From Dyella jiangningensis (GTDB taxonomy: Bacteria > Pseudomonadota > Gammaproteobacteria > Xanthomonadales > Rhodanobacteraceae), in the NCBI RefSeq assembly GCF_003264855.1, contig NZ_NFZS01000001.1, positions 868,001-932,000 on the forward strand: a stretch of 64,000 nucleotides of DNA. The letters are read 5' to 3'. Below, piece by piece: positions 1 to 64,000 of this stretch. The position numbers and the translations under genes were made by a program. The stretch's first letter is position 1. Every line of letters begins with the position of its first letter. The notes below the pieces were generated by a model that was given only the letters and a program-made list of their open reading frames with translations, made no database searches and was not told where the DNA came from.

Positions 1-2021
1 GCCATGAGGCCAATCACCGCGTAGGAGCCCTGGGTCGTGTAGATCTCGCTGCCATCGAGCGCGACGTCCTGCTGGTCGCGGTAGATGCGGTCCTGCCAGC
101 GCAGCGTTGCGCCCACGCGAAGGCCTTCGAGTGCCGGCACGCGATAGACCGTGGACAGGCGGAAGGTCCGCCGCGGTACGTAGGTGCGCACATTGGCGCC
201 ATCCGGATCGCGCAGTCCGAGCTGCGTGTAGCCGCCGCTCAACTGCCAGTGGTCGGTGAGCTGTCCGCTCACGTCGAATTCGAAGCCCTTCGCGGTGGCG
301 TCGATGCCGGTGTAGTAGTCCTGGTTGGTCGCAAGATTGTGGCCCGCATACTCGGCGAGGCCATCCTGACGCGTGCGGAACAGCGCAAACGTGGCGTTGA
401 GGCGCCCTTCGTACCACTCGCCCTTGATGCCCGCTTCCAGGTTGGCGCCCGTCACCGGATCGAGCACCTTGTTGTTGACGTCGGTCTGCGTCTGCGGGTT
501 GAACAGCTTGGCGTAGCTCACGTACAGCGAGTAGTTCTTCGACAGGTCGTACACGGCGCCAACGAACGGCGTGGTTTCCGTCTTGCGATAGTTGCTTGGC
601 GTGCCGTAGTTCACGCCGGTTTCCTCGACGTGGACGAGGCTGGCGCCGGTGATTAGCGTCAGCGGATCGGCAAGGCTCCAGCGCGCGGTGGCGTAGAGAC
701 TCTTGCGCTTGATGTGGAAATCACCGTTGCCGTAGTAGGCATCGAACGGAGGCATCGGATAGTTGCCGGTCCACTCGCCCAACGGCGGCAGCGGCGTGCC
801 GATGCCTACGCCGTAGCCGGAGAGCTGGTGCACGTCATCCTTCGCCCAGTTCGCGCCGACCACCAGTTCATGGCGACGCCCCGCGAGATCGAACGGGCCG
901 GTGGCGTAGAGGTCCGCCACGTATTGCTTCTCGGTGCTGTCGTAGGCGGACGGATAGGAGAACAGCCCGAGCCCCGTCTGCGCATCCGGTGTGCCGTAGA
1001 CGTAGAACAGGTTGCTGTCCTCGGTGACGCGGCGATAGTTGAGCGCGGCCTTCAGGCGCCACTCGCTGCCCAGCTCCTGCGTGAGTTCGACGAAGCTGCG
1101 CGTATCGGCGATGTTCCAGTGCGACCAGTCGGCGGAAGTGCTGGTAGAGCGGTCGTAGTCGGTGGCGGTGCCGTCCGTGTTGTACAGCGGCAGCGCGCCC
1201 CACATGCCGCCGTGGGTCTTGTTCTTCTGGTAGGTGACGCCCGCCGTGAGCAGCGTGCTGCTGGTGAGGTCCGCATCGACGATGCCGGAGATCACCTGCT
1301 TGCGCAGGTTGTAGCGGTCCAGGTAGCTGTCGGTGTCCTGGTCGGCGGCCACGAGACGGCCACGCACGCTGTGTGACTCGTTCAACGGTCCGGAGAGGTC
1401 GACGTCGAGGCGCCGGTTGTCCCAGCTGCCCACGGTCACGCCGACGTCGCCCTGGAAATCCGCCGTGGGACGCTTGCGCACGAAGTTGATGGTCGCCGAC
1501 GGATTGCCGGTGAAGGAGAGCAGGCCGTTCGCGCCGCGCAGCACTTCCACGCGTTCGTAGACGGCGGTATCGATATCGCCTTGCTGGTTGCCATCGGCGA
1601 ACGGCAGGCCCACGCCATCCATGAGGAAGTTGGTGACGTCGAAGCCGCGCGCGCTGTAGTAGGTGCGATCGGTTTCCACGCGCTCGACGTTGACGCCGGT
1701 GGTGTTGTCCAGCACGGCGTTGATGTTGTTGAGGCCAAAGTCGTCCATCTGCTGGCGTGTCACCACGCTCATCGATTGCGGCGTCTCGCGCATCGACAGC
1801 GAGAGGCGTGTGGCGCTGTCCGTGGCCTTGGTGGTGTAGGAGTCGCCATCGCCCGTGACGGTGGCGGTGGCCTGCACGCCTTCGAGATTCTTCACCTTGG
1901 CGGCATCGGGCGCGTCGGGGGCATCCCCGGCCTGGGACAAGGGAGCGGCGAGCGCGAAAGCGAGTGCGACGGCACGGCAGCGCAGGGGATGGCGTCGCGT
2001 GAGCGAGGCGGGGAAAGACAT
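1..2021 (-). CDS. TonB-dependent siderophore receptor (3' end cut by window edge)
   Basis: Outer-membrane, TonB-driven ferric-siderophore importer. The reading frame runs from an ATG at 2021 to the left edge without a stop, so about 673 residues are present and the last strands of the barrel are missing. Residues 1-30 form a signal peptide (two Arg near the start, a hydrophobic ALAFALAAP stretch, then SQAG). The plug domain follows, with RETPQSMSVVTRQQMDDFGL, a TTGVNVER segment, an SARGF motif and ERVEVLRG. The barrel shows alternating aromatic strands. The order resembles FhuE/FpvA-type receptors; the exact siderophore cannot be read from sequence. A near-perfect Fur-box palindrome lies about 77 bases upstream, so iron repression is expected. 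Confidence 0.93.
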   Translation of the reverse strand, partial: MSFPASLTRRHPLRCRAVALAFALAAPLSQAGDAPDAPDAAKVKNLEGVQATATVTGDGDSYTTKATDSATRLSLSMRETPQSMSVVTRQQMDDFGLNNINAVLDNTTGVNVERVETDRTYYSARGFDVTNFLMDGVGLPFADGNQQGDIDTAVYERVEVLRGANGLLSFTGNPSATINFVRKRPTADFQGDVGVTVGSWDNRRLDVDLSGPLNESHSVRGRLVAADQDTDSYLDRYNLRKQVISGIVDADLTSSTLLTAGVTYQKNKTHGGMWGALPLYNTDGTATDYDRSTSTSADWSHWNIADTRSFVELTQELGSEWRLKAALNYRRVTEDSNLFYVYGTPDAQTGLGLFSYPSAYDSTEKQYVADLYATGPFDLAGRRHELVVGANWAKDDVHQLSGYGVGIGTPLPPLGEWTGNYPMPPFDAYYGNGDFHIKRKSLYATARWSLADPLTLITGASLVHVEETGVNYGTPSNYRKTETTPFVGAVYDLSKNYSLYVSYAKLFNPQTQTDVNNKVLDPVTGANLEAGIKGEWYEGRLNATFALFRTRQDGLAEYAGHNLATNQDYYTGIDATAKGFEFDVSGQLTDHWQLSGGYTQLGLRDPDGANVRTYVPRRTFRLSTVYRVPALEGLRVGATLRWQDRIYRDQQDVALDGSEIYTTQGSYAVIGLM

Positions 2022-2097
2022 CGAGGTAGCCCTTTGTTGGTATCGGAGTTCGGCGCTGATGCGCCGAGGGCATGGCGATGGCTGGGCCCCATTTAGT

Positions 2098-2118
2098 AAA
2101 TGATAGTTATTATCATTT
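2098..2118. promoter_or_regulatory. Fur box
   Basis: A 21-bp near-palindrome, AAATGATA - GTTAT - TATCATTT, in an AT-rich island inside otherwise GC-rich DNA. It closely matches the 7-1-7 type Fur operator (GATAATGATAATCATTATC). It lies 77 bases upstream of the receptor start on the minus strand and about 100 bases upstream of the glutaredoxin-like gene on the plus strand, so it could serve either. The receptor is the expected target. Confidence 0.8.
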
Positions 2119-2216
2119 GAGTTGACCAGTCTCCGGGATGACGAGATGCCACGGGGGCTGACCGGCCGGCGCCGGGCTCGCGATCCACGACGGCGCTGGG
2201 GTATCGTCCGCCGCTT

Positions 2217-2465
2217 ATGTCGATGCGATACGTGCTCTACCAGCGGGACTACTGCCACCTGTGCGATCAGGCGCTGGCCGTCATGGCCGAGGCGCGTGCG
2301 CCGGATTTCGACAGCGTATGGGTCGATGACGACGAAGCGCTGGAGGTGCGCTACGGCACGAGGGTGCCGGTGCTGCGCGACCAGCAGGACGGTCGCGAAC
2401 TCGATTGGCCGTTCGATGCGACGGCCGTGCGGCAATTCCTGGCAGGAACGACGCCGCCCTTGTAG
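2217..2465 (+). CDS. Glutaredoxin-like protein (DUF836 type)
   Basis: An 82-residue thioredoxin-fold protein. The N-terminal strand YVLYQRDYC leads into a redox CHLC motif at about residues 13-16, and a cis-proline strand (RVPVL) follows near residue 50. This is the usual layout of the small glutaredoxin/NrdH-like family (DUF836). It is probably a cytoplasmic thiol-disulfide oxidoreductase; the partner is unknown. A second ATG two codons downstream is an alternative start, and the Shine-Dalgarno sequence is weak. The TAG stop is the first part of a REPIN element that starts at 2461. Confidence 0.8.
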   Translation: MSMRYVLYQRDYCHLCDQALAVMAEARAPDFDSVWVDDDEALEVRYGTRVPVLRDQQDGRELDWPFDATAVRQFLAGTTPPL

Positions 2466-2543
2466 GAGCGCACCCAGTGGGCGACCGCGACGTTGCGGCG
2501 TCATCGCTCCGTAGACTTTTCGCGCACTGGGTGCGCTCCTACA
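2461..2543. repeat. REPIN, 83-bp class
   Basis: Two inverted REP copies: a left arm TGTAGGAGCGCACCCAGTG and a right arm that is its reverse complement ending CGCTCCTACA, joined by a spacer with CATCGCTCCGTAGACTTTTCG. It lies between convergent genes and overlaps the stop codon of the glutaredoxin-like gene. Confidence 0.9.
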
Positions 2544-2595
2544 AAAAGGCGAGCCACGCGGGCCCGCCGGATATCAATCATCGAAGGCGAAGCGC

Positions 2596-3153
2596 TTACT
2601 TGGCGGCAAGCACCAGATGCGCGTTGACCTTGACCTCCGCGCCGATCACCGAGGTGTCGGCGTATTCGCCACCGCCCACGCCGAAATCCAGACGCTTGAC
2701 CGTGCCGCTCACGTCGAGCGTGGCGCCAGCGCCCTGCGACTTGAACGTCACGTTGAGGCTCACCGGCTTGGTCACGCCGCGCAGCGTGAGATTGCCGTCC
2801 GCGATCACCTCCGCGCCGTTCTGGCGGAAACCGGTGGTCACGAAGTGCGCCTTGGGGAATTTCGCCACGTTGAAGAAATCGGCGCCGGGCAGTGCGCCGT
2901 CGCGGTCGCTGTCGCCGGTCTTCACGCTGGCCAGGTCCACCTCCACGTCGAACTTCGAGGTGGCGACCTTGGCCGGGTCATAGCTGATATTGGCCGTCCA
3001 TTTGCCGAACGTGCCGTTGAAGGCCTGGCCCTGGAACGTGCCGCTGAAACCGAGCTTGCTGCTGGCCGGTTGCACGGTGTAGTCGGTGGCGCTGGCAAAA
3101 CCCGGCAGGGCGAAGGCGAGCAGGAGCGGGACGGCAAGCTTGAGGGAGGTCAT
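2596..3153 (-). CDS. YceI family periplasmic protein
   Basis: A 185-residue secreted lipocalin-like protein of the YceI family, which binds polyisoprenoid lipids. Residues 1-22 are a signal peptide (LAVPLLLAFALPGFASA). The mature part has the family signs: a DYTVQPASSKLGFSG start, FDVEVDLASVKTGDSDRD, FFNVAKFPKAHFVT, and LTLRGVTKPVSLNV. The start is the ATG at 3153, preceded by AAGGAGA; the longer frame upstream is read-through of the neighbour. The stop of the cytochrome b561 gene and this start overlap as TGATG, so the two are translationally coupled. It is the third gene of a YceI - cytochrome b561 - YceI operon. Confidence 0.93.
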   Translation of the reverse strand: MTSLKLAVPLLLAFALPGFASATDYTVQPASSKLGFSGTFQGQAFNGTFGKWTANISYDPAKVATSKFDVEVDLASVKTGDSDRDGALPGADFFNVAKFPKAHFVTTGFRQNGAEVIADGNLTLRGVTKPVSLNVTFKSQGAGATLDVSGTVKRLDFGVGGGEYADTSVIGAEVKVNAHLVLAAK

Positions 3154-3731
3154 CAGCGTTCTCCTTGGGAAGGGGCGTTGTTGCGCAGGCGGCGGAAGGG
3201 GAGCATGCGCAACAAGGTGTTGTCGCGATCGAGCAGGTGATGCTTCAGCGCGCCGCCGACGTGCAGCACCAGCAACGCCACCAGGATCCAGAACAGGTTC
3301 TCGTGGATGCTGTGGGAGAGATGGCGCAGGTCGGGATTGGCGCCGCCGAGCGCAGGCAGGTTGAACATCTTGAAGAACTGCAGCGGCTTGCCGGTAACGG
3401 AGTTGAACCACCAGCCGCTCAACGGAATGGCGGCGATCAGCACGTACAGCAGCAGGTGCACGCCATGCGCGGCGAGCTGTTGCCAGCGCGGCGCCGGATC
3501 TTCCGCCGGGCGGCGATCGCCGAGGCGCCACACGAGCCGCAGCATGAGCAGCGCGAGCACGGTGAGGCCGATCGACTTGTGCAGCGCCAGCCAGTTGATC
3601 TTCTGCATCGGCGAACTGGCCAGGTCCATCATCAGGCCGAAGATGCCGTTGCCGATGATCAGCAGGGCGGTGGCCCAGTGAAGGAATTTCGCGACCGAAC
3701 CCCATTGGCGGTCGTTGCTGCGCAGGCTCAT
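3153..3731 (-). CDS. Cytochrome b561 family membrane protein
   Basis: A 192-residue inner-membrane di-haem b-type cytochrome. Four hydrophobic segments are visible. Candidate haem histidines sit in KFLHWATALL, LALHKSIGL, HGVHLLLYVL and VLHVGGALKHHLL. Family members move electrons within or across the membrane, from the quinone pool to periplasmic acceptors. The start is the ATG at 3731, with AGGAGTC upstream, and overlaps the stop of the upstream YceI gene as ATGA. Being locked between two YceI genes points to a job linked to isoprenoid/quinone handling in the periplasm. That link is inference from context, though YceI-b561 pairing is common in Proteobacteria. Confidence 0.92.
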   Translation of the reverse strand: MSLRSNDRQWGSVAKFLHWATALLIIGNGIFGLMMDLASSPMQKINWLALHKSIGLTVLALLMLRLVWRLGDRRPAEDPAPRWQQLAAHGVHLLLYVLIAAIPLSGWWFNSVTGKPLQFFKMFNLPALGGANPDLRHLSHSIHENLFWILVALLVLHVGGALKHHLLDRDNTLLRMLPFRRLRNNAPSQGER

Positions 3732-4348
3732 GGAGACTCCTTGTTGGGTTGTGCCTTGTCGTCCTGGACGGCTTCCAGTTCCAGCCACACGCTCACGCCG
3801 TGGCCGACCGAGTTGGCATTGGATGTCATGCCGAAATCATCGCGGTTGAGCGTCGCCGTGGCGGAGAACCCCGCCGTGGTGTGCATGCCATAGATCGTGG
3901 TGCCTCGACGGTTGGCGGTGAACGCCAGCTCCACCGGTTTCGTCACGCCGCGCAGGGTGAGGTTGCCACGCAGCACGCCGTGCGTGTCGTCCTTGCGTTC
4001 CACCGAGGTGCTGACGAAATGCGCGTAACGGCCTTTTGCGACGTCGAGGAAGGCGGGCTTCTTCACGGCGTCGTTCCAGGCGGCATCGCCCATGTCCAGG
4101 CTGTCCAGGTCGATGTCCAGCTCGGTCGCCGACTGGCTCCAGTCGTCTGGATCGAAACGCAGCCAGCCGCGTGCGATGTGCAGGCGGCCGAACGGGCGCG
4201 AAAAGCCGTTGTGGTCGACGCTGAAGACGATCTGGCTATGCGTGGTGTCATAGCGGTAAGTGGCCGGCGCTGCCTGCAAGGTTGCGAGCGGCAGGCAGGC
4301 ACATGCGATGACGAACACGAACCGTCTTATGGGGCGGAAGAGGCGCAT
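3728..4348 (-). CDS. YceI family periplasmic protein (first of operon)
   Basis: A 206-residue secreted protein. The signal peptide covers residues 1-26 (FVFVIACACLPLATLQAA). YceI hallmarks follow: TTHSQIVFSVDHNGFSRPFG, LDIDLDSLDMGD, KGRYAHFVSTSVE and LTLRGVTKPVELAFT. It is only distantly similar to the second YceI protein of the operon (2596-3153), with different loops and a C-terminal extension, so it is not a recent duplicate. It is the first gene of the three-gene unit and diverges from the hybrid kinase across a 175-bp gap. Confidence 0.92.
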   Translation of the reverse strand: MRLFRPIRRFVFVIACACLPLATLQAAPATYRYDTTHSQIVFSVDHNGFSRPFGRLHIARGWLRFDPDDWSQSATELDIDLDSLDMGDAAWNDAVKKPAFLDVAKGRYAHFVSTSVERKDDTHGVLRGNLTLRGVTKPVELAFTANRRGTTIYGMHTTAGFSATATLNRDDFGMTSNANSVGHGVSVWLELEAVQDDKAQPNKESP

Positions 4349-4523
4349 GGGCGGAAGTCTGGATGATCCGTGCAGGAGGCGCCAGCGGCCATCCTGGAAC
4401 GGATTGTTTCCGCAGGCGGCCCTTAACAGCCTGTTTATGTCGTTGCGTCAGCGCTTTCGGAGCGTGTTTTCCCTCGTTCTGACATCGTTGCTCTGGCATG
4501 ATCGAACCCTCTCGGGGGAGATC

Positions 4524-7500
4524 ATGCTGCCGTCCTTGCTGTTCAGTGCGTTCCTGTCTGCAGGCCTGCCCGTTGCCGCGCCCGCCGCTTCGCCGGCCAC
4601 GCCCGTGGCGGCCAGCGCCGCGTTGCCGACGCCGCAGTTCCGCCGCTACGGCACGGCCGAGGGCCTGCCCAGCAGCAGCGTGTACACGGCGGTGCAGGCA
4701 CCCGACGGCGTGATGTGGTTCGGCACCAAGAGCGGCATCGCGCGCTACGACGGCGTCAACTTCAAGGTTTTCCGCCATGTGGTCGGCGATTCGCAATCGC
4801 TGTTCAACAACGGTATTTCCTCGCTGCTGTTCGATCACGGCGGGCGTCTGTGGGCCGCGGGCCTGGAGGCTGGCCTCAACCGTTACGACGAGCGGTCGAA
4901 CACCTTCCGCCACTGGGGCCACGACGCCAACGACCCGGCCAGTCTCGCCAGCGACAAGGCCTGGAGCCTTGCGCAGACCGGCGACGGCGCGCTGTGGATC
5001 GGCACGGCCCAGGGACTGGATCGCATGCGCCAGGACGGCCGCGGCTTCGACCACATCGTCGTCACCGGTTCGCATCCGGAGGATCTCGGCGTCGTGGGCG
5101 CATTGTTCGTGGATGCGCGCGGCCAGCTGTGGGTGGGCAGCGACAACGGCATCTTCCGCCGCGATGACACCGGCGAGTTCCACCTGATCCGTGCGGCGGA
5201 ACCGGGCCAGCCGCTGGATGCGTGGCGCATCGAGGGCGAGGGCGATGAAGTGCGCATCGCCTCGTCATATGGCTTGTTCGTGGTGGGCGCCGACGACATC
5301 GCGCGACAGGTCGGCCGCGGCGAACTGCCCGTGACCAACATCCTGAGCAGCACGCGCGATCGCGCCGGGCGGCTGTGGATCGGCACGCAGCGCGGCCTCT
5401 ACCTGCAGGAACACAGGGACGGGCCGATCCGGGCCGTCACCAACCAGCCGGTACTGCACGGCAACCTGCCCGGCACCTGGGTGTGGCAGATCCGACCGGA
5501 CAACGAAGGCGGCCTGTGGATCGCGCTGTTCGACGGCGGCGTCGGTTACCTCGCGCCAGGCTGGAACAGCGTCAGCCGCTTCACGCACATTCCCGACGAC
5601 GACAGCAGCCTGCGCGACTCGGTGGCCTACTCGGTCGCCCGGGGCAGCGACGGCTCGGTATGGGTCGGCGAACGCAGCGGCCGGGTGGACCGGCTGATGC
5701 CTTCCACCGGCAAGGTCGAACACGTGTTGTCGGGCCTGCGCGGCGATGTGCTGGGCATGACCGAAGACCGGCCGGGTCGCCTGTGGGTGACGGTGCAGGG
5801 CGCGCTGTTCCGTTATGTCGACGGCAAGCTGGACCAGGTGCCGCTCGGCGCCCACGGCCTGAAGCATCCGCTCGAGGTCGAGCCGGGGCCGGACGACAAG
5901 CTGTATGCGCGCACGTTCGGCGAAGGCCTGTTCCGCATCGACCAGGACACCCTCGACATCACGCCGGTGCCCGTGCTCCCCGCGCAGGAAAAAGCGCGCT
6001 GGGGCAGCCAGATCACCTTGAAACGCGGCGCGTTCTGGTATGCGAGCGACGGCGGCCTGATGCGCCTGGATCGCAGCCACGACCACTTCGAACCCGTGCC
6101 CGGCGTGGACAACCATCGCGCGGTGGATGCCTTCGATTTCACCGACGACGGCATGTGGCTGGCGCGTCCCGACGGGCTGGAGCTCTATCACTACGCGGGC
6201 GATGCGCTCGTGCTGGATCGCAAGGTCGATGCCGCGCATGGCTGGCCATCCATCAACGTGGTGGATCTGGCGGTGGACCAGCATCGCCGCGTGTGGATCT
6301 TCGGGCGCGATGGCCTGTGGCGTTTCGATCCCTCCAATGGCAGCTTCCACGAACTGGGTCTGCAGGACGGCTTGAGCAACGGCGAATTCCTGCGCGGCTT
6401 CAGCCGCATGAGCGACGGCACCATCTACGCGCCGACGCTGGGTGGCGTGATGGCGTTCAATCCCAACCGCATCGATGAGCACGTGTCGCCATCGCCGGTA
6501 GCGATCAGCCGCATCAGCGTGCGGCGCCACGGCATCGTGCAGGACATGCCGATGCCGTCCTCCGGCGAACTGTCGCTGGGTTGGCGGGACACCGGGCTGG
6601 TGATCGAGGCGCGCATGTTCTCGTACGTGGACCCCGCGGCGAATCGCTACCGGTTCCGCCTCTCGGGCCTCGACGCGGCATGGGTCGACATGGGTGGCCG
6701 GGGCGAACGCGATTTCGCGGGACTCGGCCATGGCGACTACACACTCGACGTGATGGCGGCCGGTGCGGATGGCCTGTGGTCGCATCTGTCATCGCCGCTG
6801 AAGATCCATGTGCAGGCGCCACCGTGGCTGCGCTGGTGGGCGTGGTGCGGCTATGCGTTGCTGATCGCCTTGCTCGTCTGGCTTGCGTTGAAGGCCTGGC
6901 GTCGACGACTCGCGCAGCGCCACCAGATCCAGCTGGCCGAACAGCGCAGCCGCCTGGCCGAGCAGGCGAGCGCGGCGAAGACGCAATTCCTCGCCACGCT
7001 CAGCCATGAAATACGCACGCCGATGACGGGCGTGATGGGCATGGCCGAACTCTTGCTGAGCACGCCGCTGAGCGCCACGCAGCGCGAGTACGCCGAAGCC
7101 ATGCAGCGATCCGGCGGCATGCTGCTGAAGCTGCTCAATGATGCGCTGGATCTCGCGCGCATCGAAGCGGGCAAGCTGGAACTGGAAAGCGCGCCGTTCG
7201 ATCCGCGCACGCTGGTCGAGGACGTCGCCCAGCTGGAATTGGGGCAGGCGCGCGCGAAGGGCCTGAGGTTCGACATCGACATGCCGCCGGATCTGCCGCA
7301 TCGCATGATCGGCGACGCCTTGCGGATCAAGCAGGTGCTGCTCAATCTCGCCAACAACGCGCTGAAGTTCACCGAGCGCGGCGGCGTCACGCTGCGCGTG
7401 CGCCGTACCGACGAGGGCCTGCGCTTCAGCATCATCGATACCGGCCCGGGCATTCCCGAGGCGAGCCAGACGCGTCTGTTCCAGCGCTTCGAGCAGGTGA

Positions 7501-8084
7501 CCGGCCCGCAACGTCGCGCGGGCAGCGGGCTGGGCCTGGCGATCTGCCGCGAACTGGTGGCGATGATGGGCGGCAGCATCGAGTTGGAATCCAAGGTTGC
7601 CTTCGGCAGTACTTTCCATGTTCGCCTGCCGCTGTCGGTAGCGCATGAGCCGGTGCCTGCCGCGGCCATCCAGGGCGATGCTCCGCGGGGACGCGGCCTG
7701 CAGGTGCTGCTGGTGGAAGACGACGCCATCGTCGCCGCAGTGATCCGCGGCCTGCTCGAACGCGCCGGCCACGTCGTGCACTACGTCGGCAACGGCCTGG
7801 CCGCACTGGCCGAACTCGCCTCCGCACCCTGCGACGTGATCCTGCTCGACCTGGACCTGCCGGGCATCGACGGCTTCCAGATCGCGCGCCTGATCCGACA
7901 GCGTGAAGAAGCAGGACAGCACGTCCCCATCGTGGCGATCACCGCCCGCTCCGGCGGCGACGAAGAGAGCCGCGCGCAAGCCGCAGGCATGGACGGTTTC
8001 CTGCGCAAGCCGCTGACCGGCGAGCAACTGCTGGATGCGATCAACGAACAACTGGCCGCACGCGCGGACGAGGCGACTTCGTAG
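4524..8084 (+). CDS. Hybrid two-component sensor kinase with periplasmic beta-propeller
   Basis: An 1186-residue inner-membrane sensor. The ATG at 4524 has GGGGGAG upstream and gives a proper signal peptide; the frame is open further upstream but that part looks non-coding. The N-terminal ~680 residues are two-component-regulator propeller repeats (recurring LWIGT, MWFGT and LWVGS blades). A Y_Y_Y domain follows (about 700-760), then a membrane helix near 768-795, a HisKA domain with SHEIRTPM (His828), an HATPase domain (LNLANNALKF, DTGPGIPE) and a receiver domain with phospho-acceptor Asp1109. There is no DNA-binding output domain, so a phosphotransfer partner or regulator must lie elsewhere. 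It is divergent from the YceI/b561 operon. The ligand is unknown; such architectures often sense glycans or other extracellular polymers. Confidence 0.93.
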   Translation: MLPSLLFSAFLSAGLPVAAPAASPATPVAASAALPTPQFRRYGTAEGLPSSSVYTAVQAPDGVMWFGTKSGIARYDGVNFKVFRHVVGDSQSLFNNGISSLLFDHGGRLWAAGLEAGLNRYDERSNTFRHWGHDANDPASLASDKAWSLAQTGDGALWIGTAQGLDRMRQDGRGFDHIVVTGSHPEDLGVVGALFVDARGQLWVGSDNGIFRRDDTGEFHLIRAAEPGQPLDAWRIEGEGDEVRIASSYGLFVVGADDIARQVGRGELPVTNILSSTRDRAGRLWIGTQRGLYLQEHRDGPIRAVTNQPVLHGNLPGTWVWQIRPDNEGGLWIALFDGGVGYLAPGWNSVSRFTHIPDDDSSLRDSVAYSVARGSDGSVWVGERSGRVDRLMPSTGKVEHVLSGLRGDVLGMTEDRPGRLWVTVQGALFRYVDGKLDQVPLGAHGLKHPLEVEPGPDDKLYARTFGEGLFRIDQDTLDITPVPVLPAQEKARWGSQITLKRGAFWYASDGGLMRLDRSHDHFEPVPGVDNHRAVDAFDFTDDGMWLARPDGLELYHYAGDALVLDRKVDAAHGWPSINVVDLAVDQHRRVWIFGRDGLWRFDPSNGSFHELGLQDGLSNGEFLRGFSRMSDGTIYAPTLGGVMAFNPNRIDEHVSPSPVAISRISVRRHGIVQDMPMPSSGELSLGWRDTGLVIEARMFSYVDPAANRYRFRLSGLDAAWVDMGGRGERDFAGLGHGDYTLDVMAAGADGLWSHLSSPLKIHVQAPPWLRWWAWCGYALLIALLVWLALKAWRRRLAQRHQIQLAEQRSRLAEQASAAKTQFLATLSHEIRTPMTGVMGMAELLLSTPLSATQREYAEAMQRSGGMLLKLLNDALDLARIEAGKLELESAPFDPRTLVEDVAQLELGQARAKGLRFDIDMPPDLPHRMIGDALRIKQVLLNLANNALKFTERGGVTLRVRRTDEGLRFSIIDTGPGIPEASQTRLFQRFEQVTGPQRRAGSGLGLAICRELVAMMGGSIELESKVAFGSTFHVRLPLSVAHEPVPAAAIQGDAPRGRGLQVLLVEDDAIVAAVIRGLLERAGHVVHYVGNGLAALAELASAPCDVILLDLDLPGIDGFQIARLIRQREEAGQHVPIVAITARSGGDEESRAQAAGMDGFLRKPLTGEQLLDAINEQLAARADEATS

Positions 8085-8086
8085 GA

Positions 8087-8365
8087 GCCTCTCGACGCGC
8101 ACCTTCGCACCACTTGTAGGAGCGCACCCTGTGCGCGACCGCGGAATGACGGCATCACCGCTCCGTAGGCCTGTCGCGCACAAGGTGCGCTCCCACAAAA
8201 AACGGACGCGACATTGACGCAAGCTGATATCGAAAAGACGGTCTTTTAGCGGCCCCTCGAGGCGCACTTTGCTCCACTTGTAGGAGCGCACCCAGTGCGC
8301 GACCGCTGCGTATCGGCGTGACAGCTCCGTAGGCTTTTCGCGCACTGGGTGCGCTCCTACAGGAC
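8087..8365. repeat. Two diverged REPIN-plus-flank units, ~164-bp spacing
   Basis: Two REPINs (8115-8197 and 8279-8361) are each preceded by a related flank (CTCGACGCGCACCTTCGCAC versus CTCGAGGCGCACTTTGCTCC). The repeat distance is 164 bp. Between them lies a perfect 7-bp inverted repeat with a one-base centre, AAAAGAC-G-GTCTTTT, at 8233-8247, which could act as a small terminator for the kinase gene. Confidence 0.8.
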
Positions 8366-9030
8366 ATCCAATGATCCACGTGCAGGTCGAGCTCGGCACA
8401 GCGAACTGCCGTTGGCGACGATGTCGCCATTCCCGCCGTTGTGGGAGCGCACCCTGTGCGCGACCGCAGAGCTACGGTGTCACCGCTCCGTAGGCTTTTC
8501 GCGCACTGGGTGCGCTCCTACAGGGAATAGGACATCCAATGATCCACGTGCAGGTCGAGCTCGGCACAGCGAACTGCCATTGGCGACGATGTCGCCATTC
8601 CCGCCGTTGTGGGAGCGCACCCTGTGCGCGACCGCAGAGCTACGGTGTCACCGCTCCGTAGGCTTTTCGCGCACTGGGTGCGCTCCTACAGGGAATAGGA
8701 CATCCAATGATCCACGTGCAGGTCGAGCTCGGCACAGCGAACTGCCATTGGCGACGATGTCGCCATTCCCGCCGTTGTGGGAGCGCACCCAGTGCGCGCC
8801 CGCAGAGCTACGGTGTCACCGCTCCGTAGGCTTTTCGCGCACTGGATGCGCTCCTACAGGGAATGGGACATCCAATGATCCACGTGCAGGTCGAGCTCGT
8901 CACCGTGGAACTGCCATTAGCGACGATGTCGCCACTCCCGCCGTTGTAGGAGCGCACCAGTGCGCGACCGCCGAGTGCCGACGTGACAGCTCCGTAGGCT
9001 TTTCGCGCACTGGGTGCGCTCCTACAAAAA
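8366..9030. repeat. Tandem array: four copies of a 168-bp REPIN-containing unit
   Basis: The anchor CCAATGATCCACGTGCAGG begins each unit, with its ATG at 8371, 8539, 8707 and 8875, an exact period of 168 bp. Each unit carries one REPIN (8440-8522, 8608-8690, 8776-8858 and 8945-9026). The first three units are almost identical; the fourth has several changes and lost one C in its left REP. Because 168 is divisible by three, the array stays open in one plus frame and gives a 56-residue repetitive reading frame. I see no start signal for that frame and treat it as non-coding. Confidence 0.93.
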
Positions 9031-9076
9031 ACGCTCGGCGGACAACAGGCAAGAAGAAGGGCGCCGAAGCGCCCGT

Positions 9077-9499
9077 CTACATGTCGAACTTGTTGACCTC
9101 GAAACCGCGGCGTTTGTATTCGGTCCAGCGTGTGCGTGAACCATCGCGTTCGGCGGGATCGGCGGCGACGACTTCCAGCACGCGGTCGTAGCGGCCGGGT
9201 GCGCATTCTTCGCGCAGGTTGATCTGCAGCGGACGGTCCGCGGTTTCCACGCCAGGCGGCACGATCAGCACCGCGGTGAACTCGTCGTCATCGTCACCAG
9301 CGAGCTGATGCGTGATGAAGCCGTCCGGGTCGAATTCCCACAGCAGCTCATCGATGGCCTCGGCCTGCGCGAAGTCGCGTGCGAGCACCAGCGTGGGCTG
9401 CTGTGCGGCGAAGGCGCGCTTGGCCAGTTCGCATACCAGCAGCAACGGCTGTTCGCGGAAGCGCGGCTTGTCGATCAGGTAGAAGTCGGCGCGAGGCAT
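9077..9499 (-). CDS. holC: DNA polymerase III subunit chi
   Basis: A 140-residue protein matching the chi subunit of the clamp-loader complex, which joins the psi subunit and single-strand binding protein at the replication fork. The N-terminus ADFYLIDKPRF, the central LLVCELAKRAFA helix, the DELLWEFDPDGFITHQLA motif and the C-terminal RWTEYKRRGFEVNKFDM are family features. The length is normal. It is followed in the same direction by nothing, and lies just downstream of pepA on the minus strand, the holC-pepA order typical of gammaproteobacteria. Confidence 0.9.
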   Translation of the reverse strand: MPRADFYLIDKPRFREQPLLLVCELAKRAFAAQQPTLVLARDFAQAEAIDELLWEFDPDGFITHQLAGDDDDEFTAVLIVPPGVETADRPLQINLREECAPGRYDRVLEVVAADPAERDGSRTRWTEYKRRGFEVNKFDM

Positions 9500-9514
9500 G
9501 GTGGAAGCCTTCGG

Positions 9515-9655
9515 TGATCGTCATTCCGGCGCAGGCCGGAATCCAGTGATGGGAGAATACGGTGACGCGATGACGTAAAGCAGTGTCGTTCTTTCGCGAA
9601 AGCCGTCTTGTATCTCCGCTGGATCCCGGCCCGCGCTGGGGTGACGGGATGGGAA
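9515..9655. repeat. Intergenic repeat of the CCGGN-GCCGG type, two copies in opposite orientation
   Basis: GTCATTCCGGCGCAGGCCGG followed by AATCCAG at 9519-9547, and a mirror version CTGGATCCCGGCCCGCGCTGG-GGTGACGGG at about 9619-9649. Related pieces appear near 13773, 21910, 29300 and 47118. It fills most of the pepA-holC gap and could form a hairpin. Confidence 0.7.
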
Positions 9656-9656
9656 A

Positions 9657-11144
9657 TCATGCGGCGCGATCGATCAGCCATTGCACCAGCAGCGACACAG
9701 GGCGGCCGGTGGCCAAACCCTTGCGGCCTTCGTCCCATGCGGTGCCGGCGATGTCCAGGTGCGCCCAGCGCTGGCCTTCGGTGAAGCGCGACAGGAAGCA
9801 GCCCGCGGTGATCGCACCGGCGTTCTTGCCGCCGATGTTGGCCACGTCGGCGAAGCCCGATTCCAGCTGCACCTGGTAGTCGTCCCACAGCGGCAGGCGC
9901 CATGCGCGATCCAGCGTGTGCTCACCGGCGGCAAGCAGCTCGGCGGCGAGGTCGTCGTGCTTGCTCATCAGGCCGCTGGCGTGCTTGCCCAGCGCGATCA
10001 CGCAGGCGCCGGTCAGCGTGGCCGCGTCGATCAGCACCTTCGGCTGGTACGTCTGCGCCGTGTAGGTGAGGGCGTCGCAGAGGATCAGGCGGCCTTCGGC
10101 ATCGGTGTTGAGCACTTCGATGGTGAGGCCGGAGAGGCTGGTGAGCACGTCGCTCGGGCGATAGGCGTCGCCGTCGGGCATGTTTTCCACCGCCGGTACC
10201 ACGCACACGAGGTTCACCGGCAGGCCCAGCTTCACTGCGGCGACGAAGCTGCCGAGCATGCCGGCAGCGCCACCCATGTCGTACTTCATCTCTTCCATGC
10301 CCGGGCCGGGCTTGAGGCTGATGCCGCCGGTGTCGAAGGTGATGCCCTTGCCGACAAAGGCGTACGGCCTGTCGCCTTCCACGCCACCGGTGTATTCGAG
10401 GACCACCAGCTTGGGCTTGTTGGCCGAGCCGCGACCCACGGCGAGCAGCGAGCCGAAGCCGAGCTCGCCCATCTTCTCGTCGTCCAGCACGGTGCAGCTC
10501 ACCTTGTCGTGCGCGGCGGCGAACTGCTCGGCCTGCGCGGCGATGTAGGCGGGGTTGCAGATGTTCGGCGGCAGGTTGGCCAGCTCGCGTGCGAAGCGCA
10601 CGCCTTCGGCGATGCCGGCAGCCTGCTGCAGGCCGCCCTGTGCGTCGTCGCCCGCGACGAAGGTGATGGCGGTCAGTTCCGGCTGTGCACTCTTCTCGCG
10701 CGGCTTGAACGTAGCGGTGTAGCGATAGGCAGCATAGTCGGCGGCCAGCGCGGCGGTGCGCACGCGCCAGGCGGCGTCATGGCCTGGCACGTCGACTTCG
10801 GCCAGGTAGGACACGGCGCTGTCGACCGGCAGGCGACCCAGCGCGCGCACGGCCTCGATGGCGATCTTCTGGAAGCGTGCACCGTCGAAGGTCTTCTGCG
10901 TTCCCAGTCCCACCACCAGCACGCGCTTGGCAGCCACGCCTTCGGGCGCATACAGCACGGCCGTGGAGCCGGCCTTGCCGGTGATGTCGCCGCTCTCGAC
11001 CTGGCGCTTGATCGCGCCATGCGCGGCGGTGTCCACGCGGGCAGCGGCGCTGGTAAGCATGCCGTTCTCATACACGCCGACCACCACGCAGGGGGTTTCG
11101 ACGGTTTCGGGAGCGGCGGAGCCGAGGCTGAACTGGAGAGTCAT
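9657..11144 (-). CDS. pepA: Leucyl aminopeptidase (cytosol aminopeptidase, M17)
   Basis: A 495-residue M17 metallopeptidase that removes N-terminal residues from peptides, in the cytoplasm, as a hexamer with two metal ions. The C-terminal catalytic half has the family signature NTDAEGRL, preceded by [15 protein letters not shown] and GGAAGML. In E. coli the same protein also binds DNA in XerCD recombination and in carAB control; nothing here shows that directly. It is divergent from lptF across 207 bp, as in many gammaproteobacteria. Confidence 0.95.
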
Positions 11145-11351
11145 ATCGTGTCCTGCAAGAAAGGTCCAGAAAGGTCTGGACAGGCTAGACTTGGGGTTTG
11201 ACGGGCCCCCGGAAGGGCTACGTCAAGCCCTTCATCTTATCCCATGTCGAGGACCTGTCCCCATGAGCGGGGCGAGAGCGCTTACACTTCACCGTTATTT
11301 GTCGGCTCGCGCGCGACCTTGCCGCGCGGGCCATTGCGTGCGTGAGGGCCG

Positions 11352-12458
11352 GTGCTAAGCATCCTCGATCGTTATTTTTTGCGTGAGCTGGCTCAGACCG
11401 TAGCCGCCACCGCCATCGTGCTGCTGGCCATCATGTCCGGCATCTCGTTCGCGCACGTGTTGCAGCAGGTGGCGAACGGCAGCTTTCCGGCCAGCGTGAT
11501 GTTCCAGGTGCTGGGCCTGAACATGCTCGACGGCCTCACCACACTGCTGCCGCTGTCGGCCTTCCTCGGCGTGCTGCTGGCCCTGGGTCGCATGTGGCGC
11601 GAGAGCGAGATGCACGTGCTGGCTTCCTCGGGCATGGGAGCCTCGGGCCTGCTGCGCCCCATGGGCATGCTCGCTGCGAGCGTGGCTCTGCTGGTCGGCC
11701 TCGTTTCGATGTGGCTCGGCCCGTGGGCCGCGCGCACCTCCGACCAGCTGGTGGCGGCGGCGAACCGATCGGTGATCGCCGCAGGCCTCGACGCCGGTCG
11801 CTTCACCGAACTGCCGGGCAAGGGCGGCATCATCTTCGTCGACCAGCTCAGCCGCGACGGCAGCACGCTGGGAAGCACCTTCATCGCCACCGAACGTGCC
11901 GGCAAGGACAACGTTCCGCATATCAAGCTGGTGACGGGCAAGCGCGGCCAGCTCTACCAGGAGACCGACGGCAGCGGCCGTTTCCTCGCGCTGTGGAATG
12001 GCTTCCAGTACGACATCCCGCTGGGTGCGGACAACTGGCGCAAGATGCAGTACGAGCGCAACGATGCCTCGCTGTCCAACGTGCAGTCGGACAACGACGA
12101 GGAAGATCCCGCGCACTCGCTCACCACGCTGGCGCTGCTGCGCGTCGACAATCCCGATGCGCGCGCGGAATTCGCCTGGCGCACCATTGCACCGGCCATG
12201 ACGCTAGTGCTGCTCGCGCTGGCGTTGCCGCTGTCGCGCCAGAGCCCGCGCGAACCGCGCTTCGGCCGCCTGCTGCTCGCGGTGCTCGCGTTCTACCTGT
12301 ATTACCTGCTGATGGCGCTGTGCCGCGGCCAGATCATCAAGGGCCACTGGCACCATTCGGCGCCGATGTGGTTCCTGTCGCTGATCGTGTTCGGCGTTGC
12401 CGCCTGGATGTTCCGTAGCCAGTACGTCGAGCGCAGGCCGCGAAGGGCGGGTGCCTGA
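11352..12458 (+). CDS. lptF: LPS export ABC transporter permease LptF
   Basis: A 368-residue inner-membrane permease of the LptB2FGC complex, which extracts lipopolysaccharide from the inner membrane. The start is a GTG giving VLSILDRYFLRELAQT, the standard N-terminus of this family. Three helices near the N-terminus (to about residue 120), a periplasmic jellyroll region (about 130-265) and three C-terminal helices are visible. The stop overlaps the lptG start (TGATG), so the two permeases are coupled. Confidence 0.95.
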   Translation: MLSILDRYFLRELAQTVAATAIVLLAIMSGISFAHVLQQVANGSFPASVMFQVLGLNMLDGLTTLLPLSAFLGVLLALGRMWRESEMHVLASSGMGASGLLRPMGMLAASVALLVGLVSMWLGPWAARTSDQLVAAANRSVIAAGLDAGRFTELPGKGGIIFVDQLSRDGSTLGSTFIATERAGKDNVPHIKLVTGKRGQLYQETDGSGRFLALWNGFQYDIPLGADNWRKMQYERNDASLSNVQSDNDEEDPAHSLTTLALLRVDNPDARAEFAWRTIAPAMTLVLLALALPLSRQSPREPRFGRLLLAVLAFYLYYLLMALCRGQIIKGHWHHSAPMWFLSLIVFGVAAWMFRSQYVERRPRRAGA

Positions 12459-13558
12459 TGGCTACGCTGCGCGTCAAGCGTGTCGATTGGCTGGTCGGCA
12501 CGGCGGTATTGGCATCGATCCTGATGGTGTGGCTGGTGATCACCGGCCTCGATGCCGTGGTCCAGCTCATGCGCCAGCTCGGCAACGTGGGCAAGAACGG
12601 CTACACGGTGACCAGCGCCGTGGTGTACGTGCTGGTGACGTTCCCGCGTCGCCTGTACGAGATGTTCGGCAACGCGGCCCTGATCGGCGGCCTGCTGGGC
12701 CTGGGTGGCCTCGCGGCCACGAACGAGCTCACGGCATTGCGTGCGTGTGGACTTTCCAAGCTGCGCATCGCCGTATCGGCGGTGGGCGTGGTGGCCATCC
12801 TGATTCTCGGCGTGGTGATCCTGGGCGAGACGGCGGCGCCGTGGGGTGATCAGAAGGCGCAGGCCATGCAGCTGCGCATGCGTTCCAGCAGCGTGGGCAT
12901 GGGCGGTGCGTCGGGTCTGTGGGCGCGCGATGGCGCGCGCGTCATCAATGCCAAGGGCGTGACGGTCAAGCGCACCGAAACGCATAACGTCGTGCAGTTG
13001 CACGACGTGCGCGTGTTCACGCTGACGCCGGACGGCCAGGTCTCTCGCTTCGATTGGGCGCAGACCGCCGAGCACGACGGTCACCAGTGGGTGATGGACA
13101 AGGTGCGCAGCACCACGCTCGACGACAAGGGCACGCATAGCACCACCGTCGACAGCGAGCGCTGGGATTCGCGGCTCAATCCGCAGGTGCTGGAGCTGTC
13201 GGTGATCCAGCCGCAGTACCAGCCGATGCGCGACCTGCGACGCAACATCAAATACCTGGAACAGAACGGGCAGAACCCCGGCGCCTACGCCAATGCGTTC
13301 TGGGGGCGCGCGCTGTATCCGCTCAACGTGCTGGTGCTGGTGCTGTGCGCTATGCCGTTCTCCTTCGGCACGCTGCGTTCAGGCGGCCTGGGCAAGCGCA
13401 TGTTCATCGGCATGCTGCTGGCGATCGGCTGGTACTTCCTGCAGAAGGCCATGGTGAGCTTCGGCACCGTGTACGGCGTGCCACCGTTGATGGCGAACCT
13501 GTTGCCGGCGGTGATATTGGCGGTGATTGCCTGGCTGTATTTCAGGAAGCACGGGTAG
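12458..13558 (+). CDS. lptG: LPS export ABC transporter permease LptG
   Basis: A 366-residue partner permease of LptF. The N-terminal helix begins RVDWLVGTAVLASILMVWLV, the coupling region contains TNELTALRACGLS, and the periplasmic domain and three C-terminal helices (LNVLVLVLCAMPFSFGTLR onward) follow the family order. It overlaps lptF by one base. lptC, lptA and lptB are not in the window. Confidence 0.95.
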   Translation: MATLRVKRVDWLVGTAVLASILMVWLVITGLDAVVQLMRQLGNVGKNGYTVTSAVVYVLVTFPRRLYEMFGNAALIGGLLGLGGLAATNELTALRACGLSKLRIAVSAVGVVAILILGVVILGETAAPWGDQKAQAMQLRMRSSSVGMGGASGLWARDGARVINAKGVTVKRTETHNVVQLHDVRVFTLTPDGQVSRFDWAQTAEHDGHQWVMDKVRSTTLDDKGTHSTTVDSERWDSRLNPQVLELSVIQPQYQPMRDLRRNIKYLEQNGQNPGAYANAFWGRALYPLNVLVLVLCAMPFSFGTLRSGGLGKRMFIGMLLAIGWYFLQKAMVSFGTVYGVPPLMANLLPAVILAVIAWLYFRKHG

Positions 13559-13884
13559 CGGCGGAATTCGTGTGAAAAGGGACGGTGACGCAAAGGCCAG
13601 AGCGAAGAGCGGATTTTCTCCCTTGTAGGAGCGCACCCAGTGCGCGACCGCAGAGGTCGTTGATGCGTTGCGGTCGCGCACTGGGTGCGCTCCTACAGAG
13701 GTAGGCAAGACTGGCGCGAGGACTGCAACGGAAGACACCGGCTGGTGACCAGCCTCCAGCCATTCAAACGCGTCTCCGGTTCAAACCGGGAAGATGACAA
13801 GGGGAGACTGAGGCGAAAGGCTGTCGCGCACAGGGTGCGCTCCCACGAAAAGCATCATGGGATGTGTCGAAAGAGTAGAGAGGG
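13559..13884. other. Convergent intergenic region with REP elements
   Basis: A 326-bp gap between lptG and the ABC exporter gene. It holds a 74-bp REPIN, a half-size copy of the CCGG-type repeat near 13770-13800 (GTCTCCGGTTCAAACCGGGA) and a single REP arm at 13823-13846. No gene is supported. Confidence 0.75.
13624..13697. repeat. REPIN, 74-bp class
   Basis: Same REP arms as the 83-bp class but a different, shorter spacer: CAGAGGTCGTTGATGCGTTG. The spacer and about 30 bases of left flank are shared with the element at 22303-22376, so these two form a separate subfamily. Confidence 0.88.
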
Positions 13885-15633
13885 CTACTCCTGCGCCACC
13901 TCTGCATCGGGCGCAAATTTCCCCTCTTCAGCGAGACGCGCAAACCCCCCGCCCTGACGAACCAGCTCGTCGAACTTGCCCTGTTCCACCAGCCGTCCCT
14001 GATCCAACACCAGGATCAAATCGGCATTCCTCACCGTCGACAAGCGATGCGCGATCACGAACGTCGTACGCCCCTGCGTGAGCCGGTCGAGCGCTCGCTG
14101 GATGCGTGCTTCGGTGGCGTTGTCGAGCGCGCTCGTCGCTTCGTCGAGGATCAGGATCGGCGCGTCCTTGAGCATGGCGCGCGCAATCGCCAGGCGCTGA
14201 CGTTCGCCGCCGGAGAGCGAGCGGCCGCGTTCGGCGACGAGCGTGTCCAATCCCTCGGGCTTGCGCGAGATGAAGGTGGCCGCTTCCGCCGCCGCCACGG
14301 CTTTCTCGATGGCCGCCGCATCCGCTTCCGGGTCGCCCACGCGCAGGTTGTCGAGGATCGAGCGATAGAACATGCCTGCATCCTGGAACACCACGCCGAT
14401 GTTTCGGCGCAACGATTCCAGCGTCACGTCGCGCACGTCATGGCCATCGATCGTGACGCGCCCCTCGGAAGGATCGTAGGCGCGATAGAGCAGGCTGAGG
14501 GCGGTGCTCTTGCCGGCGCCCGTCGGGCCGACGAGCGCGATGGTGCTGCCGGGTGGCGCATGGAAGCTGAGGCCATGCAGCGCGGGCTGCACCGGGTCGT
14601 AACCGAAGCTCACGCGATCGAAGACGACGTCGCCTTGCACGCGGGGCAGGGCAATGGCGCCGGGTCGGTCTTCAATTTCTGACTTCCGGTCGAGCACGAC
14701 GAAGAAATCACGCAGCGACTGCGACTGGAAGAACAGATTGGAAAGGAACGTGGCGAACTGTTCCAGCCGCCCGATCAGCAGCATCGAGAAGCCGACGAAA
14801 CTGACGATCCCGCCGACGCTGATCTCTCCGCGCGCATGCAGTGCCGCGCCGACGGCGAAGATCGCCACGATGGTCAGCGTACTGGCCGCGCGGTTGAGTA
14901 CCGAAAGAATCGCCCAGCCGCGCAGCACGGGATATTGCGCGTTGAGCGTGCGCGTCATCAGTTCGTGCAGGGCGCGTGACTCGGCGGCGAGGCGCGTGAA
15001 ACTCTGCACCACGGTGACGTTGCCGAACACATCGCCAGCGCGCGTGGCGATCTCGTGGTGGAGTTCCTCCACTTCACCCTGTGCCTTGTGCGTGCGCTGC
15101 ACCGCGACGGCGTTGAAAATGGAAAAGCACAGCAGCAGCGCGATCATCAGCAACGCCAGTTTCCAGTTGAGCCACAGCGCAACAGGGATCATCACGATGA
15201 TCGACAGCAGTGTTGCCAGGTGCTCGCGGAAGAAGCTCAGCCACAGGTTGAACAGGTTGCTGACGCCGACATTCATGATGCGTGACAGGCGGCCCGTGTG
15301 GTATTCGCCATGGAAGGACAGCGGCATTGAGGCGGCATGTTCGAAGAACAGGGCGATGGCCGCGAGCCGGCGTCGGTGCGCGAGGCGATCGGCATGCAAC
15401 GATACCCAGACGTTGGCGAGTACGCCCGCGAAGCCGACGCCCGCCCATAGTCCGATCAGCCGTGCCGCGCGCCCGTTGTCCGCCGTCAGCGCATCGACGA
15501 CGCGACCGAACAGCACGGGTTCCAGGAAGAACACGCCGGCCAGCGCGAGGTTCGCCAGTGCCAGCGTGATCGCCAAACGCCGCTCGGGCGCCAGCAGCCC
15601 GATCACGCGCAGGTACAGACGCAGAAACGACAT
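13885..15633 (-). CDS. ABC exporter, fused permease/ATPase (NdvA/ChvA glucan type)
   Basis: A 582-residue half-transporter. The N-terminal ~310 residues are a six-helix membrane domain (LYLRVIGLLAPERR at the start, a conserved PLSFHGEYHTGRLSRIM loop). The C-terminal ATPase has Walker A GPTGAGKST, signature LSGGERQRLAIARA and Walker B ILDEATSALD. The closest characterised group is the cyclic beta-glucan exporter NdvA/ChvA. No glucan synthase is nearby, so the substrate is inferred only from family resemblance. The start at 15633 (ATG with AAGGAG upstream) is preferred to an in-frame codon ten positions earlier. Confidence 0.85.
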   Translation of the reverse strand: MSFLRLYLRVIGLLAPERRLAITLALANLALAGVFFLEPVLFGRVVDALTADNGRAARLIGLWAGVGFAGVLANVWVSLHADRLAHRRRLAAIALFFEHAASMPLSFHGEYHTGRLSRIMNVGVSNLFNLWLSFFREHLATLLSIIVMIPVALWLNWKLALLMIALLLCFSIFNAVAVQRTHKAQGEVEELHHEIATRAGDVFGNVTVVQSFTRLAAESRALHELMTRTLNAQYPVLRGWAILSVLNRAASTLTIVAIFAVGAALHARGEISVGGIVSFVGFSMLLIGRLEQFATFLSNLFFQSQSLRDFFVVLDRKSEIEDRPGAIALPRVQGDVVFDRVSFGYDPVQPALHGLSFHAPPGSTIALVGPTGAGKSTALSLLYRAYDPSEGRVTIDGHDVRDVTLESLRRNIGVVFQDAGMFYRSILDNLRVGDPEADAAAIEKAVAAAEAATFISRKPEGLDTLVAERGRSLSGGERQRLAIARAMLKDAPILILDEATSALDNATEARIQRALDRLTQGRTTFVIAHRLSTVRNADLILVLDQGRLVEQGKFDELVRQGGGFARLAEEGKFAPDAEVAQE

Positions 15634-15774
15634 GAACGCGGCTCCTTTCCGTCCTCGGTCCATCCTGGCGGATGGTGCCGATGGAGAGGCTAGCCCAATC
15701 GCGAACGGTCTGCCTCGGCGGCATGCCGACGTGATGACGGGCGCACCCTCTGTGCCGCGATGGCGGGCCAGCCG

Positions 15775-16053
15775 TTAGCGCTCCTTCTTGCGGCCTACAT
15801 CGAGCTTGCCGCGGAAGGCGTCTTCAACGACCTGCTCGAAGGCCGTCATGATGTCGCCGCATGTCCGTTCGCTCTCGCCCGTGCGCCTGGCTATTTCAGC
15901 GATGACATAGGCGTGGTTGCGCCGTGCGCCCTTGGACGCACGGCCCCATGCGTCGCCACGGATGGCCGCAAAGGTGTTCAGCACATTCTCGCAGGCCAGC
16001 GGGGCCAGCCGGGTCCGCTCCGCGACTTGCGCCGTCACTTCGGCCCTTCTCAT
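15775..16053 (-). CDS. Small basic protein with two HU-like helical repeats
   Basis: A 92-residue protein; the ATG at 16053 has AAAGGAG upstream. Two segments of about 27 residues resemble each other: VTAQVAERTRLAPLACENVL then NTFAAI, and VIAEIARRTGESERTCGDIM then TAFEQV. Each looks like the N-terminal alpha-hairpin of HU/IHF proteins. The beta-arm that HU uses to grip DNA is absent; instead a basic linker (RGDAWGRASKGARRNH) joins the repeats and a basic tail GRKKER ends the protein. Probably a DNA-associated protein, but this is inference. It is divergent from ltaE and stands alone downstream of nothing obvious. Confidence 0.65.
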   Translation of the reverse strand: MRRAEVTAQVAERTRLAPLACENVLNTFAAIRGDAWGRASKGARRNHAYVIAEIARRTGESERTCGDIMTAFEQVVEDAFRGKLDVGRKKER

Positions 16054-16182
16054 GGCTATCTCCTTTCGTTGGGGGCTGGAAGCATGGGCTGGGCGATTCG
16101 CGCCGGCCCTGATCTGACGCCGGCTTGCCTCGGGGACCGCAAGTGCGCAAGCTGGCCGTCTGTTTTCCGATGAGCGACCACC

Positions 16183-17199
16183 GTGGACACGATCGACCTG
16201 CGCAGCGACACCGTTACCCGTCCCACGCCCGCCATGCGCGCCGCCATGCTGGACGCTGAGGTTGGCGACGACGTGTACGGCGAGGACCCCACCGTCAATG
16301 CCTTCCAGCAGCGCGTCGCCGAGGAGCTGGGCTTCGAGGCTGGTCTGTTCGTGCCTACCGGTACGCAGTCGAACCTGCTGGCGCTGATGTCCCATTGCGA
16401 GCGCGGCGACGAGTACCTGGTGGGCGCGGACGCGCACACCTACAAGTTCGAGGGTGGTGGTGCCGCCGTGCTGGGTTCGATCCAGCCGCAGCCGATTCCG
16501 CACGACGTCGACGGCAGCCTGCCGCTCGACAAGCTGGCGGCTGCCATCAAGCCGGTCGATCCGCACTTCGCCCGCACGCGACTGCTGGCGCTGGAGAACA
16601 CCTGGCATGGCCGCGTGCTGCCGGCGGACTACCTGCGCGCCGCGCATGATTTTGCGCGCGAGCGCGGCCTGGGCCTGCATCTCGACGGCGCCCGCCTGTT
16701 CAATGCCGCGATAGCCAGCGGCGTGAAGGCGGGCGAGATCGCGCGGTATTTCGACAGCGTGTCGGTGTGCTTTTCAAAAGGCCTGGGTGCGCCGGTCGGC
16801 TCGGTGCTGGTGGGCTCGACGGCGTTGATCGACAAGGCGCGGCGCTGGCGCAAGGTGGCGGGCGGCGGCTGGCGCCAGGCTGGCTTGTTGGCCGCCGCTG
16901 CCCAGTATGCGTTGGATCACCACGTCGATCGGTTGGCCGAGGACCATGCACGCGCGGCGGCGCTCGCGGCGGGCCTTGGCGAGATTCCCGGGGTGAAGCT
17001 GCTCGGCCAGTTCACCAACATGGTCTTCATCGACGTGCCGGCTGACCGGTTGCGCGAACTGGACGTCCATTTGCGCGGTGCCGGCGTGCGCATCAGCATC
17101 GGTTATCTGCCGACGCTTCGCCTGGTGACGCACCTGGATGTCGATGACGAGGGCGTTGCGCGCACGGTGGCTGCGTTCCGCAGCTTCTTCACGCGCTGA
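16183..17199 (+). CDS. ltaE: Low-specificity L-threonine aldolase
   Basis: A 338-residue PLP enzyme that cleaves L-threonine and L-allo-threonine to glycine and an aldehyde. The N-terminus TIDLRSDTVTRPTPAMRAAM is the family signature. GDDVYGEDPTVN and the PLP-lysine segment SVCFSKGLGAPVGSVL follow at the expected places. The start is a GTG at 16183; a nearby ATG at 16170 is out of frame. The stop is 15 bases before a REPIN. Confidence 0.94.
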   Translation: MDTIDLRSDTVTRPTPAMRAAMLDAEVGDDVYGEDPTVNAFQQRVAEELGFEAGLFVPTGTQSNLLALMSHCERGDEYLVGADAHTYKFEGGGAAVLGSIQPQPIPHDVDGSLPLDKLAAAIKPVDPHFARTRLLALENTWHGRVLPADYLRAAHDFARERGLGLHLDGARLFNAAIASGVKAGEIARYFDSVSVCFSKGLGAPVGSVLVGSTALIDKARRWRKVAGGGWRQAGLLAAAAQYALDHHVDRLAEDHARAAALAAGLGEIPGVKLLGQFTNMVFIDVPADRLRELDVHLRGAGVRISIGYLPTLRLVTHLDVDDEGVARTVAAFRSFFTR

Positions 17200-17214
17200 A
17201 GCCACTTTCTTTTT

Positions 17215-17296
17215 TGTAGGAGCGCACCCAGTGCGCGAACGCAGACTACGGCATCACCGCTCCGTCGGCTTTTCGCGCACTGGGTGCGCTCCTACA
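17215..17296. repeat. REPIN, 83-bp class (82 bp)
   Basis: Complete pair of inverted REP arms with the usual GGCATCACCGCTCCGTCGGC spacer, between the convergent ltaE and phaZ genes, 15 bases from each stop codon. Confidence 0.9.
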
Positions 17297-17311
17297 GGGC
17301 AGAACGCGAGT

Positions 17312-18574
17312 TCAGGCGCCCTGCTTTACCGGCGTGTTGAACTTGCGGATGAACTCGCGCACCTGCGGATAGACCGTCTGGCGCCAGCGGCGTCCGCTGA
17401 AGATGCCGTAATGGCCCGCGCCTTCCACCACGCGATGCGCGCGCCGTCCCGCCGGAATACCGCTGCACAGGTCGTGGGCAGCCTCGGTCTGGCCCAGGCC
17501 GGCGATGTCGTCCAGTTCGCCTTCCACGGTGAACAGCGCGGTGTCCTTGATGGCCTCGGGGCGCACGCGTTCACCTGCCACGTCCCACAGGCCGCGCGGC
17601 AGCAGGAACTGCTGGAACACGGTGGCGATGGTATCGAGGTAGTACTCGGCCGGCATGTCGAGCACGGCGTTGTATTCGTCGTAGAACCGGCGGTGCGCTT
17701 CGGCATCGTCCTGGTCGCCGCGCAGCAGGCTCTCGTAGAAGTCCCAGTGCGAATTGAGGTGGCGGCCCGGGTTCATCGCGATGAAGCCCGCATGCTGCAG
17801 GAAGCCGGGATACACCTGGCGGCCTTCGCCCGGATAGTTCGCCGGCACCGTATGGATCACGTTGCCCTTGAACCAGCTCAGCGGGCGCGTGGTGGCGAGG
17901 TTGTTGACGCCGGTGGGGTTGCTGCGCGGCTCGATCGGGCCGCCCATCATCGTCATGCTGAGCGGCGTGTCTTCGCCGCGTGCGGCCATCAGCGCCACTG
18001 CAGCCAATACGGGCACGGTGGGCTGGCACACGGAAATCACATGCACGCTCTTGGCGCCGATGTGACGGATGAATTCCTCGATATAGGCCACGTAGTCGTC
18101 GAGATGGAACGGGCCCTCGCTGACCGGCACCATGCGCGCGTCGATCCAGTCGGTGATGTAGACCTTGTGGTCCTGCAGCAGCGTGCGCACGGTGTCGCGC
18201 AGCAGGGTGGCGTGATGGCCCGACAACGGCGCGACCACCAGCACGGCCGGGTCGCTCTTCATCTTCTCGATGGTGTCCGGGTCGTCGCTGAAGCGCTTGA
18301 AGCGCTTGAGCTGGCAGAACGGCTTGTCCAGCACCACGCGCTCGATCACGGCGATTTCCTGGCCGTGCGCGGTCACCTGCGGAAGATTGAAGGCGGGCTT
18401 TTCGTACTCCTTTCCCAACCGGTGCAGCAGCTCATAGCCGGCCGCCAGCCGATCCGCGCCCGGCACATGCGAGAACGGGCTCGTCACGTCGCTGAACATC
18501 TTGGCGCTGGCTTCGGCGTAGTGGCTCAGTGGGCCAAGGATGGCGCGCTGCCACTCATGAATCTGATAGAGCAT
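17312..18574 (-). CDS. phaZ: Intracellular polyhydroxyalkanoate depolymerase
   Basis: A 420-residue cytoplasmic alpha/beta-hydrolase that degrades stored native PHB/PHA granules. The N-terminus MLYQIHEWQRAILGPLSHYA and the segment PAVLVVAPLSGHHATLLRDT match the PhaZ1 family. The nucleophile is a cysteine in the lipase-like box SVCQPT, at residue 183, the same position as in Cupriavidus PhaZ1. The C-terminal histidine is likely in EGAGHYGIFSGRRW. No PHA synthase lies in the window, so granule synthesis must be encoded elsewhere. Confidence 0.93.
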   Translation of the reverse strand: MLYQIHEWQRAILGPLSHYAEASAKMFSDVTSPFSHVPGADRLAAGYELLHRLGKEYEKPAFNLPQVTAHGQEIAVIERVVLDKPFCQLKRFKRFSDDPDTIEKMKSDPAVLVVAPLSGHHATLLRDTVRTLLQDHKVYITDWIDARMVPVSEGPFHLDDYVAYIEEFIRHIGAKSVHVISVCQPTVPVLAAVALMAARGEDTPLSMTMMGGPIEPRSNPTGVNNLATTRPLSWFKGNVIHTVPANYPGEGRQVYPGFLQHAGFIAMNPGRHLNSHWDFYESLLRGDQDDAEAHRRFYDEYNAVLDMPAEYYLDTIATVFQQFLLPRGLWDVAGERVRPEAIKDTALFTVEGELDDIAGLGQTEAAHDLCSGIPAGRRAHRVVEGAGHYGIFSGRRWRQTVYPQVREFIRKFNTPVKQGA

Positions 18575-18670
18575 GCGGTGGAACCGGAAGCGTCGGAATG
18601 CCGCATGTTACCCGGTTTGCGCAAGCCGTGCTGCGCCGCCGCATCGTCTCAATCTTGATGAATCAGCCGC

Positions 18671-19432
18671 TTACGTCCGGCGGCAGAGTAATACCACTTC
18701 ATCCACGCCCTGGGTCGAACCCATGCCGGCCCGCCATTGCAACGGCTTCTGCAGGCGTAGGCCGAGCGGCATCAGCACGTGGTTGTACCACCACAGCGCC
18801 CGCTCCCGATGGTGCGTGAGGTACCACTGGCCGATGGCGAGCAGTCGCGACGAATTGGCCTGCATGCCATAGACCGCGCTCTGCTCGATGGTCCAGCCGT
18901 GGGCCGCGAGGCGGCGCACCAGCATCACCGGCTCGTAGCGGCGGGCGTGCCCGACAAAATCGTCGAAGTCGGTCCACGCCTCCGGATGAAGCGGAACGGA
19001 AAGCAGCATGCGCGCATCTGGCGCAGCCACGCGCGAGAGCTCCTGCAAGGCGCGTTCGTCGTCGGGCAGGTGCTCCAGGATGTCCAGCGCGCAGATCAAA
19101 TCGAACCCGGCGGTCGGGCAGGGCAGGGCACTCAGCGAGCCGCGCATCGCGCTCGCGCCATGGGCGCGCAGGCCTTTGGTGGCTGAAGGGCTCAGGTCGA
19201 CGAAATACGTGCCGTCCAATGGCAGTCGCGGACGAAGTCCGGGAGCAACCTCCAGGCGACGCGGCAGCGCCATGGCGAGGTCCCGCACCATCGGCCACGT
19301 ATTGAAACGACGGGGGTCGACCAGACGCGAGCCCGCCCAGAGCGACTCGTAGAAATCTGCATTGATGCGACGGAGGTCCGCAGCGGTCCGTTGGGGAAGG
19401 GCGAGGCTGGGCATGCGCGCAGTGTGGCGCAT
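18671..19432 (-). CDS. Class I SAM-dependent methyltransferase
   Basis: A 253-residue (or 247 from the second Met at 19414) methyltransferase. The SAM-binding core shows FVDLSPSATKGLRAHGASA, then LSALPCPTAGFDLICALDIL and EHLPDDERALQELSRVAAPD (the post-I, acidic loop and motif IV region of type 11 methyltransferases). The glycine-rich motif I is unusual (YFVDLSPS rather than DxGxGxG). The tail has two hydrophobic stretches (LLAIGQWYLTHH, WWYNHVLMPLGLRL), suggesting membrane contact. Substrate unknown. Confidence 0.82.
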   Translation of the reverse strand: MRHTARMPSLALPQRTAADLRRINADFYESLWAGSRLVDPRRFNTWPMVRDLAMALPRRLEVAPGLRPRLPLDGTYFVDLSPSATKGLRAHGASAMRGSLSALPCPTAGFDLICALDILEHLPDDERALQELSRVAAPDARMLLSVPLHPEAWTDFDDFVGHARRYEPVMLVRRLAAHGWTIEQSAVYGMQANSSRLLAIGQWYLTHHRERALWWYNHVLMPLGLRLQKPLQWRAGMGSTQGVDEVVLLCRRT

Positions 19433-19442
19433 GAGGCTGACG

Positions 19443-19952
19443 TCAACGTGAAGTGCGCGTATGCAATTCAGTGCGCGCCATCACATCGTGGACGGTTCGA
19501 CGACGTGGATCGAGCGCCGCCATGCCAAACCACACGGCCCATGCGATGGCCACCGCCCACAGCGCGCCACGCGTGCCCATCCAGGGCGCCAGCCCGAGCA
19601 GCAGCAGCGGCAGTGCAGCGGCGAGCAGGCGGACCAGCGCCTGGCCAAACGTCAGCGGACCGCTATCGGCGCCGGTGACCCGGATGCGCCAGGGCCGCAT
19701 GCCCAGCGTCTGTCCGCCACGCATCCACGACGCGACGAAGTAGGCGGACACGACCAGGGCCTGCAGCGGCTGATACCACCACGCGATATGCGCGTGCCCG
19801 TTGCTGGTGATCAGCATGCCGCCGGTCACGCGCTGGCAGACATAGCCGACCACCATCACGATCGCGACCACGGCGAGCAGGTCATAGAGCAGCGCCATCA
19901 GGCGGCGCCACAACGGGCAGTACTCAGGAACGGTAGCGGTGATGGAAGTCAT
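19443..19952 (-). CDS. RDD family membrane protein
   Basis: A 169-residue inner-membrane protein. The first segment carries the arginine of the RDD pattern (CPLWRRLMALLYDLLAVVAI), the middle has GGQTLGMRPWRIRVT, and the end has AALDPRRRTVHDVMARTEL; these three blocks define the family. About four hydrophobic segments. Function of the family is poorly known. The ATG at 19952 is divergent from xerD, 64 bases away. Confidence 0.85.
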   Translation of the reverse strand: MTSITATVPEYCPLWRRLMALLYDLLAVVAIVMVVGYVCQRVTGGMLITSNGHAHIAWWYQPLQALVVSAYFVASWMRGGQTLGMRPWRIRVTGADSGPLTFGQALVRLLAAALPLLLLGLAPWMGTRGALWAVAIAWAVWFGMAALDPRRRTVHDVMARTELHTRTSR

Positions 19953-20016
19953 CGAACAGGCAGCCGGTAGGAAGGATCGCTTGCACGCGACGGGGCCGGC
20001 GGCGAGCATCGCGTCC

Positions 20017-20928
20017 ATGCAACAGGAATTCCCAAGTATCGCCGAAGCGGACCGTCTCAGCATCGATGCCTTCATCGAGCGCGTGTGGTCGGAGGATGGC
20101 CTGGCCGAGCGCACGCTCCAGGCCTATCGCCAGGATCTGGAGGCGCTGGCGCGCTGGCTCGCCACGCAGGGCCTCGGTTTGCGTAGCGCGCAGCGCCAGC
20201 ATCTGTCCGCCTACCACGGCAGCCAGCCGGTGGCGGTGCGCTCGCTGGCGCGGCGCCAGTCGGCCTTCCGCCGCTATTACGCCCACCTCGCGCGTACCGA
20301 GCCGGGGTTCGATGATCCGACCCTGCTGATCGAACGCCCGAAGACGCCGCGCAGCCTGCCCAAGGCACTGGCCGAGCGGGAGATCGAAGGCCTGCTGGAT
20401 GCGCCGGACGTCACCACCACCCTGGGCCTGCGCGACCGCGCCATGCTGGAGCTGATGTATGCCTCGGGCCTGCGCGTTTCGGAGCTGGTGGAACTGCCCC
20501 TCAGCGCGCTGAATCTGCGTCAGGGCGTGGTCCGCGTCACCGGCAAGGGCGGCAAGGATCGGCTGGTGCCGATCGGCGAGGTCGCTGCCGAGCGTATCGA
20601 GGCCTACCTGGCGACCGCGCGGCCTGCGCTGGCGAAGGGCCGGCAACCGCGGGCCCTGTTCCTCAGCAATCGCGGCGAGGGCATGACGCGCCAGATGTTC
20701 TGGACCCTGGTGAAGCGCCACGCATCGACGGTCGGCATCGTGCCCAAGCGCATCTCGCCCCACGTGCTGCGCCATTCCTTCGCCACCCACCTGCTCAACC
20801 ACGGCGCCGACCTGCGCGCCCTGCAGATGCTGCTGGGCCATAGCGCACTCAGCACCACGCAGATCTATACGCTGGTGGCGAAGGAAGGGCTCAAGCGCCT
20901 GCACGCGCAGCACCACCCGCGCGGCTGA
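20017..20928 (+). CDS. xerD: Site-specific tyrosine recombinase XerD
   Basis: A 303-residue recombinase that, with XerC, resolves chromosome dimers at dif under FtsK control. The N-terminal SAM-like domain (FIERVWSEDGLAERTLQAYR) precedes the catalytic domain. The catalytic set is complete: Arg153 (SGLRVSELVEL), Lys177 (TGKGGKDR), His249 and Arg252 (HVLRHSFATHLL), His275 (LLGHSALST) and Tyr284 (QIYTLV). The start at 20017 is chosen because upstream in-frame Met codons would overlap the divergent RDD gene. dsbC follows, a usual neighbour. Confidence 0.95.
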   Translation: MQQEFPSIAEADRLSIDAFIERVWSEDGLAERTLQAYRQDLEALARWLATQGLGLRSAQRQHLSAYHGSQPVAVRSLARRQSAFRRYYAHLARTEPGFDDPTLLIERPKTPRSLPKALAEREIEGLLDAPDVTTTLGLRDRAMLELMYASGLRVSELVELPLSALNLRQGVVRVTGKGGKDRLVPIGEVAAERIEAYLATARPALAKGRQPRALFLSNRGEGMTRQMFWTLVKRHASTVGIVPKRISPHVLRHSFATHLLNHGADLRALQMLLGHSALSTTQIYTLVAKEGLKRLHAQHHPRG

Positions 20929-21038
20929 GGCGTTTCCCGGGTGTGCAAATCCGCCGGCAGTCCGGTTCATCCGGCTGTGCGAGAATGGCATTTCCCCGTG
21001 TTTCCGCCAGGCGGAAACGCCGATCCATGAGGTAGACG

Positions 21039-21782
21039 ATGTTCAAGCAATGGTTGCTGGCGTTGTGCGTCAGCGGTTTCGCGCTCAGCGCCTGTGCGGC
21101 TCCCGACAGTACCGCGGCCGGTCCGGAAAGCACCGTGCGCAAGGCCGTGCTGTCGTTCGCACCCAAGGTGACCATCGATTCGGTGAAGCCCGCGCCGTTC
21201 CCGGGCTTCACCCAGGTGATCGCGTCGGGACAGCTGGTCTACGTGAGCAACGACGGCAAGTACATGTTGAACGGCGACGTGATCGACCTCGCCAACCAGC
21301 ACAACATCGACGGCTGGGCCGACTTCCGCAAGGCCGAACTGGCCAAGGTGCCCGAAACCGATCGCATCGTGTTCTCGCCGGCCAAGCCGCGCTATCGCGT
21401 CACCGTGTTCACCGACGTCAACTGCGCGTACTGCCGGCAGTTGCACGAGCACATCGCCGACTACAACAAGGCCGGCATCGCGATCGAGTACGTGGCATGG
21501 CCGCGCGAAGGCGTGACCGATGCAGCCGGCCGCACCACGCAGACCTACAACGAGATGGTGTCGGTATGGTGCTCGGCCGACCGCAAGGCCGCGTTCACCG
21601 CCGCCAAGCAGGGCAAGGCGCCCAAGGCAACCAACTGCCCCAACCCGGTGAAGGACGAGTTCGAGCTGGGCGTGAAGCTGGGCGTGAATGGAACGCCCTC
21701 CGTGATCGGTGAAGACGGCACGATGCTGGGCGGCTACATGACGCCGTCGCAAATGCTGCAGCGGCTCAGCAAGGGTAGTTGA
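21039..21782 (+). CDS. dsbC: Thiol:disulfide interchange protein DsbC (possible lipoprotein)
   Basis: A 247-residue periplasmic disulfide isomerase. After the signal there is a DsbC N-terminal dimerisation region (VRKAVLSFAPKVTIDSVKPA, then SNDGKYMLNGDVIDL) and a thioredoxin domain with the active-site CAYC (about residues 132-135) and a cis-Pro loop GVNGTPSVIG. Most DsbC proteins are soluble, but this signal peptide ends LSAC followed by AAP, a good lipobox, so the protein may be lipid-anchored. The second cysteine pair of DsbC is represented by VWCSADRK and ATNCPNP. Confidence 0.9.
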   Translation: MFKQWLLALCVSGFALSACAAPDSTAAGPESTVRKAVLSFAPKVTIDSVKPAPFPGFTQVIASGQLVYVSNDGKYMLNGDVIDLANQHNIDGWADFRKAELAKVPETDRIVFSPAKPRYRVTVFTDVNCAYCRQLHEHIADYNKAGIAIEYVAWPREGVTDAAGRTTQTYNEMVSVWCSADRKAAFTAAKQGKAPKATNCPNPVKDEFELGVKLGVNGTPSVIGEDGTMLGGYMTPSQMLQRLSKGS

Positions 21783-21856
21783 GGCGTTCGGGGTCGTTCG
21801 TGTTGGCGCGGTTCTCCAGCGCGCCTTTGTCCCGCGCCGCAGCTCTTGCCCCTCCA

Positions 21857-21884
21857 TGTAGGAGCGCACCCAGTGCGCGACCGC
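21857..21884. repeat. Single REP arm
   Basis: Left-arm REP only (TGTAGGAGCGCACCCAGTGC onward, then GCGACCGCC), with no inverted partner within 400 bp in matching orientation. Confidence 0.85.
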
Positions 21885-22018
21885 CTTTCGCGCCGGTTTT
21901 CATCTGCAGTCGTCCCGGCGTAGGCGGGACGGAGCGCGGCGCGCGCAGAACGCCTGAATTGCGGCTCGAAGGGGCGAGCGAAGCAATCACCAGTAGCATC
22001 ATTTTTCGGTTGTCGCGA

Positions 22019-22257
22019 TACCGGCAGGTTGCTCTCCTGCGGCGGGCTTCCGTCCTCCTGCCGGAGGCCGGGTCACTTCTCTTTGCAAGGCCAAAGAGAA
22101 GTAACCAAGAGAAAGGCCACCCCGATGCCGCGCCCCTGCGGGGTCGCAGACGGGAGGCGGGTGGATCGACAGGGCGTCCTGCCCTGACGATCCACTGGCC
22201 GGCGTCCTGCCGGCCACCCTGCGGGCTGATCCACCTCCCGTCTGCTCGCGGCATAGG
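22019..22257. repeat. Composite structured repeat (AAAGAGAAGTAACC family plus nested hairpins)
   Basis: The left part (about 22070-22118) is a palindromic repeat GTCACTTCTCTTTGC-AAGG-CCAAAGAGAAGTAACC; a second copy with the same core is at about 33430-33480. The right part (22125-22254) has nested perfect stems: 8 bp (22125-22132 with 22247-22254), 12 bp (22146-22157 with 22234-22245), an inner hairpin 22161-22195 and a second hairpin 22197-22215. Both inner hairpins have the loop GTCCT. Likely a transcribed or mobile non-coding element; function unknown. Confidence 0.75.
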
Positions 22258-22302
22258 GGAGGGAAGGTCAAAGACCAGAGCCAAGAGCGGGGCTCTCTTC
22301 CC

Positions 22303-22376
22303 TGTAGGAGCGCACCCAGTGCGCGACCGCAGAGGTAATAGATACGCTGCGGTCGCGCACTGGGTGCGCTCCTACA
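22303..22376. repeat. REPIN, 74-bp class
   Basis: Same arms and spacer type (CAGAGGTAATAGATACGCTG) as the element at 13624-13697, including a shared left flank with AGAGC-AAGAGCGG. Confidence 0.88.
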
Positions 22377-22431
22377 GGGGGGAGGCACGAGCAGCGGCGC
22401 GTGCGGAAACCGTCGCGTGACACCGCGACTG

Positions 22432-23334
22432 TTACACCTCGTGATGCAATCCCTCTGCCTGCACCGCAGCACCGCCACGCGGCACCAGCTCCACCAGGTA
22501 CATTGCCGCCAACACCAGCGTGCCGCCGACCACCATGCGCCAGGTGAGCGCATCGTTGCCGAAGGTCACCGCGAAGCCTGCGGCGAATACCGGCTCCATC
22601 GTCATAACGATGGCCGCCCGCGTCGGCGAGAGGTGTGCCTGCGCCCAGGTCTGCACGAGCATGGCGCCCGCGCCGGCAGCCAGCGCCATGTAGATCACCG
22701 CCAGCCACGCGCCGCCGTCTGGCGGCAGGCTTGGACCCGATGGCAGCGTGGCGAGAAGGCAGATCAGCGCGATCACCAGCATCTGCACGGCGGACAGTGC
22801 GAACGCGTTGCCCGGCCGTGACCAGGCGCCGAGGCCGACGATGTGCAGGCCATACAGCAACGCCGAGATCAGCGTGAGCCACACGCCGTAGCCGATGCTG
22901 AAGCCGTGCAGCGCGAGCAGTCCGAGACCGCCCACGGAAAGCAGTACCGCGATCCACGTGATGGAGGGCAGGCGCTGGCGCAACAGGACGGTGCCGAGCA
23001 GTGGCGTGAAAACCACATACATGCCCGTGACGAAACCGCTGATGCTCGCCGAGGTGTGTTCCAGACCCGAGGTCTGCAGCAATTGCGCGATGCCATACAT
23101 GGCGCCCAGCGCGATGCCTTGCAGCCATTCGCGACGGCCCAGGCGCAGCAGGTGGCGATGGAACAGCGCGATCATCACCAGGGCGGCGATCACGAAACGC
23201 ACGGCAAGGAAATCCGCCACCGCCATGCGCGCCACCAGATCCTTGATGAGGAAGAAGGTGGAGCCCCAGATGGCGGTGACGCTGATCAGTCCGAACGTGG
23301 CGAGCGCCGCGGTGCGCTTGTCCGTCGCGCTCAT
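22432..23334 (-). CDS. EamA/DMT family transporter
   Basis: A 300-residue inner-membrane protein with about ten hydrophobic helices in two EamA halves (VTAIWGSTFFLIKDLVAR at the start; IYMALAAGAGAMLVQTWAQA and TRAAIVMTMEPVFAAGFA in the second half). Members export amino acids or metabolites; the substrate is not evident. The start at 23334 overlaps the stop of the glycosyltransferase gene as ATGA, so the two are coupled. Confidence 0.9.
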   Translation of the reverse strand: MSATDKRTAALATFGLISVTAIWGSTFFLIKDLVARMAVADFLAVRFVIAALVMIALFHRHLLRLGRREWLQGIALGAMYGIAQLLQTSGLEHTSASISGFVTGMYVVFTPLLGTVLLRQRLPSITWIAVLLSVGGLGLLALHGFSIGYGVWLTLISALLYGLHIVGLGAWSRPGNAFALSAVQMLVIALICLLATLPSGPSLPPDGGAWLAVIYMALAAGAGAMLVQTWAQAHLSPTRAAIVMTMEPVFAAGFAVTFGNDALTWRMVVGGTLVLAAMYLVELVPRGGAAVQAEGLHHEV

Positions 23335-24239
23335 GCGTTGTTCCCATGGGCCAGCCGGCGTCGCAGCAGACGCAGCCACTGACCGGGAATCTGCAGCAGG
23401 AAATGCGACCAGATGCCAAGCCACACCAGGGCGGACACCCACGGCTTGCGTGCTTCAGGGTCGAACTTGCGGAACCAGCGCCACATGCCGCGATGCTTGT
23501 GGCGACTGACGAAGACCGGGCGATGCCGGCTCGAACTGCCCTTGCCGTGCAGCACGCGCACGTCGCCGGCGAGCATCACCTTGTAGCCCGCGTCGCGAAC
23601 GCGACGGCACAGGTCGAGGTCTTCGCAATGCAGGAAATAGGCTTCGTCAAAGCCCGCCAGGTAATCGAAGAGGCGTCGCGGCAGCACCATCAGCGCGCCG
23701 GACACGGCTTCCGCCTCCACCAGCTCGTGCGGAATCGGGCCTTCGATGTTCACGCCTTCGCCGGGCCGGTTGAACATGGTGTTCAAGGAACGCTTGAGCA
23801 GCGGGTCGCGGCGGTAGGAGGCCGGATCGGGTTCGCCGTTCTCGTCGCAGACCACGGCGCCGACAAGACCGACGCGTTGCTGCGTGGCGAGGACGTCGAG
23901 CAGGCGGACCAGCGTCGCGTTGTCGATCAGGCAGTCGGGGTTGAGCACCAGCACCGTCTTGCCGTGCGCGTGCGATACGCCGCGGTTCACGGCCGGGCCG
24001 AAGCCGAGGTTTGCATGGTTGTAGACCACCTGCAGCCGGGCGTCATTTTCATGCGCACGCGCGATGGCCTGCGGAATGCCGTCGGCCGACGCGTTGTCGA
24101 CCAGGATCATTTCCAACGGCAGTTCGCACGCCAGCACGCGACGCACGCAGTCGCGCAGGGTGGGCCCGCTGTCGGCGGCGACCACGATCACGCTGAGCGG
24201 CAGCAGGGAAGAGACGGCTTGGGTGGTATCGGTATTCAC
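23331..24239 (-). CDS. Glycosyltransferase family 2
   Basis: A 302-residue GT-A glycosyltransferase. The N-terminal domain has PLSVIVVAADSGPTLRDCVR, the nucleotide-binding VDNASADG and NLGFGPAVNRG, and the metal-binding region VLVLNPDCLID. Later come EAVSGALMVLPRRLFDYLAG and FDEAYFLHCEDLDLCRRVRD, typical of rhamnosyl/galactosyl transferases of the WcaA/RfbF group. A C-terminal hydrophobic segment suggests membrane association. The start codon is GTG. Probably acts in surface polysaccharide assembly; the sugar is unknown. Confidence 0.9.
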   Translation of the reverse strand: MNTDTTQAVSSLLPLSVIVVAADSGPTLRDCVRRVLACELPLEMILVDNASADGIPQAIARAHENDARLQVVYNHANLGFGPAVNRGVSHAHGKTVLVLNPDCLIDNATLVRLLDVLATQQRVGLVGAVVCDENGEPDPASYRRDPLLKRSLNTMFNRPGEGVNIEGPIPHELVEAEAVSGALMVLPRRLFDYLAGFDEAYFLHCEDLDLCRRVRDAGYKVMLAGDVRVLHGKGSSSRHRPVFVSRHKHRGMWRWFRKFDPEARKPWVSALVWLGIWSHFLLQIPGQWLRLLRRRLAHGNNA

Positions 24240-24309
24240 TGCGACAAGTATGCGTGAGGTGATGCGTGTTCTGGATGTGAAAGACCGTCGATCTTGCCCG
24301 AAGTCGGCT

Positions 24310-25062
24310 TCAGTGCGAGCGACCGCGCCCGAGCACTTCGTGGAGTGGTGCCGGTACGCCCTCCTCGCCGCGGGCCAGCCAGGGCTGCTCGCCTTCCCAG
24401 CCGCTGAGCACCCATCCGGCCAGCCGATAAAGATGGTCGCTGCGTCTGTCCCACAGGATTTCGCCCCGGTCCCCCGGCAATCGGGCGGCGAACCATCGAC
24501 CGCCCGGGCCGAAGCAGCAGCGGGGGCTGGCGCGTTCGATCACGCGGCCTTGCGCGAACACGTAGCGTCCGCGCCCGGGGCCGCGTGCTTCGTACCGTAC
24601 GGATTCGCCGTCGGGATCGGTGAATGCCTCCCGTGCCTCGCTCCAGGCAACGCGGGTGAGCTCGATGATGTGCGCGGGCGGACCGATCGGCGCCAACGCA
24701 AGCTCGCTCCATTCCGGCGTGGCCGCTGCCGCTGGCGCGCGCCTGACGCGGCGGTCAAGCAGTGATTCCATCAGCGCAAGCAGGGAATAAGCGACCAGCG
24801 CGCCGAGCAAGGCCGCAGCCCAGGTGAGCGGGCCGCCACCCCAGGCACGTTGCGCCGCGAACAGCACGCCGGGAAGTCCCCAATACAGGCCGCGCCGACT
24901 GAGCTCGGCATAGTGCTCGATGCGGTGACGGAACATCACCGCGCCCAGTACCAGCAGCAGCCATAGCGGCAGCCCCATCCACCAGGGCAGCAGCGCCATC
25001 GCGATCGTCCACGCCGCCGCCGGCAGCAGGGTCACCCACCGGCGGCTCGCGTGGGTGGCCAC
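24310..25062 (-). CDS. Uncharacterised membrane protein downstream of purL
   Basis: A 250-residue protein from a GTG start. Residues 12-125 hold four hydrophobic segments (LLPAAAWTIAMALLPWWMGL, LWLLLVLGAVMF, GLPGVLFAAQRAW and LTWAAALLGALVAYSLLALM). The last ~130 residues are soluble and carry EREA-free, Trp-rich patches (RYVFAQGRVIERASPRCCFG, GEILWDRRSDHLYRLAGWVL). I do not recognise the family with certainty. It begins 39 bases after purL ends and may be cotranscribed with it and with the glycosyltransferase gene 70 bases further on. Confidence 0.7.
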   Translation of the reverse strand: MATHASRRWVTLLPAAAWTIAMALLPWWMGLPLWLLLVLGAVMFRHRIEHYAELSRRGLYWGLPGVLFAAQRAWGGGPLTWAAALLGALVAYSLLALMESLLDRRVRRAPAAAATPEWSELALAPIGPPAHIIELTRVAWSEAREAFTDPDGESVRYEARGPGRGRYVFAQGRVIERASPRCCFGPGGRWFAARLPGDRGEILWDRRSDHLYRLAGWVLSGWEGEQPWLARGEEGVPAPLHEVLGRGRSH

Positions 25063-25101
25063 GTCAGGTCGGCAGCAGCGGCCTGGCGTGGCGGCGCGTC
25101 A

Positions 25102-28100
25102 TCAGCCGCACCACACCCGGGCGTTGCGGAACATGCGCATCCACGGCGAATCCTCGCCCCACTTCTCCGGATGCCAGCTCATCTGCACGGTGCGGAACAC
25201 GCGTTCCGGATGCGGCATCATGATGGTGATGCGACCATCCGCGGCGGTGAAGCCGGTGAGGCCGCCGGGCGAGCCGTTCGGATTGAGCGGGTAGTCTTCG
25301 GTGGGCCGGCCGCGGTTGTCGACGTAGCGCAGCGCGCCACCGGACTTCGACGGGCTGCAGCTGTGCGGAAAGCTCACGCGGCCTTCGCCGTGCGCCACCG
25401 CGACCGGAATGCGCGAGCCGGCCATGCCCTTGAAGAAGATGCTCGGCGAATCGAGCACTTCCAGCGTGGCCACGCGCGCTTCGTACTGTTCAGACGCATT
25501 GCGCAGGAACTTCGGCCAATGCTGGGCGCCAGGGATGATGTCCTTCAGCTGGCTCATCATCTGGCAGCCGTTGCACACGCCCAGCGCGAAACGCTGGGCG
25601 TCGGCGAAGAACGTGCTGAACTCGGCGCGCAGGTATTCGTTGTACAGGATGGACGTGGCCCAGCCGCGACCTGCGCCCAGCACGTCGCCATAGGAGAAGC
25701 CACCGCATGCCGCAAGACCGCGGAAATCAGCGAGCTTGATGCGGCCGCTGGCGAGGTCGGACATATGGACGTCCACGGCGTCGAAGCCGGCGCGCGTGAA
25801 CGCCGCCGCCATTTCCACCTGGCCATTGACGCCTTGTTCGCGCAGCACGGCCACGCGCGGACGCGCGCCCTTGTTGATGTAGGGCGCGGCGATATCGTCG
25901 GACGGGTCGAAGGTGAGCTTGGGACTGATGCCCGGATCGGCATCGTCCAGGCGCCATTCGTTCTCGGCGTCGGCGCTGATCGGGTTGTCGCGCAGGCGCT
26001 GCATCGCGTAGCTGGTTTCGTTCCACGCTTCGAACAGCGTGCGCCAGTTCCACTTGAACTGCGTCTCGCCGTTGTGGAACAGCTTGATGCCCAGCTTTTC
26101 CTTCGGCCGGCCGATGCGATAGGCCATGCTGGTGAGTTCGTGTTTCACCAGCAGCGCTTCGAATGCTTCGCGATTGGCCGTGCCCACCTGCACCACCGCG
26201 CCGAGTTCTTCATTGAACAGCGCGCGCAAGGCGGCTTCGGCCCAGCCGTCGAGATGGATTTCCAGGCCGCAATGGCCGGCGAAGGCCATTTCCAGCAGCG
26301 TGACGATGACGCCGCCATCGGAACGATCGTGATAGGCCAGCAGCAGACCGTTGGCGTTCGCTTCCTGCACGAGGTTGAACAGCGACTTCAGGCGCTTGGC
26401 GTCGTCCAGGTCCGGCGGCACGCCACCGCCTCGGTTGAACACCTGCGTGAGCGCGGAGCCGCCGAGGCGGTCGCGGCAGGCGCCGAGGTCGAGCAGCCAC
26501 AGTTCGGAGTCGCCGCGATCCAGGCGCAGTTGCGGCGTGAGCGTGCGGCGCACGTCGGTGACACGGGCAAAGCCGGTGATCACCAGCGATACCGGCGACA
26601 CGGTGCGCTGCGTGGTGTCGCCATCCTTCCACACGGTCTGCATGGACAACGAGTCCTTGCCGACCGGAATGGAGATGTCCAGCTCCGGGCACAGTTCCAT
26701 GCCGACGGCCTTCACGGCGTCGAACAGGGCGGCATCTTCGCTGCCGTAGTTCACCGCGGCCATCCAGTTCGCCGAGAGGCGCACTTCGCCTAGCGAGGCG
26801 ATCGGCGCGGCGGCGAGGTTGGTGATGGCTTCGCCCACCGCAAGGCGAGCGGCGTCGGCGCTATTGAGCAGCGCCACCGGGGCGCGCTCGGCCATCGCCA
26901 TCGCTTCGCCGGTGTAGCCGTCGAAATCGGTGATGGTGACGGCGGCATCGGCCACCGGCACCTGCCACGGGCCGACCATCGGGTCGCGGTGGTTGAGGCC
27001 ACCGACGGTGCGGTCGCCGATGGTGATGAGGAAGCTCTTGCTGCCCACCGTGGGCAGGCGCAGCACGCGCAGCAGGGCCTCGTCCATGCTGATGCCGGCA
27101 AGGTCGGGCACCAGGTCCACGCGCGGCTTCACGTGATGCGCATCGCGATGCATGCGCGGCGGCTTGCCGAACAGCACGTCCATCGGCAGGTCGATCACCG
27201 TGGTATCGGTGCGCGGGTCATGTACCACCAGGCGACGCTCGGAGGTGGCTTCGCCGACCACGGCATACGGGCAACGCTCGCGCTGGCAGTAGCCCTCGAA
27301 TTCCTCGAGATCGGCCGCGCCGATGGCGAGCACGTAGCGCTCCTGCGACTCGTTGCTCCACAGCTGCATCGGCGACAGCGAGGGGTCGTCGCACGGCACC
27401 TTGGAAAGGTCGATGCGGCCACCGACGCCGGCGTCGTTGAGCAGTTCCGGAATCGCGTTGGACAGGCCGCCCGCACCCACGTCATGCACGCTGACGATCG
27501 GGTTCTGGTCGCGGCGGGCCCAGCAGCTGTCGATCACCTGCTGCGCGCGACGCTCCATCTCGGCGTTGTCGCGCTGCACGGAGGCGAAGTCCAGCTCCTT
27601 GCTCGAGGTGCCCGACGACACCGACGAGGCAGCGCCGCCGCCCAGGCCGATCAGCATGGCCGGGCCGCCCAGCACGATCACCTTGTTGCCCGGCTGCACG
27701 TCGCGCTTCTGTACGTGGTTCGCGCAGATGTTGGCGAGGCCGCCGGCAATCATGATCGGCTTGTCGTAGCCGCGGCGCACGCCGGCTTCGCCGGTTTCGT
27801 GCTCGTAGGTACGGAAATAGCCACCCAGGGCAGGGCGGCCGAATTCGTTGTTGAACGCGGCGGCACCCAGCGGACCATCGCGCATGATTTCGAACGCCGT
27901 GGCCATGTGCGGCGGCAATGGGCGTTCCACTTCCCACGGACGCGGCTTGCCCGGGATGCGCAGGTCCGATACCGAGAAACCGGTGAGGCCCGCCTTCGGC
28001 TTGGCACCCCGACCGGTCGCACCCTCGTCGCGGATCTCGCCGCCGGCGCCGGTGGCTGCGCCCGGCCACGGTGCAATGGCGGTCGGGTGATTGTGCGTCT

Positions 28101-28962
28101 CCACCTTGATCGCGTATTCGACACGCTCATGGTGCGGATGCCACACGCCGTCCTGGTCGGGATAGAAGCGGTTGCCCTCATAGCCTTCGATCACCGCAGC
28201 GTTGTCCTTGTAGGCGGACAGCGTGTGGGCGGGCGAGTGCTGGTGGGTGTTCTTGATCATGGCGAACAGGCTCTTGTCCTGTGCCTCGCCGTCCAGCGTC
28301 CAACTGGCGTTGAACACCTTGTGGCGGCAGTGCTCCGAGTTGGCCTGCGCGAACATGAAGAGTTCGGCGTCGGTCGGGTTGCGACCCAGCTCGGCGTAGC
28401 GATCGACGAGGTATTCGATCTCGTCATCGGCCAGCGCCAGGCCCAGCTCCTTGTTCGCCTTGTCCAGCGCCGCCTTGGCGTCGCCACCCAGCTCGATGTA
28501 CACCAGCGGACCGGGCTTGCCGCCGAGGAACAGGTGCTGCGCCTCGTCGAGGTTCGTGAGCACCGACTGCGTCATCGCATCGTGCAGCACGTTCATCACC
28601 GCGTCGTACTGCGGCATGTCGGCGGCCGGCAGTCCGGCCACCTGCCAGGCCACGCCGCGCTCCACGCGGCGCACGTCGAAGCCGGCGCCATGCAGGATGT
28701 CGGTGGCCTTGCTCGACCACGGCGAGATGGTGCCCAGTCGCGGCACGACCCATACCGAGGCCGTCTCCGGCGCTGCGTCCTTCGCCTCAAGCACTTCCAG
28801 CAAGCGACGCCGCTGCTCGCCCTCGGGCATGCGGTCGGCGTCGATGAAATAGATGAACCAGGACGATTGGACGCGCGTGCCGTGATGGATGGCTTCCAGG
28901 CGCGCGTTCAGGCGTTCAAGGCGAAAAAGCGAGAGGGCGCTCTGCCCGTCGAGTGCGATCAT
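25102..28962 (-). CDS. purL: Phosphoribosylformylglycinamidine synthase (FGAM synthetase)
   Basis: A 1286-residue, single-chain (large) PurL for step four of purine synthesis: FGAR, glutamine and ATP to FGAM. The N-terminal PurS-like region, two AIRS-type synthetase halves and a C-terminal glutaminase are all present. Visible motifs include [55 protein letters not shown] and the glutaminase nucleophile GVCNGCQ with PHPERVFR near the end. The start ATG at 28962 gives the family N-terminus and normal length; the frame extends further upstream only by chance. Confidence 0.97.
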
Positions 28963-29484
28963 GCGGGGAACGGGGGCTATGCGAAAACGCCTATTGTACC
29001 CCAAGGCGGGTGAGGGTTTCTGCGGCGCAGCAATGGGGTGATCTGGGAGCGCGCGGCCGCGCGCTCGGGCAGGTGTGGCGCTAAGGCTTTGAAGGATCAG
29101 TATTTCCGCGGTTTGGCTGTGCGATTCGGCGGAGCCCTGGGGTCGCAGGGCTCTCCCCCCTGTAGGAGCGCACCCTGTGCGCGACCGCCTTTTGCGCCGG
29201 CCCACATGTCTATCGTTTCGAGGTTCCAGTGCCCAGTCGCCGTATCGCGACAACCCAAAACCGACGCTGCTGGATCACCAGCCTGCGGCTGTTGTGAAGC
29301 GTCTCCGGCCTACGCCGGGATGACGAGCAAGATGAAGACCGCCGCGAAAGGCTATCGCGCACAGGGTGCGCTCCTACAAAAAGGACGCAACCCAAAAGGG
29401 CGGTGATCACATAAGGAGGTGACCAAAAAAGCAGGCAGGCAACAGTCAGCGAAGCACCCGCCAAAGCGGGCACAAAAGCAGACC
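28963..29484. other. 522-bp intergenic region with REP arms
   Basis: Holds the purL upstream region, two single REP arms pointing at each other (29161-29188 and 29354-29378, 166 bp apart) and a CCGG-type repeat (GTCTCCGGCCTACGCCGGGA) at about 29301-29320 between them. No gene is supported. Confidence 0.75.
29161..29378. repeat. Long-spaced inverted REP pair
   Basis: Left arm TGTAGGAGCGCACCCTGTGC at 29161 and right arm GCGCACAGGGTGCGCTCCTA ending at 29378. The arms share the CCCTGTGC variant, so they match each other better than they match the common CCCAGTGC arms. A CCGG-type repeat lies between them. Confidence 0.75.
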
Positions 29485-29988
29485 TCAATGCCCCTTCTTC
29501 GGCCGCGGCTGCATCGCAATCCTCACCAGGTAAACCACGATCGCGATATTCCCCAGCAGCGCCAGCAGCTTCAGCCATGTGAAGTGGTGGAACACCTCAT
29601 AGAACTCCAGCGGCACCAGCGACCCCGTGGCGATCACCGTAAACCATTCCGCCCAGTGCTTGCGCAGCCACAGGCCGGTGCCTTCGGTGGCGAAGATCGC
29701 GGCATAACCGATCGCGACCAGCCCCACGGCGATGAAGCGGCTGTGTCCCCATTGCTGCAGCAGGCTCACCAGCTGCCAGCGCAGGCCGTTGGTGTCGGTG
29801 AGCGAGAGATGCTCAAGCCAGTGCACGAAGCGATCGAAGTTCTGCTCGCGCTCCAGATGGAAGGCCGCGGCGGCGGCGAACAACAGACCCACGGTCTTGA
29901 TCGCCTTGTAGATGGCGATGATGCGCAGGCCCAGGCTGTGCTGTGCCTCCACGTCGGATGAGGGCTGGGTAAGGTGGTGCTCGGTCAT
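29485..29988 (-). CDS. DUF2127 domain membrane protein
   Basis: A 167-residue inner-membrane protein. The conserved block GLRIIAIYKAIKTVGLLFAA starts the domain; RFIAVGLVAIGYAAIFATEG followed by TGLWLRKHWAEWFTVI, then GSLVPLEFYEVFHHFTWLKL, are the signature parts of DUF2127. Four hydrophobic segments. The function of this family is unknown. It is separated from the upstream cstA-ybdD pair by a likely terminator. Confidence 0.88.
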   Translation of the reverse strand: MTEHHLTQPSSDVEAQHSLGLRIIAIYKAIKTVGLLFAAAAAFHLEREQNFDRFVHWLEHLSLTDTNGLRWQLVSLLQQWGHSRFIAVGLVAIGYAAIFATEGTGLWLRKHWAEWFTVIATGSLVPLEFYEVFHHFTWLKLLALLGNIAIVVYLVRIAMQPRPKKGH

Positions 29989-30084
29989 GGCTCAACGATG
30001 GGCTGGCCTTACATGGTCGCCGCGGAATGATGAATGCAGCGCTACGAAAAGCACAGCGGCGAAGGTCATGGATATAACGAACAA

Positions 30085-30113
30085 AGGCCATGCCCCGGCA
30101 AGGAGCATGGCCT
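30085..30113 (-). terminator. Rho-independent terminator of cstA-ybdD
   Basis: A perfect 9-bp stem AGGCCATGC / GCATGGCCT with an 11-base loop, followed on the minus strand by TTTGTTCGTT. It lies 21 bases after the ybdD stop and before the DUF2127 gene. Confidence 0.7.
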
Positions 30114-30133
30114 CGGGTTCGCTTTGAAGCCAG

Positions 30134-30331
30134 TCAGCAGCAGCGTCCGCCGGTACCCTTGTAGCGGGCGATCTGCCGTTCCCGGAAAAATTCCTTGTAA
30201 CTGGGTACCGGCCGTTCCGGGTGATGCGTGCGCAGATGGTTCACATAGACGTCATAGTCCGGAATGCCGCAGCAGAGGCGGGCGGTTTGCACCGCCCACT
30301 TCCGTATCGCTTGCAGGTTAGGGACGTTCAT
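30134..30331 (-). CDS. ybdD: YbdD/YjiX family small protein
   Basis: A 65-residue cytoplasmic protein of the YbdD/YjiX family (DUF466), which in E. coli is encoded next to the pyruvate transporters CstA and BtsT and is needed for their activity. Family features are the aromatic/acidic core GIPDYDVYVNHLRTHHPERP followed by VPSYKEFFRERQIARYKGTG. The C-terminus ends GGRCC. It starts 10 bases after the cstA stop, so it is in one operon with it. Confidence 0.88.
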   Translation of the reverse strand: MNVPNLQAIRKWAVQTARLCCGIPDYDVYVNHLRTHHPERPVPSYKEFFRERQIARYKGTGGRCC

Positions 30332-30341
30332 ATCGAAGCCC

Positions 30342-32417
30342 TCAATGGGTGGGCGCGCTACCCAGCGCCACGTATGGTTCTTCGTGCGCGGTCGGGTGGT
30401 TGATGCGCCAGGCCTTCATGATCGCATTGATGGCGAAACCCGCCATCGTCAGCACCAGCAGCATGAAGATGCCGGTGAGCGCGGCGTCGACGTAGTTGTT
30501 GGTGACGATGCGCTGCATCTCCTCGGCCGTCTTGGCGGGCGCGAGCAGCTTGCCGTCGGCCGCTGCCTGCGCGTACTTGTTCGCGGCGGCAGTGAAGCTG
30601 ATCGGGCCGCTGAGCTTCTGCCAGCCAGCGGTGAGCGTGCACACCACCAGCCAGACCGCCGGGATGCCCGGCACCCACACGTAACGCTCACGTTTCAGCT
30701 TCACCGTGACTACCGTGGCCAGCATCAAAGCGACGGCGGCCAGCATCTGGTTCGCGATGCCGAACAGCGGCCACAACGTGTTGATGCCGCCCAGCGGATC
30801 GACCGCGCCCTGGTACAGGAAGTAACCCCACAGGCCCACGCAGATGGCGGTGGCGAGCAGGTTGCCCGTCCACGACTCGGTATGCTGCAGCGGCTTGTGC
30901 ACCAGGCCGGCGATCTCCTGGATCATGAAGCGGCCCACGCGCGTGCCGGCATCCACCGTGGTGAGGATGAACAGCGCTTCGAACAGGATGGCGTAGTGGT
31001 ACCAGAACGCCATCATCCCTTCGCCCGGGATGATGCCGTGCAGCAGCTGGGCCATGCCCACCGCCAGCGTCGGCGCACCGCCGGCACGGCTCAGAATGGT
31101 CTTCTCACCAATGTTCTGCGCGGTCGTCAGCAGTTCGTCAGGCGTCACCACGAAGCCCCATTGGCTGATGGCCGTGGCCGCATCCTGCGCGGTGGTGCCG
31201 ATGAGCGCGGCGGGCGAGTTCATCGCGAAGTACACGCCCGGGTGCAGCGACGCGGCGGCGACCAGGGCCATGATGGCCACGAAGGCCTCCATCAGCATGC
31301 CGCCGTAGCCGATCATGCGCGCCTCGCCTTCATTGGCGATCAGCTTGGGCGTGGTGCCGGAGGAAATGATCGAGTGCCAGCCCGACACCGCGCCGCAGGC
31401 GATGGTGATGAACAGGAACGGGAACAGGTTGCCCTGGAACACCGGGCCGGTACCGTCCACGAACTTGGTCAACGCGGGCATCTGCAGCGTCGGCGCGGCC
31501 AGGAAGATGGCCAGCGCCAGCAGCAGGATGGTGCCGATCTTGAGGAAGGTGGAGAGGTAGTCGCGCGGCGCCAGCAGCAGCCACACCGGCAACACCGACG
31601 CGCAGAAGCCGTAGGCGATCAGCAGCCAGGCCAGCGCCTTGGCGTCGAAGTCGAACATCGGCGCCAGCGTCGGCGAGGCGGCCACGTAGGCGCCGCTCCA
31701 GATCGACAGCAGCAGCAGGATCAGGCCGATGATCGAGACTTCGAGGATCTTGCCCGGGCGGAACCAGCGCAGGTAAGCGCCCATCAGCAGCGCAATCGGA
31801 ATCGTGCAGGCCACCGTGTAGGTGCCCCACGGGCTGTGCGTCAGGGCCTTGACCACGACCAGCGCCAGCACCGCCAGCACGATCATCATCAGCACCAGCA
31901 CGCCGAACATGGCGACGATACCGGCGACCGGCCCCAGCTCGTCGCGCAGCATGTTGCCCAGCGAGCGGCCGTCGCGGCGCACCGACAGGCCCAGGATCAT
32001 GAAGTCCTGCACCGCGCCGGCGAACACCACGCCGAACAGGATCCACAGCGTGCCGGGCAGGTAGCCCATCTGCGCGGCAAGCACCGGTCCCACCAGCGGA
32101 CCTGCGCCGGCGATGGCGGCGAAGTGATGTCCGAACACCACCCATTTGTCGGTCGGCACATAGTCCAGGCCGTCATTGCGCAGCACGGCCGGCGTGGCGC
32201 GCGAGGGGTCCATGCGCAACACTTTGTCGTTGATGAACTTGCCGTAGAAGCGATAGCCGATGACGAACACGGCAATCGCGGCGGCGACCAGCCAGATGGC
32301 GTTGATGGGTTCGCCGCGGCGCAGGGCGACGACGCCCAGGCACCAGGCGCCCACGATGGCGATGGCGGCCCACAGGATCTTGCCTGCCGGGCTAGGTTTG
32401 ACGACGGCGCTTGACAT
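30342..32417 (-). CDS. cstA: Carbon starvation protein CstA (pyruvate/peptide transporter)
   Basis: A 691-residue inner-membrane protein with about 16-18 hydrophobic helices. Key family segments are FGHHFAAIAGAGPLVGPVLA, WILFGVVFAGAVQDFMILGL, the SGWHSIISSGTTPKLIANEG loop and LFEALFILTTVDAGTRVGRF. In E. coli CstA takes up pyruvate and was first linked to peptide use in starvation. The ybdD gene follows directly. A very long reading frame on the opposite strand is only a GC-bias shadow. Confidence 0.95.
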   Translation of the reverse strand: MSSAVVKPSPAGKILWAAIAIVGAWCLGVVALRRGEPINAIWLVAAAIAVFVIGYRFYGKFINDKVLRMDPSRATPAVLRNDGLDYVPTDKWVVFGHHFAAIAGAGPLVGPVLAAQMGYLPGTLWILFGVVFAGAVQDFMILGLSVRRDGRSLGNMLRDELGPVAGIVAMFGVLVLMMIVLAVLALVVVKALTHSPWGTYTVACTIPIALLMGAYLRWFRPGKILEVSIIGLILLLLSIWSGAYVAASPTLAPMFDFDAKALAWLLIAYGFCASVLPVWLLLAPRDYLSTFLKIGTILLLALAIFLAAPTLQMPALTKFVDGTGPVFQGNLFPFLFITIACGAVSGWHSIISSGTTPKLIANEGEARMIGYGGMLMEAFVAIMALVAAASLHPGVYFAMNSPAALIGTTAQDAATAISQWGFVVTPDELLTTAQNIGEKTILSRAGGAPTLAVGMAQLLHGIIPGEGMMAFWYHYAILFEALFILTTVDAGTRVGRFMIQEIAGLVHKPLQHTESWTGNLLATAICVGLWGYFLYQGAVDPLGGINTLWPLFGIANQMLAAVALMLATVVTVKLKRERYVWVPGIPAVWLVVCTLTAGWQKLSGPISFTAAANKYAQAAADGKLLAPAKTAEEMQRIVTNNYVDAALTGIFMLLVLTMAGFAINAIMKAWRINHPTAHEEPYVALGSAPTH

Positions 32418-32621
32418 GCGGATTGGCTCCTGGACAGTCCCCTGACAGGGTCGTCCCGGCGACTCCGGGGGTCAATGGCATTATGCGCCGGCAAATATTA
32501 GCCATTGGTCGAATGCGGGCCGAGCTTGGGTACACCTCGCGGACATGCCCGGCGCGTACACTGATTCACCCGGCAGCGGCCTCAAGGCCGATGCCAAACC
32601 GATGAACAAGCGAGGTTTTTC

Positions 32622-33161
32622 ATGATCCGCGAGATCCTGAAGATGGGCGATCCGAGGCTGCTGCGGGTGGCTCCCGCGGTGCCCGACGCCATGTTTGGCA
32701 GTGCGGAGCTCGATGCGCTCATCGTCGACATGTTCGACACCATGCATGACGCCGGTGGCGTCGGGCTGGCCGCACCGCAGATCGGCGTGGACCTGCAACT
32801 AGTGATCTTCGGCTTCGACAGCTCCGACCGCTATCCCGACGCGCCGGCGGTGCCGCGCACGATCCTGCTCAATCCGGTGATCACGCCGCTCTCGCAGGAC
32901 ATGGAAGAAGGCTGGGAGGGTTGCCTTTCCGTGCCAGGGCTGCGTGGTGCGGTGAACCGTTACACGCTGATCCGTTACCAGGGATTCGACCCGAAGGGAG
33001 CGCAGATCGACCGCACGGCGGAAGGTTTTCACGCGCGGGTGGTGCAGCATGAGTGCGATCACTTGATCGGGCGGCTTTATCCGTCGCGGATCACGGATTT
33101 CAGCAAGTTTGGGTATACGGAGGTGTTGTTCCCGGGGATGGATGCGGGGGCGGACGAGTAG
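32622..33161 (+). CDS. def: Peptide deformylase
   Basis: A 179-residue metalloenzyme that removes the formyl group from new proteins. All three motifs are present: [10 protein letters not shown] (residues 46-55), EGCLS with the metal cysteine C101, and QHECDHLIG with metal ligands His143 and His147 and catalytic Glu144. The normal-length protein lacks the common def-fmt neighbourhood, so it is probably a second deformylase of the genome (inference). AGGTTTTTC precedes the ATG. Confidence 0.94.
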
Positions 33162-33217
33162 CGATAGTTTGCCGCTGCCGCTGCCGCTGTCGCGATGCAT
33201 TGGCGGTCAGCCTCACC

Positions 33218-33313
33218 TGTAGGAGCGCACCCAGTGCGCGATCGCCTTTTGCCTCGGTCGCCACGCTAACGCCGCTCTTTCACATTGTGGGAGCGCACCC
33301 TGTGCGCGACAGC
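33218..33313. repeat. Two REP arms in direct orientation
   Basis: TGTAGGAGCGCACCCAGTGC at 33218 and TGTGGGAGCGCACCCTGTGC at 33286, 68 bp apart and in the same orientation, followed by matching GCCTTTTGCCTCGGTC and GCCTTTCGCGCCGGTC spacers. Confidence 0.8.
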
Positions 33314-33429
33314 CTTTCGCGCCGGTCTTCATGTTTTCGGATTTTGCGAGAGCGGGTTTTGGCCTTCGGTTGCCATGCTGCCGCGAGCCTGCCGCTTACG
33401 CAGCGGGCGTTTCGATCTCCTGCCGGAGC

Positions 33430-33486
33430 TCGAGTCACTTTTCTTTTGCTGGCCCAAAAGAAAAGTAACCCAAAGAAAATGGCCTT
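33430..33486. repeat. AAAGAAAAGTAACC palindromic repeat
   Basis: GAGTCACTTTTCTTTTGCTGG and CCCAAAAGAAAAGTAACCC form an inverted repeat; the same core is at 22070-22115. The upstream parts are also alike (CTCCTGCCGGAG near both). Confidence 0.8.
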
Positions 33487-33648
33487 AAGAGCCAAGGCTT
33501 TTAGCAGTACGTGGGATAGAAGCGTCGGGCGACTGAGGCCAGCCTTGGTGCGCTCGTTACTACCTCGAACGGCGCGGCTACACCGCAACGCGCCATAGCG
33601 GAGAGGACTTGAAGCAGCTTTGTTCCGCGGTGAGGGATCGGATGCCAT

Positions 33649-33700
33649 ACCCTCTCTCCCTCTCCCCTCCGGGGAGAGGGCTGGGGCGAGGGGCGGGTGC
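33649..33700. repeat. CCCTCTCCC / GGGAGAGGG hairpin repeat
   Basis: TCCCTCTCCCCTCCGGGGAG then AGGGCTGGGGCGAGGGGCGG. The same family occurs at 42953-43075, 50878-51030 and 55163-55282. Confidence 0.75.
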
Positions 33701-33882
33701 TCGCGAGTGGGTGGCAAACACGTTCTTTTTGCAACGCAACACGTGTCTTGCGGCTTGGCTTCCAGTCCCGCCCAACAGACCCAACCCCGTTGCTTCTCCG
33801 GCCGAATGCGGCAACCCTACGCGCTGGCCCTGACCCGACCGGTCGGGGTGACGTATCCATGGATCACCAGGGGAGCACCAAT

Positions 33883-33903
33883 ATGACGGGCATGAACTCG
33901 TGA
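33883..33903 (+). CDS. Six-codon leader overlapping the OPT gene start
   Basis: ATG at 33883 with GGGGAG eight bases upstream encodes MTGMNS and ends in TGA, overlapping the GTG start of the transporter by two bases. It could drive translation of the transporter by re-initiation, or mark a one-base sequencing or evolutionary frameshift at the true start. I cannot tell which. Confidence 0.35.
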   Translation: MTGMNS

Positions 33904-35894
33904 GCGGCAACCATCCCAGCGCGGATTCGCGCAAAGAGCTGACCGTCCGCGGTCTCATCCTCGGCGTGGTGATCACGGTGGTGTTCACCGCGGCCAACGT
34001 CTTCTTCGGCCTCAAGGCCGGTCTTACCTTTGCTACCTCGATCCCGGCGGCGGTCATCTCGATGGCCCTGCTGCGTGGCTTCAAGGATTCGACGATCCAG
34101 GAAAACAACGTCGTCCAGACCATCGCCTCGGCGGCGGGCACGCTGTCGTCGATCATCTTCGTGCTGCCGGGCATGATCATGATCGGCTGGTGGGCGGACT
34201 TCCCGTTCTGGACCTCGTTCGCGGTGTGCGCGCTGGGCGGCACGCTTGGCGTGATGTACTCGATCCCGCTGCGCCGCGCGCTGGTGACCGACACCGACCT
34301 GCCGTATCCGGAAGGCCTGGCCTGCGCCGAAGTGCTGAAGGTCGGCAGCGGCGACGAGGCGGATGCCGACAGCGTGGAAGAAGGTCGCGCCGGTCTGCTG
34401 GCCGTGTTGTGGGGTTCGATCGTCTCGGCGGTGTTCGCCGTGATCGTGGCCACCCAGGTGTTCGCCAGCGACGTGGTGCAGTACTTCCGCGTGGGCAACA
34501 AGGGATCGGTCAGCGGCTTCGACTTCAACCTGTCGTTCGCCCTGTTTGCGATCGGCCACCTCGTCGGCCTCTCGGTCGGCATCGCGATGTTGATCGGCGC
34601 GCTGATCGGCTGGGGCTGGGGCGTGCCGCATTACTCGTTGATGGGTGACCTCACCGCCTCGGTGGCGGATCTCGCCCAGGGCACGTGGAGTCACAAGGTG
34701 CGCTTCGTGGGCGCCGGCGCCATCGGCGTTTCGGCGATCTGGACGTTGGCGAAGCTGGTGAAACCGGTGATCAGCGGCCTGGCGAGCGCCATGGCCGCAT
34801 CGCGTGTACGCAAGGCCGGCAAGGCCGACACGTTGCCGCGCACCGAGCGTGACATTCCGATCGGCATCGTGGGCCTGATCACCGTCGCCTGCTTCGTGCC
34901 GATCGGCTGGCTGCTCGGCTACTTCGGCACCACCAGCGGCCTGGGTGATCACGTTGGCGTGCTCGCCATCGGCGGCGTGGCCTTCGTGGTGCTGATGGGC
35001 TTCTTTGTCTCCACCGTGTGCGGCTACATGGCCGGCCTGATCGGTTCGTCCAACAGCCCATTGTCGGGCGTGGGCATTCTGGTGGTGATCGCCGCGGCGC
35101 TGCTGCTGGTAGCGTTCGTGAAGCCGCACGTCGGTCCGGAAGAGGGCAAGGCGCTGGTGGCCTTCGCGCTGTTCATCACCTCGGTGGTGTTCACCGTGGC
35201 GGCCATCGCCAACAACAACCTGCAGGACCTGAAGACCGGCCAGCTGGTCGATGCCACGCCGTGGCGCCAGCAGGTGGCGCTGGTGGTGGGCGTGGTGGCT
35301 GGCGCGGCAGTGATTCCGCCGGTGCTGGACCTGCTCAACAAGGCCTACGGTTTCGTGGGCGTGCCCGGTGCGGGTGCGCACGCGCTGCCGGCACCGCAGG
35401 CCGGCCTGATCTCGGCGCTTGCGCAGGGCGTGATCACCAACAACATCGACTGGAGCCTGATCATCACGGGCATCTGGATCGGCGTGGCGATCATCCTGAT
35501 CGACGAAATCCTTCGCCGCACCACCAAGCACATGAGCATGCCGCCGCTCGCCGTCGGCCTGGGCATCTATCTGCCCACGGTGAGTACGCTGATGGTGGTG
35601 GTCGGTTCGATCGTGGGCTGGTACTTCGACCGTCGGGCAGATCGCTCGGCCAAGCCGGAGACCACCAAGCAGCTCGGCGTGCTGCTCGCCTCCGGCCTGA
35701 TCGTGGGCGAAAGCGTGATCGGCGTGGTGATTGCCTTCATCGTCGGCTTCTCGGGCAAGGCCGCGCCGCTGGCGCTGGTTGGCGAGGGCTTCGCGGGCGC
35801 CGCCCAGTGGATCGGCGGCATTGCCTTCGCGGCGGTCGTGTTCGTCATGTACCGCTGGATAGCCCGGATGGCCAAGGGCCTGAACAAGGCGTAA
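33900..35894 (+). CDS. OPT family oligopeptide transporter
   Basis: A 664-residue inner-membrane transporter with about 16 hydrophobic helices. The N-terminal block KELTVRGLILGVVITVVFTA followed by ANVFFGLKAGLTFATSIPAA and the QENNVVQTIASAAGTLSS loop are typical of prokaryotic OPT proteins, which are proton-coupled importers of peptides or metal chelates. The start is a GTG at 33900. The only Shine-Dalgarno-like sequence (GGGGAG) serves an ATG at 33883 that encodes just six codons and stops at the GTG (GTGA overlap). A stop at 33849 in the transporter frame rules out a longer protein. Confidence 0.92.
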   Translation: MSGNHPSADSRKELTVRGLILGVVITVVFTAANVFFGLKAGLTFATSIPAAVISMALLRGFKDSTIQENNVVQTIASAAGTLSSIIFVLPGMIMIGWWADFPFWTSFAVCALGGTLGVMYSIPLRRALVTDTDLPYPEGLACAEVLKVGSGDEADADSVEEGRAGLLAVLWGSIVSAVFAVIVATQVFASDVVQYFRVGNKGSVSGFDFNLSFALFAIGHLVGLSVGIAMLIGALIGWGWGVPHYSLMGDLTASVADLAQGTWSHKVRFVGAGAIGVSAIWTLAKLVKPVISGLASAMAASRVRKAGKADTLPRTERDIPIGIVGLITVACFVPIGWLLGYFGTTSGLGDHVGVLAIGGVAFVVLMGFFVSTVCGYMAGLIGSSNSPLSGVGILVVIAAALLLVAFVKPHVGPEEGKALVAFALFITSVVFTVAAIANNNLQDLKTGQLVDATPWRQQVALVVGVVAGAAVIPPVLDLLNKAYGFVGVPGAGAHALPAPQAGLISALAQGVITNNIDWSLIITGIWIGVAIILIDEILRRTTKHMSMPPLAVGLGIYLPTVSTLMVVVGSIVGWYFDRRADRSAKPETTKQLGVLLASGLIVGESVIGVVIAFIVGFSGKAAPLALVGEGFAGAAQWIGGIAFAAVVFVMYRWIARMAKGLNKA

Positions 35895-35900
35895 TGCCGG

Positions 35901-35929
35901 GGTTGCGGCCGCGCCAGACGGCCGCAACC
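35901..35929 (+). terminator. Strong hairpin after the OPT gene
   Basis: Perfect 11-bp stem GGTTGCGGCCG / CGGCCGCAACC with a 7-base loop, seven bases after the stop codon. There is no T tract, so it may slow or protect transcript ends rather than act as a classical terminator. Confidence 0.55.
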
Positions 35930-36037
35930 GAATGTCATCTCCTCATGCCACGATCGAACAGGAGATAGCCGCGACAGGCTATCCTAAGCGGTCGCAGGTA
36001 ACGTACTGCGCGGTGGGTTTGTGGAGGCGTTGAACGC

Positions 36038-38644
36038 GTGGTGGAGCAGACTGGGGCGAACGCCTCGATTCCCGGTGAGGTGACGACTCGCCCTGGCCTG
36101 GCGGCCCGGTTGCGTCGTCTTGCCGGTCCTCTGCTTTCCGTCGCCATGCTCTGCCTGGCGCTGTGGGCATTGCACCGCCTGGCCAGCGAAGTGAGTTACC
36201 GCGAGGTGGCCCGCTACGTCCATGGCCTCGAGAACCATCGCATCGCCCTGGCCGTGCTGCTCACCGCGGGCAGCTACGGCATGATGATCCTGTACGACTG
36301 GTTCGGCCTCGCCACGATCGGCAAGCGCCTGCCCGGGCCGCAGGTCAGCCTCATCTCCTTCATCAGCTACGCCTTCAGCAATGCGCTGGGCATGGCGCTG
36401 CTGATCTCCGGCTCCATCCGCTACCGCTTCTATATCCAGGCCGGGCTCACCACCGCCGAAGTGGCGAAGGTGGTGGTCTATACGACGCTCAGTTTCTGGC
36501 TGGGCCTGTGTGCGCTCACGGGCGTGACGCTGCTGCTGGTGCCGGTGCCATCTTCACTGCCGTTGGCGAGCCTGCGATTGCCGGTGGCCGTCGTACTCAC
36601 CTTGGTGCCGCTGCTTTGGCTGGTGGGCGGAAAACTGCTGGGCCGTCCGTTGCGCCTGTGGCGCTGGCGCGTGCACCTGCCGTCGCCCCGGGTCGCGGCG
36701 CGCCAGATTCTGGTGGGCGCGATCGACTGGGGTTTGGCGGCGTACGTGCTGTACCTGCTGATGCCCAACGACGTCGACACCGGCTTCGGGCATTTCCTCG
36801 CCATTTTCGTGTTGGCACAGATCGCCGGCCTGGTGAGCCATGTTCCCGGCGGCCTGGGCGTGTTCGAGGCGGTGATGCTCGCGGGCTTCGGCGCAGCGGG
36901 CAACCAAGGGCTGGAAGCGCCGATCCTCGGCGCGCTTGCCGCGTATCGCCTGATCTACTACTTCCTGCCGCTGTTCGCCGCCACCCTGGTGGTGCTGTGG
37001 CGCGAGGCGCGCGGGCTCCGCCAGAAGGCGCTGCTGGCGCCGTGGTTCACCGGCCTGCTGCCGCCGTTCTTTGCCGGCCTCACCATGGTGTCGGGCGCGG
37101 TGCTGCTGTTCTCCGGCGCGACGTCGGCGTTGCCGGCGCGCATGGCGATCCTGCGTGATGTGTTGCCGCTGGCGGTGCTGGAAGTCTCGCACTTCCTCTC
37201 CAGCGTGGTCGGCATGATGCTGCTGATCCTCGCGCGTGGCCTGCAGCGTCGCCTCGATGCGGCCTATGTGCTCACGCTCATCCTGCTGGTGCTCGGCGCC
37301 GTGCTGTCGCTGCTCAAGGGCATCGACTACGAAGAAGCGACCTTGCTTTCGCTGCTCGCTCTCGCGCTCGCGCCGGCGCACAAGCTGTTCTATCGACGCG
37401 CCTCGATGTTCAGCGCAAGCTTCTCGTGGGGATGGATCATCGCGATCGTCGCCGTGCTGGTGTGCGCCGGCTGGCTGGTCGGCTTCAGCTACAAGCACGT
37501 GGAATACAGCACCAACCTGTGGTGGGAGTTCAGCTTCTATCACGGCGGTGCGCCACGCGCATTGCGCGCGCTGGTGGGCGCGGCGGCGGCGGGCCTGCTG
37601 TTTGCGCTGGCCAACCTGATCCGGCCTGCGCGCCCGCACCTGCAATTGCCCAGCGAGCCCGATCTGCAGAAAGCGCTGCCGCTGATCAAGCAATACAGCT
37701 CGGCGCAGGCGCATCTGGCGTTGATGGCCGACAAGACGCTGCTGTTCGACGCCGAAGCCAAGGCCTTCATCATGTACGACGTGGAAGGCCGCAGCTGGGT
37801 CGCCATGGGCGATCCGGTGGGCGAAGACGAAGAGGCGCGCCGCGAGCTGGTATGGAGCTTCCGCGATCTGTGCGAGCGCGCGGGAGGCTGGCCGCTGTTC
37901 TATCAGGTGCGGCCGGAAGACCTCGACCTGTATCTCGAAGTGGGCATGAACCTGATCAAGATCGGCGAGGAAGCGCGCGTGCCGCTGGCCGAGTTCAATC
38001 TCGACGGCAAGTCGAAAAAGGTCCTGCGCAACACGGTCAACAAACTCACGCGCGAAGGCATGCGCCTGGAGATCATCCCCGCCGAGGCGGTGGCGCCGCT
38101 GCTGCCGAAGCTCAAGGCGATCTCCGATGCATGGATGCGCGACAAGGGCGTGCGCGAAAAGGGCTTCTCGCTGGGCACCTTCGATCCGCAATATCTGCAG
38201 CGCACGCCGATGGCCCTGGTCTGGCAGAACGATCAACTCGTGGCGTTCGCCAACCTTTTCCTCACCGACAGCAAGGAAGAAGCCTCGCTCGACCTGATGC
38301 GTCACCTGCCCGAAGGCACGGCTGGCGTGATGGACTTCCTTTTCATCGAGCTGATGCAGTGGGCGAAGCGCGAAGGTTACCGCTGGTTCAATCTCGGCAT
38401 GGCACCGTTCTCCGGCCTGCAGAACCGCCGCAGCGCGCCGCTGTGGAGCCGCCTGGGCGCCCTGCTGTTCGGCCGTGGCGAGCGCTTCTACAACTTCCGC
38501 GGGCTGCACAAATACAAGGACAAATTCGATCCCGTGTGGGAACCTCGCTACCTCGCGGTGCCTAACGGCATCGCCCTGCCGCTGGTGTTCGCCAACGTGG
38601 CGAGCCTTATCTCGGGTGGACTGTCTGGCATGGTGCGCCGTTGA
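36038..38644 (+). CDS. mprF: MprF-type phosphatidylglycerol aminoacyltransferase/flippase
   Basis: An 868-residue bifunctional membrane protein. Residues ~25-560 form 14 or so helices (the flippase, with a MprF/UPF0104 core including SYAFSNALGMALLISGSIRY and GLVSHVPGGLGVFEAVMLAG). The C-terminal ~300 residues are the cytosolic GNAT-like transferase that moves Lys or Ala from aminoacyl-tRNA to phosphatidylglycerol (KALPLIKQYSSAQAHLALMA, YDVEGRSWVAMGDPVGEDEE, GMAPFSGLQNRR). The product reduces negative surface charge and gives resistance to cationic peptides. Start GTG at 36038 with GGAGG upstream. The next gene overlaps its stop and probably encodes the matching hydrolase. Lys versus Ala specificity cannot be read here. 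Confidence 0.94.
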   Translation: MVEQTGANASIPGEVTTRPGLAARLRRLAGPLLSVAMLCLALWALHRLASEVSYREVARYVHGLENHRIALAVLLTAGSYGMMILYDWFGLATIGKRLPGPQVSLISFISYAFSNALGMALLISGSIRYRFYIQAGLTTAEVAKVVVYTTLSFWLGLCALTGVTLLLVPVPSSLPLASLRLPVAVVLTLVPLLWLVGGKLLGRPLRLWRWRVHLPSPRVAARQILVGAIDWGLAAYVLYLLMPNDVDTGFGHFLAIFVLAQIAGLVSHVPGGLGVFEAVMLAGFGAAGNQGLEAPILGALAAYRLIYYFLPLFAATLVVLWREARGLRQKALLAPWFTGLLPPFFAGLTMVSGAVLLFSGATSALPARMAILRDVLPLAVLEVSHFLSSVVGMMLLILARGLQRRLDAAYVLTLILLVLGAVLSLLKGIDYEEATLLSLLALALAPAHKLFYRRASMFSASFSWGWIIAIVAVLVCAGWLVGFSYKHVEYSTNLWWEFSFYHGGAPRALRALVGAAAAGLLFALANLIRPARPHLQLPSEPDLQKALPLIKQYSSAQAHLALMADKTLLFDAEAKAFIMYDVEGRSWVAMGDPVGEDEEARRELVWSFRDLCERAGGWPLFYQVRPEDLDLYLEVGMNLIKIGEEARVPLAEFNLDGKSKKVLRNTVNKLTREGMRLEIIPAEAVAPLLPKLKAISDAWMRDKGVREKGFSLGTFDPQYLQRTPMALVWQNDQLVAFANLFLTDSKEEASLDLMRHLPEGTAGVMDFLFIELMQWAKREGYRWFNLGMAPFSGLQNRRSAPLWSRLGALLFGRGERFYNFRGLHKYKDKFDPVWEPRYLAVPNGIALPLVFANVASLISGGLSGMVRR

Positions 38645-39417
38645 AACGACTCTGGAAGTGGATTGCGCTGGTCATCCTGATCGCCGCCGGCATCGGCCTG
38701 TGGGCCTGGCAGCCGTGGCATCACGCGTCGCTGGATGAATCGATCGTCACGGTGCCGGCCAAGCCGGGCGTCACGCCGCTGGCGGGGCGCGAGGACGTGG
38801 TGGCGGTGTTCTATTCCGGCGATGGCGGCTGGCGCGATCTTGACCAGTCGCTGGGCAAGATCATCGCCTCGCACGGCATCCCGGTCGAAGGCATCAGCCT
38901 GCTGCAGTACTACTGGCGCGAGAAGAGCGCGGACGAGTCGGCCGCCGACCTCGATGGGTTGATCACGCGCCTGGTGGCGTCGGGCGAGAAGAAGCGGATC
39001 TGGCTGATCGGCTTCTCGTTCGGCGCCGACGTGCTGCCTTCCATCGTCGACAAGCTCAGCCCCGAGGGGCGCGCCCGGATTGCGCAGATCGTGATGTTGT
39101 CGCCCAGCAAGGACGTCAACTTCGAGATCGAAATGGAAGGCTATATGCGCGAGGGCTGGTGGAAGACCCACACGCAGGATTTCTTCCAGTGGCTCAATCC
39201 GGTGAAGCACTACGACGCCCGCGCGCCGCTGCTGGCCTTGGACGGCCATCCCCCGGTGGTCTGCTACTACGGTCTCGACGACAAGGACGAGACCATCTGC
39301 GCCGAGCCGGACCTCCCCGCATGGATCAAGGTCTATGCGAAGAAGGGTGACCATCACTTCGACTACAACTACGAAGGCCTGGCGCAGCAGATGATCCAGG
39401 ACCTGCCGGCGCACTGA
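38641..39417 (+). CDS. AcvB/VirJ-like alpha/beta hydrolase
   Basis: A 258-residue protein with an N-terminal membrane anchor or signal (WIALVILIAAGIGLWAW). The VirJ/AcvB domain shows VVAVFYSGDGGWRDLDQSLG, then GISLLQYYWREKSADESAAD, the nucleophile elbow WLIGFSFGADVLP and a late histidine in KKGDHHFDYNYEGLA. In Agrobacterium, AcvB is a periplasmic hydrolase that removes the lysyl group from lysyl-phosphatidylglycerol. The TTG start overlaps the mprF stop as TTGA, so the pair is tightly coupled. This supports a role in turning over the lipid made by MprF (inference from family and context). At 258 residues it is the short VirJ-type form. Confidence 0.88.
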   Translation: MKRLWKWIALVILIAAGIGLWAWQPWHHASLDESIVTVPAKPGVTPLAGREDVVAVFYSGDGGWRDLDQSLGKIIASHGIPVEGISLLQYYWREKSADESAADLDGLITRLVASGEKKRIWLIGFSFGADVLPSIVDKLSPEGRARIAQIVMLSPSKDVNFEIEMEGYMREGWWKTHTQDFFQWLNPVKHYDARAPLLALDGHPPVVCYYGLDDKDETICAEPDLPAWIKVYAKKGDHHFDYNYEGLAQQMIQDLPAH

Positions 39418-39430
39418 TCACCGCCCGTTG

Positions 39431-39548
39431 TTGCAGGAGCGCACCCCGTGCGCGACCGCAGCATGTCCGGTCGTTCCGGTCATCGCTTGTCGCTCGACCT
39501 CAACGGTGTTTCCGCGCCATGCCCATCGCGCACGGGGTGCGCTCCTAG
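39431..39548. repeat. Long-spaced inverted REP pair
   Basis: Left arm TTGCAGGAGCGCACCCCGTG and right arm CGCGCACGGGGTGCGCTCCT, 118 bp end to end. Both arms carry the same compensatory variant CCCCGTGC/GCACGGGG, which keeps the stem perfect. Confidence 0.8.
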
Positions 39549-39675
39549 AGAGAGGGTCGTGCTGCGCGAACCATCACAAGCAACGAACCGTGCGCTACAT
39601 TGGCTGCCGTTCTGACGTAAGGCGCGGCCTTGGCGCTGCGCACTTTCGTCGATCTTGCGGCGGGGAGCCTGGCTG

Positions 39676-40833
39676 ATGGAACAGACGTCTGATGATGCGG
39701 GACGCAACAGCGGAATCGACCTGCTGCGCGGGTTCTCGATCCTTTTGGTGGTGCTGCACCATATCGGGCTGCGCATTCCGCTGAAGAAGACCCTGCTGGC
39801 CGATGTGTTGCCCGGAAGCTTGCTGCGTGCGCTGAATTTCAACGGCTACGAAGCGGTCTTCATCTTCTTCGTGATTTCCGGATTCCTGATCACTCGGCAC
39901 GCGCTTCGGCGCGACGGTGCGCTGGCACGGATCGATCTGCGCGGTTTCTACGTACGTCGCTTCTCGCGCATCGTGCCGTGCCTGCTGCTGTTGGTGGCCG
40001 TGCTCAGCGTGCTGCATGGGCTGGGCGCCGACGACTACGTGATCAAGCGGGAAGGGCAGTCGTTGCCACGCGCCATCGTGGCGGCGCTGGGCTTTCACCT
40101 GAACTGGTATGAAGGCGTGACCGGCTACTTGCCCGGCAATTGGGACGTGCTGTGGTCGTTGTCGATCGAGGAAGTGTTCTACCTCGGGTTTCCGCTCGTC
40201 TGCCTTCTCACGCGCCGTACGTGGATCCTCGTGCCGATGCTGATCGTGCTCGCGCTCTCGTTGCCTTGGACGCGCGCGGCGCTCGCGGGCAACGAGATAT
40301 GGCAGGAGAAGGCCTATCTGCCTGGCATGTCCGCCATCGCCACCGGCGTGCTGGGCGCGCTGCTGGCACGGCGATGGAATCGCATGTCAGGTGGCATGGT
40401 GTGGCTGCTCGGCGCCGTTGGCGTGATGGGGCTCTATCTGGTGATGGTCGAAGGCGCGTGGCTTTGGCACCTCGTCCACAACGGCTACATGCTGGTGCTG
40501 ACAGGAGCATCGCTTTGCCTGGTGTTGGCGAGCCATGGTGCGGCCACGTCGGAAGGACATCGCCCATGGCGCGGTGTTGGTTGGCTGCGCTCCTGGGGGC
40601 GGCTCAGCTACGAGATCTACCTCACGCACATGTTCGTGGTGTTCGCCGTGGTGCGCCTGCACAGGGCGGTCGAAGTCGATCCTGCCTTTGGTTTCCTGTG
40701 GTACCTGCCGGCGTTGCCGTTGTGCTGGCTGCTGGGCAGGTGGGTGGAACGTTACGTGTCGACGCCGGCCGAGCGCTGGCTGCGCGAGCGAATGCTGGCC
40801 AGGCGGGCCGTGCCGGTTGCCGCCACTGCTTAG
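39676..40833 (+). CDS. Acyltransferase family 3 membrane protein (OafA-like)
   Basis: A 385-residue integral membrane acyltransferase. The N-terminus has GIDLLRGFSILLVVLHHIGL with the catalytic histidine, then EAVFIFFVISGFLITRHAL and the FYVRRFSRIVP arginine motif; about ten helices follow. VLWSLSIEEVFYLGFPLVC is the usual mid-protein signature. Such enzymes O-acylate surface polysaccharides or other exported molecules. The ATG at 39676 has GGGGAG upstream. Confidence 0.9.
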   Translation: MEQTSDDAGRNSGIDLLRGFSILLVVLHHIGLRIPLKKTLLADVLPGSLLRALNFNGYEAVFIFFVISGFLITRHALRRDGALARIDLRGFYVRRFSRIVPCLLLLVAVLSVLHGLGADDYVIKREGQSLPRAIVAALGFHLNWYEGVTGYLPGNWDVLWSLSIEEVFYLGFPLVCLLTRRTWILVPMLIVLALSLPWTRAALAGNEIWQEKAYLPGMSAIATGVLGALLARRWNRMSGGMVWLLGAVGVMGLYLVMVEGAWLWHLVHNGYMLVLTGASLCLVLASHGAATSEGHRPWRGVGWLRSWGRLSYEIYLTHMFVVFAVVRLHRAVEVDPAFGFLWYLPALPLCWLLGRWVERYVSTPAERWLRERMLARRAVPVAATA

Positions 40834-40837
40834 CGTT

Positions 40838-41803
40838 TCAAAGCTCCATCAGGTCGTGGCCGACCATCAGTCGGCCTTTGAAGTGCGGTGCCACCGCATC
40901 GCGCCACACGTCGTCCGGCACCGGTGGATTGCCTCCTCCGGGCACGAAATGGTTGAGCACCAAGGTCTTCACGCCCGCTTCGGTCGCGACGCGGCCGACC
41001 TGCTCGGTAGTCGTGTGACTGGCGAGGAGATGCTCGCGCAGTCGCGCCGCGTTCGGCTCGCTGCCGATCAGCTTCTCCAGCGCAGGCAGATACATCACTT
41101 CGTGCACCAGCACGTCAGCGCCATGCGCGAGCTTGATGAGATTGTCCGAAGGTCTCGTGTCACCGGAGAACACGATGCTGCGGTCGGGGCAATCGAAGCG
41201 ATAGGCGAATGCAGGCGTCACTGGCGGATGCTGCACCAGCGCTGCAGTGACCTTGACGCGTTCGTCGTGCATGACCACGCCAGGTTCGGTCAGATCATGT
41301 GGCACGAGCACCGGCGCCAGCGGTGGACGGCCTTCGTCCTTCTCGCGGATGTGGATATCGACGGCATTCAATGCGAGGAACTGCCGCGTCATGTCAGTGA
41401 GTGGCGGCGGCCCCCACAGATCCACGCGGGTATGCAACGGCCCCGACCAGGCCAGCCATGGCAGGTTGCCGACATCGGCGTTGTGGTCGGAGTGCTGGTG
41501 GGTGATGAAGACGTGGCGCAGCGCGCCCAGGTCCAGGCCGGCTTTGACCATCTGCCGCGCCACGCCGTTGCCGCAGTCGATCACATAGATCACGCCATCG
41601 ACCACGATGGCGCTCGCCGGTGCGGCGCGATCGGATTTCGGCGTAGGACCGCCGGCGGTGCCGAGCAGGATCAGGCGGGAGCGATGCGTCGGGTCAGCGC
41701 GCAGGCGCCATGGCGATAGTGCGCCCGCGGCCAGCGCTAGTCCGGCCGCCTGCAGCAGGCGGCGGCGTGATGGGCGGAAATCGATGGAGGAGGCCATGGC
41801 CAT
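40838..41803 (-). CDS. Metallo-beta-lactamase-fold hydrolase with Tat signal
   Basis: A 321-residue exported protein. The N-terminus SRRRLLQAAGLALAAGALSP is a twin-arginine signal. The metal site is ITHQHSDHNAD (HxHxDH), with further ligands in FSGDTRPSDN and near LVLNHFVPGG. It resembles RNase Z/arylsulfatase-like MBL proteins, but export by Tat makes tRNA processing unlikely; a small ester, lactone or sulfate substrate is more plausible (inference). The start at 41803 is preferred; an ATG two codons later is possible. It is convergent with the acyltransferase gene, four bases apart. Confidence 0.85.
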   Translation of the reverse strand: MAMASSIDFRPSRRRLLQAAGLALAAGALSPWRLRADPTHRSRLILLGTAGGPTPKSDRAAPASAIVVDGVIYVIDCGNGVARQMVKAGLDLGALRHVFITHQHSDHNADVGNLPWLAWSGPLHTRVDLWGPPPLTDMTRQFLALNAVDIHIREKDEGRPPLAPVLVPHDLTEPGVVMHDERVKVTAALVQHPPVTPAFAYRFDCPDRSIVFSGDTRPSDNLIKLAHGADVLVHEVMYLPALEKLIGSEPNAARLREHLLASHTTTEQVGRVATEAGVKTLVLNHFVPGGGNPPVPDDVWRDAVAPHFKGRLMVGHDLMEL

Positions 41804-42079
41804 GATGGTCCGGCCGGGATGGCGGTATGGCAAGCGTGGAGGAGGGCAGCGGCACCCTGGCGGCCGCATGGTTGTCGAAGGCCAGGCCCGCTCCTGCAAG
41901 ATCGCCGACCATGCAGCTCGGCGCGGAAAGGCTGTCGCGCACAGGGTGTACTCAATGAACAGTGGCGCGGGTGTGACGTATGGGGCGAAGGCTGTCGCGC
42001 ACTGGGTGCGCTCCTATAGGGAGGGGTGGCGTGGAGATGCGCTATTGCCTCGCTTACGCCACGGCGGTATTGCGCCGAG
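41804..42079. repeat. Intergenic region with two REP right arms
   Basis: Degenerate right arms at about 41931-41951 (CTGTCGCGCACAGGGTGTAC) and 41993-42018 (CTGTCGCGCACTGGGTGCGC), in direct orientation and each preceded by GCG(G/A)A(A/G)GGCTG. No gene supported. Confidence 0.7.
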
Positions 42080-42892
42080 TCAGCGATAGCGATTGATGGT
42101 GTCGCGCAACTCGATGGCCGCGGCACGCGCCGCCTGCGCGAAATCCTCGCCATTCCCCGCATAAAGGATGGCACGCGAAGAAGAGATCATCAGGCCGGTG
42201 CCATTCGCACTGCGCCCATGCTTGAGCACCGCCTCCACGTCGCCGCCCTGCGCGCCGATGCCCGGCACCAGCAGCGGCATGTCGCCGACGATGGCGCGTA
42301 CCTTGCCGAGTTCTTCCGGCCACGTGGCGCCGGTCACCAATGCGCAGTTGCCATTGGCGTTCCAGTCGCGCGCGATGGTTTCGGCGACGCGCAAATACAA
42401 CGGCTGGCCGCCGCAATCCAGCGCCTGGAAATCCGCGCCACCCGGGTTGGAAGTGCGGCACAGCAGGATCACGCCCTTGTCGGCGCGATCGAGGAAGGGC
42501 TGGATGGAATCGCGGCCGAGATATGGATTGAGCGTGACTGCATCGGCGCCGTAACGCTCGAACGCTTCGGTGACGTAATGCTGGGCGGTGCTGCCGATGT
42601 CCCCGCGCTTGGCGTCGAGTATCACCGGCACGCCGGGATGTTTGGCGTGGATGTGCGCGATCAGTCGCTCGAGTGCATCTTCCGCGCGCAGGGCGGCGAA
42701 GTGCGCGATCTGCGGCTTGTAGCTGGACACCACGTCGGCGGTGGCGTCGACGATGTCGCGGCAAAACTCGAACACCGCATCGGCGCGGCCCTTGAGGTGC
42801 GCGGGGAATTTGGCTGGTTCGGGATCGAGGCCGACGCAGACGAGGGAGTGGTGGCGGGCCCATGCCTGTTGCAGGGATTGCATGAAGTGCAT
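42080..42892 (-). CDS. pyrF: Orotidine 5'-phosphate decarboxylase (type 2)
   Basis: A 270-residue enzyme of the last step of UMP synthesis. It is the longer type 2 PyrF. Visible motifs: [11 protein letters not shown] at the N-terminus, the catalytic [20 protein letters not shown] with Lys and Asp residues, [11 protein letters not shown], and [10 protein letters not shown] for the phosphate loop. The ATG at 42892 has GAGGAG upstream. No other pyrimidine gene is adjacent. Confidence 0.94.
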
Positions 42893-42952
42893 CGGGATCT
42901 CCTCGTCGGTACAGCGTCGCAGTGGAATGACTGCGAAGTCTTGCTTAGTGCA

Positions 42953-43075
42953 TCCCCTCTCCCTTTGGGAGAGGGTGCCGGCAGGCGGGTGAGGGTGCGG
43001 GCGGAGCGCTTCGTTGAAATCTCGCGCAAGCCCCGCACCCTCTCCCCAACCCCTCTCCCAGTGGGAGAGGGGCTA
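42953..43075. repeat. Two CCCTCTCCC hairpin repeats, inverted pair
   Basis: CCCCTCTCCCTTTGGGAGAG then GGTG...GGTGAGGGTGCGGGC at 42953-43002, and its inverse GCCCCGCACCCTCTCCCC...CTCTCCCAGTGGGAGAGGGG at 43029-43074. Each contains its own small hairpin and the two can pair with each other. Lies between ettA and pyrF, immediately after the ettA stop. Confidence 0.78.
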
Positions 43076-43080
43076 CAGCA

Positions 43081-44748
<1,668 letters not shown>

Positions 44749-44957
44749 TGAGCCTCCGGCGGCGTGCACGACACCTGCCGGCAGGGCTGGCGGTGCGTCA
44801 GAGTGGGTATCAAACCTTGCATTATAGCGGGTCGGAGCGGCGTCCCGGTGACCGGCGCGTCCTTCGTTGGCGACCCTTTCGCCCCAACCCCGCCTCCCGC
44901 CGCCCCGTAAGGGCCCGATCCCGCGTCCACCCTGTCCTTTTCGGGTGGGAGAAGGAT

Positions 44958-45827
44958 ATGGCAGGGATAGGCGTGCTGGCGGCAAACGTGGCACTACGCT
45001 GGGCGTCGCTGGGTGACCGGGCGGCCCAATGGGCGATGCAGCGCGGGCGACTCGCTGTCTTCGTACATGAGTTCGTGTGCTTCGGAATCAAGCAGGCCCG
45101 AGCATGCCTGTTCGGCGGCTGCATGCTGGCGCTGCTGCTGGGTACCTGGGCGTGGTACCCGGCGGATGCGTGGCTGGCGCGCTACGACTTCCTCGTGTTG
45201 ACGGCGCTGGCCCTGCAGGCGGTGCTGATCGCCAGCCGCCTGGAAACCCGGGAGGAGGCCCTGGTGATCTTCGGCTTCCACGTGGTCGGCACGGCCATGG
45301 AGGTGTTCAAGACGGCGATGGGTTCATGGCTCTATCCCGAGCCCTCCGTGCTGCGTCTCGGCGGCGTGCCGTTGTTCACCGGATTCATGTACGCCGCCGT
45401 GGGCAGCTACATCGCGCGGGCCTGGCGGCTGTTCGATTTCCGCTTCGTGCGGCATCCGCCGTTTGCCGCGACGGTGTGGCTGGCGCTGGCGATCTACGTG
45501 AACTTCTTCGCGCATCACTTCTTGCCCGACCTGCGCTGGCTGTTGTTCGGCGCGCTGGCATGGCTGTTCGGCCGCACCTGGATCCTGTTCCGCATCCGCG
45601 ACGTCCACCGTCGCATGCCGCTGTTGCTGGGTTTCGTGCTGGTGGCGCTGTTCATCTGGCTGGCGGAGAACGTGGGCACGTTTGCGGCCGCGTGGCGTTA
45701 TCCGACGCAACGGCACGGTTGGGCGATGGTGCCGCTCGGCAAGCTCGGTGCGTGGCTGCTGTTGATGGTGATCAGTTATGTGATGGTTTCCGCGGTGGCG
45801 CGAAGGTGCTGCGCACGCTCTCTGTAG
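44958..45827 (+). CDS. DUF817 family membrane protein
   Basis: A 289-residue inner-membrane protein with about eight hydrophobic segments. Family signs are FVHEFVCFGIKQARACLFGG, GFHVVGTAMEVFKTAMGSW, YPEPSVLRLGGVPLFTGFMY and an IWLAENVGTFAAAWRYPTQR segment. Function unknown. Start ATG 44958 with GGAGAAGGA upstream. Its last codons run into a REPIN whose TGTAG provides the stop; the C-terminal residues after the last helix (RRCCARSL) may therefore be recent. Confidence 0.87.
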   Translation: MAGIGVLAANVALRWASLGDRAAQWAMQRGRLAVFVHEFVCFGIKQARACLFGGCMLALLLGTWAWYPADAWLARYDFLVLTALALQAVLIASRLETREEALVIFGFHVVGTAMEVFKTAMGSWLYPEPSVLRLGGVPLFTGFMYAAVGSYIARAWRLFDFRFVRHPPFAATVWLALAIYVNFFAHHFLPDLRWLLFGALAWLFGRTWILFRIRDVHRRMPLLLGFVLVALFIWLAENVGTFAAAWRYPTQRHGWAMVPLGKLGAWLLLMVISYVMVSAVARRCCARSL

Positions 45828-45905
45828 GAGCGCACCCAGTGCGCGACCGCGGCGCAACGGCTTCACCGCTCCGTTGGCTTTTCGCGCACTGGGTGCGCTC
45901 CTACA
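45823..45905. repeat. REPIN, 83-bp class
   Basis: Complete pair of arms with the CTTCACCGCTCCGTTGGC spacer. It supplies the stop codon of the DUF817 gene and ends 15 bases before the stop of the convergent aldo/keto reductase gene. Confidence 0.9.
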
Positions 45906-45920
45906 GGGGGGCGGCGTGCC

Positions 45921-46916
45921 TCAGCGCTCGCTGTCCAGCGACGCCATGCCCTGCGTGTTGTACCGGTCGCCGGCGGCGACGCCAGGCGGAAAGGCCTGCT
46001 CCAGCGTGGCGAGGTCAGCCGCGGTGAGCACGATGTCCAGCGCGCCAAGCGCCTCGTCGAGTCGTTCGCGGGTGCGCGAGCCGACCAGCGGCACGATGTC
46101 TTCGCCTTGCGCCAGCGCCCAGGCGATCGCCACCTGCGCGATGCTGCAGCCCTTCACCGATGCAAGCTTTTGCAGCGCATCGACCAGCTTGAGGTTGTGC
46201 TCGAGGTTGGCGCCCTGGAAGCGCGGGCTGTGCGTGCGGAAGTCGCGCGTGTCGGTCTGCCTGTTCTTCGACCAATGACCGCTGATGAGCCCGCGTGAAA
46301 GCACGCCGTACGCGGTGATGCCGATGCCAAGTTCGCGGCACACCGGCAGGATCTCCTTCTCGATGCCGCGGGAGACCAGCGAATACTCGATCTGCAGGTC
46401 CGACACCGGCATCACCGCGTTCGCGCGGCGGATGGTGTCGACGCCCACCTCGGACAGGCCGAGACTGCGCACGTAGCCTGCCTTCACCAGATCCGCGATG
46501 GCGCCGACGGTCTCCTCGATCGGCACGTTGGGATCGAGGCGGGCAGGGCGATAGATGTCGACGTAGTCGGTGCGCAGGCGCTGCAGCGTATAGGCCAGCG
46601 CGGTCTTCACCGCCGCGGGACGCGCGTCGTAACCCAGCCAGTCCCCCGCCGGGCCGCGCTGCGCGCCGAACTTCACGCTGAGCTGATAGCTGTCGCGAGA
46701 GCGGCCGACCAGCGCCTCGCCGATCAACATCTCGTTGTGGCCCATGCCGTAGAAATCGCCGGTATCGAGCAGGGTGATGCCGGCATCGAGCGCGGCATGG
46801 ATGGTGGCGATGCTCTCGTCGCGATCGGTCGCGCCGTACATGCCGGACATGCCCATGCAGCCGAGGCCGAGGGCGGAAACTTTGGGGCCGTTCTGGCCCA
46901 GGGGGCGGTATTTCAT
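45921..46916 (-). CDS. Aldo/keto reductase (atypical active site)
   Basis: A 331-residue NADP-dependent oxidoreductase of the YajO/perakine-reductase-like group. The N-terminus KYRPLGQNGPKVSALGLGCM, LLDTGDFYGMGHNEMLIGEA (Asp51, Tyr56) and SVKFGAQRGPAG (Lys82) are normal. The fourth catalytic residue, usually His in Y-x-x-H-R, is replaced: the motif here is DIYRPARLDPNVP, with Ala125. I recall the same RPARLDP variant in relatives, so it is probably a subfamily trait. Substrate unknown. Convergent with DUF817. Confidence 0.88.
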   Translation of the reverse strand: MKYRPLGQNGPKVSALGLGCMGMSGMYGATDRDESIATIHAALDAGITLLDTGDFYGMGHNEMLIGEALVGRSRDSYQLSVKFGAQRGPAGDWLGYDARPAAVKTALAYTLQRLRTDYVDIYRPARLDPNVPIEETVGAIADLVKAGYVRSLGLSEVGVDTIRRANAVMPVSDLQIEYSLVSRGIEKEILPVCRELGIGITAYGVLSRGLISGHWSKNRQTDTRDFRTHSPRFQGANLEHNLKLVDALQKLASVKGCSIAQVAIAWALAQGEDIVPLVGSRTRERLDEALGALDIVLTAADLATLEQAFPPGVAAGDRYNTQGMASLDSER

Positions 46917-47167
46917 TGGGACTCCGCGGAGATTGGGGGCCCCTAATGGTGCATCGGGGTGGCGTGTAGGCCATGTGCCGGAGGGATTTGGGTGGCGTGG
47001 TTTCGCGGTGACTTGTGGGCGCACACCCCGTGCGCGACGCCTTTCGCCTCCGTTGGTCGCCCTTCTGCAGGAGCGCACCCAGTGCGCGACCGCCTTTCGC
47101 CTCGGGCTTCATTTTCGTCGTTCCGGCGCAGGCCGGAACCCAGAGCCTCGGTTTCTGGTTGCTCCTT
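46917..47167. other. Intergenic region with REP remnants
   Basis: Contains a decayed REP near 47017-47040 (GGGCGCACACCCCGTGCGCG), a single REP arm at 47066-47094 and a CCGG-type repeat CGTTCCGGCGCAGGCCGGAA at about 47119-47138. No gene supported. Confidence 0.7.
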
Positions 47168-47767
47168 CTACCTCTTCACCCTGGCCACCTCAAACAACGC
47201 CGCCACGGTGCGCGTATGCAGCGACGCGGCGTCATATCCTTCCGGCAACAAGCCCGCTATTTCCAGCATCACTGCGCCATGCAAGGCCGCCCATATCTGG
47301 TGACCGAGAATGGCCGGGTCGGCATCGATGGCGCCTTCGGCAATCAGTACCTCCACATGCGCCGCCACGGTGCGCCACATACGTTCGTGCGCTTGGCGAT
47401 AGTCGGCATCGTCGCGATTGGATTCGGGGTACTCGAACATCAACCGGTAGGTGGCGGTGTTTTCCCTCGCAAACGCGATATAGGCATCGCGCACGGCGCG
47501 AGAACGCCGCCTGCCGTCCCCGGGCGAATCAAGCGCGCGCTCCAACGCTTCGGAGAAGCGATGCATGCCGCGCGTCCTTACTGCCGTGAGGATCTCGTCC
47601 TTGTTGGCGAAGTAGCGGTACGTCGTCATCGTGCCGCTGCCGAGTTCGGCGGCGATGCGGCGCATGGTGACGGCGGCGGGGCCTTCATCGACATAGAGGC
47701 GCGCCGCGACCTGGCAGATGCGTTCGCGGAAGGCTTCGGTTTCCTGCTCGCTCAATGCACGCGGCAC
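47168..47767 (-). CDS. TetR family transcriptional regulator
   Basis: A 199-residue regulator (213 if an upstream ATG at 47809 is used). The helix-turn-helix lies in AARLYVDEGPAAVTMRRIAA then ELGSGTMTTYRYFANKDEIL. The C-terminal ligand domain is of the WHG type (RDAYIAFARENTATYRLMFE; ILGHQIWAALHGAVMLEIAG). The GTG at 47767 sits one base after the stop of the upstream hydrolase gene; the ATG at 47809 lies within it. Neither has a clear ribosome site, so translational coupling is likely. It probably controls its own operon with the hydrolase gene. Confidence 0.87.
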   Translation of the reverse strand: MPRALSEQETEAFRERICQVAARLYVDEGPAAVTMRRIAAELGSGTMTTYRYFANKDEILTAVRTRGMHRFSEALERALDSPGDGRRRSRAVRDAYIAFARENTATYRLMFEYPESNRDDADYRQAHERMWRTVAAHVEVLIAEGAIDADPAILGHQIWAALHGAVMLEIAGLLPEGYDAASLHTRTVAALFEVARVKR

Positions 47768-47768
47768 G

Positions 47769-48848
47769 TCAGCGCACGTCCAGTGTCTTGCGGAAGAAGG
47801 CGAGGGCATCGGCGTTGATCTGCGCGTGCGCCTTGGCGCGGTCGACGCCCTGCGGGTCGCGACACATCGCCGGGATCTCCTTCTTCAGTTCGTCCGAGCA
47901 GGGCGGCAGGAAGACCCAGTGATCGGCTTTCGGGATTTCCTTCACGCCGGCCAGCGTGGGGATCAGCGGCTGGATATGCCTGGCGTTGGCCTCCGGTGGC
48001 AGCACATGGTCGTTCTGGCCGTAATACAGGTACACGGGGATGTGCACATCGTCGAAGCTGTGCTCGTCGAAGATCAGGCTGAGCGGTGCCATGGCGAAGG
48101 CCGCCTTCACGCGCGGATCGGCCGTATCGCCATAGCGGCCGAGCTGACCCTGCATCTCGTCCAGCACCTGTTCCATCGTCTTGCCCTGCTTCCTGGCCGA
48201 CGCTTCGAAGTCAGCGCGATGCCCGCACACGTCCTTGTCGTCGGGGTAGCGGTCGCAGAAGGCGATGAAGCGGACGAAGCGCGGCTTGGCGCCCGCAATC
48301 ATCAGCGAGGTGTAGCCGCCGGCGGAGAAACCGGCGATGCCGATGCGGTCGGGGTCGATCAGCGTTTTCCAGCGTGCGTCGGCCAGCAGCATGCTGATGG
48401 TCGCCTTGACCTGGATCGGACGCCCGGCCAGCACCTCGATGCGGCCCACGCCACTGGTGTCGCGGAAGTAGTCGCCAAGGTGATTGAGCGTGGCGACCAC
48501 GAAACCATGGCTGGCGAGATACGTCGCCAGGTCGTGATGTCCCAGGTTGCTGCCGCCGTTGCCATGCGAGATCACCACCAGCGGCTTTGCGCCGGGCATC
48601 GCCGGGGCATCCATGGTGGCGGCAACGTCGTAGGGGCCCAGCGCCGTGGTGCCGTGAGCCGGCTGGGAGGAGGGATAGAACACGTAACCCTCGGTCGGTT
48701 TGCCGCTGACCGGGTCGGAAATGCTGATGCGCGCGATGCCCACGCCCGTGCTGGCATCAGCCAGGACGGCGCAGGGCGCCAGCAGGAACAGCAACAGCAC
48801 GAGCCGGTGGAACAGGCGCACAGGTGCGCGGACGACGGCGTGGGGCAT
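47769..48848 (-). CDS. Secreted alpha/beta hydrolase (dienelactone/PAF-acetylhydrolase-like)
   Basis: A 359-residue exported hydrolase. A signal peptide (LFHRLVLLLFLLAPCAVLA) begins the protein from the ATG at 48848. The fold shows PLVVISHGNGGSNLGHHDLA with the oxyanion HG motif, the nucleophile elbow IGIAGFSAGGYTSLMIAG (Ser in GFSAG), an acid in YLYYGQNDHVLP and the histidine in KADHWVFLPPC. Several paired cysteines (CDRYPDDKDVC, PPCSDELKKEIPAMC) fit a periplasmic location. The substrate is unknown. The tetR-like gene follows directly. Confidence 0.87.
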   Translation of the reverse strand: MPHAVVRAPVRLFHRLVLLLFLLAPCAVLADASTGVGIARISISDPVSGKPTEGYVFYPSSQPAHGTTALGPYDVAATMDAPAMPGAKPLVVISHGNGGSNLGHHDLATYLASHGFVVATLNHLGDYFRDTSGVGRIEVLAGRPIQVKATISMLLADARWKTLIDPDRIGIAGFSAGGYTSLMIAGAKPRFVRFIAFCDRYPDDKDVCGHRADFEASARKQGKTMEQVLDEMQGQLGRYGDTADPRVKAAFAMAPLSLIFDEHSFDDVHIPVYLYYGQNDHVLPPEANARHIQPLIPTLAGVKEIPKADHWVFLPPCSDELKKEIPAMCRDPQGVDRAKAHAQINADALAFFRKTLDVR

Positions 48849-48879
48849 GGCCAGACTCCAGGTGAGCGGTAGCGTGCGT

Positions 48880-48897
48880 CGTACGGTACGTTGTACG
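48880..48897. promoter_or_regulatory. Possible TetR operator upstream of the hydrolase gene
   Basis: Inverted repeat CGTAC - GGTACGTT - GTACG, with the extra half-site GGTAC in the centre, 31 to 49 bases upstream of the hydrolase ATG. The position and dyad fit an operator for the TetR-type regulator two genes down. There is no direct proof, and glyA lies on the other side. Confidence 0.4.
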
Positions 48898-48944
48898 TTA
48901 TGATCCTGCAAGTGCCCGCGGTGGCCGCCTTAGCACATGAGGGC

Positions 48945-48950
48945 TACAAT
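48945..48950 (+). promoter_or_regulatory. Possible -10 box of glyA
   Basis: TACAAT, 41 bases before the glyA start, in a locally AT-richer stretch. No good -35 element is seen 16-18 bases upstream, so the call is weak. Confidence 0.3.
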
Positions 48951-48991
48951 TTCGCGTTCTAATCCCTGCAACCAACCCCAACGAGGTCAGG

Positions 48992-50245
48992 ATGTTCCCG
49001 AAGCACGAGACGATCGCCGGTTACGACAATGAACTGGCCCAGGCCATGGCCGACGAGGCCCGTCGTCAGGAAGACCACGTCGAACTGATTGCTTCGGAGA
49101 ACTACGCCAGCCCGCGCGTGATGGAAGCGCAGGGCAGCGTGCTCACCAACAAGTACGCCGAGGGCTATCCCGGCAAGCGCTACTACGGCGGCTGCGAATT
49201 CGTCGACATCGCCGAGAAGCTCGCCATCGACCGCCTGAAGCAGCTGTTCGGCGCGACCTACGCCAACGTGCAGCCGCATTCCGGTTCGCAGGCCAACCAG
49301 GCTGTATACCTCGCGCTGCTGAATCCGGGCGACACCATCCTCGGCATGAGCCTGGCCCATGGCGGCCACCTCACCCACGGCGCCAAGGTCAACGTGTCGG
49401 GCAAGCTGTTCAACGCCATCCAGTACGGTGTGAACGAGCAGGGCCTGGTCGATTACGACGAGGTCGAGCGCCTCGCCGTCGAGCACAAGCCGAAGATGAT
49501 CGTGGCCGGCTTCAGCGCCTACTCGCAGGTGATGGACTGGGCGCGTTTCCGCGCCATCGCCGACAAGGTCGGTGCCTACCTGTTCGTGGACATGGCCCAC
49601 GTCGCCGGACTGATCGCCGCCGGCGTGTACCCCAGCCCGCTGCCGCACGCGCACGTGGTGACGTCGACCACGCACAAGACGCTGCGCGGTCCGCGCGGCG
49701 GCATCATCGTGGCCAAGGACGCCGGCGAAGAGATCGAGAAGAAGATCAACTCGATCGTGTTCCCGGGCATCCAGGGCGGCCCGCTGATGCACGTGATCGC
49801 CGCCAAGGCGGTGGCGTTCAAGGAAGCGCTGGAGCCGGACTTCAAGACCTACCAGGCGCAGGTGGTGAAGAACGCCAAGGCGATGGCCAGGACTTTCATC
49901 GAGCGCGGCTACAAGATCGTTTCCGGCGGCACCGAGAACCACCTGATGCTGGTGGACCTGATCGGTCGCGACGTCACCGGCAAGGATGCGGAAGAGGCGC
50001 TGGGCAAGGCCCACATCACGGTCAACAAGAACGCCGTGCCGAACGATCCCCGCAAGCCCTTCGTCACCTCGGGCCTGCGCGTGGGCACGCCGGCGGTCAC
50101 CACCCGCGGCTACCAGGAAGCGGACGTGGTGGAGCTGACGAACTGGATCTGCGACGTGCTCGACGCGCCGAACGATGACGCCGTCATCGCCAAGGTGCGC
50201 GAGAAGGTCACCGCGCAGTGCCACAAGTTCCCGGTGTATGGCTGA
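48992..50245 (+). CDS. glyA: Serine hydroxymethyltransferase
   Basis: A 417-residue PLP enzyme converting serine and tetrahydrofolate to glycine and methylene-THF. The PLP lysine is Lys229 in [18 protein letters not shown], the same position as in E. coli. Other signs: [38 protein letters not shown] and TNKYAEG. GAGGTCAGG precedes the ATG. nrdR follows after 108 bases, as in most gammaproteobacteria. Confidence 0.97.
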
Positions 50246-50252
50246 GAAGCCG

Positions 50253-50343
50253 GCAATAGGGAATCGGGAATCGGGAATCGCAAGAGCCCGATTCCCGGAG
50301 CGCGCCGCGCTTTTCCTATTCCCTATTCCCCTTTCCCTATTCC
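50253..50343. repeat. GGGAAT iterated inverted repeat
   Basis: Left part: three units of GGGAATCG-type heptads (ATAGGGAATCGGGAATCGGG then AATCG). Right part: their complements (TTCCTATTCCCTATTCCCCT then TTCCCTATTCCCC). About 90 bp, able to fold back on itself. It fills the glyA-nrdR gap. Confidence 0.75.
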
Positions 50344-50353
50344 CCGCCCTCTG

Positions 50354-50875
50354 ATGCATTGCCCCTTCTGCCAGCACGAAGACACCCGCGTGATCGATTC
50401 GCGCCTTGCCGAGGATGGCGCCACCGTGCGCCGCCGTCGCGAGTGTCCGAAGTGTGGCGAGCGCTTCAATACCTTCGAGACTGCCGAGCTCAAGCTGCCT
50501 TCCATCGTGAAGAGTGGCGAACGGCGCGAGCCTTTCGACGAGCACAAGCTGCGGGTGAGCTTCGAGCGCGCGCTGCAGAAGCGCCCGGTGCCCACCCATT
50601 CGGTGGACACCGCGGTGCGCGAGATCATCAACGACCTGCGTCGCTGCGGTGAGCGCGAGGTGCCTTCGCGGCAGGTCGGCGAACTGGTGATGCGCGAGCT
50701 GAAGAAGCTGGACCAGGTGGCGTACGTGCGCTTTGCCTCGGTCTACCGCAAGTTCGAGGACGTGCAGGCCTTCCGCGAGGAAATCGAGAAGCTGGAGCGC
50801 GACCTGCCGGAGCTGGAAGCGTTGCAGCTGTCGCTGCTGGGCGAGAGCGTGGCGCGGCGCAAGAAGTCCTCCTGA
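50354..50875 (+). CDS. nrdR: Transcriptional repressor NrdR
   Basis: A 173-residue repressor of ribonucleotide reductase genes. The N-terminal zinc ribbon has Cys3, Cys6, Cys31 and Cys34 ([19 protein letters not shown]). The ATP-cone follows ([28 protein letters not shown]). It normally binds NrdR boxes upstream of nrd genes; none is in this window. Located between glyA and ribD as in other gammaproteobacteria. Confidence 0.97.
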
Positions 50876-50877
50876 CT

Positions 50878-51030
50878 ACCCTCTCCCGCCGGGGAGAGGG
50901 CTGGGTGAGGGGCCAATCTTGCGGTAGCGCTCATCTGAGCCGGTGCTTTTGATAGTGTCTCGCGAGCAGCCACCCTCACCTCAGTCCCCTCTCCCACGGA
51001 ACTACCTTCGGGTCGCCCGGAGGGGAGAGG
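50878..51030. repeat. CCCTCTCCC hairpin repeats, inverted pair
   Basis: CCCTCTCCCGCCGGGGAGAG with GGCTGGGTGAGGGGC at 50880-50914, and the inverse CACCCTCACCTCAGTCCCCT then CTCCCACGG...GGAGGGGAGAGG ending near 51030. The right end supplies the only purine-rich stretch upstream of the ribD start, so it may provide its ribosome site. Confidence 0.75.
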
Positions 51031-51046
51031 AAGCAAGAGCCTCCCT

Positions 51047-52147
51047 ATGCCTTCCACCTTCACCGCCATCGACCACGCCCACATGGCGCATGCCCTGCGC
51101 CTGGCCGAGCGCGGGCTCTACACCACGCACCCCAATCCGCGCGTCGGTTGCGTCATCGCGCATGGCGAACAGGTGGTGGGCACCGGCTTCCACCGGCGCG
51201 CTGGTGAACCGCACGCCGAGGTGTTCGCACTGCGCGAGGCCGGCGAGAAGGCTCAAGGCGCCACCGCCTACGTCACGCTGGAGCCCTGCGCGCATCACGG
51301 CCGCACGCCGCCCTGCGCCGATGCCTTGATCGCCGCCGGTGTCTCGCGCGTGGTCATCGCCGCGGAAGATCCATTCCCGCAGGTCGCGGGCCGCGGGATC
51401 GGCAAGCTGCGCGACGCGGGTATCACGGTGGAAGCCGGTTTGATGCGGGATGCGGCGCGCGAGCTCAACATCGGATTCTTCAGCCGCATCGAGCGTGGCC
51501 GGCCCTGGGTGCGCGTCAAGCTTGCGATGAGCCTGGACGGCCGCACCGCGCTGGCCAACGGCGAGTCGAAGTGGATCTCCGGCGAGGCTGCGCGCGCCGA
51601 TGTGCAACGCTGGCGTGCGCGCAGCTCGGCGATCTTCACCGGCTCGGGCACGGTGATCGCGGACAACCCCCGGTTGACCGTACGCCTGCCCGAAGGCGAG
51701 GCGTTTACGCCGCCGTGGCGCGTGCTGCTCGACAATCGGCTGCGTACGCCATCGGGTAGCCACGTACTCGACGGCTCGGTGCCGACGCTGGTGCTGCACA
51801 ACGAACAGTACGCGCCGGTCGATCCGCGCTTCCAGGCGGTCGAGCTGGCCGTGGTGGCGGAGCAGGGCGGTGCGATGGATCTGCATGCCGCGATGGCCGA
51901 ACTCGCGCGGCGTCACGTGAGCGAGTTGCACGTCGAGGCCGGTCCGAGCCTGTGCGGCTCGCTGTTCGCCGCGGGCCTGGTCGACGAGCTGCTGCTCTAC
52001 ATCGCGCCGGTGCTGCTTGGCGACAGCGCACGCCCGCTGCTGGGCTTGCCGTCACTGAACGATATGGCGGAGCGCTGGAAGCTGCGCACACTCGATCGCC
52101 GCGTGCTGGGCGATGACCTGCGGCTGCAACTGCGCCCGACGACCTGA
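51047..52147 (+). CDS. ribD: Riboflavin biosynthesis deaminase/reductase RibD
   Basis: A 366-residue bifunctional enzyme for the second and third steps of riboflavin synthesis. The N-terminal deaminase has the zinc motifs HAEVFALREAG and TLEPCAHHGRTPPCADALI. The C-terminal reductase has VRVKLAMSLDGRTALANGES, DVQRWRARSSAIFTGSGTVI and ELHVEAGPSLCGSLFAAGLV. It starts the rib block after nrdR and is followed after 16 bases by a dioxygenase gene that is not part of the pathway. Confidence 0.96.
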   Translation: MPSTFTAIDHAHMAHALRLAERGLYTTHPNPRVGCVIAHGEQVVGTGFHRRAGEPHAEVFALREAGEKAQGATAYVTLEPCAHHGRTPPCADALIAAGVSRVVIAAEDPFPQVAGRGIGKLRDAGITVEAGLMRDAARELNIGFFSRIERGRPWVRVKLAMSLDGRTALANGESKWISGEAARADVQRWRARSSAIFTGSGTVIADNPRLTVRLPEGEAFTPPWRVLLDNRLRTPSGSHVLDGSVPTLVLHNEQYAPVDPRFQAVELAVVAEQGGAMDLHAAMAELARRHVSELHVEAGPSLCGSLFAAGLVDELLLYIAPVLLGDSARPLLGLPSLNDMAERWKLRTLDRRVLGDDLRLQLRPTT

Positions 52148-52163
52148 TACCTGTGACCTAGCC

Positions 52164-53030
52164 ATGACATCGCCATCTTCCATCGCTGTCGCCTTGAACG
52201 AAGCCGAGCGACGCCATTTCCGCGAACAGGGTTATCTCGTTCGCCGCATCCTCGATGACGCCGCCGTGGCGCGCTACGTCGATGCCGTCGATGCATCGCG
52301 CCGCGAGCGCGGCGACACCCAGCGGATGAGCAACCTGCAGTTCCTCCAGCCCGGCAAGGCGATTCCCGGCATCCAGGATGTCATCTGCAACGAAGCCATC
52401 CTCGGGGTCTGCCGCGACCTGCTGGGCGAGCGCATCATCGTCGACGGGGCATCGCTGTTCTATGGCGAGGCGGGCGTGGATTACCGCCAGGGTTGGCACC
52501 GCGATGTCCTGCAGGTGCCGGACGACCAGGTGGATCCGAACTGGTTCAGCGAGGACTACCACTACAACTACGTGCAGATGAACCTGTCGCTCACCGTGGA
52601 CGGCTGTCTGTGGATCGTGCCCGGCAGCCATCGGCGCCAGCTGAATGCCGAAGAGCGTGCGCTTTTCGGCAACACCGAGAAGATGGCGCCCGTCGATGGC
52701 GCGGAACTCAGCGAAGGCAGGCAGCTCGTGCTGCAGCCGGGCGAGGCGGTGTTCTACAACAACTACGCCGTGCACCGCGGTTACGGCGCTGTGCTGAAGG
52801 ACCGGCGCATCACCATCCATCTGGGTTTCCATTCCGCCGAGCACGCCCCGACGTTGCATTTCGGCGTGCTGGACCACACCGAATACACGCTGGACTATCT
52901 CGCGTCACTGGAACCGTGCGTGCGCGAAGCCTTGCGCGCGCATCTGGTCGAGCGCGCGCGCTATCCGGAAGTGAACGTCTTCCACGCCTATCACCAGCAG
53001 TTCCTGAAAAAGGAGTTCAAGACCACATGA
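52164..53030 (+). CDS. Phytanoyl-CoA dioxygenase (PhyH) family protein
   Basis: A 288-residue Fe(II)/2-oxoglutarate-type oxygenase. The iron triad is visible as His-x-Asp in YRQGWHRDVLQVPD and the distal His in NNYAVHRGYGAVLKDRR, with the Arg of RRITIHLGFHS as candidate 2-oxoglutarate anchor. MNLSLTVDGCLWIVPGSHRR is typical of the family. The start at 52164 is preferred. Substrate unknown. It lies 16 bases after ribD and overlaps the next oxidoreductase gene as ATGA, so the three are probably cotranscribed. Confidence 0.87.
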   Translation: MTSPSSIAVALNEAERRHFREQGYLVRRILDDAAVARYVDAVDASRRERGDTQRMSNLQFLQPGKAIPGIQDVICNEAILGVCRDLLGERIIVDGASLFYGEAGVDYRQGWHRDVLQVPDDQVDPNWFSEDYHYNYVQMNLSLTVDGCLWIVPGSHRRQLNAEERALFGNTEKMAPVDGAELSEGRQLVLQPGEAVFYNNYAVHRGYGAVLKDRRITIHLGFHSAEHAPTLHFGVLDHTEYTLDYLASLEPCVREALRAHLVERARYPEVNVFHAYHQQFLKKEFKTT

Positions 53031-54043
53031 CGACGGCAGCGATACGCTGGGGCATCATCGGTTGCGGCAACGTCACCGAAGTGAAGAGTGGCCCGGGCTT
53101 CAGCAAGACGCCGAACTCCGCGCTGGTGGCGGTGATGCGCCGCGACGGCGACAAGGCGCGCGACTATGCCGAGCGCCATGGCGTGCCGCGCTGGTACGAC
53201 GACGCTGCGAAGCTGATCGCCGATCCGGAGGTGAATGCGGTCTACGTCGCCACGCCGCCTTCCACGCACAAGCAGTACGCGTTGATGTCGATCGCCGCGG
53301 GCAAGCCGGTGTACGTGGAAAAGCCCATGGCGATGGACCACGCCGAGTGCGAGGCGATCATCAACGCAGGGCGCCAGGCGAACGTGCCGGTGTTCGTGGC
53401 TTACTACCGTCGCGCGCTGCCGCGCTTCCACAAGGTGCGCGAGCTCATTTTCGGCCAGCGCGCGATCGGCACGCCGCGCATCGTCAACACCGTGCTGCAC
53501 GAGCCACACCATCCGCGCTACCACGATCCGAAGAACCTGCCCTGGCACGTGCAGCCGGGTATTTCAGGTGGCGGCGTGTTCATGGACATCGGTTGCCACA
53601 CGCTGGACATCATCGACTGGCTGTTCGGTCCGATCGTTTCGGTGAGCGGCCATGCAAGCAACCAGCTGGGCGCGTATCCGCCGGAGGATACGGTGGCGAT
53701 GTCATTCGCTTTCGGCAACGGCATGCTGGGCACGGGCCTGTGGAATTTCGACAGCTACAAGCACCACGACCAGATCGAGGTGGTGGGTGACGAAGGGCGC
53801 ATTGCGTTCGCCACGTTCGGCAACGGTCCCATCACGGTGGAGAATGCCCGGGACTCGCACGAGCATCATGTGGAAAACCCGCTGCACATCCAGCAGCCGT
53901 TGATCGAGACCATCGTGGCCGAACTTACCGGGCAGAAAGGCGCCAGCCCTTCCACCGCCGAATCCGGCGCGCGGACCAGCTGGGTGATGGACCAGGTGCT
54001 GCGGGATTACCGGCGCGAGACCGGGCAGGCTGTCGGGGGCTGA
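53027..54043 (+). CDS. Gfo/Idh/MocA family oxidoreductase
   Basis: A 338-residue NAD(P)-dependent sugar/inositol-type dehydrogenase. The Rossmann start is IRWGIIGCGNVTEVKSGPGF, followed by AVYVATPPSTHKQYALMSIA and the catalytic EKPMAMDHAECEAI lysine motif. The C-terminal domain has GGGVFMDIGCHTLDIIDWLF with the active-site Asp and His. Coupled (ATGA) to the PhyH gene. Together they could oxidise one small molecule, perhaps a polyol or sugar derivative, but this is inference. Confidence 0.9.
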   Translation: MTTAAIRWGIIGCGNVTEVKSGPGFSKTPNSALVAVMRRDGDKARDYAERHGVPRWYDDAAKLIADPEVNAVYVATPPSTHKQYALMSIAAGKPVYVEKPMAMDHAECEAIINAGRQANVPVFVAYYRRALPRFHKVRELIFGQRAIGTPRIVNTVLHEPHHPRYHDPKNLPWHVQPGISGGGVFMDIGCHTLDIIDWLFGPIVSVSGHASNQLGAYPPEDTVAMSFAFGNGMLGTGLWNFDSYKHHDQIEVVGDEGRIAFATFGNGPITVENARDSHEHHVENPLHIQQPLIETIVAELTGQKGASPSTAESGARTSWVMDQVLRDYRRETGQAVGG

Positions 54044-54052
54044 GGGGCGGTG

Positions 54053-54121
54053 ATCGCGTACTGGGTGCGCTCCTACAGAAGCACCGTAGTCCCCTGTAGG
54101 AGCGCACCCAGTGCGCGATCG
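54053..54121. repeat. REP pair in reversed (back-to-back) order
   Basis: A right arm (GCGTACTGGGTGCGCTCCTA, ending about 54078) comes first, then a left arm (TGTAGGAGCGCACCCAGTGC, from 54094). The order is the opposite of the usual REPIN, with only 15 bases between the arms. Confidence 0.82.
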
Positions 54122-54220
54122 CCACGACACATCGTTCCACTGGCTGCACGATGCTCCCGGGAGTCATACCCCGAGATGGTGGTAAACTCCCCCGGCCGGT
54201 TCGCCGGCAAAACCACAAAC

Positions 54221-54384
54221 GACGTCTTCAGGGCGGGGTGACATTCCCCACCGGCGGTAGACCCTTCGGGGTGAGCCCGCGAGCGCTTCCGGTGTCATCG
54301 GAAGGTCAGCAGATCCGGTCCAATGCCGGAGCCGACGGTTGGCAGCCAGCGATGGCTTCCAGAAAGTCCGGATGAGAGAAGACG
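54221..54384 (+). ncRNA. FMN riboswitch (RFN element)
   Basis: All conserved blocks of the RFN aptamer are present in order: CTTCAGGGCGGGGTG, CCCCACCGGCGGTAG, GAGCCCGCGAGCG, GGTCAGCAGATCCGGT, CCGGAGCCGACGGTTG and AGTCCGGATGAGAGAAGA. The closing stem P1 pairs GTCTTC (54224-54229) with GAAGAC (54378-54383). It binds FMN and represses the downstream ribE. A likely terminator hairpin follows at 54420. Confidence 0.96.
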
Positions 54385-54391
54385 GTACGGC

Positions 54392-54438
54392 GCAGGCCCT
54401 CGGGGGCGTGCGCCTGCCTGACGCCTTGGGGCGTTTTT
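54392..54438 (+). terminator. Expression platform of the FMN riboswitch
   Basis: Stem ACGCC - TTGG - GGCGT followed by TTTTT (54421-54438) is a short intrinsic terminator. Just upstream, GCAGGC (54392-54397) can pair with GCCTGC (54412-54417). The switch between these and P1 is the likely FMN-dependent attenuation. Confidence 0.75.
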
Positions 54439-54518
54439 CGCAGCTATTCACGCGGGAAACGTTTCATGACCAAGCATCGTTCTTGTTCTTTCGCCGCCTC
54501 CGTCCGGGAGGTGCGCTG

Positions 54519-55160
54519 ATGTTCACCGGCATCATCCAGAGCGTGGGCTGCATCGTGCGGCTGGAACCCCGCGGCGGTGACGTGCGCCTGCATGTCGATA
54601 CCGCCGACCTCGATCTCGCCGACGTGCAGTTGGGCGACAGCATCGCCGTGTCGGGGGTGTGCCTCACGGCGGTCACATTGGAGGCACGTGGTTTCAGCGC
54701 GGATGTCTCCAACGAGACCCTGTCGCTTACCACGCTGGGCAAGCTGAAGGCCGGCGATCCGGTGAACCTGGAGAAGGCGCTGCGCCTGGCCGACCGCCTG
54801 GGCGGCCATCTGGTCTCCGGGCATGTGGATGGCGTGGGCAAGGTCGTATCGGTGACCCCGGACGGCCGCTCACAGCGCTGGACCTTTGAAGTGCCGGCCA
54901 ACCTGTCGCGCTATATCGCCGCGAAGGGCTCGATCTGCATCGACGGCACCAGCCTCACCGTGAACGAGGTGAACGGCCATCGCTTCGGAGTGAACCTTAT
55001 CCCCCACACGGTGGAACACACGGCATTCCATGCACGCAGGGCAGGTGATGCGGTGAACATCGAAGTGGACGTGGTGGCGCGCTACATCGAGCGGCTGATC
55101 GCCAGTGGCGACGCGCCGAAGCTCGATGAGGCGTTCCTCCGGCAGCACGGCTTCGCCTAG
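54519..55160 (+). CDS. ribE: Riboflavin synthase alpha chain
   Basis: A 213-residue enzyme that dismutates two 6,7-dimethyl-8-ribityllumazine molecules to riboflavin. The N-terminus FTGIIQSVGCIVRLEPRGGD and two lumazine-binding repeats are seen (GDSIAVSGVCLTAV in repeat one; KGSICIDGTSLTVNEV in repeat two). GGHLVSGHVDGVG is the family motif. GGGAGGTG precedes the ATG at 54519. The FMN riboswitch lies directly upstream. In E. coli nomenclature this gene is ribC. Confidence 0.96.
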   Translation: MFTGIIQSVGCIVRLEPRGGDVRLHVDTADLDLADVQLGDSIAVSGVCLTAVTLEARGFSADVSNETLSLTTLGKLKAGDPVNLEKALRLADRLGGHLVSGHVDGVGKVVSVTPDGRSQRWTFEVPANLSRYIAAKGSICIDGTSLTVNEVNGHRFGVNLIPHTVEHTAFHARRAGDAVNIEVDVVARYIERLIASGDAPKLDEAFLRQHGFA

Positions 55161-55162
55161 AA

Positions 55163-55282
55163 CCCCTCTCCCGTCGGGAGAGGGGCAGGGGTGAGGGTGC
55201 GGGGCTTGCGTGACTTGTCATGTGCCGCTCCGCCCGCACCCTCATCCGCCCTTCGGGCACCTTCTCCCAGGGGGAGAAGGAA
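55163..55282. repeat. CCCTCTCCC hairpin repeats, inverted pair
   Basis: A perfect 10-bp stem CCCCTCTCCC - GTC - GGGAGAGGGG at 55163-55185 starts two bases after the ribE stop, followed by GGTGAGGGTGCGGGGC. The inverse copy GCACCCTCATCCGCCCTTCG onward ends near 55282 with GGGGGAGAAGG. The pair fills the ribE-ribB gap. Confidence 0.78.
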
Positions 55283-55303
55283 AAACAACACGGAATCCGA
55301 TCC

Positions 55304-56395
55304 ATGAGTTTCAACACTATCCCCGAAATCCTCGACGACATCCGCGCCGGCCGCATGGTCGTGATCCTCGACGACGAGGATCGCGAGAACGAAGGCGATC
55401 TCATCATGGCTGCGCAGATGGTGCGGCCGGAGGACATCAACTTCATGGTGCGCGAGGCCCGCGGCCTGGTCTGCCTGACGCTGACCGAACAGCGCACGCG
55501 CCAGCTGGGCCTGCGTCCCATGGTCGTGGACAACACCTCGCCGTACCACACCAACTTCACCGTTTCGATCGAGGCAGCCGAAGGCGTCACCACCGGCATC
55601 TCGGCGCACGACCGCGCGCGAACCATCCAGGTGGCGGTGAAGTCGGACGCGAAGCCGCAGGACCTCTCGCAGCCGGGCCACATCTTCCCGCTCACCGCGC
55701 AGCCGGGCGGCGTGCTCACGCGCGCCGGCCACACCGAAGCGGGCTGCGATCTCGCCGCGCTGGCGGGGCTGGAACCGTCGGCGGTGCTGATCGAGATCCT
55801 GCACGAGGACGGCTCGATGGCGCGCCGCCCCGAGCTGGAAGTCTTCGCGAAGAAGCATGGCCTGAAGATCGGCAGCATCGCCGACCTGATCCGCTACCGC
55901 CTGGAAACCGAGAAGACGGTGCAGCGCGTGGTGGAGGAAGATGTGCAGACCGAGTTCGGGCCGTTTCGCCTGGTGGCCTACCGCGATGCGATCCGCCATG
56001 GCCTGCATTTCGCGCTGCTGCGCGGCAAGGTGGACGACGGCGCGCCGGTGCTCACGCGCGTGCATGTACGAAACACGCTGTCGGACGTGCTGCATCTGCA
56101 ACGCGACGACCTGGGCCTGACAGTCACTTCGGCGCTGCGACGCATTGCCGACGAGGACCGTGGCGCCCTGCTGGTGCTGTCGGGCGAGGACACCGCTGAC
56201 GCGCTGCTGCGCCGCCTCAACCGCCAGCCGCTGGCGCAGGCGCCAGAAGAGGCGCAGCAGCAGGAGTGGCGCCAACTGGGCCTGGGCGCGCAGATCCTGG
56301 CCGACCTGGGCATCCATCAGCTGCGCGTGCTGGGTACGCCGCGCAAGATGGTGGGGCTGGGCGGGTTTGGGCTGGAAGTGGTCGAGTACGTTTAA
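55304..56395 (+). CDS. ribB: 3,4-dihydroxy-2-butanone-4-phosphate synthase with degenerate GTP cyclohydrolase II domain (RibBX type)
   Basis: A 363-residue two-domain protein. Residues 1-205 form an intact RibB domain that converts ribulose 5-phosphate to the four-carbon unit for lumazine: DDEDRENEGDLIMAAQMV, SIEAAEGVTTGISAHDRART, GHIFPLTAQPGGVLTRAGHT and HTEAGCDLAALAGLEPSAVL. The C-terminal ~150 residues align with RibA, but the three zinc cysteines (C-x10-C-x-C) are replaced (RVHVRNTLSDVLHLQRDDLG), and the RQEGRG loop is missing. The domain should therefore be inactive as a GTP cyclohydrolase. This matches the RibBX variant known in Proteobacteria; an active RibA must be elsewhere. Confidence 0.92.
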   Translation: MSFNTIPEILDDIRAGRMVVILDDEDRENEGDLIMAAQMVRPEDINFMVREARGLVCLTLTEQRTRQLGLRPMVVDNTSPYHTNFTVSIEAAEGVTTGISAHDRARTIQVAVKSDAKPQDLSQPGHIFPLTAQPGGVLTRAGHTEAGCDLAALAGLEPSAVLIEILHEDGSMARRPELEVFAKKHGLKIGSIADLIRYRLETEKTVQRVVEEDVQTEFGPFRLVAYRDAIRHGLHFALLRGKVDDGAPVLTRVHVRNTLSDVLHLQRDDLGLTVTSALRRIADEDRGALLVLSGEDTADALLRRLNRQPLAQAPEEAQQQEWRQLGLGAQILADLGIHQLRVLGTPRKMVGLGGFGLEVVEYV

Positions 56396-56410
56396 AGGTG
56401 GCCACTCCCT

Positions 56411-56493
56411 TGTAGGAGCGCACCCAGTGCGCGACTGCGGAATTTCGGGGTGATCGCTCCGTAGGCTTTTCGCGCACTGGGTGCGCTCCTACA
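56411..56493. repeat. REPIN, 83-bp class
   Basis: Complete arms with a GTGATCGCTCCGTAGGC spacer, between two genes of the same operon direction (ribB and ldcA), 16 bases after the ribB stop. Confidence 0.9.
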
Positions 56494-56582
56494 CAGGCAG
56501 GCAGCGGCTTTGCCGTGCTTCGCCACTTCCACGCCATGCCATCCCCGGCATACTCGGGCTTTCCTCCCACCATCGGCCAGCC

Positions 56583-57548
56583 ATGACCGCCACCACCATC
56601 CGCCTGATCGCCCCGTCCGGCTATCCGCACGATTACGACGCCATGGCGCGCGGCGTGGCGCGTCTGCGCGCGGCGGGCTGCACGATCGACGGGCTCGACG
56701 TGCTGGATCGGACGGAGCACCGCTTTGCGGGCAGCGATGCGGAACGCGCGGCCGACATCAACCATCTGGCCATCCATCCGTCCCTGCCGGACATTGTGCT
56801 CGCGGTACGCGGTGGCTATGGCGTCACACGGCTGCTCGAACACATCCACTACGGCGCGCTGCGCGAGCGCCTTGCGGGTTCGTCGACCTTGCTGGTGGGT
56901 CACAGCGATTTCACCGCGCTGCAGATGGCCCTCTACGTGAAGAGCGGCCTTGCCACGTTCGGCGGCCCCATGCTGGGCCCGGATTTCGGCGCGCCGGAGC
57001 TCAACGAGCTGATGTGGGAACACTTCTGGCGCACGGTCACCGAGCCGGAAGCCACGGCGCGCTGGGCCACGACGAGCCAGGCGATGCTCGACGTTGAAGG
57101 CCCGCTGTGGGGCGGCAACCTCGCCATGCTGTGCAGCCTGATCGGCACGCCGTATTTCCCGCGCATCGACGGCGGCATCCTGTTCGTGGAGGACGTCGGC
57201 GAGCCGCCGTTCCGCATCGAGCGCCTGCTGTACCAGCTGCACCTGTCCGGCGTGCTGGACCGGCAGCGGGCGCTGGTGTTCGGCCACTTCACCAACTGCA
57301 AGCCGCACGGCTACGACAACGGCTACGACACCGCCGCCGCGCTCGACCATATCGGCCGCGTGGCGCATATCCCGGTGGTGCGCGACCTGCCGTTCGGGCA
57401 CGAGACCAATAAGTTCACCCTGCCGTTCGGCGTGCCCTCGCGGCTGCGCGTGGCCGACGGGCAGGCCAGCCTGACCTTCCGCGGCCATCCGCACCTGTCC
57501 GGGGACGTTCCGAGGCCCGATCCGGCCAAGCGCCCCCAAAATCCGTAA
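56583..57548 (+). CDS. ldcA: LD-carboxypeptidase (muropeptide, S66)
   Basis: A 321-residue cytoplasmic serine peptidase that trims the terminal D-Ala from recycled murein tetrapeptides. Family motifs: IRLIAPSGYPHDYDAMARGV, VLAVRGGYGVTRLLEHI, the nucleophile LLVGHSDFTALQ (Ser108) and FGHETNKFTLPFG with the catalytic His/Glu region. It sits between ribB and ribH, an arrangement that has no metabolic logic but puts it in the operon. Confidence 0.92.
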   Translation: MTATTIRLIAPSGYPHDYDAMARGVARLRAAGCTIDGLDVLDRTEHRFAGSDAERAADINHLAIHPSLPDIVLAVRGGYGVTRLLEHIHYGALRERLAGSSTLLVGHSDFTALQMALYVKSGLATFGGPMLGPDFGAPELNELMWEHFWRTVTEPEATARWATTSQAMLDVEGPLWGGNLAMLCSLIGTPYFPRIDGGILFVEDVGEPPFRIERLLYQLHLSGVLDRQRALVFGHFTNCKPHGYDNGYDTAAALDHIGRVAHIPVVRDLPFGHETNKFTLPFGVPSRLRVADGQASLTFRGHPHLSGDVPRPDPAKRPQNP

Positions 57549-57595
57549 AATAGCTGGCCCACATGGGCCACCGAGCCCACAGGAACCCCCGATTC

Positions 57596-58056
<461 letters not shown>

Positions 58057-58057
<1 letters not shown>

Positions 58058-58503
58058 TGAATCAACGTCCCGAAGGCATCGACCTGGCCGCCCGCTCGCG
58101 TGCGCGTCGCCGCGCGCTGCAGGCCGTGTACGCGTGGCAGATCGGCGGCAGCCGCATGGATGCCGTGATCGACCAGTTCCGCCATGAACAGGACATGGAA
58201 GTGGCCGACCTCGAGTACTTCGAGGACCTGCTGCACGGCGTGGAGCGCCATGTCGAAGCCATCGACGACAGCCTGAAGCCGTACGTGGATCGCGAAGTCG
58301 GCCAGATCGACCCGATCGAACGCGCCGCGCTGCGCCTGGCCGCGTACGAGCTGAAGTACCGTCCAGACGTGCCGTACCGCGTGATCATCAACGAGGCCAT
58401 CGAAGTCACCAAGCGCTTCGGCGCCGACCATGGCCACAGCTACGTCAACGGCGTGCTGGACAAGCTCGCCAGCTCGCTGCGCTCCACGGAAAAGCGCGGC
58501 TGA
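58057..58503 (+). CDS. nusB: Transcription antitermination factor NusB
   Basis: A 148-residue all-helical protein that binds BoxA RNA with NusE/S10 in rRNA antitermination. ARSRARRRALQAVYAWQIGG at the N-terminus, IDPIERAALRLAAYELKYRP and VIINEAIEVTKRFGADHGHS then YVNGVLDKLA match the family. Overlaps ribH upstream and a GNAT gene downstream by one base each. Confidence 0.96.
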
Positions 58504-59039
58504 TGGGCGGCGCGGAGCGGTTGTCTTCCGTTCCCGTCCTCGATACCGCGCGGCTGCGCCTGCGGGCGCATCGCGCCGAGGAGCACGCCGAGCGGGTCGC
58601 GATCTGGTCCGATCCCGAGGTAACCCGATTCATCGGCGGACGGCCGTTGACCGGTGAAGAGGTCTGGCGCCGCTTCCTGCAGTACATGGGCCTATGGGAC
58701 GTGCTTGGCTACGGCTATTGGGCCGTCGAAGAGAAGTCCACCGGCCGCTACATCGGCGACATCGGTTTCGCTGACTTCAAGCGCGACCTGCAGCCCTCGC
58801 TGGAAGGCATGCTGGAATTCGGCTGGGTGCTGGCAGCCCACGCCCATGGCAAGGGCTATGCGAGCGAGGCGGTGGCCGCCGCCATCGGCTGGGCCGAGCA
58901 GTATCGGCCCAGCTTGCGCGCGGTCTGCATCATCGATCCTGCCAACCTGCCGTCGATCCGCGTGGCCGAGAAGGCCGGCTTCAAACGCTGGCAGGAGACG
59001 ACCTACCACGGCGGTCCCACCATCGTGTTCAGCCGGTAG
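58503..59039 (+). CDS. GNAT family N-acetyltransferase (RimJ/RimL type)
   Basis: A 178-residue acetyltransferase. The N-terminus LDTARLRLRAHRAEEHAERV, the GYWAVEEKSTGRYIGDIGFA core, HAHGKGYASEAVAAAIGWAE (acetyl-CoA loop) and LPSIRVAEKAGFKRWQETTY are typical. The target is unknown. It begins at the last base of the nusB stop (TGATG) and ends 37 bases before thiL, so it is an extra gene embedded in the nusB-thiL operon. Confidence 0.9.
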   Translation: MGGAERLSSVPVLDTARLRLRAHRAEEHAERVAIWSDPEVTRFIGGRPLTGEEVWRRFLQYMGLWDVLGYGYWAVEEKSTGRYIGDIGFADFKRDLQPSLEGMLEFGWVLAAHAHGKGYASEAVAAAIGWAEQYRPSLRAVCIIDPANLPSIRVAEKAGFKRWQETTYHGGPTIVFSR

Positions 59040-59076
59040 CATCGACGGCGACCCTTCACTCGCGCGGGCCGCAACC

Positions 59077-60054
59077 ATGGAATTTCGCCTGATCGACCGC
59101 ATCCGCGAGCGCACCGCGCAAGGCCGCGAAGACGTGCGCCTGGGCATAGGCGACGACGCCGCGCTGGTGGCGCCGCCCGCCGGGCAGGAGGTCGCCATCG
59201 CCATCGACACCATGGTCGAGGGCGTGCATTTCCCGCAGGGCATAGCCCCCGCCGATATTGGTTGGAAGTCGCTGGCGGTCAACCTGTCCGACCTCGCCGC
59301 GATGGGTGCCACGCCGTCCTGGGCCCTGCTCGCGCTCACGCTGCCACGGCAGCCGGTGGAACAGGTGCAATCGTTCATCGACGGCTATGCCGAGGGCTTT
59401 GCGCAGCTTGCGCAGTCCTATCGGCTGGCCTTGATCGGCGGCGACACCACGCGCGGCATGCTGACGGTGAGCGTGGCGGTGCATGGTTTCGTGCCGCCCG
59501 GCCAGGCCCTCACGCGCGCCGGTGCACGTGCAGGCGACGTGGTGCTGGTGACCGGCACCCTGGGCGACGCGGCGGCCGGCCTGCGGCTGTTGCAGGCGGG
59601 GGCGCGGGTGGCAGAGGGCGATGGCCGCGCGGCCTACCTGATCGAGCGTCTGCATCGCCCCACGCCGCGGGTGAAGGCGGGCCTTGCCCTGCGTGGCCGC
59701 GCCACCGCGTGCATCGACGTGTCCGACGGGCTGCTCGCCGACCTCGGCCATGTCTGCGAGGCCAGCGCACTGGGTGCGGAAATCGACGCCTCGTTGCTGC
59801 CTCGCTCGTCCATGCTGCTGGGCGCCTTCGACGAAACCATGACGCGCGACTTAGCACTCTCCGGCGGAGACGACTACGAGCTTTGCTTCACCGTACCGCC
59901 CTCGTTGGTTGCCGAAGTGCAGGGCGACCTGGCGCGCTTGGGTTGCGGGGCCACCCGCATCGGGCGCATGGTCGAGGGCACCGGCGTGCGTGTGCGCGAC
60001 GAGCAGGGCCAATGGCTGGAAACCACGCATCGCGGCTGGGATCACTTCGCATGA
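59077..60054 (+). CDS. thiL: Thiamine-monophosphate kinase
   Basis: A 325-residue enzyme that makes thiamin diphosphate from thiamin monophosphate. Motifs: GIGDDAALVAPPAGQEVAIA, DTMVEGVHF, SLAVNLSDLAAMGATP, IGGDTTRGMLTVSV, IDVSDGLLADLGHVCEAS and SGGDDYELCFTVP, in the standard order. Its TGA overlaps the pgpA start (ATGA). Confidence 0.96.
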   Translation: MEFRLIDRIRERTAQGREDVRLGIGDDAALVAPPAGQEVAIAIDTMVEGVHFPQGIAPADIGWKSLAVNLSDLAAMGATPSWALLALTLPRQPVEQVQSFIDGYAEGFAQLAQSYRLALIGGDTTRGMLTVSVAVHGFVPPGQALTRAGARAGDVVLVTGTLGDAAAGLRLLQAGARVAEGDGRAAYLIERLHRPTPRVKAGLALRGRATACIDVSDGLLADLGHVCEASALGAEIDASLLPRSSMLLGAFDETMTRDLALSGGDDYELCFTVPPSLVAEVQGDLARLGCGATRIGRMVEGTGVRVRDEQGQWLETTHRGWDHFA

Positions 60055-60584
60055 GCGCCAACGAAAACGACAACGTCGATACCGACAAGAAGACGCTGAG
60101 CGCAGAGCAACGCCGGCTGCTGCTGGCCACGCCGGCCGGCTGGCTGGCCTGCGGATTCGGCTCCGGCCTCGCGCCGTTTGCGCAGGGCACGGCCGGCTCG
60201 CTGGCGGCGATCATCCCGTGGCTGCTGTTGCGCACGTTGCCGCTACAGCTCTACGTATTCGCCATCGTCGTCGCGTTCGTGGCGGGCGTATGGGCTTGCG
60301 GCATCGCCGGACGCATCCTTGGCGTGGAAGACCACCGCAGCATCGTGTGGGACGAGTTCGTCGGCATGTGGATCGCACTCATTCCCGCGGTCATGCCGGT
60401 GTTCTGGGCATCGTGGTCGAGCGTGGTGATCGGTTTCCTGCTGTTCCGCCTGTTCGATGTCTGGAAGCCCTGGCCGATCCGCCTGCTGGACCAGCGCCTC
60501 AAGGGCGGCGTCGGCGTGATGATGGATGACGTCGTCGCCGGCGTGTTCGCCGCCATCGTGCTGGCCTTCCTGCTGCGCTTCTAG
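60051..60584 (+). CDS. pgpA: Phosphatidylglycerophosphatase A
   Basis: A 177-residue inner-membrane phosphatase that makes phosphatidylglycerol. ACGFGSGLAPFAQGTAGSLA, VEDHRSIVWDEFVGMWIALI and FRLFDVWKPWPIRLLDQRLK with GGVGVMMDDVVAG are the family motifs. Three to four helices. Coupled to thiL. The start at 60051 is the true one; the longer frame upstream is a shadow of thiL. Confidence 0.96.
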   Translation: MSANENDNVDTDKKTLSAEQRRLLLATPAGWLACGFGSGLAPFAQGTAGSLAAIIPWLLLRTLPLQLYVFAIVVAFVAGVWACGIAGRILGVEDHRSIVWDEFVGMWIALIPAVMPVFWASWSSVVIGFLLFRLFDVWKPWPIRLLDQRLKGGVGVMMDDVVAGVFAAIVLAFLLRF

Positions 60585-60696
60585 GCGCTTCGCCGAGCAG
60601 CCTCTTTTTCGCCATAAGCGGTCGGTAGTCTCGCCTCGTGCCGCGCGGTGACGCGTTCGGCTGCGCCATCACGGATGACAAGGAAGGGGAGAGTCG

Positions 60697-61845
60697 ATGA
60701 ACCGTTTGCCGGGCCTGGATCTGCTGCGCGCGATCGCGATCGCGTGGGTGATGATCTTCCATTCATACATCATCGGTGGCTGGGGCCACTACGGCGGCAT
60801 CGAGAAGATCGGCTGGATGGGGGTGGACCTGTTCTTCGTGCTCAGCGGCTTCCTGATCGGTTCGCAGGTGCTCAAGCCGCTCGCGGAGGGCCACGCGTTT
60901 TCCTTCGCCGATTTCTACCTGCGCCGCGCCTTCCGCATCCTGCCGGTGTACCTGCTGGTGGTGGCCGTCTATTTCATTTGGCCGTCCATGCGCGAGTATC
61001 CGGGCATCCAGCCGCTGTGGCAGTTCCTCACCTTCACGGTGAACCTGCTGATCGACGTGGAGCACAACCTCGCGTTTTCACACGTGTGGTCGCTGTGCGT
61101 TGAAGAGCACTTTTACCTGCTGTTTCCGCTGCTGGCGTGGTGGCTGGCGCGTAGGCCGTCGGCGCCCAGATTCATCGCCGTATGTGTGGCGGTGGTGGTC
61201 GGCGGCATGTTCTTGCGTGGTTACATCTGGCTGCATTTCATGGAGCCGGTGAAGGACGTTGACCAAAATTCCTATGGAAAGGCGTTTCTCGAAGGCATCT
61301 ACTACCCCACGTGGTCGCGCCTGGACGGCTTGCTGACCGGTGTGGTGCTAGCCGTGCTGCGCACCTATCGGCCGGCCTGGTGGTCGCGGTGGGGGCGGCG
61401 AGCGAACGGGGTGCTGCTGGCGGGGATGGTCGTGGTGGGCCTGGCGATCTGGCTGTTCCAGGACCGCACCGGCTTCGCGGCGACGCTGCTGGGCTACCCG
61501 TTGTTGTCGCTGGGCATGGGCCTGCTGGTCTGGGCCGGCGCCCACGAAAACAGTGTCCTGGCGCATGCCAGGGTACCGGGTGCAGGATGGCTCGCGATGG
61601 CGTCCTACAGCTTGTACCTGTCACACAAGCTGGTGTTTCATGGGGTGGAGGCCGCTGCCGGACGCTGGTTGGATGGCCATGGCCTGGCGACGTTTGCGGG
61701 ATATGCGTTGGCGGTGCTGGCTACGGGCGCAGTGTTGCACTATGCGGTGGAGCGACCGTTCCTGAAGCTGCGGGGACATGTGGTGGGGCTGCGGTCCCGC
61801 CGTTCCTTCACCGGCACCGTACCTGCGCAGGCAGACGCCGCCTGA
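60697..61845 (+). CDS. Acyltransferase family 3 membrane protein
   Basis: A 382-residue integral membrane acyltransferase related to the one at 39.7 kb but clearly distinct. N-terminus LPGLDLLRAIAIAWVMIFHS with the catalytic histidine; MGVDLFFVLSGFLIGSQVLK; YLRRAFRILPVYLL; and HVWSLCVEEHFYLLFPLLAW are the expected blocks. About ten helices. AAGGAAGGGGA precedes the ATG. Substrate unknown. Confidence 0.9.
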   Translation: MNRLPGLDLLRAIAIAWVMIFHSYIIGGWGHYGGIEKIGWMGVDLFFVLSGFLIGSQVLKPLAEGHAFSFADFYLRRAFRILPVYLLVVAVYFIWPSMREYPGIQPLWQFLTFTVNLLIDVEHNLAFSHVWSLCVEEHFYLLFPLLAWWLARRPSAPRFIAVCVAVVVGGMFLRGYIWLHFMEPVKDVDQNSYGKAFLEGIYYPTWSRLDGLLTGVVLAVLRTYRPAWWSRWGRRANGVLLAGMVVVGLAIWLFQDRTGFAATLLGYPLLSLGMGLLVWAGAHENSVLAHARVPGAGWLAMASYSLYLSHKLVFHGVEAAAGRWLDGHGLATFAGYALAVLATGAVLHYAVERPFLKLRGHVVGLRSRRSFTGTVPAQADAA

Positions 61846-61910
61846 GCAGGGCGGCAGGGGAAGGCCGGCGATGGCCGGCATGATGGGGTTCGACAATCAG
61901 GGGGTGTGTC

Positions 61911-62480
61911 ATGCGCAAGCTATTCACGTTGGCATGTCTGGTCGCGCTCGCTTGGAGCGCGTCGTTCACGGTGGCGGCCGCGACCGCGACGGGGCCCTGC
62001 AGGTTGATTGATCCATCGACCTGCGCGGACGCGAAGGAACTCGCGCGCGCCAATGGCTTCACGCAGGCGTTGAGCCACTTCACGGGCGGCGTGAAGGCCA
62101 GCTATTTCAGTACCGACCGCACGGTGAGCGCACAGGCGCTGTCGGCCTTTGGCGGTGCGGCGGACCACGTCGTGCCCCTGGCCGACAACCGCTATCTGTT
62201 CGCGGCGTGTCCGTCGCGCGAATGCGGCGGCAGCGCCGCGGCGATCGTGGTCAACCAGTACGGCCAGATCGAAGGGCTGGGATTCTCGAGCTTTCACTGC
62301 GAGACCGGCTGCGAAGACTATCGGCACGTGGACATCTACATGCGCAAGGACAGCCAGGACGACACCGTGGTCGCCGCGCTGAAGGCCTGGGCCACCAGCG
62401 ACCGGTTGCGCCAGAGCGTCACGCGGCCCGAGGCGGACGAGGGCATCGACAAGCGTATGGACGTCCATTTGCTGCCTTGA
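61911..62480 (+). CDS. Secreted protein with Ivy-like cysteine loop
   Basis: A 189-residue exported protein. A signal peptide (LFTLACLVALAWSASFTVAA) is clear, and cleavage is likely near residue 23-25. Six cysteines remain. The segment NRYLFAACPSRECGGSAAAI then VVNQYGQIEGLG resembles the loop region of the lysozyme inhibitor Ivy (CKPHDC type), in spacing and in the following strand. A second pair occurs in FHCETGCEDYRHVD. The rest is not recognised. A periplasmic inhibitor role is only a suggestion. CAGGGGG precedes the start. Confidence 0.65.
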   Translation: MRKLFTLACLVALAWSASFTVAAATATGPCRLIDPSTCADAKELARANGFTQALSHFTGGVKASYFSTDRTVSAQALSAFGGAADHVVPLADNRYLFAACPSRECGGSAAAIVVNQYGQIEGLGFSSFHCETGCEDYRHVDIYMRKDSQDDTVVAALKAWATSDRLRQSVTRPEADEGIDKRMDVHLLP

Positions 62481-62529
62481 AGAAAACGCGGAGCCGGCGA
62501 GGCATTCACCTCGTCGGCCTCGCCGCGCA

Positions 62530-62772
62530 TCAGGCGGCGAGGCGCAGCGCGACGTACGGCAGGATGAACAGCAGCCAGGTCGCGACCTTGTAGCCGGCCA
62601 TGCCCGCATAGTGGATGCCGTCGAAGGTTTCTTCGGACAGATGGAACCATCGGCTGTGCATGGCGTACATGCGGTCGTGCATGCTTCGGAACAGCGCGAA
62701 CCACACGCTGACGAACAGCAGGTTCAGGATCGCCGACCAGCCAAGCGCGGCGCGCAGCAATTCGAGGCTCAT
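62530..62772 (-). CDS. Small two-helix membrane protein (DUF6868-like)
   Basis: An 80-residue protein with an N-terminal helix (LGWSAILNLLFVSVWFALF), an amphipathic middle with MHDRMYAMHSRWFHLSEETF and DGIHYAGMAGYK, and a C-terminal helix (ATWLLFILPYVAL). The pattern fits a conserved family of small inner-membrane proteins that I recall as DUF6868. Function unknown. It starts 32 bases after the alcohol dehydrogenase stop on the same strand. Confidence 0.75.
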   Translation of the reverse strand: MSLELLRAALGWSAILNLLFVSVWFALFRSMHDRMYAMHSRWFHLSEETFDGIHYAGMAGYKVATWLLFILPYVALRLAA

Positions 62773-62804
62773 GGTTCTGCCTTCGCGGTAGGATGCGCGC
62801 GAGC

Positions 62805-63824
62805 TTAGCTCGCCTTCGCCTCCAGCACGATGCGGTAGCGCGCCTTGCCGTCGGCAAGATGCTTGAGTGCCTCGTTCACCTGGTCCATCGGGAACATTTC
62901 CACCTGCGGGCGGATGTCGTGGCGTGTGGCGAAATCCAGCAGCGTGGCGATGTCGACCGGCGAACCCGTAGGCGAGCTCGATACTTCGCGCTCGCCCATC
63001 ATCAGCGTGAACACGGGAATGGGGATCGGCTCGAGCACGGCGCCGACCACATGCATGCGGCCAAGCGGCGCCAGCGTGGAGAGCAGGGCGTTCCAGTCCA
63101 GCGGCACGTTGACGGTCACCAGCAGCAGGTCCAGCGAACCGGCGATCGCCTTGATGGCATCGGCATCCCGACTGGACACCACGTGGTGGGCACCGAAGGA
63201 GCGTGCCTCATCCGCCTTGGACGGGTTGGAAGTGAACGCCGTGACCTCGCAACCCCAGGCCCGTGCGAACTTCACGGCCATGTGGCCCAACCCGCCGATG
63301 CCGACCACGCCCACGCGTGCGTTGGGCGTGATGCGGTAGGCCAGGAACGGCTTGAGGACGGTGATGCCGCCGCACAGCAGCGGTCCGGCGCTGGCCAGGT
63401 GGATGCCCTCCGGCAACGGGATCGCCCATGCCCAATGCGAACGCACCTTGTCGGCGAAGCCGCCCTGATGACCGCCGCCGATGGTGGCGACCGAGCTGGG
63501 ACACAGGTTCTGATGGCCCGACAGGCATGGATGGCAGTGCATGCAACTGCTGGCGGTCCAGCCGATGCCGACCCGCTGCCCCACCGACAGTCCCTTGGCG
63601 TATTCACCCAAGGCCGTCACGCGGCCGATGACTTCATGCCCCGGAACGAACGGAAAGCGCGCCATGCCCCATTCGTTGTTGATCATCGAAAGATCGGAGT
63701 GGCAGATGCCGCAGTAGTCGACCGCGACTTCCACTTCTTCCGCACCGAGCGGCCCCAGGTCGAACTGTTCGAGGACCAGCGGCTTGCCTGCCTCGCGCGC
63801 CGACCAACCGTGCATCTGCGACAT
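62805..63824 (-). CDS. Zinc-dependent NAD(P) alcohol dehydrogenase (YahK/cinnamyl type)
   Basis: A 339-residue medium-chain dehydrogenase. Catalytic zinc ligands: DYCGICHSDLSMINNEWG, then PGHEVIGRV. The structural zinc has four Cys in SSCMHCHPCLSGHQNLC. The Rossmann motif is GVVGIGGLGHMAVKFARAWG, followed by TSNPSKADEARSFGAHHVV, which suggests NADP use. Reduces aldehydes broadly in relatives. The ATG at 63824 is used; an upstream in-frame codon is less likely. Confidence 0.93.
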   Translation of the reverse strand: MSQMHGWSAREAGKPLVLEQFDLGPLGAEEVEVAVDYCGICHSDLSMINNEWGMARFPFVPGHEVIGRVTALGEYAKGLSVGQRVGIGWTASSCMHCHPCLSGHQNLCPSSVATIGGGHQGGFADKVRSHWAWAIPLPEGIHLASAGPLLCGGITVLKPFLAYRITPNARVGVVGIGGLGHMAVKFARAWGCEVTAFTSNPSKADEARSFGAHHVVSSRDADAIKAIAGSLDLLLVTVNVPLDWNALLSTLAPLGRMHVVGAVLEPIPIPVFTLMMGEREVSSSPTGSPVDIATLLDFATRHDIRPQVEMFPMDQVNEALKHLADGKARYRIVLEAKAS

Positions 63825-63967
63825 GGCTTCGCTCCGATCGAAAGAAATGGACGATAACACTCAAGGCTAGACCCTGTGCCGTCGGCGCCACGTATAGGCG
63901 GCAGTGATGGACGCAGCGGGCGTGCTCTTGGCATGCTGCCCTATCCCCTTTCCACCGGAGCGACCCC

Positions 63968-64000
63968 ATGCACTATCGACGTCTCGGAAAATCCGGCCTG
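63968..64000 (+). CDS. Aldo/keto reductase, 5' end only (cut by window edge)
   Basis: Eleven codons, MHYRRLGKSGL, match the N-terminus of aldo/keto reductases of the YghZ/Kv-beta-like group. GGAG lies 11 bases before the ATG. The rest is beyond the edge. It is divergent from the alcohol dehydrogenase. Confidence 0.7.
   Translation, partial: MHYRRLGKSGL

Follow-up and report, generated by a model that had tools for sequence, protein, structure and literature searches.

CsrA (RsmA) is a global post-transcriptional regulator, and RNAs such as CsrB or RsmZ act as a sponge for it from one or a few loci. The small RNAs that sequester it have promoters of their own and are often controlled by Gac. 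Repeats are our other point of comparison: REPs are thought to be recognised by RAYT proteins, and the neisserial intergenic mosaic elements are mosaics of short repeats bounded by the hairpin repeat dRS3.

A CsrA/RsmA site, as described in the available text of two papers (PMC4383904, PMC4333381), is a GGA in a hairpin loop, usually with sites in pairs, and the accessible part of a third gives ANGGA as the CsrA motif (PMC9788540). TwoAYGGAY is a predicted CsrA binder according to the portions available of PMC4333381 and PMC2864571. RsmU/sRX061 of Xanthomonas campestris, in the part of PMC7694677 open to us, binds RsmA, comes from the 3′ UTR of one mRNA and is conserved only in Xanthomonas.

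It is beside these systems that we place an element found once in the window, by which we mean the whole 64,000-nucleotide stretch of Dyella jiangningensis DNA analysed here. Judging from sequence comparison, the element is probably an RNA that binds CsrA/RsmA, with a dispersed intergenic mosaic repeat as the carrier of its many copies. Its nearest relatives in working principle are CsrB/RsmZ and TwoAYGGAY; in genomic habit they are the REP/BIME repeats. What appears to be new is the presence of predicted CsrA-type RNA hairpins within a dispersed repeat, such hairpins themselves being of a known kind.

Comparison with known families

Like CsrB/CsrC and RsmX/RsmY/RsmZ, the element carries several hairpins with a loop GGA in each RNA and has a U-rich tract after the fold. 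Unlike them, it comes in up to tens of dispersed copies where they occupy one to a few loci; its fold is compact and multibranched with a long closing stem, and it has no Rfam match at cut-off (in the window and ten element loci, with RF00166 alone sought genome-wide). The PrrB_RsmZ model (RF00166) gave nothing above cut-off in 59 family genomes, with weak matches in 21 (the best 32.1 bits against 44) and none in the window. Two of these weak matches, both below the cut-off of 44, are possible RsmZ relatives in their own right: G031:C1:2023991-2024134 (32.1 bits) and G005:C15:348877-349023 (31.3 bits).

TwoAYGGAY (RF01731) has two hairpins with AYGGAY-type loops, and some loops of that type, ATGGAT and ACGGAT, occur in the element too. 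The element differs in being a repeat, in having AGGAC, AGGAT, AGGA and AGGGAT loops as well, and in finding no match to the Rfam model in the window or ten element loci. RsmU/sRX061 resembles it, by description, as an RNA with GGA motifs in a related genus.

The likeness to REP/BIME repeats with RAYT (the accessible part of PMC2817692) lies in dispersed intergenic palindromes and in a REP doublet inside the composites here; the element differs in lacking the GTAG head, in being larger and multibranched, and in its conserved loops. The REP head (GTAG or GTGG plus an imperfect palindrome) is absent from the element's ends and present in the adjacent doublet. The neisserial dRS3 mosaics are alike, by description, as short-repeat mosaics bounded by a hairpin repeat, here ATCCCGGCGTAGGCCGGGAT.

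At gathering threshold no Rfam family falls on the element in the window, and relaxing the limit to E 5 brought nothing to the element region but matches far below gathering (microRNA hairpin families, an IRES, a flavivirus stem-loop). Ten element loci, scanned at E up to 1, have sX13 and sX6 matches next to elements, and one element each is overlapped by RAGATH-32 (24.9 bits against a cut-off of 41.8) and mir-2387; all of these are below cut-off. No description of this repeat family was found in the freely accessible literature searched. On these model matches we would file the element under none of the families compared. The same scans brought up an FMN riboswitch (RF00050, 95.4 bits) at 54220-54387 (+) of the window and, near a composite elsewhere in the genome, an sX13-like sRNA at L002:1089-1207 (-), at 42.7 bits below its gathering score of 50.

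The element and its fold

The dispersed repeat is 145 bases long, and its conserved fold belongs to one strand. The features of the window copy are as follows.

22115-22259, minus strand: whole element (covariance model R2, 121.9 bits; one of 29 copies in its genome)
22120-22132 with 22247-22259, minus strand: closing stem P0, one mismatch (from the sequence; covarying helix 1)
22146-22157 with 22234-22245, minus strand: stem P2 (from the sequence; covarying helix 2)
22161-22195, minus strand: hairpin Hc, loop AGGAC at 22176-22180 (loop GGA in 60 of the 61 copies of alignment A3 and 27 of 29 own-genome copies)
22196-22216, minus strand: hairpin Hb, loop AGGAC at 22204-22208 (loop GGA in 60 of 61 and 28 of 29)
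22217-22225, minus strand: short hairpin Ha (CCC-GCA-GGG), the control without GGA (loop GGA in 1 of 61 and 0 of 29)
22133-22143, minus strand: hairpin Hd (CCCC-GCA-GGGG in the window copy; loop GGA in 27 of 61 and 0 of 29)
22105-22114, minus strand: U-rich tract TTTCTCTTGG directly 3′ of the element, a candidate intrinsic terminator
22071-22106, minus strand: conserved palindrome GGTTACTTCTCTTTG..CAAAGAGAAGTGACC, with a T.G pair on this strand
22302-22377, strand not assigned: REP doublet GTAGGAGCGCACCC..., a RAYT-type REP adjoining the element and outside the RNA element (compare the Xaxo REP in the available part of PMC2817692)
21039-21782, plus strand: flanking convergent DsbC-like gene (DsbC_N + Thioredoxin_2)
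22432-23442, minus strand: flanking convergent EamA-like transporter gene

A sequence-only reading of this stretch had described an 8-bp outer stem (22125-22132/22247-22254), a 12-bp stem (now P2) and hairpins at 22161-22195 and 22197-22215, both with the plus-strand loop GTCCT, and the sequence bears out all of these. The outer stem in fact lengthens by CCCC/GGGG across one mismatch to become P0. That reading used the plus strand, whereas the minus strand is the more informative. What makes the shared GTCCT important is its complement, AGGAC, a CsrA-type loop. The minus-strand fold is made up of two stems, closing and inner, and the hairpins Ha, Hb, Hc and Hd; AGGAC is exposed by two of the four. 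After the fold come TTTCTCTTGG and then a 15-bp palindromic hairpin. The plus strand over 22115-22264 folds 6.5 sd better than dinucleotide shuffles; the minus strand over 22066-22262, which includes the downstream palindrome, reaches -136.1 kcal/mol (z -9.9). Not one of 200 shuffles was as good in either case. Long ORFs overlap the element in the window.

Covariation of the stems

Two covariance models were used: R1, from 15 own-genome copies, and the broader R2, from 61 copies of which some are own-genome. The 15 copies in a plain MAFFT alignment (A1) pair in 96.7% of cells. Double changes occur in 22 of 59 pairs against 12.2 when shuffled and 1-4 when slid, a comparison that favours the structure over its slid versions since it was derived from the same copies. 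One of the five measures of covariation, further pair types, is not above shuffles in this alignment (34 versus 33.0). By eye, three versions of a stem can be made out: GTGGATCG/CGATCCAC, GTTTGTCG/CGACAAAC and CTTTTCG/CGAAAAG.

The effect is far larger in the 61 copies from many genera (A3, for which 36 of the available loci were used). Here 95.4% of cells pair, double changes are seen in 50 of 59 pairs, the 605 double-change cells compare with 145.5 in shuffles and 38-81 in slid versions, and no shuffle out of 500 reaches the observed value on any of the five measures; alignments A2 to A6 were fitted to the model structure, and these pair counts lean towards it. A2 includes three antisense rows, which are absent from A3 by E-value. 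The copies are related, so the covarying changes are non-independent events. Despite the kinship of the copies and the structure-fitted alignment, the effect is so large and stem turnover so evident that a selected fold is by far the best reading of the covariation.

The loops

On the minus strand, the loops of Hb and Hc read AGGAC, AGGAT, AGGA, ATGGAT, AGGGAT, AAGGAT or ACGGAT. The pattern is A(N)GGA(N): the A and the GGA are kept, with a free base before GGA in the longer loops and a free base after it. Two hairpins, in other genera sometimes three, present such loops while their stems change freely; Hb alone has 21 distinct stems among 61 copies, and the loop GGA is kept.

The pattern holds beyond A3. 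The 104 copies of A5, taken from 66 of 103 named loci in Dyella and Rhodanobacter, have a loop GGA in Hb 101 times, Hc 101, Ha once and Hd 20, the Hc counts being circular for 68 copies that match the pattern, containing the Hc loop, with which the loci were fetched. The 36 copies outside that pattern have it in Hb 35 times, Hc 33, Ha once and Hd 7. Weaker matches (A4, 43 copies, largely from other families and some from the window's own) give 38 for Hb, 42 for Hc, 3 for Ha and 16 for Hd, and were partly selected for GGA, since the models include the loops. Matches in A3 and A5 score 62-182 bits and by our estimate should not hinge on a few loop columns.

Spacing is regular as well. In the own-genome copies that allow the measurement, 26 in all, successive GGAs start 27-28 nt apart. 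Two copies (L060:488-697 and L081:4896-5100) have an insertion in the apex of Hc with additional GGA-loop hairpins.

Copies and carrier

The Dyella genome of the window holds 29 copies (R1 and R2), all at E ≤ 1.2e-12 with none between 1.2e-12 and 0.01, and a DNA search of the same genome returned full and partial copies. Matches at E ≤ 0.001 were found within the family in 76 of 97 genomes, representing 23 of 26 genera (at most 30 candidates were scored per genome, so copy numbers are lower bounds). An order-wide sample gave matches in 32 of 151 genomes, 11 of them outside the window's family and spread across four other families. In a class-wide sample at E ≤ 1e-4 there were 20 of 229, including the window's own genome and one other of its order (at most 12 candidates scored, so again copy numbers are lower bounds). 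Scores are lower in the rest of the order and class than in the family. A fuller search of seven further genomes found 8, 13, 36, 47, 47, 60 and 64 copies. Three loci titled Candidatus Eremiobacteraeota (BOG_genome_mining.93; L091, L104 and L106) have a Dyella-type repeat near contig starts, possibly through binning contamination.

Many sampled loci hold two elements back to back, about 100-350 bp apart. In L002, L010 and L031 the pair flanks a REP doublet, with palindromes and, in some, CCCGGCGTAGGCCGGG-type hairpins outside. The composites have inverted-repeat ends, seen by eye and placed approximately. Pairs in the sampled loci are minus/plus in 40 cases and plus/minus in 2. Inverted pairing as a fixed rule was rejected on plus/minus pairs in L174, L175 and L197. 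In the complete genome G451 no two of 47 matches lie within 4 kb. The unit there is about 900 bp (three loci read, 30 compared): an outer hairpin, a palindrome, a spacer without a second model match and a REP doublet, then a (GCTTTTG)n-like run, the element, the U-tract, a palindrome and an outer hairpin.

The orthologous site was sought in 20 genus loci; 18 lack a match to the left neighbour within the fetched flank, and the element is present in 4. L244, the only one besides the window's own to match that neighbour and the one relative with the same gene pair, carries an element of the other type, on the other strand, in the gap between those genes. The two halves of a composite may have been lost differently. 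Elsewhere in the window, a tandem array at 8113-9048 has a unit spacing of 161-168 bp with REP-like segments inside, and 19 sites (family D4) are abundant TGTAGGAGCGCACCC..GTGCGCGAC REPs that resemble the RAYT-associated REP of Xanthomonas as given in the available part of PMC2817692.

Such a carrier raises the question of whether RNA matters at all. The element might instead be a DNA-level mobile palindrome, a single strand that folds during replication and has its loops recognised by a transposase, with RNA playing no part. We consider this rather unlikely, and it is the alternative that survives best. In its favour are the mosaic composites, with their inverted-repeat ends and embedded REP doublet, and a copy number that varies by species from 8 to 64 in the seven genomes, none being found in 21 of 97 in the family.

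Replication itself provides the best evidence for a mobile palindrome. Of the 47 copies in G451, 36 place the GGA strand head-on to replication (p 3e-4); thinning same-strand neighbours leaves 19 of 27 (p 0.05). Replication arcs were taken from the GC skew of 20 sampled pieces. In G462 it is head-on in 12 of 15 among the 18 listed of 36 matches, three pair partners having been dropped. The test covered these two genomes. Flanking gene orientation does not explain the bias in G451, where 28 usable of 30 loci, out of 47 copies, are, in the element's orientation, +- 12 times, -- 8, ++ 7 and -+ once. The bias points to a DNA-level dispersal process.

Against a mobile palindrome stand the hairpins themselves: two or three, with unrelated stems and the same A(N)GGA(N) loop, suit a protein that binds loops at several sites better than a single cleavage site, and the control hairpin Ha, part of the same fold, lacks GGA. 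In addition, a plasmid search with a composite query returned one 55-bp piece among 72,556 records.

The strand that folds

Wobble pairs tell us which strand folds. Read on the GGA strand, A3 has 70 G.U against 16 A.C (28 versus 10 pair columns), with 145 other non-pairs, and A5 has 127 against 36 (27 versus 9 columns), with 230. The downstream palindrome, present after 130 of 204 elements, has a variable pair that is T.G in 92, T-A in 35, C-G in 3 and C.A in none of the 130; in its inner arms T.G and C.A stand at 4 each. Over 160 copies, T makes up 70% of the first 5 nt 3′ of the element on the GGA strand and 43-65% across the next 20, compared with 13-42% on the 5′ side.

For the most part, then, wobble pairs and tract point to folding of the GGA strand. 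Folded DNA would likewise favour G.T over A.C, and the strand data alone do not separate RNA from single-stranded DNA. The T-rich tract lies after the fold on one side only, which does not suit a mobile palindrome, and tract and loop pattern together favour RNA. Around the window copy, a simple scan of the region did not call the minus-strand U-tract as an intrinsic terminator, and no consensus sigma-70 promoter was matched. Both halves of the suggestion made from sequence alone, either a structured RNA or mobile DNA whose fold is recognised, keep support: strong covariation supports a selected fold, the GGA loops, G.U excess and U-tract back the RNA half, and the dispersed mosaic repeat backs the mobile half. 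With a covariance model built from relatives, stems that covary and 29 copies in the genome, neither a want of covariation nor a want of other copies can be held against it.

Flanking genes

With gene calls made as GC3-based ORF picks, 149 clusters gave 102 with both flanks (7 were dropped for ORF overlap and 40 had no flank within 1200 bases), and removing 3 duplicates of one place under two locus ids (4 of 218 hits) left 99. The flanking genes of these are convergent in 40 cases, co-directional in 54 and divergent in 5; comparison gaps of 150-1500 bp at the same loci are divergent in 22 of 85. This shortage of divergent gaps, together with the U-tract after the element, is what one would expect if the element were only a 3′-end structure, a bidirectional terminator or mRNA stabiliser between genes with no role for CsrA. 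We regard that as unlikely: termination or stability requires stems, not loops with a fixed GGA beside a GGA-free control hairpin. Single copies between co-directional genes are on the same strand in 11 cases and the opposite in 18, so selection for read-through (sense over antisense) was not seen.

The likely partner

If the loops bind, what do they bind? A CsrA gene is present in 59 of 59 family genomes. In the class sample a CsrA match was found in 15 of 20 element-bearing genomes, compared with 194 of 229 overall. An association of element and CsrA was therefore rejected for the class, the element-bearing genomes not being enriched for it. The five without a match are G259, G320, G344, G385 and G407 (completeness 81, 73, 95, 87 and 86). 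These five, and the resemblance of A(N)GGA to a Shine-Dalgarno sequence, would fit a different partner, such as the ribosomal anti-Shine-Dalgarno or another RNA-binding protein. We hold such a partner to be very unlikely, since a loop GGA on short hairpins in pairs is the CsrA site as described in the available text of PMC4383904 and PMC4333381. Least credible is an RNA switch between two alternative pairings of GTGGATC, proposed from the GATCCAC segments that do occur twice in the window copy (22189 and 22228), and we reject it because 1 of 29 own-genome copies, the window copy itself, has both.

Several of these results count against CsrA/RsmA binding, and we do not wish to hide them: the element-bearing genomes without CsrA, the missing promoter match, the terminator missed by the scan, the lack of sense bias, a replication-strand bias that an RNA function does not predict, the equal G.T and A.C counts inside the palindrome arms, the Shine-Dalgarno-like A(N)GGA, and the further pair types in the 15-copy alignment.

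How it might work and what it would mean

If CsrA/RsmA is nevertheless the partner, the element would be a cassette, dispersed as DNA, whose minus strand gives a structured RNA; its carrier is an intergenic mosaic repeat rarely placed between divergent genes. The RNA would be transcribed by read-through from neighbouring genes or from a separate promoter, and the transcript would end at the U-tract. Loops 27-28 nt apart could then dock CsrA/RsmA dimers, and 29 copies in the Dyella genome, and up to 64 in the genomes counted, might amount to a distributed CsrA/RsmA sponge or buffer. We put forward only tentatively, from sequence, the larger idea that a mobile or mosaic repeat with a CsrA/RsmA-binding RNA as cargo acts as a sponge across the genome, determining how much CsrA is free in Dyella, its relatives and scattered members of the class.

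One practical gain is that a covariance model now covers sequence otherwise prone to spurious gene calls. As for Xanthomonas, the accessible part of PMC7694677 reports that the genus has no homologue of the RNAs known to antagonise CsrA. A repeat family whose loops are of CsrA type, in up to tens of copies per genome, would offer a concrete candidate antagonist in the group and, if the proposal is true, a repeat family that works through RNA. It would be a sponge in genomes without a known classical CsrB-type RNA, and a selfish repeat and a global post-transcriptional regulator would have become coupled.
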